The notes beneath the pieces are model-generated. The model was not told the DNA's origin. It ran no database searches and saw only the letters and a program-made list of their open reading frames with translations. Below, piece by piece: positions 1-26,495 of a DNA stretch of 26,495 nt. Both the position numbers and the translations under genes were made by a program. The stretch is from a virus, in the IMG/VR virus record IMGVR_UViG_3300028840_005312, positions 1-26,495 of that record. One strand, given 5' to 3'. Position 1 is the first letter of the stretch; every line of letters begins with the position of its first letter.

Positions 1-25
1 CAACAAGCAAATATACCTTATCCAT
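1..25 (-). CDS. 5' end of an unidentified gene, cut by the window edge
   Basis: An ATG at 23-25 on the minus strand opens a frame beginning MDKVYLLV that runs off the left end. AAAGGAG lies 6 bases upstream of the ATG, and a TTGACA promoter lies further up at 66-94. Eight residues are too few to assign a function. The Shine-Dalgarno sequence sits inside a 16-bp perfect palindrome (33-48), so translation might be affected by local mRNA folding; that last point is inference. Confidence 0.65.
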
Positions 26-32
26 AATAGAC

Positions 33-48
33 TCCTTTATATAAAGGA
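33..48. repeat. 16-bp perfect palindrome overlapping a ribosome binding site
   Basis: TCCTTTATATAAAGGA reads the same on both strands. It contains the AAGGA part of the Shine-Dalgarno sequence of the gene starting at base 25. It could be a protein-binding site or a weak hairpin; nothing in the sequence decides between these. Confidence 0.5.
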
Positions 49-65
49 TTAATAATATATATAAA

Positions 66-94
66 CGTATATATCAATATATATACAATGTCAA
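66..94 (-). promoter_or_regulatory. sigma70-like promoter for the leftmost gene
   Basis: On the minus strand TTGACA (94-89) is followed 17 bases later by TATACG (71-66), or 15 bases later by TATATA (73-68). It lies just after the stop of the gene ending at 96 and points at the gene starting at base 25. The block between the hexamers resembles the promoter core at 16312-16340 (CAATA-x-ATAT). Confidence 0.6.
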
Positions 95-95
95 G

Positions 96-287
96 CTATA
101 TTTTCATCTCATCAACTTCAATAAACTCAATATGACATTCAGGAATATAAGGAACACAACCTTCTGTAAAATTATCATCAGAATCACAAACATTATCACA
201 TCCATTGAATATATGCTTATGAGGTTTCCTATGAGGACATTTAGTATTACATTCTTTATGATAAGGACATATGTATAAATCAGTCAT
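96..287 (-). CDS. small Cys-rich protein with the shared C-terminal acidic tag
   Basis: This 63-aa protein has seven cysteines (C7, C13, C17, C30, C34, C44, C51) and several histidines in the N-terminal half, which suggests zinc binding without matching a family I recognise. It ends EFIEVDEMKI, one of nine copies in this window of a conserved C-terminal peptide. There is no strong Shine-Dalgarno sequence before the ATG, which lies 9 bases after the stop of the upstream gene, so translation is probably coupled. Function unknown. Confidence 0.7.
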   Translation of the reverse strand: MTDLYICPYHKECNTKCPHRKPHKHIFNGCDNVCDSDDNFTEGCVPYIPECHIEFIEVDEMKI

Positions 288-296
288 GGTGATATA

Positions 297-908
297 TTAT
301 TCTTCATGGTATCTTTTAAAACTGTTATCAAGAGTCTCTTTATTCATAGAAAAATAAATACCAAATCTTTCCATATTAATCTTAGCTTCTAAAACAGCCA
401 TATATATAATTACATAAGGATCAATATATCTTTTATGATATTCAAAAACCGTATCATGATAAAATGTAAATTTACTATAAGATATTGTCTTAGGATATAC
501 ATCACTATGTCTATGATGCCATATCGTCCCTGCTCCAAATCCTACTTTATTTCTACAAGCTAAATAAATTGCATGTTGATAATCACTTATCTTAGAATCA
601 ATAAAATGTTCAGGTATATGATTAATACCATCAAAGATATTAAATATTGTTGCCATTATATGAACAGCAACCATCTTTTCATGATCTATACTATTCATTA
701 ATAAATGCCAAGCTGTAGTCTCCCAACCCGATTTATCTCTTATAATATGATCTTTTTTCAAGTCATAGAAATAAGCCTTATGATTCCCTACATAAACATC
801 AGGATTCACATAGATAGGTAAATTATCATAGGTTATATTTTCAAATCCAAGCTCATCTGCATACATTTCCCAAAATCTATATATTTCATTAAATTCAACA
901 GTTTCCAT
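297..908 (-). CDS. hypothetical phage protein, 203 aa
   Basis: The frame begins METVEFNEIYRFWEMYADEL. AAAGGA stands 9 bases upstream of the ATG, inside the last codons of the preceding gene (910-1095). The protein is rich in Tyr, His and Phe, looks soluble and mostly helical, and has an HHRHSDVY stretch in the middle. It lacks a signal peptide and obvious catalytic motifs. I do not recognise a family. It is the largest product of the leftmost gene group and is probably co-transcribed with its neighbours from the promoter at 1139-1167. Confidence 0.75.
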   Translation of the reverse strand: METVEFNEIYRFWEMYADELGFENITYDNLPIYVNPDVYVGNHKAYFYDLKKDHIIRDKSGWETTAWHLLMNSIDHEKMVAVHIMATIFNIFDGINHIPEHFIDSKISDYQHAIYLACRNKVGFGAGTIWHHRHSDVYPKTISYSKFTFYHDTVFEYHKRYIDPYVIIYMAVLEAKINMERFGIYFSMNKETLDNSFKRYHEE

Positions 909-909
909 A

Positions 910-1095
910 TTATCTTATCCTTTCCATTATATACCATCTACCTTTTTCCTTATTAACTTGATATAAACAATAATTCCATTCAATTACATAGGGATATTGT
1001 CTATAAGGAAAAGGCATTCTAACAACATGTTTATTACTATCCAAAGAAAGATATATCTTTTTTCGATTTGATTTATATCCTGCTAATGTTTTCAT
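910..1095 (-). CDS. small basic hypothetical protein, 61 aa
   Basis: The frame stays open up to a TTG at 1167, but that TTG belongs to the -35 box of the promoter here, so the start chosen is the ATG at 1095 (MKTLAGYKSNRKKIY), with AAAGG 8 bases upstream. The product is small, basic and rich in aromatic residues, and ends in MERIR. Those last codons also carry the ribosome binding site of the next gene, so the two are tightly coupled. No family is recognised. Confidence 0.65.
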   Translation of the reverse strand: MKTLAGYKSNRKKIYLSLDSNKHVVRMPFPYRQYPYVIEWNYCLYQVNKEKGRWYIMERIR

Positions 1096-1138
1096 GGAAA
1101 TACCTTTCTTATTATTATAAATAAATTCATCTATAACA

Positions 1139-1167
1139 AACATAACAGATATATAAGGTAATGTCAA
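1139..1167 (-). promoter_or_regulatory. sigma70-like promoter for the leftmost minus-strand genes
   Basis: On the minus strand TTGACA (1167-1162) is separated by 17 bases from TATGTT (1144-1139). Transcription would start near 1132 and reach the ATG at 1095 after about 37 bases. The pair TTGACA-N17-TATGTT recurs at 3390-3418, also on the minus strand. Confidence 0.65.
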
Positions 1168-1407
1168 TATTAAAATAAATACTTATATAACACTTCTAAA
1201 ACCCTGTCCCATATGGTGCATTCGGGACACGTAGCAACCGAACATCAATATATATAAGGATATATATAATAATATATACATATATACTCAGTATATACGG
1301 TATATACGTGATTTTCGGTTCAAAAATTTATGGAATATATTGCCTACCCAAACGGATCAAACAAATTCTACAAATCCTGTAGCAGAATGATTTCCCCCAA
1401 AAAAAGC

Positions 1408-1436
1408 TTGACAAGTCAGAAAAAAAGTGTTAAGAT
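1408..1436 (+). promoter_or_regulatory. plus-strand sigma70-like promoter into the gene-free region
   Basis: TTGACA (1408-1413) is followed after 17 bases by TAAGAT (1431-1436), and the spacer contains an A7 run. It points away from the minus-strand genes into sequence with no plausible gene. The expected transcript would begin near 1443, just before the 16-bp hairpin, which makes a small non-coding RNA the simplest reading. Confidence 0.6.
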
Positions 1437-1455
1437 TATACAGTTGTTTTGGATC

Positions 1456-1514
1456 ATGGCATGGTCCTTGCCTTGACTCCCACATCAACCTTTCGTTAGC
1501 AAGGACCATGCCAT
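1456..1514 (+). repeat. 16-bp perfect inverted repeat, possible ncRNA hairpin
   Basis: ATGGCATGGTCCTTGC (1456-1471) and its exact reverse complement GCAAGGACCATGCCAT (1499-1514) flank a 27-base loop. No T-run follows on either strand, so it is not a standard terminator. It begins about 13 bases after the likely start of the transcript from the 1408-1436 promoter. Confidence 0.75.
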
Positions 1515-1672
1515 ACTCACCCCCCCGTTACCCTTCACTATGTATCCCATTGTAGACACCACCACATATAGATATCACTCCAACGTCCGATAAGATATAT
1601 TATGTAAACTTTTTGGTGAAAACAGCACTTAACTATCTGATATCATTACGTTATCATGAGTTACAGGAGCAG

Positions 1673-1690
1673 ACCACAACATGTTGTGGT
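1673..1690. repeat. 18-bp perfect palindrome
   Basis: ACCACAACATGTTGTGGT is identical on both strands with no gap. A palindrome this long with no loop is more like a binding site for a dimeric DNA-binding protein, or a cruciform, than an RNA hairpin. No partner copy was found in the window. Confidence 0.65.
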
Positions 1691-1726
1691 ATGGGTAATG
1701 GATTGCTCACAAAAAAAAGTTCATGA

Positions 1727-1751
1727 GTGCATGTGCCTGATGCACATGCAC
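1727..1751. repeat. 10-bp inverted repeat with 5-base loop
   Basis: GTGCATGTGC (1727-1736) and GCACATGCAC (1742-1751) form a perfect stem. Read on the minus strand it is followed, after 8 bases, by a T8 run (1711-1718), so it might be a poor terminator for a minus-strand RNA from this region. The gap between stem and T-run is longer than usual. Confidence 0.55.
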
Positions 1752-1974
1752 GTCCATATGCCTTGCCATAGCGTTCCCCCATAGCCCACCTATGCCATAA
1801 GCTACCCCACTACAATCCTTGTAGACCCACAAACCCATAAGCGGAAAGGGGTCATTGCAGATTTTAGTGATTGATTTTATTGAAGTAGGGGTTGCCTTTT
1901 GGCAATAGACCACATTATTCCACACGCTTTTACTTGTTTGGCCTGAAAAATGATTGTAGGTTCCCTGAAATAAT

Positions 1975-2008
1975 CAATGGGACTCCTACCCTTACAATGG
2001 GACTCCTA
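1975..2008. repeat. 14-bp direct repeat, two copies 20 bp apart
   Basis: CAATGGGACTCCTA occurs at 1975-1988 and 1995-2008. On the minus strand each copy reads TAGGAGTCCCATTG and so contains a ribosome-binding-like AGGAG, but no frame follows either one. The 20-bp period is two helical turns, which would suit paired protein binding. Confidence 0.55.
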
Positions 2009-2095
2009 AAAAAATTGGGGAAAAATTTGTAAATCGCATGGGAGAATGATATATACTTGAGTATATATAATAGTATATATCTTTAATGAGACCAT

Positions 2096-2132
2096 AAAAA
2101 AAGGGATAGAGGCTTGTGACCTCTATCCCTTT
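2096..2132 (-). terminator. intrinsic terminator of the long minus-strand operon
   Basis: A perfect 13-bp stem (2120-2132 with 2100-2112) and a 7-base loop is followed on the minus strand by a T7 run (the A-run at 2096-2102 overlaps the stem base). It lies 27 bases after the stop of the gene ending at 2159. On the plus strand no T-run follows, so it should act on leftward transcripts only. Confidence 0.92.
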
Positions 2133-2158
2133 CCCCTTCATTGCCTGACAAGCAACGA

Positions 2159-2494
2159 TTAGATTCTAAACTCATCCTCTTTAAGGAATTCAAACAGGTT
2201 ATTCTGTATCAATTCTACTGTACCATTGAATAGATCAGGAATAAAATATCTTTTTTCTTTTGATGTAATCTTATATTCATTATTTATTAATTCTACTGTT
2301 CTATATTTAATAGCTTGAATTATAACTTCATCACTACCACTTAATATATGTCCATATGGTTCTGATGTTACGTATATATATGATATATATAAAGTACCAT
2401 TAGCATTACAGTATGTTCTCTTAAGAATGTTTCCTTTTATAAGATATTGTTTTGCTTGTTTTCTTTTAATGATTATTCTGTGAAGGGTTCCCAT
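2159..2494 (-). CDS. hypothetical protein with the C-terminal acidic tag, last gene of the operon
   Basis: This 111-aa protein starts with a basic stretch (MGTLHRIIIKRKQ) and then looks rich in beta strand, with repeated YRTVELI/GTVELI-like segments. It ends EFLKEDEFRI, a member of the shared C-terminal peptide family. No gene follows, so here the acidic codons cannot be explained as a ribosome binding site. It overlaps the end of the upstream gene by 22 bases and is followed by the terminator at 2096-2132. Function unknown. Confidence 0.8.
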   Translation of the reverse strand: MGTLHRIIIKRKQAKQYLIKGNILKRTYCNANGTLYISYIYVTSEPYGHILSGSDEVIIQAIKYRTVELINNEYKITSKEKRYFIPDLFNGTVELIQNNLFEFLKEDEFRI

Positions 2495-2751
2495 GATATA
2501 CCATCCCTTGATACTTCAAGTGTATTTGCTGTTACCATATCAGGTTTTATAGCGTTTTCCCATAGGACAATGGCATACCATATATCTTTGATAAGGATTT
2601 TACCAAGATATTGACCTGTATATAATTGAGTGGAATAGGATATTTCTCCATCTGCATAGAATGGTGCTGACCATTCTATTCTGCAAGCAATGGATTTAGT
2701 TTCGAATTCTTGTATTACATTGAATCTTTTTTTCTCATCTAATGCGCTCAT
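2473..2751 (-). CDS. hypothetical protein, 92 aa
   Basis: The ATG at 2751 (MSALDEKKRF) is preferred over an in-frame GTG at 2769 because a purine-rich GGGAAAAGAG stands just upstream of it. The product has an N-terminal charged helix and a Trp/Tyr-rich middle (IEWSAPFYADGEI, KDIWYAIVLWE) that looks like a small beta domain. It overlaps the previous gene by 17 bases and the next by 22, so the three are co-translated. No family recognised. Confidence 0.75.
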   Translation of the reverse strand: MSALDEKKRFNVIQEFETKSIACRIEWSAPFYADGEISYSTQLYTGQYLGKILIKDIWYAIVLWENAIKPDMVTANTLEVSRDGISWEPFTE

Positions 2752-2920
2752 TATCTCTTTTCCCTTCACTATATATAAAATATGAAATAAATATTATGAA
2801 TATTATTATAACTACTGTAAGGATATACATACCATATCCCATACTTACTCCTTTAAGAATACCAAGGACAAATAAAATACATGCTATAACGAATAACCAA
2901 AATTGAATTACTAATTTCAT
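2735..2920 (-). CDS. small membrane protein, 61 aa
   Basis: Two hydrophobic segments (about residues 5-21 and 28-50) are followed by a charged tail (SEGKRDNERIR). It should sit in the inner membrane with a short cytoplasmic tail. The ATG overlaps the stop of the upstream 47-aa gene (ATGA), a coupled start. No family recognised; one of about eight small membrane proteins in this operon. Confidence 0.75.
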   Translation of the reverse strand: MKLVIQFWLFVIACILFVLGILKGVSMGYGMYILTVVIIIFIIFISYFIYSEGKRDNERIR

Positions 2921-3060
2921 TTATCCTTTCTCATCTTTTTGATTAGATCACCTAATATGAACCATATATGATCATAAGCATATTCTGAATTGTCATCAAT
3001 AAGCTTTACAGCTTTTTCTCCAATTCTTTTTAACTGTATATCGGTTAGTTTCTTTTTCAT
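2917..3060 (-). CDS. small helical hypothetical protein, 47 aa
   Basis: The frame MKKKLTDIQLKRIGEKAVKL ends with a TGA that overlaps the ATG of the next gene (ATGA). Its own ATG overlaps the stop of a possible 19-aa leader (3057-3116). The product is predicted helical with a basic start and end and a DHIWFILGDLI core. The overlaps on both sides and the phage-like composition support it as a real gene. Function unknown. Confidence 0.65.
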   Translation of the reverse strand: MKKKLTDIQLKRIGEKAVKLIDDNSEYAYDHIWFILGDLIKKMRKDK

Positions 3061-3116
3061 GATTTGTCTTTTATTCGCCTGTTTTCAGGGTACTTTATCA
3101 TGACATTGATAGGCAT
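3057..3116 (-). CDS. possible 19-aa leader peptide
   Basis: An ATG at 3116 begins MPINVMIKYPENRRIKDKS and the stop overlaps the next ATG (ATGA). AGGGT motifs lie upstream. The start lies inside a hairpin formed by CAGGGTA (3122-3128, minus strand) and TACCCTG (3086-3092, minus strand). It could be a regulatory leader coupled to the gene at 2917-3060, or a chance frame. Confidence 0.35.
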   Translation of the reverse strand: MPINVMIKYPENRRIKDKS

Positions 3117-3128
3117 CACCCTACCCTG
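3086..3128 (-). promoter_or_regulatory. leader hairpin in the 3061-3203 intergenic stretch
   Basis: CAGGGTA and TACCCTG pair across 29 bases, which contain a nested TATCA/TGATA pair. The interval 3061-3203 has no longer gene, so this may be a control element for the downstream 47-aa gene. Evidence is only the inverted repeats. Confidence 0.35.
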
Positions 3129-3203
3129 TTTCAATCAATTTCCCCTTTGGAAACATCACCGTTCATCTGATGAGGATTACTAGGCTACAAACCAAAAGTG
3201 GTA

Positions 3204-3347
3204 TTAGTAAGGAACGTCATCCCATAGATCAGGATCAGCAGCAGAACTCTCAAGCATATCAGCTTGAGTATCGAAGTCATTGCTGAAAGACAGAAAGAAA
3301 TCTTCATCAAGCTCATCAACACAGTTGAAATCAGAAGAATCAATCAT
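3204..3347 (-). CDS. very acidic small protein, 47 aa, no basic residues
   Basis: The frame begins MIDSSDFNCVDELDEDFF. It has 12 Asp and 3 Glu and no Lys or Arg, so a net charge near -15 over 47 residues. A strong site, AAAGGAGAT, stands 6 bases before the ATG and overlaps the stop of the upstream gene. Such composition is seen in phage DNA-mimic proteins that block restriction or other DNA-binding proteins (Ocr and similar), but no homology is claimed. It could also be an interaction peptide for a basic partner. Confidence 0.75.
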   Translation of the reverse strand: MIDSSDFNCVDELDEDFFLSFSNDFDTQADMLESSAADPDLWDDVPY

Positions 3348-3359
3348 TTTGTATCTCCT

Positions 3360-3527
3360 TTATGGAAGGTGTATGTACCAAAGATAAATTAACATACCAA
3401 TAAAAATTAGAGTTGTCAAGAGATTTCCTAATCCTGCAATAAATTTTATTGCCAATCTTGTATAGAGGTATCGGAAATCTCTTTTGCCTTGTTTCGATAG
3501 TTCTGAATATTTGATTTCGTTTTTCAT
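3360..3527 (-). CDS. small membrane protein, 55 aa
   Basis: The start at 3527 (MKNEIKYSELSKQG) lies one base after the stop of the upstream gene and suits coupled translation. Longer starts (ATG 3566, TTG 3572) would overlap that gene and lack a ribosome binding site. The N-terminal half is charged, then one hydrophobic segment spans about residues 26-50. It probably is a single-pass inner membrane protein. The TTGACA-N17-TATGTT promoter for the acidic gene lies in its 3' part. Confidence 0.65.
   Translation of the reverse strand: MKNEIKYSELSKQGKRDFRYLYTRLAIKFIAGLGNLLTTLIFIGMLIYLWYIHLP
3390..3418 (-). promoter_or_regulatory. sigma70-like promoter for the acidic small gene
   Basis: On the minus strand TTGACA (3418-3413) is followed after 17 bases by TATGTT (3395-3390), the same pair as at 1139-1167. 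It lies inside the coding region ending at 3360 and would give a transcript that starts about 35 bases before the ATG at 3347. Confidence 0.5.
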
Positions 3528-3528
3528 A

Positions 3529-3744
3529 TTATTTGAGATATTTACGAATGATTTTTGTATATTCATGGTCAAAAAGAATGTTGTTCAGGAAATAGGTTCT
3601 TTTGTTTTTGACCAACTTAGAGACCTTGTGTATGGGAGCACCAAGATTTTGAGCAATGTCAAGAATCATTTCAGCATCAGTAGAGGATTCATTGTTTGAA
3701 AGCTCTTGAGCAGCATAGGAAATTTTCTTTGAAGTCAGTATCAT
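3529..3744 (-). CDS. hypothetical protein, 71 aa
   Basis: The ATG at 3744 (MILTSKKISYAAQELSN) is chosen because AAAGGAA stands 6 bases upstream; it follows directly after the stop of the previous gene. The sequence looks helical, with a segment EMILDIAQNLGAPIHKVSKL that resembles a small helix-turn-helix-like fold, and ends basic. A DNA-binding role is only a guess. Confidence 0.7.
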   Translation of the reverse strand: MILTSKKISYAAQELSNNESSTDAEMILDIAQNLGAPIHKVSKLVKNKRTYFLNNILFDHEYTKIIRKYLK

Positions 3745-3755
3745 TTGGTATTCCT

Positions 3756-3956
3756 TTATTTTACAATCCATATTTTCATCAGGTCTTGAGCAGCATCTTT
3801 ACGGGATTTGGCAACCACCTTGTTACTGTCTGTTAGACTATGACTCCAACCACTACCCTGATAGCTGTTCCATGTTTTGAATACATAACCATAAAGAGTT
3901 TTTCCATCATCTGAATGAACTGAATATTCATCTTCACGTACTTTCTTGAATTTCAT
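3756..3956 (-). CDS. small hypothetical protein, 66 aa
   Basis: The in-frame ATG at 3986 lies at the expected transcription start of the promoter at 3992-4015, so the real start is taken as the ATG at 3956 (MKFKKVREDEYSVHS), with AAAGGAA 6 bases upstream. The protein looks like a small beta-rich domain with a GWSHSLTDSNKVVAKSRKDA segment; its C-terminal helix DAAQDLMKIWIVK is like those of short DUF-type phage proteins. First gene after the operator-linked promoter. Function unknown. Confidence 0.7.
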   Translation of the reverse strand: MKFKKVREDEYSVHSDDGKTLYGYVFKTWNSYQGSGWSHSLTDSNKVVAKSRKDAAQDLMKIWIVK

Positions 3957-3991
3957 TTTGATTCCTTTGTTTGCTGTTTTGTTCATGACTA

Positions 3992-4032
3992 TATATACAG
4001 CAATATATATGCCAATATATACAATTTTTTTT
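3992..4032 (-). promoter_or_regulatory. operator-linked promoter core A
   Basis: On the plus strand TATATA (3992-3997), AGCAATATATATGCCAA (3999-4015) and a T8 tract (4025-4032) match, in order and at the same offset, the TATA box, AGCAATAGATATGCCAA and A/T tract at 16312-16362. The -35 position is ATATAT and so poor, which suggests the promoter needs an activator. It drives the genes from 3956 leftwards. Confidence 0.6.
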
Positions 4033-4087
4033 ATTGAATGATTACAGTTGTTTATAATCCGAGTATATACGGCATATATATGTTTTG

Positions 4088-4113
4088 TGACAAATTATGT
4101 CATTTGTATGACA
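4088..4113. promoter_or_regulatory. phased TGACA/TGTCA operator A
   Basis: TGACA (4088-4092), TGTCA (4098-4102) and TGACA (4109-4113) are spaced with 5 and then 6 bases between them. Their centres are 10 and 11 bp apart, one helical turn. The same order and spacing occur at 16428-16463. It lies about 90 bp upstream of promoter core A and also just after the stop of the gene at 4115. Confidence 0.65.
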
Positions 4114-4114
4114 A

Positions 4115-4531
4115 TTATTGCCACCATGAAGGAACTAAAACAGATTCATGTACATTGCCAATATATGATGGAGTGATTAACTCAACTTCAGGATCATCCT
4201 TCTTTAGCTGTTCCATGACTTCCTGAACTTCATTTTGGATATCGGGAATTGGTTCAGGATCAGGCAATGATTCAAGCACTACATCAGGAACAGGGACATC
4301 AGGGATATCATCCGAGAAAATAATATCCATTCCCCTTGCTTCACGTAAGACCATCATGAGGAATCTCTTGTTGGTTTCGCCTATCTTAAACAGAAAGGTC
4401 TTGAAGGTCTTGTCATTCTCACTTCTGAACATATAAGATTTCCTGTCAATCGCCTTGGTTGAGATGAGACCGTTCTTTGAAATGTTATAAATATACTGCT
4501 CTTTCAGTTGTTCATATGTTTCTTTATTCAT
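4115..4531 (-). CDS. hypothetical protein with Pro/Asp-rich middle, 138 aa
   Basis: AAAAGGAGAAT stands just before the ATG. Residues 1-75 look like a compact domain (MNKETYEQLKEQYIYNISKN to REARGMDIIF). From about residue 76 a repeated acidic Pro-rich stretch (DDIPDVPVPDVVLESLPDPE) forms an extended linker, followed by a short helix and a PSWWQ end. The linker suggests a two-part adaptor-like protein. No family recognised. Confidence 0.8.
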   Translation of the reverse strand: MNKETYEQLKEQYIYNISKNGLISTKAIDRKSYMFRSENDKTFKTFLFKIGETNKRFLMMVLREARGMDIIFSDDIPDVPVPDVVLESLPDPEPIPDIQNEVQEVMEQLKKDDPEVELITPSYIGNVHESVLVPSWWQ

Positions 4532-4543
4532 TATATTCTCCTT

Positions 4544-4903
4544 TTATTTGAATACTTCTGCTTTTACTTCTATTGTTTGAGGCCATATGATACCTGTATA
4601 GGGTCCATAAGGTTTCCCCTTGCCATTCTTTAAGGTCTTTTGCATATTCTCAATAGCTTCTTCTTTTGTGCCATATGACCTTGAATAGATAACACATTGA
4701 CCATATACATCATATACTTCAAATCCCCATCCACCAAATTGATATACCCTTACTTTCTTTGTAGTTGGAATAGGCTTGATAGGGGGAATGAAAGGTTTTG
4801 ATCTCCAATTACAATTTGTACACCTGAAGATATTTCTTCTTTGTGTTGTCAATATCCTATCTACATCTTTAAATCTACATCTTGGGCAATATTTCAGTTC
4901 CAT
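4544..4903 (-). CDS. zinc-ribbon protein, 119 aa
   Basis: The N-terminus holds a four-Cys zinc ribbon (C6, C9, C28, C31). After a Pro-rich linker (PFIPPIKPIP) comes a second domain with VRVYQFGGWGFEVYDVYGQC and KEEAIENMQKTL, which looks like a small alpha/beta fold. AAAGGA lies 7 bases before the ATG. Zinc ribbons of this type often bind nucleic acid or stabilise small regulators; no family is claimed. Confidence 0.8.
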   Translation of the reverse strand: MELKYCPRCRFKDVDRILTTQRRNIFRCTNCNWRSKPFIPPIKPIPTTKKVRVYQFGGWGFEVYDVYGQCVIYSRSYGTKEEAIENMQKTLKNGKGKPYGPYTGIIWPQTIEVKAEVFK

Positions 4904-4914
4904 TGATTTATCCT

Positions 4915-5091
4915 TTATATGTGTATTTCAAATCCAAAAAAAGAAAGGCATCCACAATGAGGGCATTTGGGGATTCCTTTTTCCATATCTATACCTTCTA
5001 TCCATGTTATATTATCGGGAATAGGTTCATATTCCATTTCTTCAGGTCTGAATATATGCTTGCAGTTTTCATTATTACATATATACATCAT
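4915..5091 (-). CDS. small zinc-binding protein, 58 aa
   Basis: The frame MMYICNNENCKHIF carries C5, C10, C43, C46 and C48, a probable zinc ribbon with a charged middle. The ATG follows one base after the stop of the upstream gene, whose last codons supply the AAAGGAA ribosome binding site. The next gene starts 12 bases after its stop. Length, coupling and composition support a real gene. Function unknown. Confidence 0.7.
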   Translation of the reverse strand: MMYICNNENCKHIFRPEEMEYEPIPDNITWIEGIDMEKGIPKCPHCGCLSFFGFEIHI

Positions 5092-5092
5092 G

Positions 5093-5323
5093 TCATTTTT
5101 CCTTTCTTATATCAATAAGTATTTTGTTTACATCTATATTATTTTCAAAAAAATCTAAGATGTATCCTATAGAAAATACAAAACTCATTGCCATCCATCC
5201 CATTATGGTTATAGGGGAACAGATTACCCAACCGATATCCTTCATAGAAAAAGTTTTATTGACAAACAGCAAGCCCATGAATACGAAAAAAGATAATCCT
5301 ATATAAATTAGAAGTCCTGTCAT
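5093..5323 (-). CDS. small membrane protein, paralogue of the one at 14443-14676
   Basis: A 76-aa protein with two hydrophobic segments (about 3-21 and 33-55) and a charged tail. Residues 17-38 carry GLLFVNK, MKDI and ICSPI, shared in the same spacing with the gene at 14443-14676 (GLLFFNK, VKDI, ICSPI), so the two descend from one ancestor. It starts inside the end of the upstream gene (4-base overlap, GAGG 7 bases before the ATG). Inner membrane location expected; role unknown. Confidence 0.75.
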   Translation of the reverse strand: MTGLLIYIGLSFFVFMGLLFVNKTFSMKDIGWVICSPITIMGWMAMSFVFSIGYILDFFENNIDVNKILIDIRKEK

Positions 5324-5589
5324 AATTTAACCTCATCTTCTGTTATAAAATTAATATAACCTGTTATTTCTTTAAGCAGGGTTTCACTTGCTATAGATAA
5401 TTTATCTGATAGTGTCTGTATTTTATCTGTATCCATAAATGTCTGATCACATTCAGTACATTTATATATTACCTGTTTTATGAGATGTATTTCATCATCT
5501 GCACGTAAATCAGCTACTTTAGAATATATCTTTCCACTATTACATACAGGACATATATCACCATCTCTGACTTTGTTATATGTTGTCAT
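5320..5589 (-). CDS. YgiT/MqsA-like zinc-ribbon protein with the C-terminal tag
   Basis: Residues 10-51 hold DGDICPVCNSGK and KCTECDQTF (C13, C16, C44, C47), a layout like the zinc domain of YgiT/MqsA-type antitoxins. The DNA-binding helix-turn-helix half of MqsA is not evident. A helical tail follows and ends NFITEDEVKL, one of the shared C-terminal peptides. It is paralogous to the next gene upstream (5586-5792), which it overlaps by 4 bases. A regulatory or antitoxin-like role is inference from the fold only. Confidence 0.75.
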   Translation of the reverse strand: MTTYNKVRDGDICPVCNSGKIYSKVADLRADDEIHLIKQVIYKCTECDQTFMDTDKIQTLSDKLSIASETLLKEITGYINFITEDEVKL

Positions 5590-5792
5590 TTTGAAAACTG
5601 TCTCCTTGTTTCTATCAATACAGTATCTATCTTTTTACGGATATCCTTATTGACAAATGATTCCCTGCATATTGAACACACAAAGGACTTCTGATCTTTG
5701 ATAGTTACATGTAGGAAGTCCAAAGGGATTACCTGTTCTACAAGAATACCAATATCACATGCAGGGCATTTATCACCATCTTTGAATGTCAT
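5586..5792 (-). CDS. YgiT/MqsA-like zinc-ribbon protein, 68 aa
   Basis: The protein begins MTFKDGDKCPACDIGILVEQ and has C9, C12, C39 and C42 in the same frame as its neighbour at 5320-5589; both share a DGD-x-CP-x-C start. It has a short basic helical tail (RKKIDTVLIETRRQFSK) in place of the acidic tag. The tandem pair looks like a local duplication that has diverged. No toxin partner is evident beside it. Confidence 0.75.
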   Translation of the reverse strand: MTFKDGDKCPACDIGILVEQVIPLDFLHVTIKDQKSFVCSICRESFVNKDIRKKIDTVLIETRRQFSK

Positions 5793-5802
5793 ACCATCTC
5801 CT

Positions 5803-6363
5803 TTATAATTTAAAGTCTGATTCTGGAAATTCTACATGGTTTTCTATATCAGTATATATTATAGAGTCTATAAAGTCAAGACAATTCTGATATTCATCTA
5901 ATGGAACATATACATCAAATTTAATCTTATCACAATGGACAGCCATAAAGCCTTTACCTTCAATAGGAAATGTAAAAGCATATCCATTTTGGTAAATGCA
6001 ATTATAACATTGAATCATTTCAAAATCATTTGATTCAAATGAATCAGCTTTTTCTTGTGGTATATCTGTTATTTCAATTAATTCGAATATATTATTTTTT
6101 CTTTGTGGTGTATTTATCATAAACATCATTTTATCATCTTCAATAGAATCTTTAGGACGTGATTGAGTATGCATAGGAAGAATTTTGAAGTTTGAAAAGA
6201 ATCCTACACATTCACTACTCTTAGGTTTTGCATTGAATACTCCCTTTGAAGAATATTCTTTGCATGTTACCTGCATGATATAATCATCATTATCTGACAT
6301 TATATAAGAGAATGAATCCAATCTATCACAATATGAACATAGTTTATTAGGGTCTTTTATCAT
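5803..6363 (-). CDS. hypothetical Cys-pair protein with the C-terminal tag, 186 aa
   Basis: CxxC pairs occur at C9/C12 and near residues 119-122 (QCYNC), with further single cysteines, suggesting two related metal-binding halves. The C-terminal half (GYAFTFPIEGKGFMAVHCDK) looks like a beta domain. It ends EFPESDFKL, a variant of the shared C-terminal peptide. The ATG overlaps the stop of the upstream 54-aa gene. No family recognised. Confidence 0.8.
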   Translation of the reverse strand: MIKDPNKLCSYCDRLDSFSYIMSDNDDYIMQVTCKEYSSKGVFNAKPKSSECVGFFSNFKILPMHTQSRPKDSIEDDKMMFMINTPQRKNNIFELIEITDIPQEKADSFESNDFEMIQCYNCIYQNGYAFTFPIEGKGFMAVHCDKIKFDVYVPLDEYQNCLDFIDSIIYTDIENHVEFPESDFKL

Positions 6364-6524
6364 AATAACATCTCATCTTTTTTTATAAATTCTTCATTAG
6401 TACCAAGTGTTAATAAACCTCTAAAATCATATTCCCATTTATCAACCATTTCTTTATAAAAAGCAATGATAGTAGTTTCTTTTAAAAGAGAAATAATTTT
6501 ATCTTCATGATTTAATTCTATCAT
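6360..6524 (-). CDS. small helical protein with the C-terminal tag, 54 aa
   Basis: The frame begins MIELNHEDKIISLLKETT and ends EEFIKKDEMLL, matching the shared C-terminal peptide. TAAGGAA stands 6 bases before the ATG, overlapping the stop of the upstream gene, and the stop overlaps the next ATG (ATGA). Tight coupling on both sides and the tag support it as real despite its small size. Function unknown. Confidence 0.75.
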   Translation of the reverse strand: MIELNHEDKIISLLKETTIIAFYKEMVDKWEYDFRGLLTLGTNEEFIKKDEMLL

Positions 6525-6532
6525 TGTATTCC

Positions 6533-6928
6533 TTAGATATTTTTGAATTCAGTATTGATTCTAACTGATTTATCATTGTATTCCTTTATTTTTTTTCTGC
6601 CTTCTTCAAGTGCAAAGATAAGATTGTCAATATGTTCCTCATCTTCAAGGATAACATATTCCTCTATATCTATCCATCCTGTAACAAGCATTCTGTAAGA
6701 GGCTTTGAGTCTTTTCCACATTCTAAGAAACCAATTGATATCTCCCCATTGAGAAGTCCATACCATTGTTTTATGAAAGCTCATGGTAATTTCTTCAGCT
6801 ACATTTTGATTATGTTCTATTTCAATTCTTGTCAAATGATCTTCAGAACAACAGGAACAGTTTAAAACATAGTCTATACTGTCTTCTGATTCATATATTT
6901 TCATGATGTTTTTTGATATTTCTTTCAT
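6533..6928 (-). CDS. hypothetical protein, 131 aa
   Basis: The ATG at 6928 (MKEISKNIMKIYESEDS) has AAAGGAA 6 bases upstream and is preferred over one at 6970 that overlaps the previous gene. A CSCC cluster lies near residue 24 and a Trp-rich segment (MVWTSQWGDINWFLRMWKRL) in the middle, followed by an acidic helix. A DIEEYVILEDEEHIDNLIFALEEG region resembles small beta/alpha effector folds, but no family can be named. Confidence 0.75.
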   Translation of the reverse strand: MKEISKNIMKIYESEDSIDYVLNCSCCSEDHLTRIEIEHNQNVAEEITMSFHKTMVWTSQWGDINWFLRMWKRLKASYRMLVTGWIDIEEYVILEDEEHIDNLIFALEEGRKKIKEYNDKSVRINTEFKNI

Positions 6929-6938
6929 TTCAATTCCT

Positions 6939-7202
6939 TTAATGTTTATATCCACATAGGGAACACCCAAAAGTTTCTACTGCTTCCATAACATTTCTAC
7001 ATTTTGGACATAGTTCTGATTCCCTATAACAATCACATTTATGTTTTATGAGATTTCCATCTAAATCTATATAAGGTACTGCTCTCATATGTTGATACCA
7101 AGGAAGGGGATAAGTACAATTAATCCACTCTTTAATGGATTCTGTATTATGTAGATGTTCCATTATCTGACCTCTATATAAACACAGTTCACATGTTGTC
7201 AT
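6939..7202 (-). CDS. Cys-rich zinc-binding protein, 87 aa
   Basis: Cysteine pairs lie at C4/C7 and in the C-terminal third (CDC, CPKC, CSLC). The last two CxxC pairs are 12 residues apart and would form a zinc ribbon; the middle is Trp/Tyr/Pro-rich. Its ATG overlaps the stop of the peptidyl-tRNA hydrolase gene by 4 bases, so the two are co-translated. Function unknown. Confidence 0.75.
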   Translation of the reverse strand: MTTCELCLYRGQIMEHLHNTESIKEWINCTYPLPWYQHMRAVPYIDLDGNLIKHKCDCYRESELCPKCRNVMEAVETFGCSLCGYKH

Positions 7203-7582
7203 AATAATTTTAGACTCCCTGTAATCTTGTCGATTTCATCAGACCAATATGGTCCTATGGCAATAGCAGTATAAGTAGGTACACCATTGAATTCAGTCTT
7301 TCCTGAATCCCTTATTACAGAATATGGAATGCCTGAACGTCTTGCATCATCCGATAGCATAAACAATTCTTGTTCTGTATTAACAGATAATACCACCTTT
7401 GTAAAGCTGTTCTTCAACCATATACACAATGGAGACCTATCCCTTTTGGATAAAGCACTAAATAATGCTTTAGGATTCTTTAATACAACACTCAAAGATG
7501 CATGAGCACCTTGAGCTATCATTTTACCTTTCCTCATATTCAAGTCCTTTCTAAGGACTATCACTTGTTTTACTTCTCTCAT
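7199..7582 (-). CDS. peptidyl-tRNA hydrolase, Pth2 family
   Basis: This 127-aa protein carries the Pth2 signature in order: KQVIVLRKDLNMRKGKMIAQ with GAHAS (residues 5-29), KVVLSVNTEQEL (62-73), IRDSGKTEF (90-98) and AIAIGP (106-111). Family members cleave peptidyl-tRNA to release free tRNA and are typical of archaea and eukaryotes, with scattered bacterial and phage copies. Full length for the family. GGAAG stands 5 bases before the ATG; the gene starts within the end of the upstream membrane gene. With three tRNA genes in the window, tRNA recycling or protection during infection is a reasonable role. Confidence 0.9.
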   Translation of the reverse strand: MREVKQVIVLRKDLNMRKGKMIAQGAHASLSVVLKNPKALFSALSKRDRSPLCIWLKNSFTKVVLSVNTEQELFMLSDDARRSGIPYSVIRDSGKTEFNGVPTYTAIAIGPYWSDEIDKITGSLKLL

Positions 7583-7829
7583 AACTTCCTATTTCCTCTA
7601 CCATAGATGGGTATATACGCATATATACACATTCAATAAGTTCATCATCTCTGCATGGTGCTCTATATATCTCTACATATGGAACATCAGGTTCATCAAT
7701 GATTCTTGATATTTGTGGTTCTTTTTCAATATATACTTCTTCTTTTTTTGTTAAATCTATAATTATTAGTGCTATAAAGCATAAAAAAGATGATAAAAAA
7801 AACATAGCTATTATATAATTTTTTTTCAT
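7551..7829 (-). CDS. single-pass membrane-anchored protein, 92 aa
   Basis: A basic start (MKKN) and one hydrophobic helix (about residues 4-26) are followed by a charged soluble part with two cysteines (APCRDDELIECVYM). It may be an inner-membrane protein with a periplasmic domain or a signal-anchor protein. No lipobox is clear. It overlaps the genes on both sides, 4 bases upstream and 32 bases downstream. Confidence 0.75.
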   Translation of the reverse strand: MKKNYIIAMFFLSSFLCFIALIIIDLTKKEEVYIEKEPQISRIIDEPDVPYVEIYRAPCRDDELIECVYMRIYPSMVEEIGSYERSKTSDSP

Positions 7830-8131
7830 ATCTCAAAATCTTCCTTTTTTAAGAATTCAATGGGATTGTTTTTGGGTCTCTCATGTTCAGCTATAAACTC
7901 ATCACGTCTTCTTTTAAGTTCCTCAAACATTCTATCATCTTCTGCTCTTTGTCTTTCCTGTCTTTCTTCTGCAAATCTTCTTAGGTGAGCTTGGTTTCTT
8001 TCTCTTTGATTACGTAATGCTTCAGAAATAATATCACTATGTCTTTTTCTTTTTGATAATCTTTTTACAAAAGGCCATATCAAAACCAATATTGCAATAA
8101 CAATTAATACTATATACTTAGTGTATATCAT
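7826..8131 (-). CDS. membrane-anchored charged-helix protein with the C-terminal tag
   Basis: One transmembrane helix (about residues 5-23) is followed by a long, highly charged Arg/Glu-rich helix (about 25-90). The last ten residues, EFLKKEDFEI, match the shared C-terminal peptide and would be presented at the end of a rod on the membrane surface. The ATG overlaps the stop of the previous gene. Role unknown; a membrane tether for whatever binds the tag is a testable idea. Confidence 0.8.
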   Translation of the reverse strand: MIYTKYIVLIVIAILVLIWPFVKRLSKRKRHSDIISEALRNQRERNQAHLRRFAEERQERQRAEDDRMFEELKRRRDEFIAEHERPKNNPIEFLKKEDFEI

Positions 8132-8334
8132 GATTTATTTTGATGGTTCCATTTCATTCTTTGATTATATCTATACACCCAATGAATCTCTTTGTATGAA
8201 AGTTCATTATGCTCTACAGGATATAGCGTTCCGCATTCATAACATGATTCTACAAGAACAGAAAAGACTTCCTTTCCTGTTGGGCCTACCCTTCTTCTAT
8301 CTCCTACATGATGACCACATATATCACATTTCAT
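8128..8334 (-). CDS. zinc-finger protein, 68 aa
   Basis: C3, C6, C31 and C34 (MKCDICGHH and SCYECG) form a zinc ribbon, with a VGDRRRVGPTG turn between the pairs, similar in layout to YgiT-type zinc fingers. A basic aromatic tail follows. The start overlaps the end of the upstream tagged gene. Probably a small nucleic-acid or protein-binding module; no family is claimed. Confidence 0.75.
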   Translation of the reverse strand: MKCDICGHHVGDRRRVGPTGKEVFSVLVESCYECGTLYPVEHNELSYKEIHWVYRYNQRMKWNHQNKS

Positions 8335-8780
8335 AACATAAAATCATCCTCACTAAGAAAATCTCTTTCTTTTTTAATTAATCCACTTAATGTTATTTCA
8401 TCTTTATCTCCATATGCTTCATTCTTTACATCACTAATAGAAAGATCAGTAGGAATTTCATTCTCAAGATCATATACACCACGTCTAACTGTTCTAATAT
8501 ATCCTGCTTTGTATAAATAATTTCTATAAGTATCCATTGAATTTATATAACCTAAAAATCCTCTATCTTTCAAGTATTTTATTAAATCTATTCTTGTATG
8601 ATACCCCAAGTCATTTTGATTTTCTTCAGTAAAAAAATTTTTTACAGCATCCCATAAGCTTGTCATTGGTTGAATAGTCCATTCTTCTTTTGAGTTATAT
8701 TCTTCACTTGCATCCCATACATCAGAATACTTCTTTTTATATATATCATTTATTAATTTCACAATATCTTCTGATTTCAT
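8331..8780 (-). CDS. possible winged-helix protein with the C-terminal tag, 149 aa
   Basis: Residues about 60-112 (TRIDLIKYLKDRGFLGY, SMDTYRNYLYKAGYI, RRGVYDLE) have the helix-helix-wing pattern of a winged helix-turn-helix. It ends DFLSEDDFML, one of the clearest copies of the shared C-terminal peptide. AGGAA lies 7 bases before the ATG, which overlaps the previous stop by one base. It is a candidate reader of the TGACA operators, but that is inference. Confidence 0.75.
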   Translation of the reverse strand: MKSEDIVKLINDIYKKKYSDVWDASEEYNSKEEWTIQPMTSLWDAVKNFFTEENQNDLGYHTRIDLIKYLKDRGFLGYINSMDTYRNYLYKAGYIRTVRRGVYDLENEIPTDLSISDVKNEAYGDKDEITLSGLIKKERDFLSEDDFML

Positions 8781-8956
8781 TATATGATTCCTACTTCTTG
8801 AGATTCTATTTGCCTTTCAAGTTCAGTTATCTGTTTTACAAGATCATCTATCATTTCTTGCTTTTGTCTTATATTATCTGCCATTGCTCTAATCACAGAA
8901 TCTTTATCAATTTCTCTTTGTTTTTGTTTTTTCTTTCCAAGTAAATCATCAAACAT
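8780..8956 (-). CDS. small coiled-coil protein, 58 aa
   Basis: The ATG at 8956 (MFDDLLGKKKQKQREID) is chosen because GAGG, inside the last codons of the upstream gene, stands 9 bases before it. After a basic patch the protein is one continuous amphipathic helix (SVIRAMADNIRQKQEM onwards), a likely dimeric coiled coil. Function unknown. Confidence 0.7.
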   Translation of the reverse strand: MFDDLLGKKKQKQREIDKDSVIRAMADNIRQKQEMIDDLVKQITELERQIESQEVGII

Positions 8957-9266
8957 TGAAATCATCCTCTGAAAAAAGGAATGTATTTTGATGTTCCTTT
9001 TTTTGTTTTTTTAATTTATTCAATTTTGAATCTACCCTTCCACGAATTGTACATTCATATGGAAGCACATCTTTTGATAGCATATTATCATTCTCATAGT
9101 ATACAACAGTTCCATAAGCATCAAAATCTTTCGTATAACCTTGTTTTAATCCACACTTAATACATTCTTTACATTTAATTAAACGATGATTTACGCCATT
9201 AGCATCTATCACATCTTCATATCGTGTTAGAATTTTTTCCCATTGATGTAGTATTCTTCCACTCAT
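8949..9266 (-). CDS. Cys-cluster protein with the C-terminal tag, 105 aa
   Basis: C32, C35 and C38 (KCKECIKCG) with C72 could bind one zinc ion. The C-terminal part is basic (RVDSKLNKLKKQKKEHQ) and then ends TFLFSEDDFNV, the shared acidic peptide. A basic segment before an acidic tip recalls nucleic-acid-binding proteins with autoinhibitory or partner-binding tails. It overlaps both neighbours by a few bases. No family recognised. Confidence 0.75.
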   Translation of the reverse strand: MSGRILHQWEKILTRYEDVIDANGVNHRLIKCKECIKCGLKQGYTKDFDAYGTVVYYENDNMLSKDVLPYECTIRGRVDSKLNKLKKQKKEHQNTFLFSEDDFNV

Positions 9267-9523
9267 ATAATAAATTGAACTCCTGCCATTATTGTATATA
9301 TTAACATGTAAGCTATTACAACATATTTGGCATTGAAATGTTTATCAATAATCCATACAAAAGGCATTAGATAGGCTACTCTCAAGGCCATTACTTGATT
9401 TAAAGACATATCAAATGTTCTCATGCACCATAGATGCCAAGGATTTTTCTCTACTCCTAAATAAACAGTAAAGACACTATCAGCTATGATTAATATTAAT
9501 AATGTTATACTCCACGGTTTCAC
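9263..9523 (-). CDS. three-helix membrane protein, 86 aa
   Basis: Hydrophobic segments at about residues 5-22, 43-60 and 65-84 fill most of the protein. The pattern of D15 and E25-x-NP in the first loop resembles the DUF5658 family of small membrane proteins, a low-certainty comparison. Its stop overlaps the start of the next gene by 4 bases. Inner membrane location expected. Confidence 0.75.
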   Translation of the reverse strand: MKPWSITLLILIIADSVFTVYLGVEKNPWHLWCMRTFDMSLNQVMALRVAYLMPFVWIIDKHFNAKYVVIAYMLIYTIMAGVQFII

Positions 9524-9538
9524 ATTTCACATCTCTTT

Positions 9539-10231
9539 CTAGAATGGTATCTCATCATCATTATCTATATACTCTATTGGATCAGGATCAAAAGCATCCT
9601 TTAGTGGATTAGAACTAAAATCTTCCATTGAAAATAATACTGAATTATCTTTTAAATGCTTGTTTTTTTCTATCAGCATTTTATTTTCTTGTGTTAGATT
9701 AATTATATCTTCTTTTAATTCATCTCTTTCTTCTTTTAGTTCTCTTTTTTCTACTTCTAACTCATTTATTATGTTAGATAAATAATTGGTTTCTTCTTTT
9801 AAATCTTTTTCTAAATTCTTTATAATTTCACAGTCTTCACAATCACATTCAGGTTCTAATCCATCAGATATTAAATTATTACATGCTAAATTCATCATAC
9901 ATCGTTCCATCTTATATGTTGAATGATCACATTTTTCAAATAGCTTGTTTAGAAATAAAGAAATAGTTTCATCTGATATCTCTTTCCATTTTGGATCACG
10001 ATTTTTTGTTTCCTGTATTAATTTTTGTTTTTCTTTTTCCTGCTTTTTTTTGACAGTCATTTCAATAAGTCTTAATGTCATTGCAGGAAGATCAGAAGAC
10101 CTAAATGAACTATGACTATTGTTTATTTTAATCCATGCACCATTTTGTCTAATATAAGGCAATTTTCCATGACATGATAAATAAGCCTGTTCATATGCTT
10201 CAATTCTTTCTTGAGTAGTTAATGTTGTCAT
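9539..10231 (-). CDS. coiled-coil protein with an SSB-like C-terminal tip, 230 aa
   Basis: An N-terminal domain (1-60, with GKLPYIRQNGAWIKIN) is followed by a Lys-rich helix, a Cys cluster (C129, C131, C134) and a long coiled coil (about 136-194). Residues 199-205 (LFSMEDF) resemble the C-terminal tag found in other proteins here. The end, IDNDDEIPF, matches the acidic tip by which bacterial SSB recruits partners (consensus DDDIPF). The rest of the protein is not an SSB. It may compete for SSB-binding proteins of the host or bind the same phage partner as the tag. Confidence 0.8.
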   Translation of the reverse strand: MTTLTTQERIEAYEQAYLSCHGKLPYIRQNGAWIKINNSHSSFRSSDLPAMTLRLIEMTVKKKQEKEKQKLIQETKNRDPKWKEISDETISLFLNKLFEKCDHSTYKMERCMMNLACNNLISDGLEPECDCEDCEIIKNLEKDLKEETNYLSNIINELEVEKRELKEERDELKEDIINLTQENKMLIEKNKHLKDNSVLFSMEDFSSNPLKDAFDPDPIEYIDNDDEIPF

Positions 10232-10232
10232 G

Positions 10233-10817
10233 TTACACCATCATCTTAGGTTTTTTCATTTCTTTTTCTTTGTACCATTTTTCTATTTCATCAAAAACTT
10301 TATCTACTTGATTTGAGAAAATTACAAATTCCTTTTTGATTATTCCCATTTTATTATCTTTAAAATAGATTTCTACAAGAGTATTCTTACCGTTCATTGT
10401 TTGTTCAGATACAAGAGGAAATACCACAAATGATGATTCCTTTTTTCTATGTTCAAATGCTTCATCATCCTGTAAGAATTCTATTTCTATTTTTTTATCC
10501 AAAACTATTTTATCAATCATTAGCTTTTCTGTACGAAATTCTTCATATCCTAAATATAAACTGAAAGACATATCCTTGAATATATCAACCAAGAAGTATG
10601 ATGAACGAATATCCTCAAACTTTCTATATGTCTCATTTTTATGATGCACTCTTGTAACTATACTAATAGGAACATTGATTTCATGTAAGAGTTGCTGCTT
10701 ATATTGTTTTTCATATTCCTCATCAGTCATTTCTTCACTTCTACTGATACCAATAAACAAAAATCCAATCAGTAGAAATATAATTGTAACTATTGAAAAT
10801 CCCTTTACTCCATTCAT
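10233..10817 (-). CDS. membrane-anchored protein, 194 aa
   Basis: One hydrophobic segment (about residues 7-23) at the N-terminus is followed by a charged linker and a soluble beta-rich domain (from NVPISIVTRVHHKNETY onwards) ending in a basic helix (KWYKEKEMKKPKMMV). It looks like a signal-anchored protein, with the domain outside the inner membrane or facing the cytoplasm. AAGGAG stands 6 bases before the ATG. No family recognised. Confidence 0.75.
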   Translation of the reverse strand: MNGVKGFSIVTIIFLLIGFLFIGISRSEEMTDEEYEKQYKQQLLHEINVPISIVTRVHHKNETYRKFEDIRSSYFLVDIFKDMSFSLYLGYEEFRTEKLMIDKIVLDKKIEIEFLQDDEAFEHRKKESSFVVFPLVSEQTMNGKNTLVEIYFKDNKMGIIKKEFVIFSNQVDKVFDEIEKWYKEKEMKKPKMMV

Positions 10818-10820
10818 AGT

Positions 10821-11144
10821 TTATCTCCTTATGTAATCTCCATGATAATATTTATATGTAAGAAGCTTCTCAATTACTTGACCGTGACAGGGTTTTGGAT
10901 GACACCAACATATGAGGTTAATTTGTGAATGTTTGATTAGGTTTGCAAATAGAATATGTAAATATTCTGTTATCTCTTTATCTTCTTCTATTAATTTTCT
11001 TATTATCCAATTCTCATATTGATTTATTGCTTCTTCTCTTGTGAGATATTTGGATACCTTGAAAGGATTGCCTAAAGGAGAAGGTCTGCCTATATAAAAG
11101 CCTTCTCCTTGATAGGTCTTTTTATTTCTAATATTTATATTCAC
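10821..11144 (-). CDS. DUF4326 family protein
   Basis: The protein has the two hallmarks of DUF4326: GRPSPLGNPF (residues 19-28) and LICWCHPKPCHG (77-88), with Cys/His residues that may bind metal or form an active site. It is of family length (107 aa). The start is GTG, supported by AAGGA 8 bases upstream. DUF4326 genes are common in phages and sporadic in bacteria; the biochemical role is unknown to me. It is the first gene after the tRNA-Ser pair. Confidence 0.85.
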   Translation of the reverse strand: MNINIRNKKTYQGEGFYIGRPSPLGNPFKVSKYLTREEAINQYENWIIRKLIEEDKEITEYLHILFANLIKHSQINLICWCHPKPCHGQVIEKLLTYKYYHGDYIRR

Positions 11145-11175
11145 AAGTTATATCCTTACATTAACAAATTTAAAA

Positions 11176-11271
11176 TGGAGGAAGGTAAGGGATTCGAACC
11201 CTTGGAAGACTTTATTCAAGCCCCCGTTGGTTTTCAAGACCAATGCAATAATCCATCTCTGCCAACCTTCC
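11176..11271 (-). tRNA. tRNA-Ser(UGA)
   Basis: A full cloverleaf with a long variable arm: acceptor GGAAGGT/ACCTTCC, anticodon stem TTGGT/ACCAA with loop CTTGAAA (anticodon TGA, minus strand 11236-11234), T-stem AAGGG/CCCTT with TTCGAAT loop, and an encoded CCA. The discriminator base is T, unusual for bacterial tRNA-Ser (normally G). It lies 3 bases after tRNA-Ser(GCU) and is surely processed from the same transcript. It reads UCA and UCG codons. Confidence 0.95.
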
Positions 11272-11274
11272 TTG

Positions 11275-11361
11275 TGGAGGTAGGAAGGGGATTCGAACCC
11301 CTAGAGGTTATTAGCCCCGACAGATTAGCAATCTGCTCCAATACCATTCTGGCATCCTACC
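11275..11361 (-). tRNA. tRNA-Ser(GCU)
   Basis: A full cloverleaf with acceptor GGTAGGA/TCCTACC, anticodon stem GCAGA/TCTGT with loop TTGCTAA (anticodon GCT), a long variable arm, T-stem with TTCGAAT loop, and an encoded CCA. As in its neighbour, base 73 is T with an A at position -1 that could pair with it. It reads AGU and AGC codons. It follows the gene that ends at 11357, overlapping its last bases. Confidence 0.95.
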
Positions 11362-11608
11362 TCTTTTTCCCTACAACATCATCCTTTCCATTAGGAACAT
11401 TAATATAATCTATATGCACTTCCATTCCACAAGCATCACAATGTAGATAATGAGAATCATCAGACCATACCTCATCCCATAGATGAATTCCTTGTGAGCA
11501 ATTACTAAACTTCCATGCATTAAGGATCAAATCAAATTTCTCATCACTTAAGTTCCCTTGATCTAATGGATGAGTAATACCAACATATTTATTTATTATC
11601 TTTGTCAT
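11357..11608 (-). CDS. small zinc-binding protein, 83 aa
   Basis: The ATG at 11608 (MTKIINKYVGITHPL) is preferred to a GTG at 11626 whose ribosome binding site would touch the start codon. H53 with C57 and C60 (HYLHCDACG), with C37 and H42 nearby, could bind zinc. Its stop overlaps the 5' end of tRNA-Ser(GCU) by 5 bases, so tRNA processing must cut this mRNA at its end. Function unknown. Confidence 0.65.
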   Translation of the reverse strand: MTKIINKYVGITHPLDQGNLSDEKFDLILNAWKFSNCSQGIHLWDEVWSDDSHYLHCDACGMEVHIDYINVPNGKDDVVGKKR

Positions 11609-11798
11609 TTTCTTTTTTCTTGCCACCTTTAATTACTATAGGGTCTCCTTTATATTCAGGTTTCTTATTTTTCTTTTCATTTACCTGTATAAAAACATAT
11701 GAAATTCCTGCTATAAGAAGTCCAATTAGAAGGAATAACATAGTCCAAAGAAACCCACCTATTGCTGCTTGAAATGCTATTACCATACAATTCCACAT
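11589..11798 (-). CDS. single-pass membrane protein with basic tail, 69 aa
   Basis: One long hydrophobic segment (about residues 12-36) is followed by a Lys-rich tail (KGGKKKENDKDNK). The ATG overlaps the previous stop by one base (TAATG), with GGGGAG upstream. It is expected in the inner membrane with the tail inside the cell. It overlaps the next gene. Role unknown. Confidence 0.7.
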   Translation of the reverse strand: MWNCMVIAFQAAIGGFLWTMLFLLIGLLIAGISYVFIQVNEKKNKKPEYKGDPIVIKGGKKKENDKDNK

Positions 11799-12019
11799 TA
11801 GTCATATTCTCCCCATTCATTATCATAACTCCAATCATCGTTATCACGATATTGGCGTTTCCGTTTCCTTTTCTTTTTCTTCCCACCACCTTTTTTTGGT
11901 TCACCCATGAAGTAAATATCAATAGCTGTTTGAGCTTTTTGTTTTTCTTCAGGAGTTTTTGCATCATCCCTTGCCTTCTGCAATCGTTCTAATTCACCCG
12001 TAGGTGCATACTTATCCAT
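11798..12019 (-). CDS. small protein with polybasic segment and acidic tail, 73 aa
   Basis: A helical N-terminal half (LERLQKARDDAKTPEEKQKA) leads into a GGGKKKKRKRKRQ polybasic segment at about 44-56 and then an acidic aromatic tail (DNDDWSYDNEWGEYD). The polybasic run could bind nucleic acid or membrane surface, with the tail as internal mask. AAGGAG stands before the ATG. No family recognised. Confidence 0.7.
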   Translation of the reverse strand: MDKYAPTGELERLQKARDDAKTPEEKQKAQTAIDIYFMGEPKKGGGKKKKRKRKRQYRDNDDWSYDNEWGEYD

Positions 12020-12034
12020 AATGTTTCAATCTCC

Positions 12035-12508
12035 TTAAGAAAATTCTATTGTTGAAAGCAAAAAAGTATCATAAGATTCACCCTTGACAACATTTTCACA
12101 CCATTGAGGAAAATCCTTATCCTTGTAATAGCGTTTACATCTTTCAATGAAGACCTTCAAACGCTTTATAATAGATGGTGGAATCTCAACAACTTCTTGA
12201 GGATTTGGATTTTCATACATCAGAATATTATCATCATCAAAATAAAGTTGCTTTTGAGTATATGACTTCTGAACAAAATATTCTGTATGATTCTTCCATT
12301 TATCAGCACGTAATTTTGCAATCTTTGCACCAAATCCAGGAACAGGCTTGTTTTCAATGTAATCAAATCTATCAATCGAATTACAAAGAGTAAATCCAAT
12401 CATCACACTATCAGGATCATTATTATCAATCCCACACCACATAACACCCTTTTTCCTACCGTTTTTCCTACCGTTTTTCCTAATGTATTCAATCTTTTCA
12501 GTTTCCAT
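12035..12508 (-). CDS. hypothetical protein with N-terminal KNGR repeats, 157 aa
   Basis: Residues 11-20 repeat KNGR as the result of a 12-bp tandem DNA repeat (12451-12483). Downstream segments such as GVMWCGIDNNDPDSVMIGFTLC and KSYTQKQLYFDDDNILM look like a compact alpha/beta domain, followed by a basic helix. AAAGGAGA lies 7 bases before the ATG. Two candidate promoters precede it (12525-12532 and 12552-12578). Function unknown. Confidence 0.8.
   Translation of the reverse strand: METEKIEYIRKNGRKNGRKKGVMWCGIDNNDPDSVMIGFTLCNSIDRFDYIENKPVPGFGAKIAKLRADKWKNHTEYFVQKSYTQKQLYFDDDNILMYENPNPQEVVEIPPSIIKRLKVFIERCKRYYKDKDFPQWCENVVKGESYDTFLLSTIEFS
12451..12483. repeat. 12-bp tandem repeat inside a coding region
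   Basis: The unit TTTTTCCTACCG occurs twice followed by nine more bases of the unit. In the minus-strand gene it encodes KNGRKNGRK. Copy number could vary by replication slippage without breaking the frame, since the unit is four codons. Confidence 0.7.
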
Positions 12509-12524
12509 AGTATTTCTCCTTTCA

Positions 12525-12532
12525 TATTTATA
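12525..12532 (-). promoter_or_regulatory. possible T4-late-type promoter box
   Basis: TATAAATA on the minus strand lies 17 bases before the ATG at 12508. The same octamer precedes the sheath and tube genes. In sequence this rich in AT it can occur by chance, and a sigma70-like promoter is also present here. Confidence 0.3.
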
Positions 12533-12551
12533 AATCTATGGTTTTGTCCTT

Positions 12552-12578
12552 CTTATAACATTTAAAATTAAATGTCAA
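12552..12578 (-). promoter_or_regulatory. sigma70-like promoter inside the long operon
   Basis: TTGACA (12578-12573, minus) is followed 15 bases later by TATAAG (12557-12552). The spacing is short. It lies at the stop of the Qng1-like gene and would boost the genes from 12508 leftwards, including the tRNAs. Confidence 0.5.
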
Positions 12579-12579
12579 G

Positions 12580-13452
12580 CTAATAATCACTTGTGATTGT
12601 CAAATGAAATGGTTTATCACTTTCTTTTCGTTTTGTCCATAGATATGTATCTATATCTGCAATTGTCCATCCCAATTTCATTTGAAGCTTAGTACATGCT
12701 ATAATTGTTGCTGCTCTAATCTGAATTTCTTCAAGGCTATGTTTCTCAATTAATTGACTATTATCAATTTTTTTAGATAGTTTATCTGAATAATTAATAC
12801 AATTAAAATACCTCAAGATTTTTGGTACTTGATAATCAGCAGGAACATGTAATATATTCATTAGGTTATCTTCATACCATCCAAATTTTCTGTAAAGCTG
12901 AATGAAAAACAATGATGCTCTTTTCAAGAATATATCAGATGCAAATCCCTGAAATCTTATCACCATTTCATTAAAAAGTTCAACAGGTGGAAGTGCCTGA
13001 TCATTTACCATATTAGCAAATACTTCAGCTTTCCTATCCTCACATAACTCTCTTAAATGTCTTTTTCGTTCTTCTAATAAAGGATATCTGTTTTCAGACA
13101 AGATTTCTATAAGACCTTCTATCCTTTTTTCAAGATTCAATGCTTGATGATCCACACCTTCAAATACTTCATTCACATTATCATACATACTTGTAGATGA
13201 TACACCATTGGGCCTAATATCATGAGCACCATACCAATAGCAATAGTTAATTGAACTTGCTATAAGCTCTTTCAGAATTTCAATATAGGTATTCATATCT
13301 TCTTCTTGATCACCACCAAAAAAATCAACCTTACCATCTGCTTTCATTTTATCTGCAAGAGCATTTACATTATCCTCATTAATGTAAACAAAGTTCGATT
13401 TTCTATTTAAAGCATTATTCGCCACGCCAAACACACTTTGAATTATATCCAT
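12580..13452 (-). CDS. Qng1 (DUF2419)/aGPT-pyrophosphorylase group protein
   Basis: Several blocks match the queuosine-5'-phosphate N-glycosylase family (DUF2419): INYCYWYG (68-75), YPLLEER (123-129), FLKRAS (175-180), ADYQVPKILRYF (205-216), EIQIRAATI (242-250) and DIDTYLW (266-272). Qng1 releases queuine base from queuosine nucleotide for tRNA modification. The related alpha-glutamyl/putrescinyl thymine pyrophosphorylases build hypermodified thymine in phage DNA and share this fold, so the substrate could be a DNA base. Length (290 aa) fits either. It is followed upstream by a phosphoesterase and a SLOG protein in a coupled set. AAGGAG precedes the ATG. Confidence 0.7.
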   Translation of the reverse strand: MDIIQSVFGVANNALNRKSNFVYINEDNVNALADKMKADGKVDFFGGDQEEDMNTYIEILKELIASSINYCYWYGAHDIRPNGVSSTSMYDNVNEVFEGVDHQALNLEKRIEGLIEILSENRYPLLEERKRHLRELCEDRKAEVFANMVNDQALPPVELFNEMVIRFQGFASDIFLKRASLFFIQLYRKFGWYEDNLMNILHVPADYQVPKILRYFNCINYSDKLSKKIDNSQLIEKHSLEEIQIRAATIIACTKLQMKLGWTIADIDTYLWTKRKESDKPFHLTITSDY

Positions 13453-13456
13453 TATT

Positions 13457-13975
13457 TTATCTCCTTATTAGATTGAAATTATCATCTCTTTTTTTCATTA
13501 TTTCTATAATCTGATCAAACGATACAGGGTAGAAACCATTATTGTCAACGCCTATATCATGTTGTTTTCCTATAGGTGGAAGACCACCATGAGAATGCCC
13601 ATAAAGCATGAAACTGTTATAATGACTCCTAGCCCAAACTCTCATAGCATAATGACATACTACTATATAATGTCCTTTAATTTTACGTTCCCATACTTGT
13701 TGTGAATGTCTCCAAGGAATCCAATAATCATGAGACCCTTTAAGAAATATTTGAGTACCATTTAGTCTATTAATATAATCTCTATAAACACTTTCTCTAT
13801 TATGTCTTAATGTGAAATCACCTGCATTGATAACTATATCATTCTTTTTCACTACAGCATTATGATAGGTAATAAGAATTTCGTTCATTTGTTCTATAGA
13901 ATCAAATGGTCTCTTACTATATTCAATTATATTTTGATGACCATAATGTTGATCAGATGTAAACCAATAATTCAT
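13457..13975 (-). CDS. calcineurin-like metallophosphoesterase
   Basis: The metallophosphoesterase motifs are in order: SDQHYGH (D8, H10), GDF (D53), GSHD (80-83), CHYA (H108) and GHSHG (H127, H129). At the third motif the usual GNHD has Ser in place of the metal-binding Asn (S81). Such phage enzymes hydrolyse phosphomonoesters or diesters, often of nucleotides. Full length for the short phage type (172 aa). Its ATG overlaps the stop of the SLOG gene by 4 bases and the Qng1-like gene starts 4 bases after its stop, so the three are made together. Confidence 0.85.
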   Translation of the reverse strand: MNYWFTSDQHYGHQNIIEYSKRPFDSIEQMNEILITYHNAVVKKNDIVINAGDFTLRHNRESVYRDYINRLNGTQIFLKGSHDYWIPWRHSQQVWERKIKGHYIVVCHYAMRVWARSHYNSFMLYGHSHGGLPPIGKQHDIGVDNNGFYPVSFDQIIEIMKKRDDNFNLIRR

Positions 13976-14355
13976 ACTATTATAATTCTCTCCTTTGTAT
14001 TTAGTTTGACAAACTTCTTTAAAGTGTCTTCTGAACCACCTGAATCTCTTGATAGAACATCATCTATTGATTCTGATGGTCTTACAAGACAAGATATAAT
14101 GAAGTCCGAATTTTGAGCAATGAGGGTGTTTCTAGCGAAATATTCTTTAGCAGTATGTTTCTTTGGGGGGAATAAGAGGATGGGGATTCCATAATCAAAT
14201 GCAATCTTTTCTGCAAATGCATCGCCACCTTTTGGGCAATGACCACTTACAATCCAATCACCATCTTCATAGATTTCAAAAAATGCATCATGTACGATTT
14301 GATAATCTGTTCTAATGTTTCGTTTTCTAGTTCCTATGATTCCTATTTTTTTCAT
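13972..14355 (-). CDS. SLOG-domain protein (DUF2493/YspA-like)
   Basis: A Rossmann-like nucleotide-binding fold is indicated by GIIGTRKR (5-12), IVSGHCPKGGDAFAEK (35-50), PIL (58-60), ARN (74-76), and a GG-x-x-x-T element (106-111). DUF2493/SLOG proteins bind nucleotides or nucleotide-derived ligands; some process or sense them. Length is typical (127 aa). It overlaps the phosphoesterase gene by 4 bases, suggesting a shared pathway. No strong ribosome binding site precedes the ATG. Confidence 0.8.
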   Translation of the reverse strand: MKKIGIIGTRKRNIRTDYQIVHDAFFEIYEDGDWIVSGHCPKGGDAFAEKIAFDYGIPILLFPPKKHTAKEYFARNTLIAQNSDFIISCLVRPSESIDDVLSRDSGGSEDTLKKFVKLNTKERIIIV

Positions 14356-14361
14356 ATATTT

Positions 14362-14436
14362 TTATTTGATCTTCCTTACCTTTGAAATATCCACCATTGG
14401 TTTTGTTTTTGACAATTTACATGTATATGGTTTCAT
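14362..14436 (-). CDS. tiny basic peptide, 24 aa
   Basis: AAAAAGGAG stands 8 bases before an ATG opening MKPYTCKLSKTKPMVDISK, with a stop 25 codons later. The ribosome binding site is strong and the frame fills the only gap between the SLOG gene and the membrane gene. It could be a coupled leader for the SLOG gene or a small basic peptide in its own right. Confidence 0.5.
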   Translation of the reverse strand: MKPYTCKLSKTKPMVDISKVRKIK

Positions 14437-14442
14437 TATATT

Positions 14443-14676
14443 TCACTCCTTTTTCTCAATACTTATTATTGTTCTATCACCTAAAATATCACCAATCATT
14501 TCTATAAATGATCCAACTACAATAATAATAAAAACAGGAATTGCAATCAAACATACTATTGGAGAACATATATAATATATAATGTCTTTTACAAAAATTT
14601 TTTTATTGAAAAACAATAGACCAATAGTAACAAAAATAGAACATATAGTCCAAGTTATTATATATATACTAATCAT
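14443..14676 (-). CDS. small membrane protein, paralogue of the one at 5093-5323
   Basis: The ATG at 14676 (MISIYIITWTICSIF) is chosen since the longer frame from 14706 arises only from a duplicated fragment of another gene. Hydrophobic segments cover about residues 2-20 and 32-60. It shares GLLF-x-NK, KDI and ICSPI with the protein at 5093-5323 in the same spacing and ends in a charged tail (ISIEKKE). Inner membrane expected; role unknown. Confidence 0.7.
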   Translation of the reverse strand: MISIYIITWTICSIFVTIGLLFFNKKIFVKDIIYYICSPIVCLIAIPVFIIIVVGSFIEMIGDILGDRTIISIEKKE

Positions 14677-14680
14677 TTTT

Positions 14681-14751
14681 TTCCAATACCTTTCTTGTAT
14701 CATCATCCATTAATAACACCTTGATTCCTTAAGTGATTTAAACTTCAGGAA
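14681..14751. repeat. degenerate copy of 15314-15384 (71 bp, 3 mismatches)
   Basis: This 71-bp segment matches 15314-15384 except for three bases. Read on the minus strand it holds the last codons of the gene at 15346-15603 (FLKFKSLKESRC) and the first of the gene at 15161-15352 (DDDTRKVLE), both now without their bodies. It is the scar of a duplication or of recombination between repeats. Confidence 0.8.
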
Positions 14752-14756
14752 ATCTT

Positions 14757-14927
14757 TTATTTACATTTTTCATTTTTTTCTATATATTTCCTTAATCCAC
14801 AAGATGGGCATTTATCAGGTTTTTCTTCTTGAATAAATCCTAAATGACATTTAGTACATTTCCAAGAAATAGGACTATACCACATGGATTCATCATTATC
14901 ATGACATATGATTTCAAAATCACTCAT
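14757..14927 (-). CDS. rubredoxin-like zinc-ribbon protein, 56 aa
   Basis: C24, C27, C40 and C43 (WKCTKCHLG and KCPSCGLRK) give a compact zinc ribbon of the rubredoxin-like layout, with an acidic N-terminal segment. AAGGAA stands 9 bases before the ATG. Upstream of it lies the end of the 14944-15171 gene. Could bind zinc or iron; no enzyme partner is evident. Confidence 0.75.
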   Translation of the reverse strand: MSDFEIICHDNDESMWYSPISWKCTKCHLGFIQEEKPDKCPSCGLRKYIEKNEKCK

Positions 14928-14943
14928 TATATTTCATTCCTTA

Positions 14944-15171
14944 TTAAATAAGATCAGCATGATATCGAATTCTGATACCATTCAACCATAATTCATCAAT
15001 AAAAAATTCATGAATATGCAGCATACCATTGTTGTCTTGATATCTACATTTAATCATATTTAATCCTTTTTTTACTTTACCACCATCTTTAGGCATTACT
15101 TTTATAACAGATACAGGAAATCCCAAAGAATGATGTAAAATAGTTCCAGCTTTTAATGTTTCAATATTCAT
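14944..15171 (-). CDS. small beta-rich protein, DUF2158-like
   Basis: The order of motifs, GFPVSVIKV, MIKCRYQDNNG and HEFFIDEL, is like the YodC/DUF2158 family of small beta-barrel-like proteins with the pattern 'GGP-MTV ... V-C-WF ... E-F'. The comparison is by eye and weak. The start overlaps the end of the upstream gene by 11 bases and uses the AAAGG in its duplicated RKVLE codons as ribosome binding site. Confidence 0.65.
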   Translation of the reverse strand: MNIETLKAGTILHHSLGFPVSVIKVMPKDGGKVKKGLNMIKCRYQDNNGMLHIHEFFIDELWLNGIRIRYHADLI

Positions 15172-15352
15172 TTTCCAATACCTTTCTTGCTAAAGTTGTG
15201 GGGCAATCTTCATCATGTCCACCTTCATAATCAGGAGCAACACAGCAGAAAGTACATTGAGAAGTAGTAAAAAATCCATGATCATTTTGAACCCATACAC
15301 CACTAGCTACTCTTTCCAATACCTTTCTTGTATCATCATCCACTATCAACAC
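15161..15352 (-). CDS. small Cys-rich protein, GTG start, 63 aa
   Basis: The frame begins with GTG at 15352, overlapping the stop of the previous gene, with AAGGA 7 bases upstream. C33, C36 and C37 with H46 and C50 (CTFCC, GGHDEDC) probably bind zinc. Both its start (DTRKVLERV) and its end (LARKVLENEY) carry RKVLE, from a short DNA repeat that also supplies the ribosome binding site of the next gene. Function unknown. Confidence 0.65.
   Translation of the reverse strand: MLIVDDDTRKVLERVASGVWVQNDHGFFTTSQCTFCCVAPDYEGGHDEDCPTTLARKVLENEY
15173..15189. repeat. third copy of the 17-bp RKVLE/ribosome-site repeat
   Basis: TTCCAATACCTTTCTTG occurs here, at 14681-14697 and at 15314-15330. On the minus strand it reads CAAGAAAGGTATTGGAA, coding for RKVLE and containing AAAGG. 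Here and at 14681 it sits just before a start codon, acting as its ribosome binding site. Confidence 0.7.
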
Positions 15353-15384
15353 CTTGATTCCTTAAGTGATTTAAACTTCAGGAA
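15314..15384. repeat. intact parent copy of the 71-bp repeat
   Basis: This segment covers the junction between the gene at 15346-15603 and the gene at 15161-15352. The copy at 14681-14751, 633 bp away in the same orientation, differs at three positions. Recombination between the two would delete or duplicate the three genes between them. Confidence 0.8.
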
Positions 15385-15603
15385 TTCCTTTTTAGGATAA
15401 AAATAGAACCATGTTGGATTACATACACCTTTTTCTTTATCAGCTTTAGCCTTTTCAATATGAACTTCATGAAATTTATCAATGGATATAGCACCACTTT
15501 CCATTAAAGTCAATATCTCATTTGGTCTAAGATATCCACACCATTCAGGATATATATTACATTTACATTTTTGAGCTATTTCAAATAATGGATTATTCTT
15601 CAA
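15346..15603 (-). CDS. hypothetical protein, TTG start, 85 aa
   Basis: No ATG or GTG occurs in the first third of the frame. A TTG at 15603 (MKNNPLFEIAQKCKC) has AAGGGG about 10 bases upstream and overlaps the stop of the previous gene, so it is taken as the start. The sequence CKCNIYPEWCGYLRPNEILT has three cysteines near the start; the rest is a soluble alpha/beta chain. No family recognised. Confidence 0.65.
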   Translation of the reverse strand: MKNNPLFEIAQKCKCNIYPEWCGYLRPNEILTLMESGAISIDKFHEVHIEKAKADKEKGVCNPTWFYFYPKKEFLKFKSLKESRC

Positions 15604-16039
15604 TTTGAATCATCCCCTTTTCTGCAAGCTCTTTAATGGTTTCCATAGTATCCTTCAATAAATAAACATCACGATAGTTTTCATATTCAGGATGGTCTAT
15701 GAAATTATCATGGTTTCCATAACTAAGAATCAATTTAATTGTTTCTTTTATTTCACCTGTCTTTCTATGGATGGTACAGGGTTTTGGTTTCCCCTTTTCT
15801 ATTGTAAATATTTTATAGTCCTTATCTTCCTTATATACAGGATATGTTCCATCAAGAATCATTTTGGCTATATATCCTGAATTGTCATAATGATCAGAAA
15901 TTTCAACATACCCACCACGATGAACCCAAATCCAAACTTTATTTTTTTCATATACCTTATAGTTACGGGCAAATAGCTTGTGGAATTTAAACCCCATCGG
16001 GATAAGGTCTTTGAAATTACCTGTAAATTTAATATTCAT
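15593..16039 (-). CDS. hypothetical protein, 148 aa
   Basis: AAAGGAAT stands 7 bases before the ATG. The sequence is rich in Lys, Tyr and Gly and seems to be a beta-rich domain (KVWIWVHRGGYVEISDHYD, KDYKIFTIEKGKPKPC) with a C-terminal helix (TMETIKELAEKGMIQIEE). No membrane segment or catalytic motif is visible. Second gene of the long operon. Function unknown. Confidence 0.8.
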   Translation of the reverse strand: MNIKFTGNFKDLIPMGFKFHKLFARNYKVYEKNKVWIWVHRGGYVEISDHYDNSGYIAKMILDGTYPVYKEDKDYKIFTIEKGKPKPCTIHRKTGEIKETIKLILSYGNHDNFIDHPEYENYRDVYLLKDTMETIKELAEKGMIQIEE

Positions 16040-16051
16040 TTGACAATTCCT

Positions 16052-16267
16052 TTACCGATTAAGATACCAATTCATAGCTTTAAGAGCAAGAGCTTTGGTC
16101 CTATAGCCACTTGCATTATTAGTAGGAGAATTGAATCCTGCATGACCAAAGGTAATGAACCACTTACCTGTTTCAGGAAATTGAGCAACAGCAGTTTCAC
16201 AATTTTTATTTCGACACAGACCAGTTTCTTTACAAGGACTTGAAAAAAGGATATCGGAAATGGTCAT
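16052..16267 (-). CDS. first gene of the long minus-strand operon, 71 aa
   Basis: The ATG at 16267 (MTISDILFSSPCKETGLC) has AGGAG 7 bases upstream. A longer frame from 16306 would begin at the expected transcription start, so it is rejected. C12, C18 and C23 lie close together, followed by a small domain with FPETGKWFITFGHAGFNSP and a C-terminal helix (TKALALKAMNWYLNR). As the first gene after the operator-linked promoter it may be made early and at high level. Function unknown. Confidence 0.75.
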   Translation of the reverse strand: MTISDILFSSPCKETGLCRNKNCETAVAQFPETGKWFITFGHAGFNSPTNNASGYRTKALALKAMNWYLNR

Positions 16268-16311
16268 TGTTTCTACTCCTTTATTAAGGTTTGTGTTTGA
16301 ATTCATGCATA

Positions 16312-16340
16312 CTTATAGAGCAATAGATATGCCAAGTCAA
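16312..16340 (-). promoter_or_regulatory. operator-linked promoter core B for the long operon
   Basis: On the minus strand TTGACT (16340-16335) is followed after 17 bases by TATAAG (16317-16312), giving a start near 16305. The block AGCAATAGATATGCCAA (16319-16335) matches 3999-4015 with one difference and at the same offset from its TATA box. A7 and T8 tracts (16342-16362) may act as an UP element. Confidence 0.75.
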
Positions 16341-16411
16341 TAAAAAAATGAATATTTTTTTTATGTAGTAAAAACAGCTATTTATGAATCCTGCTATTTT
16401 GGCAGAATAAA

Positions 16412-16463
16412 TGACAGGAAAGAATTCTGACAGATATTGTCAATCTAATGACATAATTTGTCA
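16412..16463. promoter_or_regulatory. phased TGACA/TGTCA operator B
   Basis: Half-sites lie at 16412 (TGACA), 16428 (TGACA), 16438 (TGTCA), 16449 (TGACA) and 16459 (TGTCA). The last four are separated by 5, 6 and 5 bases, so centres are 10-11 bp apart, on one face of the helix. The outer pair extends to a perfect 9-bp inverted repeat, ATTCTGACA/TGTCAGAAT (16424-16467). It lies between divergent genes and about 100 bp upstream of promoter core B. Confidence 0.7.
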
Positions 16464-16555
16464 GAATATGATATCCCAAAAAAGGGTAGTATCTGTAAGT
16501 ACTTGATATTATTAGATGTGAATTTTTGGCATAGACATTGCTTATGATATGTGGT

Positions 16556-16717
16556 ATGAAAACGATAATTAAAATAAAATGTTCATATTGTGGTAAGGAC
16601 ATGGGTGAGAAAGATGGTGAAGGTGTAAGTGGTGTTTCTCATTCAGTTTGTGATAAATGCTTTCAAGCAGAAATGGATTCTATAAAAAATGAACTTCATA
16701 ACGCCAATATCAGATAA
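16556..16717 (+). CDS. small zinc-ribbon protein, 53 aa
   Basis: The frame MKTIIKIKCSYCGKDMGEKD has C9, C12, C32 and C35, a clear zinc ribbon, and a helical tail. There is no good ribosome binding site before the ATG, so it may be leaderless or poorly translated. It overlaps the next frame by 29 bases. It is the first gene of the plus-strand island. Function unknown. Confidence 0.65.
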   Translation: MKTIIKIKCSYCGKDMGEKDGEGVSGVSHSVCDKCFQAEMDSIKNELHNANIR

Positions 16718-16940
16718 AGACATGGAACTTTTTTTTGGTCCTTTTGATGAAGGAGATCACTTCATTATAATAGAACCTCATTGGACAATGGCAAATATCA
16801 TGCATCAAGCAGGTATCTTTAAATCGGTATCTCAAGCAAGAAAAAATGGATGGAATAAACCGATACCTGAAGGATTCAACATATTTACAGTTGGAAAAAA
16901 AAGAAAAGAAATTTTCATATTCAATGAAAAAAACTGTTGA
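16689..16940 (+). CDS. hypothetical protein, 83 aa
   Basis: The N-terminal part has FFGPFDEGDHFIIIEPHW and then NIMHQAGIFKSVSQARKNGWNKPIPEGFNIF, ending in a basic strand (VGKKRKEIFIF). The HQAGIFKSVSQARKNGW stretch resembles a small RNA-binding or S4-like helix pair, by eye only. The start is uncertain: ATG 16689 overlaps the upstream gene, ATG 16722 lies just after its stop; neither has a good ribosome binding site. Confidence 0.65.
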   Translation: MNFITPISDKDMELFFGPFDEGDHFIIIEPHWTMANIMHQAGIFKSVSQARKNGWNKPIPEGFNIFTVGKKRKEIFIFNEKNC

Positions 16941-16963
16941 CAAAGGATAAAGATTAATATAAT
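16937..16963 (+). promoter_or_regulatory. promoter of the DUF932 gene
   Basis: TTGACA (16937-16942) and TATAAT (16958-16963) are perfect consensus hexamers, 15 bases apart rather than 17. The ATG of the DUF932 gene follows 45 bases later. The short spacer matches the TTGACA-N15-TATAAG pair at 12552-12578. Confidence 0.65.
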
Positions 16964-17008
16964 AATTATTTCAGATTAAATAAAACCTTAACTTAAAGGA
17001 GAAACGCT

Positions 17009-17923
17009 ATGTTTATGACAGAACTTGAAACGACTGATACCACTTTTGCCATGAATGAAGCAGGACACAATTTTACTGTTGAAAAACAAGCTTTGGTTAC
17101 TGATCAGGGGATTGATGCTCCTAATCATGTAGGTATTGTCCGTACTGACAATCAGGAATATCTTGGTACTGTTGGTAAAGGATGGGAACCTGTTCAGCCT
17201 GAAGCAATTTATGAACTTGCTGAATCTATGCTTGAAGCAACAGATGGTCATATCAATGGTGTTTTCAAGATGTTCGGTAGTTCTGTTATGGGTATTTCCT
17301 TCAAAATTGCTGATCGTGAATATGTTGAAGGAGACCCTATTGACTTGAATTTTATCATGATGAATGCTTTTGATGGTTCTCATGGTGTTGCAGGTCATGC
17401 TACCACTACCCGTAGGATTTCACAAACTGTTGCTAATCCTTCCAAGAAGGTTTACAATTTGCGTCATACGAAAAATGTTGCAAATCGTATGCAGGTTGTC
17501 AAAAATATGATCAAGCATTTCAAGAAAGAAATCGCTATTTTTGACAAAAAAATGGAACGTCTTGTTGCTCAAAATATGAGTCAGCAAGAAGCAGTTGATT
17601 GGTTTCGTGGTCTTTTTCCTGCTCCTAAAACCAAACGTGCTGAAGTTACCCTTGAAAATCAGGTTGAAATTTTCATTGATTGTCTTGTCAATGGATATGG
17701 AAGTGATATTGCAGGTGTTAGGGGAACACGCTATGGTGCTTATCAGGCATTGACTGAATACATCAATCATCATAAATCCATCAGGATTTTTAATGATCGT
17801 GATGAAGAAGAAGTTCGATTTCAGTCAATTCATTTTGGAAGTGGAAGTGACTTGAATCAGAAGGGTTTGAGCACCCTTACCTCAAGCTTCACTTTTAATG
17901 AAGATGATTTCATGATTGATTAA
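17009..17923 (+). CDS. DUF932 family protein with the C-terminal tag
   Basis: This 304-aa protein has the DUF932 (phage/plasmid-like protein) pattern: LGTVGKGWEPVQPEAIYEL near residues 50-70, a GVFKMFGSSVMGISFKI strand, and ATTTRRISQTVANPSKK. Plasmids and phages often carry it, but the biochemical role is unknown. It ends FTFNEDDFMID, the shared acidic peptide seen on eight minus-strand proteins, even though it lies on the other strand under its own promoter. AAAGGAG stands 7 bases before the ATG. tRNA-Trp follows 12 bases after the stop, with no terminator between. Confidence 0.88.
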   Translation: MFMTELETTDTTFAMNEAGHNFTVEKQALVTDQGIDAPNHVGIVRTDNQEYLGTVGKGWEPVQPEAIYELAESMLEATDGHINGVFKMFGSSVMGISFKIADREYVEGDPIDLNFIMMNAFDGSHGVAGHATTTRRISQTVANPSKKVYNLRHTKNVANRMQVVKNMIKHFKKEIAIFDKKMERLVAQNMSQQEAVDWFRGLFPAPKTKRAEVTLENQVEIFIDCLVNGYGSDIAGVRGTRYGAYQALTEYINHHKSIRIFNDRDEEEVRFQSIHFGSGSDLNQKGLSTLTSSFTFNEDDFMID

Positions 17924-17935
17924 ATACTAAAATGC

Positions 17936-18009
17936 AGGGTAGTAGCTTAATGCAAAGCCTTGGACTCCAAATTCAAGAGTTGTGGGTTCAAATCCTACCT
18001 ACCCTGCCA
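17936..18009 (+). tRNA. tRNA-Trp(CCA)
   Basis: A complete cloverleaf: acceptor AGGGTAG/CTACCCT, D-stem GCTT/AAGC, anticodon stem TTGGA/TTCAA with loop CTCCAAA (anticodon CCA), T-stem GTGGG/CCTAC with TTCAAAT loop, discriminator G, and an encoded CCA. It lies 12 bases after the DUF932 gene and is probably cut from that transcript. A tRNA-Trp gene on a phage with many Trp-containing small proteins may relieve a limiting tRNA. Confidence 0.95.
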
Positions 18010-18026
18010 TAAAGGAGAATAAAAAA

Positions 18027-18392
18027 ATGTCAGGCTTGACAAAAGCTTATGATGAAGCATTGAATGCAATGCAAGATAAAATTGATGCCAAAATTAAGTC
18101 CTTCTGTGAAGAAATATATGTTATCTATTCAGCATATGATTATGATGAATGGGATAATCCTGTTGATAATCTAAACGAAATCCCTATTAAAGGAAAAGTG
18201 GTTTTTTTCAATTCATATGAAACATTTGATTCAGGTGTTTATGAAAATCCTACTTGGCTTGATATATGTGTTATAGCAAATCGAATGATTATTGAGACAA
18301 AGGATTATCATCATATATACCTTGAAGATGTTGATGTTGTGGATGTTGATGTTGAAGGAAACAAAATCACAAAATTAATTATGGGTAGCTAA
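18027..18392 (+). CDS. hypothetical protein, 121 aa
   Basis: The ATG at 18027 (MSGLTKAYDEALNAMQ) has TAAAGGAGAAT upstream; the frame extends further only through tRNA sequence. A helical start leads to an acidic beta-rich domain (YDYDEWDNPVDNLNEI, VDVVDVDVEGNKI). It is co-transcribed with tRNA-Trp. No family recognised. Confidence 0.8.
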   Translation: MSGLTKAYDEALNAMQDKIDAKIKSFCEEIYVIYSAYDYDEWDNPVDNLNEIPIKGKVVFFNSYETFDSGVYENPTWLDICVIANRMIIETKDYHHIYLEDVDVVDVDVEGNKITKLIMGS

Positions 18393-18403
18393 AGGAGAAT
18401 ATC

Positions 18404-18976
18404 ATGGAATCAAATAACTATGAATGGTTTATTACGCAAACTGTTGAAGCAATGTTGCCCCGTTTTTCAGCAATGAATTGTGGTTTGGGAATGACTATTG
18501 ATTTAGCTTGGCATGATTATGGATATGATGAAAATGGAAATGATAAAGTAAGGAAAGAAAGGTCTTTTAGAAAAAGCATCTTTCTCTTGTTTCATCGACC
18601 TCACAACTATACTAAGGTTCTTTACAAAGATGTTTCAGATGAAATTATGTGTTTAACGAAAGCACTTAATACACAAGAAGAAATCAGATTTGAACAAAAA
18701 TCAGACCATGATTCCTGTTGGAGAAGTGATGGTATGCGTTGGTTGTTTGAAACTTTCTGTGAAGCATGGGATTATTTTAAACAGTTTGGTATTAAAGGAA
18801 GGAATATTGATCCATCTGTTCACTATTCCATCTTTTCGGGTGGAATTCCTCAATATTATGAAGTGAATTTGAAACGGGAAGAAAGTGAAAATAGGTGGAA
18901 TGCTGATTATTTTGTGAAATTCATTCGTAAAATTCCCATGAATGAAATCAGTAAATATATGCCTGAAAGTAATTAG
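18404..18976 (+). CDS. hypothetical protein, 190 aa
   Basis: AAAGGAGAATATC stands before the ATG. The protein is soluble and aromatic, with LAWHDYGYDENGNDKVRKE near residue 36, a DSCWRSDGMRWLFETFCEAWDYF helix and a beta-rich end. It could be a paired domain protein, but I do not recognise it. Its stop is 2 bases from the stop of the convergent tail gene, with no terminator in the gap. Confidence 0.8.
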   Translation: MESNNYEWFITQTVEAMLPRFSAMNCGLGMTIDLAWHDYGYDENGNDKVRKERSFRKSIFLLFHRPHNYTKVLYKDVSDEIMCLTKALNTQEEIRFEQKSDHDSCWRSDGMRWLFETFCEAWDYFKQFGIKGRNIDPSVHYSIFSGGIPQYYEVNLKREESENRWNADYFVKFIRKIPMNEISKYMPESN

Positions 18977-18978
18977 AT

Positions 18979-19938
18979 TTAAAGACCACCTTTTAAACCA
19001 CTAACACCACCTTTTTCACCTGGAGTTACTTTAGGTGCTGTAGAAGTAACTCCATATGCTTTATATGAATCAGATTCTTCTTTACTTATAATATTAATAA
19101 TACTACCACTTTCAATTGTACTTGCATATAATGGACTCATATCCATGAATGTTAATTGAAGATTAACACTTGAAGGAAGTCCATTTACATATGGAGAATT
19201 CCATGTAGGTTGAACACCAACTAATGCACATGTGGTATATTTGATGAATGCTTTAGGATATGTCTCTATACTCCACATATAAGGAAATTCTATATTAATA
19301 TCACTTATTAAATCAGGAGATGAATATTTCATTAATTCTTGAACAGGCTTTATTAATATGTCTTCAGGGGATGTGCCCGGAACTGATTCACTAAATAATT
19401 GAAATTCAAATACTATCTGTCTTCTATCGGAATTTGTATAATATAATGGTGTATCAACTTTGATAGGGGGAATTCTTGTGCCAGGAACTGCTTTATAAAC
19501 CTTATTTACATACTGTTCAATACTTGTTCCCTCATCTGCTGTTGCAGAACTAAATGTATTTTTAACAGCATCAGCAAGGTTAGCTTCACTTCCAAATACA
19601 TTAGCCATACCTCTTACTTCTGAACCTAATTTAACGGCTGATCTGACCTTCTGAGCTAGCCTAGAAGCAACTGATTCATATGCTTCCCAATGATGTACAA
19701 TGTTTTCATTTAAATTCAATGGTGCAAGAAATAGGAAGTCTGTATTGATTTCTTGAACGGCTACTGTACCTGCTCCTTTAGAAAATTGATCTAATATTTT
19801 TTTTGGAGTCATGCTTATCCATACAGAACCATTTTTGCCACTTGCTATCTTAGATGACCAAGGCGAAAGTTTCATAGGTCTCTGATATCTAATACCACCT
19901 GTATTCATGCTTTTGCTTTTATATAATGTAGTTGCCAT
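18979..19938 (-). CDS. gp48-like baseplate/tail-tube cap protein
   Basis: A 319-aa protein at the downstream end of the tail operon, next to the tape measure. The C-terminal third (WSIETYPKAFIKYTTCALVG, PSSVNLQLTFMDMSPL) resembles the tube-like domain of T4 gp48/gp54, which link the baseplate to the first tube ring. Size is close to gp54 (320 aa) and gp48 (364 aa). Its ATG overlaps the tape-measure stop by one base. The assignment rests on position and partial similarity. Confidence 0.6.
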   Translation of the reverse strand: MATTLYKSKSMNTGGIRYQRPMKLSPWSSKIASGKNGSVWISMTPKKILDQFSKGAGTVAVQEINTDFLFLAPLNLNENIVHHWEAYESVASRLAQKVRSAVKLGSEVRGMANVFGSEANLADAVKNTFSSATADEGTSIEQYVNKVYKAVPGTRIPPIKVDTPLYYTNSDRRQIVFEFQLFSESVPGTSPEDILIKPVQELMKYSSPDLISDINIEFPYMWSIETYPKAFIKYTTCALVGVQPTWNSPYVNGLPSSVNLQLTFMDMSPLYASTIESGSIINIISKEESDSYKAYGVTSTAPKVTPGEKGGVSGLKGGL

Positions 19939-21650
19939 TAATCAAGTTCCCCACTATAGTTTTTAACCGATACTAATCCATTATCTATCTCATCAGGTAT
20001 TTGTTTTACATCCCCACCACCACCTGATTGATTGTTTTGACTCATAGCAGCAAGTGTATTTTTTGTTACATCAGATTTTCTATTTCTTTCCATTTCTTTT
20101 ATGGCATCAACAGCTTGTTCCATACTTTTTGCTGATTGAACATTATTTTTAATTTTTGCTGATTCAGTTTTATTTACAGCATCAATAGGAGAAAGTGTAT
20201 TACCTCTATCCCAAATTTCTTGTTTCCTTCTTTCACGTTCAGCTTTACCAAAAGGATCAGGAACAGCAACTCTTAATTGACCCCCACCCGTTGGAGTTGG
20301 TAAGTCTTCTCCTGGAAAAATTTTATTCCAAAGATTAGTAATTGTACCTGCAACTCCTGAAACAATAGAAGAAATTGAATCTAATATAGGTCCAAACCAT
20401 TTATCTATTCTATCACCAATATTTTTTATTACATTATCTGCTCCTGCTTTTATTTTTTCCATGAATGTTCCTTCAGTACCAAAAAAACCTTCAAAGAAGT
20501 CTATAATAGGAGCAAAAGGATTAAAATCTAATATAAAATCAAGGAATCCTTGAATACTATTCATGATATTATCAGCAACACCTTCTATCTCTATACCAAA
20601 CCATCCTGCTACTTTTTCCACTAACCATCCAATGAATTTAACAGGCAATTCTATAAATCCCTTAAGTGCTTCCCATAAACCACCTTTGATTTTATCCCAA
20701 AGAGTACCTTCTGTATCTTTAAATCCTTTTATAAAATCAAATATACTCATTAAAAGAGTTACAGGCCAACCTAACCATTTGAATCCAAATTTAAGTCCTT
20801 TTATAATTCTTCCAAGTATAGGCATCTTTTTAGCGATATCCATAAACTTAGTAGAATAACCTTTAAGTTTAGTAATCCATTCTCCTATCTTAGCAAAGAA
20901 AGGTATTTTCTTAAGACCTGTAAAAAGATTTCCTAATTTGGCAAAAATAGGAATAGAAGATGTTATTGCAATAAGCTTTCTATGTAACCATGCTCCAAGT
21001 CCTGCTGCAATAGTAAATAATATAATACCAAGAGTAGTCCATACATCACCCTTTTTCTTCTTTCCAGAACCTTCCAAAAAATCCATCTTCATTTCTTTTA
21101 CTTGAAGCTTATACATATCACTTAATGTCTTAAGCATTTTACTTGCCCATTTTGGAGTTTTAGAAAAAAAGAATTTGAATGTTCCTACTGCAAATCCTTT
21201 GATAGAGTCTTTAATAGAACCTAATAATTCAAACCATTCAGATTCTTCTCCAAATAAACCAAGAAAATGTGATTTAAGAGCACTAAAGAAATTCTGAAAA
21301 TGATTCTTTATTCCCATAGCCATTTTACCAATGCCCATAGCAACACCTACAGTCATTGTTTTGAACATGCCTTTCACCATTCCTGCCATGCCCAAAAACT
21401 TTTTGGCTTGATCATCTTGTTTCTTTATGAATTTACCGTTTTCATCTCTTAATCTTTCAGTAAATTTTCTTTTTTGTTTCTGCTGTTCTTCTTCTTCAGT
21501 AACAACATCAAACCATTTATTAATAGCTTGACGTTCCTTTTCATTCATACTCTTAATTTGAGCAGAATTACCAACATATATCTTTAGAATATTAACAGCA
21601 TCATCTACTGTTTTATTAAGTTTTTTTAATTCGGTATCTGTGTTAGCCAT
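19938..21650 (-). CDS. tail tape-measure protein (T4 gp29 position)
   Basis: A 570-aa, mostly helical protein with many GLF/GF repeats, a coiled N-terminus (1-85), a hydrophobic segment (about 204-222, GIILFTIAAGLGAWL) and repeats such as DTEGTLWDKIKGGLWEALKG and GTEGTFMEKIKAG. This is typical of tape measures, which set tail length and may enter the host envelope. T4 gp29 has 590 residues, so a tail of about T4 length is expected. It lies directly after the frameshift chaperone and before a baseplate gene, the usual place. Confidence 0.8.
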   Translation of the reverse strand: MANTDTELKKLNKTVDDAVNILKIYVGNSAQIKSMNEKERQAINKWFDVVTEEEEQQKQKRKFTERLRDENGKFIKKQDDQAKKFLGMAGMVKGMFKTMTVGVAMGIGKMAMGIKNHFQNFFSALKSHFLGLFGEESEWFELLGSIKDSIKGFAVGTFKFFFSKTPKWASKMLKTLSDMYKLQVKEMKMDFLEGSGKKKKGDVWTTLGIILFTIAAGLGAWLHRKLIAITSSIPIFAKLGNLFTGLKKIPFFAKIGEWITKLKGYSTKFMDIAKKMPILGRIIKGLKFGFKWLGWPVTLLMSIFDFIKGFKDTEGTLWDKIKGGLWEALKGFIELPVKFIGWLVEKVAGWFGIEIEGVADNIMNSIQGFLDFILDFNPFAPIIDFFEGFFGTEGTFMEKIKAGADNVIKNIGDRIDKWFGPILDSISSIVSGVAGTITNLWNKIFPGEDLPTPTGGGQLRVAVPDPFGKAERERRKQEIWDRGNTLSPIDAVNKTESAKIKNNVQSAKSMEQAVDAIKEMERNRKSDVTKNTLAAMSQNNQSGGGGDVKQIPDEIDNGLVSVKNYSGELD

Positions 21651-21651
21651 A

Positions 21652-22577
21652 TCATTTTTTCTCTAAAGCTTTTCGTTCTTCTTCCATATCTCTTATTAAA
21701 AGATTTACATAAATTTCTCTTTCAAAGTCTGCTAACATATTACTTTCTACAGGGGATATATTACATTTCTTAGCAAGTGCATATTGCTGTTCTAAAATAT
21801 TCTGAAATGATCCCCACAGATTAATTATCCAAAAAAATTTTGCTGAATCGGAACTTCATACGAATGATCTGCACCACAATGTACACACTTAACTTTATTT
21901 TCTAATTTAATTCCAAATGCCATATCATCAATAGTATTTTTTATTTTCTCCATTAAACCCATTGGCATCTGCTCAATAAAATACATTCTATCCTTCATTG
22001 AAATGTTTTCATCCATTCCATTAGGTGTTTCTATTTTATCTATTGCACATGCTTGAAAGGCAACTTGGAACATATATGCTATCTGATGCTCTGTCATATT
22101 CTTTGGAAACAATTGTGGTTTTATATCTTCTATTTGATGCTTCCTTTTCATATGTCTTAAATGAACTTTTACTTTGTCCAAATTAATAACAACATTGTCT
22201 TTATTTTCAAGTTGTATAACTTCAAGGGTATCAAGGTTTGTTCTATTTAAAAATTGTGAATTACAAGAAGAACATGTAACCTTGCTTTCTATTACTTCAC
22301 CCTTTGTCTTTTTTCTGATTTCAATTAAGAGGAACATTCTATCATAGATATATTGTTCTCTTATATCAAATCCATCAGTCAAAACACTTGATGATATTAA
22401 CTCATCAAGTGCTTGTTCTTGGACTACATAATTAGTTTCATTCTCATATGTGAGAAGCTTTTTGATTTGACCTGTTGTTACAGGTTTAAATTGAATTGTT
22501 TGTTTACTTCCCGGCAATTCACAAGTAAAATCATATACATTAACAAAATCATAAAACTTAGGTTTATTATCTGACAT
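21652..22577 (-). CDS. probable -1 frameshift product of the gp26-like gene (308 aa)
   Basis: A -1 shift on the slippery run at 21831-21841 would join residues 1-249 of the gp26-like protein to a 59-residue extension that begins WIINLWGSFQNILEQQ and ends RKALEKK at 21652. The extension frame has coding character but no start codon until a Met 32 residues in, and it has no ribosome binding site of its own. Tail chaperone genes between tube and tape measure use -1 frameshifts in many phages, so the arrangement supports this reading. Confidence 0.75.
21825..22577 (-). CDS. gp26-like baseplate/tail-chaperone protein, unshifted form
   Basis: A 250-aa protein resembling the T4 baseplate hub gp26 family, with a zinc-binding pair of CxxC motifs (C102/C105 and C231/C234). 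Positions around VVQEQALDELISSSV and HQIAYMFQVAFQACAID are helical. Family members help assemble the central hub; here it sits at the tail chaperone position between tube and tape measure. CTCC/GGAG ribosome site precedes the ATG. It ends QQNFFG at a slippery run that would give a longer form. Confidence 0.7.
   Translation of the reverse strand: MSDNKPKFYDFVNVYDFTCELPGSKQTIQFKPVTTGQIKKLLTYENETNYVVQEQALDELISSSVLTDGFDIREQYIYDRMFLLIEIRKKTKGEVIESKVTCSSCNSQFLNRTNLDTLEVIQLENKDNVVINLDKVKVHLRHMKRKHQIEDIKPQLFPKNMTEHQIAYMFQVAFQACAIDKIETPNGMDENISMKDRMYFIEQMPMGLMEKIKNTIDDMAFGIKLENKVKCVHCGADHSYEVPIQQNFFG
21831..21841 (-). promoter_or_regulatory. programmed -1 frameshift site
   Basis: On the minus strand the reading frame is CAA AAT TTT TTT GGA TAA. 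This includes the heptamers A-AAT-TTT and T-TTT-TTT, both classical X-XXY-YYZ slippery sequences, two codons before the stop. No strong stem-loop after the site or Shine-Dalgarno-like stimulator before it is obvious. Confidence 0.75.
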
Positions 22578-22594
22578 TTTTTCTCCTTTTTACA

Positions 22595-22602
22595 TATTTA
22601 TT
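22595..22602 (-). promoter_or_regulatory. possible late promoter box before the gp26-like gene
   Basis: AATAAATA on the minus strand differs by one base from TATAAATA and lies 18 bases before the ATG at 22577. Weak on its own. Confidence 0.3.
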
Positions 22603-22607
22603 ATATA

Positions 22608-23153
22608 TTATTGTGCTCCACCTGTTTCTGTAAAACTTAATTCATGGTAACTGTAAGTAAATGTTACATCAAAGGTAGCAATTTCTGTTGAAGCATAATC
22701 CATTGTAATTTGTGAAACTTCTTTAGGCCATGCATCATGAAGTACGAATTCAAGAATTACTTGTCCCTCATATCCAATCATCTGTAATCTTTGATCAACC
22801 ATATAAACGTCATGAGTTGAATAAAAGTTATTTACAGGGTTATGGCATAGATTAGACCATTTTTCGAATGTGTTTCTAATCTTAGCATTAATATCAACAT
22901 TGAATGTAATTACTACATCTGTATATGTGTGTTTGCCCGGAAATTTCCAATCAAATCCTTGCCAATTTAAGACAACTTCCTCTAAAGCTGTTGAAGGCAT
23001 TTGAGCAGTTTTAACCATATAGATAGCATCCTGTTGATTAACATCAGGTGTTATTGCAGGCCATTGTGGTTGATAGTAAAATAAACTTGATTTTGCTCCA
23101 TCTCCAAATCTTGCTTTGAAAGCTTCTATGTTAAACGCTCTTACATCAGGCAT
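22608..23153 (-). CDS. tail tube protein, T4 gp19-like
   Basis: The 181-aa protein matches the gp19 type: an N-terminal FNIEAFKARFGDGAK arm, TAQMPSTALEEVVLNWQGFDWKFPG near residues 49-73, YTDVVITFNVDIN, HDVYMVDQRLQMIGYEGQVI and LHDAWPKEVSQITMDYASTE before a final FDVTFTYSYHEL strand. It forms the inner tube inside the sheath. AAGGAG precedes the ATG and a TATAAATA box lies 20 bases upstream. Confidence 0.88.
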   Translation of the reverse strand: MPDVRAFNIEAFKARFGDGAKSSLFYYQPQWPAITPDVNQQDAIYMVKTAQMPSTALEEVVLNWQGFDWKFPGKHTYTDVVITFNVDINAKIRNTFEKWSNLCHNPVNNFYSTHDVYMVDQRLQMIGYEGQVILEFVLHDAWPKEVSQITMDYASTEIATFDVTFTYSYHELSFTETGGAQ

Positions 23154-23172
23154 TTTTTTTTCTCCTTATATC

Positions 23173-23180
23173 TATTTATA
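23173..23180 (-). promoter_or_regulatory. T4-late-type promoter box before the tube gene
   Basis: TATAAATA on the minus strand (23180-23173) is the T4 late promoter consensus. It lies 20 bases before the ATG of the tube gene and just ahead of AAGGAG. The same octamer precedes the sheath gene. Confidence 0.5.
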
Positions 23181-23182
23181 TA

Positions 23183-23521
23183 TTATTTTGCTGCTTTTAA
23201 TGCTTTTTGAATAGCTCTATTTATTTCTCCAACTAATGTACCAAAAGCATCATTCCATTCTTTTCCTGGCTCAAATGAAGCTTGTTTTAATGGCAATAAC
23301 TTTTGTAGTTTTTTTGTTGCCATATCCTTATCAGCCATTATCAATCTAGCCATCCATCCTGCTACTTCTTGGGTATCAGAAGTCATTTCATTTAAATTAT
23401 CTATATGCTCCTTTAATCCCATAATCTGATCTTTACCTTTTCTTTTTTGTTTCTTCTTTCCTTTTCCATCCATTTTTCCTGAACCATCACAAGCTTCAAG
23501 AAAGTTTTCAAATCTGCTCAT
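23183..23521 (-). CDS. small virion-associated protein of unknown role, 112 aa
   Basis: It lies between the sheath and tube genes in the tail operon. A short N-terminal helix is followed by a Gly/Lys linker (GSGKMDGKGKKKQKRKGKDQ) and a helical domain (NEMTSDTQEVAGWMARLIM, EWNDAFGTLVGEINRAIQ). AGGAG lies before the ATG. Position suggests a tail assembly or completion factor; no homology is recognised. Confidence 0.8.
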   Translation of the reverse strand: MSRFENFLEACDGSGKMDGKGKKKQKRKGKDQIMGLKEHIDNLNEMTSDTQEVAGWMARLIMADKDMATKKLQKLLPLKQASFEPGKEWNDAFGTLVGEINRAIQKALKAAK

Positions 23522-23538
23522 ATCAATCTCCTATATAA

Positions 23539-23555
23539 GGGGGGATATACCCCCC
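23539..23555 (-). promoter_or_regulatory. G6/C6 hairpin between sheath and next gene
   Basis: GGGGGG (23539-23544) and CCCCCC (23550-23555) form a very stable stem with a 5-base loop, just after the sheath stop codon. On the minus strand it is followed by TTATATAG, not a proper T-run. It may partly end transcription or protect the 3' end of the abundant sheath mRNA. Confidence 0.6.
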
Positions 23556-23561
23556 ATTATT

Positions 23562-25355
23562 TTATTGTGGTGCTGATGCAGCAACTAATTCTGTAAAGCT
23601 TGCACCCGTTTTAGTAGCAATCAGGTTCAAGACAATAAATTCTGCTGTTCTTGTAGGCTTGATATAAATATCACACCATAATTCGTTTCTATCAATTCTT
23701 TCAGCAGTATTATTTCTATCATCACAAACAATCAGATAATCAAATATGCCCCTTCTTGCAACAACATCTCTTAAGAATGGATCAATCATATTAATAATTG
23801 CCAATCTTGTAAAAGTATCATTAGGTTCAAACAAGAAGTATTTTAATGCTGTACTAACTGCCTTACCAACTATGATGAATAATCTTCTAACATTCACTCT
23901 ATTGAATGCTGAAGATTTATCAAGCATGTTCTTCTGACCCCAAACCACTTTCCCCTGTCCTGGAAAACTAACAATAGGATTAAGACCGTTCTTATAAAGA
24001 ATATCTCTTTCACCTTTAACAGGATTCCATGCAAGTTTTCTAACTTGATTGATTATTCCTCTATTCAAACCGGCAGGAGCAAACCAAGGCTCACTTACAT
24101 CATCCGTATTTGCGTAAATTCCTGCTACATGTCCTGATGCAGGAACCCACCTATATTTTGAATTCCATTTATCATATACATTCAGCCAATTTGAATATAG
24201 AGCAACATAAGATGTATTGATATTTAAAGTATTTAATCTATAGTCTCTACAATCAGTTGCTTCATTTCCTTTATTATTAACAACTAAAGACTTAGTAACA
24301 TCCAATACTCCTACTGCATCTGCTCTTGACTCGCAAATGGTATTAATATATATTTTAATGGTATCAGACTTTCCACTATCAATGAAGATATTAACATCAA
24401 TTGATTCAGGATCACTATAAAGGTCTAATGCTGCTTGAATATCACCATCAAGAATTGAATCACCTTGACTTCTAACACCACCACCTAAATTAGTATAAGT
24501 GGTTTGATATTTGTTTTTATAGCTTTTATTCTTAAATGCTGCTGTAGTTGCAACTCTAATATAATTAGAATTAGAGTTAATCCAATTCTCAACAAAAATA
24601 TTAGCACCTTCATCATTAACTTCTGTTGGATCAGAACTTACAAGATGTGCCTCAACCACTTCATAAGGTATAGGACTCTTTGTAATATTCTGTTGTTTAG
24701 CTCTTTTAACTAAAATTAAGAATTGTTTATCAGTATTAAAAGCAGCATCTACAGATTGATCAAGATCATCATATAGAGTAGCTGAAATTCCTAATGTTGC
24801 TGCTGCTGTACCTGCTCTAACACCATTATATACATCTCTACCAACGATAGCAATTTGAAGGTAATTTCCCCATTCCCCTCTACTTTGTGCAATAAATGCT
24901 ATTTCTGAACCATTTTCAGGTCTTCCAACATCGAATGTGGTTTCTTCATTACCAAATTCATCAGGGTCTTGAGAATCCAAATCAGATAACTGATATGCAT
25001 TTCCTGAAACATACTGTGTGAATGTTCCACCTGATACAACTGTTCCATATGCTCCTGAAAAGGTAGCACTTGGAGCTAATACTCTTGTACAATACAAATT
25101 ACTTCCATATTGAAGAAAACCCGCACCTGCTATAATGTCTTCATAAGATTGACCACGGACACCTGTAACTGCTTCTTCAGGAATACCAAAAGTTTCAATC
25201 AACTCATCAATATTATTAATTAATTGAGTCTTTAATTCCGGTCCTTTCCATGTGTCTCTCAATATAAGAACACCTATCGAAGTTGCTACAGCAGGGATAG
25301 TTGTAGTTAAATCAATTTCATTCACGTCCACTAAAGGACTTAGATACATTGTCAT
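23562..25355 (-). CDS. tail sheath protein, T4 gp18-like
   Basis: A 597-aa contractile sheath subunit. The N-terminus (YLSPLVDVNEIDLTTTIP) and the C-terminal core (FTRLAIINMIDPFLRDVVAR, ERIDRNELWCDIYIKPTR, FIVLNLIATKTGASFTELVA) are typical of the gp18/phage sheath family, whose core domain is built from both chain ends. It contracts to drive the tube through the envelope. Two further sheath-derived genes lie directly upstream. AGGGAG stands 7 bases before the ATG; the leader holds a small hairpin and a TATAAATA box. Confidence 0.93.
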   Translation of the reverse strand: MTMYLSPLVDVNEIDLTTTIPAVATSIGVLILRDTWKGPELKTQLINNIDELIETFGIPEEAVTGVRGQSYEDIIAGAGFLQYGSNLYCTRVLAPSATFSGAYGTVVSGGTFTQYVSGNAYQLSDLDSQDPDEFGNEETTFDVGRPENGSEIAFIAQSRGEWGNYLQIAIVGRDVYNGVRAGTAAATLGISATLYDDLDQSVDAAFNTDKQFLILVKRAKQQNITKSPIPYEVVEAHLVSSDPTEVNDEGANIFVENWINSNSNYIRVATTAAFKNKSYKNKYQTTYTNLGGGVRSQGDSILDGDIQAALDLYSDPESIDVNIFIDSGKSDTIKIYINTICESRADAVGVLDVTKSLVVNNKGNEATDCRDYRLNTLNINTSYVALYSNWLNVYDKWNSKYRWVPASGHVAGIYANTDDVSEPWFAPAGLNRGIINQVRKLAWNPVKGERDILYKNGLNPIVSFPGQGKVVWGQKNMLDKSSAFNRVNVRRLFIIVGKAVSTALKYFLFEPNDTFTRLAIINMIDPFLRDVVARRGIFDYLIVCDDRNNTAERIDRNELWCDIYIKPTRTAEFIVLNLIATKTGASFTELVAASAPQ

Positions 25356-25370
25356 AATTTTTCTCCCTAT

Positions 25371-25389
25371 TTTAGGTTAAATACCTAAA
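25371..25389 (-). promoter_or_regulatory. small hairpin in the sheath mRNA leader
   Basis: TTTAGGT (25371-25377) and ACCTAAA (25383-25389) pair across 5 bases, between the late promoter box and the ribosome binding site of the sheath gene. It may stabilise the mRNA 5' end, as leader hairpins do for other phage late mRNAs. Confidence 0.4.
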
Positions 25390-25407
25390 GCTTCTATATC
25401 TCATATA

Positions 25408-25415
25408 TATTTATA
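25408..25415 (-). promoter_or_regulatory. T4-late-type promoter box before the sheath gene
   Basis: TATAAATA on the minus strand lies in the only gene-free gap of the tail operon, about 53 bases before the sheath ATG. In T4 this octamer alone defines late promoters, read by gp55 with gp33 and the sliding clamp. No gp55 or gp33 gene is in the window. Confidence 0.5.
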
Positions 25416-25446
25416 TTTTTTAATAAAAAAAAATAATTTCTCTTTA

Positions 25447-26223
25447 TTAAGTTCCAGGAGTAGGTACAGGATCAAGTTCAAATTTTAGATTAAATTGTGA
25501 CCCATCAATAGTTTCTACTGTCATCCAACTAAGTCTTTCATTTAATGAACTTATATTAAGAATGCCACCACTTACATTATTAAAAGTAAGAGTAGTTGAA
25601 CCTGGCCCATTATCATCTCTAACACGAATATTTACATTAGAAGTATTACCGGATATACAATATATAATTATATCAGGTGAATATGAACTCCATGAATTCC
25701 CCCCTAAAAAGAGTTTTCCATCTACATCAGATAACCATCCTTCATCAACATCTACATATGATCCTGTTACTGGAATCCAAAATACTTCATTGCAACCATT
25801 AAGATCATCACAGTCAATTCCAAGACATTTTGCTGAACTTGAACTTGAAGAAGAACTTGAGCTTACTGAACTTGAACTTGAACTTGTAGAAGCACCTAAT
25901 ACATCCATAGTTCCATATGCTCCTGCAAATGTAGCACTAACAGGTAATACCCTTGTACAATATAGATTACTGCCATATTGTAAAAAACCTACTGCTGCTA
26001 TTAGGTCTTCATAAGACTGACCATGTTCATTGTCAACTGCTTCTTCAGGTCTACCAAATATTTCAATCAATTCATCAATAGTGTTGACTAACTGAACTTT
26101 TAATTCCGGTCCTTTCCATGTATCCCTTACAACTATTACGCCAATAGATGTTGATACAGCAGGTATTGTAGTTGTTAAATCAATCTCATTTACGTCCACT
26201 AATGGACTCAAATACATTGTCAT
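25447..26223 (-). CDS. chimeric protein: sheath N-terminus, serine linker, new domain
   Basis: Residues 1-105 closely follow the full sheath (MTMYLSPLVDVNEIDLTTTI up to GAYGT), then the sequence changes to a serine tract (about 112-130) and a 128-residue domain with C133, C138 and C144 that seems beta-rich (GNTSNVNIRVRDDNGPG, TTLTFNNVSGG). The rest of the sheath, including its C-terminal core, is absent. It may insert by its N-terminal part into the sheath or baseplate and display the extra domain outside, perhaps for binding. AAAGGAG precedes the ATG. The domain is not recognised. Confidence 0.8.
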   Translation of the reverse strand: MTMYLSPLVDVNEIDLTTTIPAVSTSIGVIVVRDTWKGPELKVQLVNTIDELIEIFGRPEEAVDNEHGQSYEDLIAAVGFLQYGSNLYCTRVLPVSATFAGAYGTMDVLGASTSSSSSSVSSSSSSSSSSAKCLGIDCDDLNGCNEVFWIPVTGSYVDVDEGWLSDVDGKLFLGGNSWSSYSPDIIIYCISGNTSNVNIRVRDDNGPGSTTLTFNNVSGGILNISSLNERLSWMTVETIDGSQFNLKFELDPVPTPGT

Positions 26224-26242
26224 ATTTTAATCTCCTTTTATA

Positions 26243-26495
26243 CTATGGTGCTGTTGCAGCAACTAATTCTGTAAAACTTGCGCCTGTCTTTGTAGCTATC
26301 AAGTTAAGAACAATAAATTCTGCTGTTCTTGTAGGTTTAATGTAGATATCACACCATAATTCGTTTCTATCAATTCTTTCAGGACTATTGTTTCTGTCAT
26401 CACATACGATTAAATATTCAAATATTCCTCTCCTAGCAACTATGTCTTTTAAATAAGGATCAATCATATTAATAATTGCTAATCTTGTAAAACTG
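26243..26495 (-). CDS. second tail sheath paralogue, 3' part
   Basis: The C-terminal 83 residues of a sheath protein lie here; the frame continues past the right edge. FTRLAIINMIDPYLKDIVAR to SFTELVAATAP matches the end of the full sheath at 23562-25355 with few changes, almost all conservative. The phage thus carries at least two sheath-type genes in tandem, separated by the chimera. Confidence 0.88.
   Translation of the reverse strand, partial: SFTRLAIINMIDPYLKDIVARRGIFEYLIVCDDRNNSPERIDRNELWCDIYIKPTRTAEFIVLNLIATKTGASFTELVAATAP

Follow-up and report, generated by a model that had tools for sequence, protein, structure and literature searches.

Within the 26,495-nucleotide stretch analysed here (IMG/VR record IMGVR_UViG_3300028840_005312, positions 1 to 26,495; hereafter the window), part of the genome of an uncultivated T4-like phage with a contractile tail, an intact tail sheath gene lies next to two partial ones whose products, when aligned to the intact protein, together cover one whole sheath chain without a gap. 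We think it reasonably probable that these two products are the halves of a single two-chain subunit, which would display an extra domain within an otherwise normal sheath.

The three sheath-derived genes

A sequence-only reading of this DNA had reported three neighbouring sheath-derived genes, and all three are real and lie where it placed them, on the minus strand. The full-length gene (23562..25355, 597 aa) belongs to a region (18979-25355, minus strand) that also holds tail tube, T4_baseplate protein, tube-cap-like and tape-measure-like genes. By profile and by fold it encodes a gp18-like contractile sheath protein over the whole chain: it matches PHROG family phrog_23 across residues 2-593 (E 1.9e-100), carries both Phage_sheath_1 (PF04984) and Phage_sheath_1C (PF17482) above the Pfam cut-off, and its AF2 model (pLDDT 79.9) superimposes on T4 gp18M (3foa_A) with a Z-score of 32.1 and an rmsd of 2.6 over 360 residues.

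The neighbouring gene (25447..26223, minus strand, 258 aa) is a chimera. Its first 106 residues (25906..26223) are 81% identical to residues 1-106 of the full sheath (E 1e-53), an assignment that also draws on alignment to gp18 and on a dN/dS of 0.08; they are followed by a serine tract that forms the linker (residues 112-130; 25834..25890) and by a fast-evolving appended domain of 128 residues (25450..25833). As it matches the sheath over residues 1-106 only and is devoid of the conserved C-terminal sheath domains (PF04984, PF17482), the chimera is not a sheath protein on its own, and the earlier view that it cannot be an ordinary subunit holds. The appended residues gave no match in Pfam or PHROG. 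A homologue exists only in the relatives L003 and L012 (43% identity), one scan of viral sequences returned three known contigs only and none among cultured phages, and a scan with the domain of the L009 chimera retrieved only itself. An AF2 model of the window's appended domain, built on a 2-row alignment, had a pLDDT of 39.7 and contained strands only. We found no chimera among cultured phages: 39 of 39 tblastn matches were restricted to the N-terminal part, and these lay at the start of sheath genes wherever the record was annotated.

The third gene runs off the window, which holds its C-terminal 83 codons (26243..26494, minus strand); the encoded stretch shares 90% amino acid identity with sheath residues 514-596. 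The remainder lies on a second contig, L045 (3300017963_004321; positions 3509-4947), whose last 213 bp equal the window's first 213 bp on the gene strand (213/213, contig end to contig end). The join rests on this perfect overlap between contig ends; a further contig, L018, duplicates the window's end at 99.97% identity and stems from the same metagenome as L045. On L045 the gene starts with MAFFQYSVNNGYILSDF..., equivalent to sheath residue ~111, has its own Shine-Dalgarno sequence and sits directly behind a tail-tube paralogue, which is the same array start as in L003. It spans sheath residues ~111-597 and is missing the first ~110. What had been described as another sheath copy does carry a sheath C-terminus, but it is headless, beginning at residue ~111 in the L045 extension as it does in L003. 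Without the N-terminal arm and the first core strands, the headless proteins of L003, L045 and L115 are not sheath proteins by themselves either. Across these loci the N-terminal pieces match the sheath from residue 1 to ~106-113 and the headless pieces begin at ~110-111. The C-terminal core that the chimera was said to have lost is indeed absent from the chimera itself, but it is encoded by the adjoining headless gene.

Cut site, selection and recurrence in relatives

Residues 4-98 of the sheath align to gp18 residues 3-89, and by extension of this alignment sheath residues 106-110 correspond approximately to gp18 97-101, so that the split falls at about gp18 residue 97/98. In gp18, domain I comprises residues 98-188, domain II residues 88-97 and 189-345, domain III residues 24-87 and 346-510, and domain IV residues 1-23 together with the C-terminus; domain I juts out from the sheath and does not touch neighbouring subunits (PMC3004832). 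This mapping and the AF2 sheath model, in which predicted strands at 101-104 and 108-110 flank the cut, place it near the junction of domains II and I, at the base of the exposed domain. The chimera's N-fragment contains the N-terminal arm, the first part of domain III and the first strand of domain II. Given a cut at the base of the exposed domain, the new chain end could carry cargo outwards.

Both sheath pieces are kept under strong purifying selection, like the intact sheath. In single-pair Nei-Gojobori comparisons of window/L045 with L003, dN/dS was 0.08 (0.03-0.16) for the N-piece, 0.10 (0.06-0.15) for the headless gene and 0.09 (0.05-0.13) for the full sheath; for the appended domain, again from a single pair, it was 1.32 (CI 0.86-1.98), which is not significantly different from 1. 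In the N-piece the constraint reaches beyond the arm: the core-packing residues 24-106 evolve as slowly as they do in the full sheath. Selection thus preserves the pieces as sheath-like protein and leaves the appended domain to diverge quickly, and the N-fragment's dN/dS of ~0.08, together with the independent relatives, contradicts the notion of an inactivated sheath with a random tail.

The same constraint accounts for the similarity of the C-termini. Over the C-terminal third, the headless gene differs from its own full sheath at a pS of ~0.6-0.7, compared with ~0.35-0.5 between orthologues, and this high synonymous divergence between paralogues means that their 90% likeness reflects purifying selection and not recent copying. 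The description of the C-termini as nearly identical is therefore apt at the protein level but not at synonymous sites, and the gene conversion that had been suggested at the ends of the copies is not supported. Elsewhere in the gene, L045 headless residues ~100-160 show 93-95% amino acid identity and a pS of 0.35-0.39 to the window's full sheath, and 88% identity and a pS of 0.44 to the L003 orthologue; these comparisons hint, though weakly, that gene conversion took place inside the L045 headless gene, around its middle.

Among the gathered loci the commonest arrangement is a tube paralogue followed by a single sheath gene. Chimeras are found only in a small group around the window (window/L018, L003/L012, L009 and L022) and paired N- and C-pieces in window/L045, L003 and L115, so that the arrangement recurs across metagenomes 3300017963, 3300040801 and 3300031379. 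The array of L003 (3300040801_001636) consists of the tube paralogue, a headless gene (493 aa), chimera A (317 aa), chimera B (418 aa) and the full sheath (603 aa). The two chimeras share an N-piece that is 95% identical and have different domains behind their serine tracts, the last domain of chimera B being the one homologous to the window's appended domain (43%). In L115 (3300031379_000273) the pieces stand in their natural order: the N-piece covers sheath residues 1 to ~110 and ends in STSASSSSSSLSSAQPS and a stop, the C-piece begins at residue ~110 33 bp further on, and each carries its own Shine-Dalgarno sequence. This pair directly follows the tube paralogue, the position of the single sheath gene in relatives; the contig ends inside the C-piece, and a full sheath gene beyond it is possible.

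In the tree of C-pieces the headless genes of L003 and L045 fall into a single clade (100/100) and L115 groups with the intact L009 sheath (99/96), from which it follows that a split at the same site arose at least twice; the tree of N-fragments, made from a short alignment, resolves origins poorly. L009 and L022 each have a chimera and a full sheath with no headless gene in the available sequence (L022 being an 81 kb incomplete record), so some chimeras may not need such a partner; this is the strongest argument against pairing being obligatory. The genome collection contributed one MAG contig (L182), with an intact-type sheath that is 5'-truncated at the contig end. Several candidate split sheaths were excluded: L128, L156 and several C-only ORFs as contig-edge truncations, and L133 as a frameshifted sheath. 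Frameshift or sequencing error was likewise rejected as the cause of the split, the joint being made up of a serine tail, a stop, an intergenic Shine-Dalgarno sequence and an ATG.

A probable two-chain subunit and its alternatives

In the reading that we favour, the chimera would supply the N-terminal handshake arm and the first core strands and helices (gp18 domains IV and III, residues 1-106), and the headless protein would supply the whole remainder of the chain, beginning with protruding domain I. We infer that the halves associate non-covalently, in the manner of TssB and TssC of the type VI sheath, and that the pair is incorporated into the sheath. Because the chain leaves the core for the protruding domain at the cut, the new C-terminus of the N-piece would point outwards, and the extra domain would hang outside on the flexible serine linker, where it probably assists the phage in attaching to its host. 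The sequence-only reading had already suggested that the chimera could decorate the tail and expose a binding domain; we too regard such a display as the likely role, though as one that we infer.

The normal sheath, with its own late promoter, would provide most subunits, so that the tail would be a mosaic with some positions decorated. The motif TATAAATA, the T4 late-promoter consensus, occurs within 120 bp upstream of ~71 of 91 distinct full sheath genes, as against 3.7% of random stretches from the same loci. It shows no overall enrichment in the window (9 found, 6.9 expected), and it is therefore its position that counts. The leader of the window's full sheath (25356..25446, minus strand) contains TATAAATA at 25408-25415, a small hairpin and a Shine-Dalgarno sequence. 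The TATAAATA leader is absent before the chimeras and headless genes of the window and L003 and before the L009 chimera. The L022 chimera has one TATAAATA at a different spacing and without the hairpin leader, and the L115 N-piece has the full sheath-type leader with TATAAATA and hairpin. In the window's phage this promoter difference would make a mosaic with fewer split subunits likely. The hairpin (e.g. agctttaggtatttaacctaaa) lies between TATAAATA and the Shine-Dalgarno sequence of full sheath genes in the window's group (window 25356-25446; L003 upstream of 4381; L019 upstream of 1920) and is possibly an mRNA stabiliser for a highly expressed gene.

A different possibility is that the chimera acts alone, capping the ordinary sheath or decorating it like a collar by docking on an end ring, at the neck or at the baseplate, with the headless protein as a separate specialised subunit. 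The L009 and L022 chimeras, with their lack of a visible headless gene, would suit such a role, and a location at the neck is plausible, with a tube paralogue just before the sheath that is Ser-extended in several relatives and a gp15-like stabiliser a little further upstream. We nevertheless regard it as unlikely: N-piece residues 24-106 are constrained, and in gp18 they fold into domain III with the C-terminal half; a headless core deprived of the N-terminal part would leave that site exposed; and the exact complementarity is found in two lineages. That the complementary pair builds something other than the sheath wall, such as a collar, whisker or specialised ring near the neck, seems rather improbable to us. 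The chimera and headless gene do lack the strong sheath promoter and so may be low-copy, and the tube paralogue and the gp15-like sheath stabiliser adjoin the pair, but in L115 the pair occupies the main sheath locus with a sheath-type promoter.

Decay after a duplication often first shows as a partial copy beside the intact gene, and these genes could be dismissed as decaying products of a tandem sheath duplication or as an assembly artefact. This is very improbable and largely refuted, given dN/dS values of 0.08-0.10, open frames, Shine-Dalgarno sequences and an arrangement that recurs in different metagenomes; no result here points to decay or artefact. A wider proposal, which we rate as slightly less likely than not, is that T4-like phages, like type VI secretion, divided a one-chain sheath into two chains, doing so at least twice and each time at one and the same exposed position, with the resulting chain end serving as a cassette for interchangeable displayed domains, and that the main sheath of L115 is perhaps obligately two-chain.

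Known systems and neighbouring genes

The window's full sheath shares fold and domain order with T4 gp18; the difference is that gp18 is one chain, whereas the second sheath of the window's phage is encoded as two complementary chains. A closer parallel to the pair is offered by type VI secretion, of which a split contractile sheath is a hallmark. There, the handshake strand and two of the core strands come from TssB1, and TssC1 forms all else (PMC5807055). TssB/TssC (VipA/VipB) resemble the phage pair in how the sheath subunit is divided, with the N-terminal arm and the initial core strands on a small chain and everything further on one of ~490 aa. Unlike type VI systems, the phage retains a full single-chain sheath beside the pair, its small chain finishes with a serine linker and a variable domain where the type VI chain has a helix, and its sequence is gp18-like, the families matched being phage sheath families. 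TssB/TssC chains were not among the best 50 structural matches of the full sheath model, which is no evidence against a topological parallel.

Two sheath genes in one phage are also known from the jumbo phage PaBG, but both of these encode whole sheath proteins (PMC7412058) and neither is split. Sheath proteins often hold extra Ig-like domains within one chain (PMC9230969). The 936 lactococcal phages extend their tube protein by a frameshift and possess neck modules, and some of these additions bind host cells; in them, as in lambda and SPP1, an additional C-terminal adhesion domain is borne by some copies of a tail subunit (PMC6669499), which is similar to what we propose for the window's phage. 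The domain of those phages extends an entire tube protein, frequently through a frameshift, whereas here it sits on half a sheath subunit. No report of a split phage sheath was found in the literature searched, which included few subscription papers. If our explanation is correct, it shows a route from a one-chain to a two-chain sheath, and points to mosaic decorated sheaths in uncultivated T4-like phages. It would also pinpoint where a naturally occurring split in a contracting nanomachine accommodates cargo, a position that could readily be used for display in engineered, harmless laboratory phages.

The tube paralogue upstream of the sheath often ends in a serine tract, and several relatives have C-terminal Ser-linked extensions, with whole proteins of 348-1614 aa. 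Extended forms are found at L022:4548-7004 (818 aa), L009:608-2410 (600 aa), L115:1119-3608 (829 aa), L114:585 (ORF of 1614 aa) and L020:6841-7887, the extension domain being a lectin-like Laminin_G_3 in L022 and SPRY in L115. Given such extensions in the window's group, this lineage seems to display domains on its tail proteins habitually by way of serine linkers; the tube paralogue of the window's own phage (L045) is plain, at 180 aa. Somewhat further upstream lies the gp15-like sheath-stabiliser gene, and between the two sits a gene for a J-domain (DnaJ-like) protein of ~350 aa (L045:1532-2593, also L020, L021 and L023; PF00226 just below the cut-off), possibly a tail-assembly co-chaperone. 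Elsewhere, the window encodes a peptidyl-tRNA hydrolase PTH2 (7199-7582, minus strand; PF01981, E 5e-34), and three further minus-strand genes carry DUF4326 (10821-11144), a calcineurin-like phosphoesterase (13457-13975) and a weak SLOG/DprA-like match (13972-14355), with DUF932 on the plus strand at 17009-17923.
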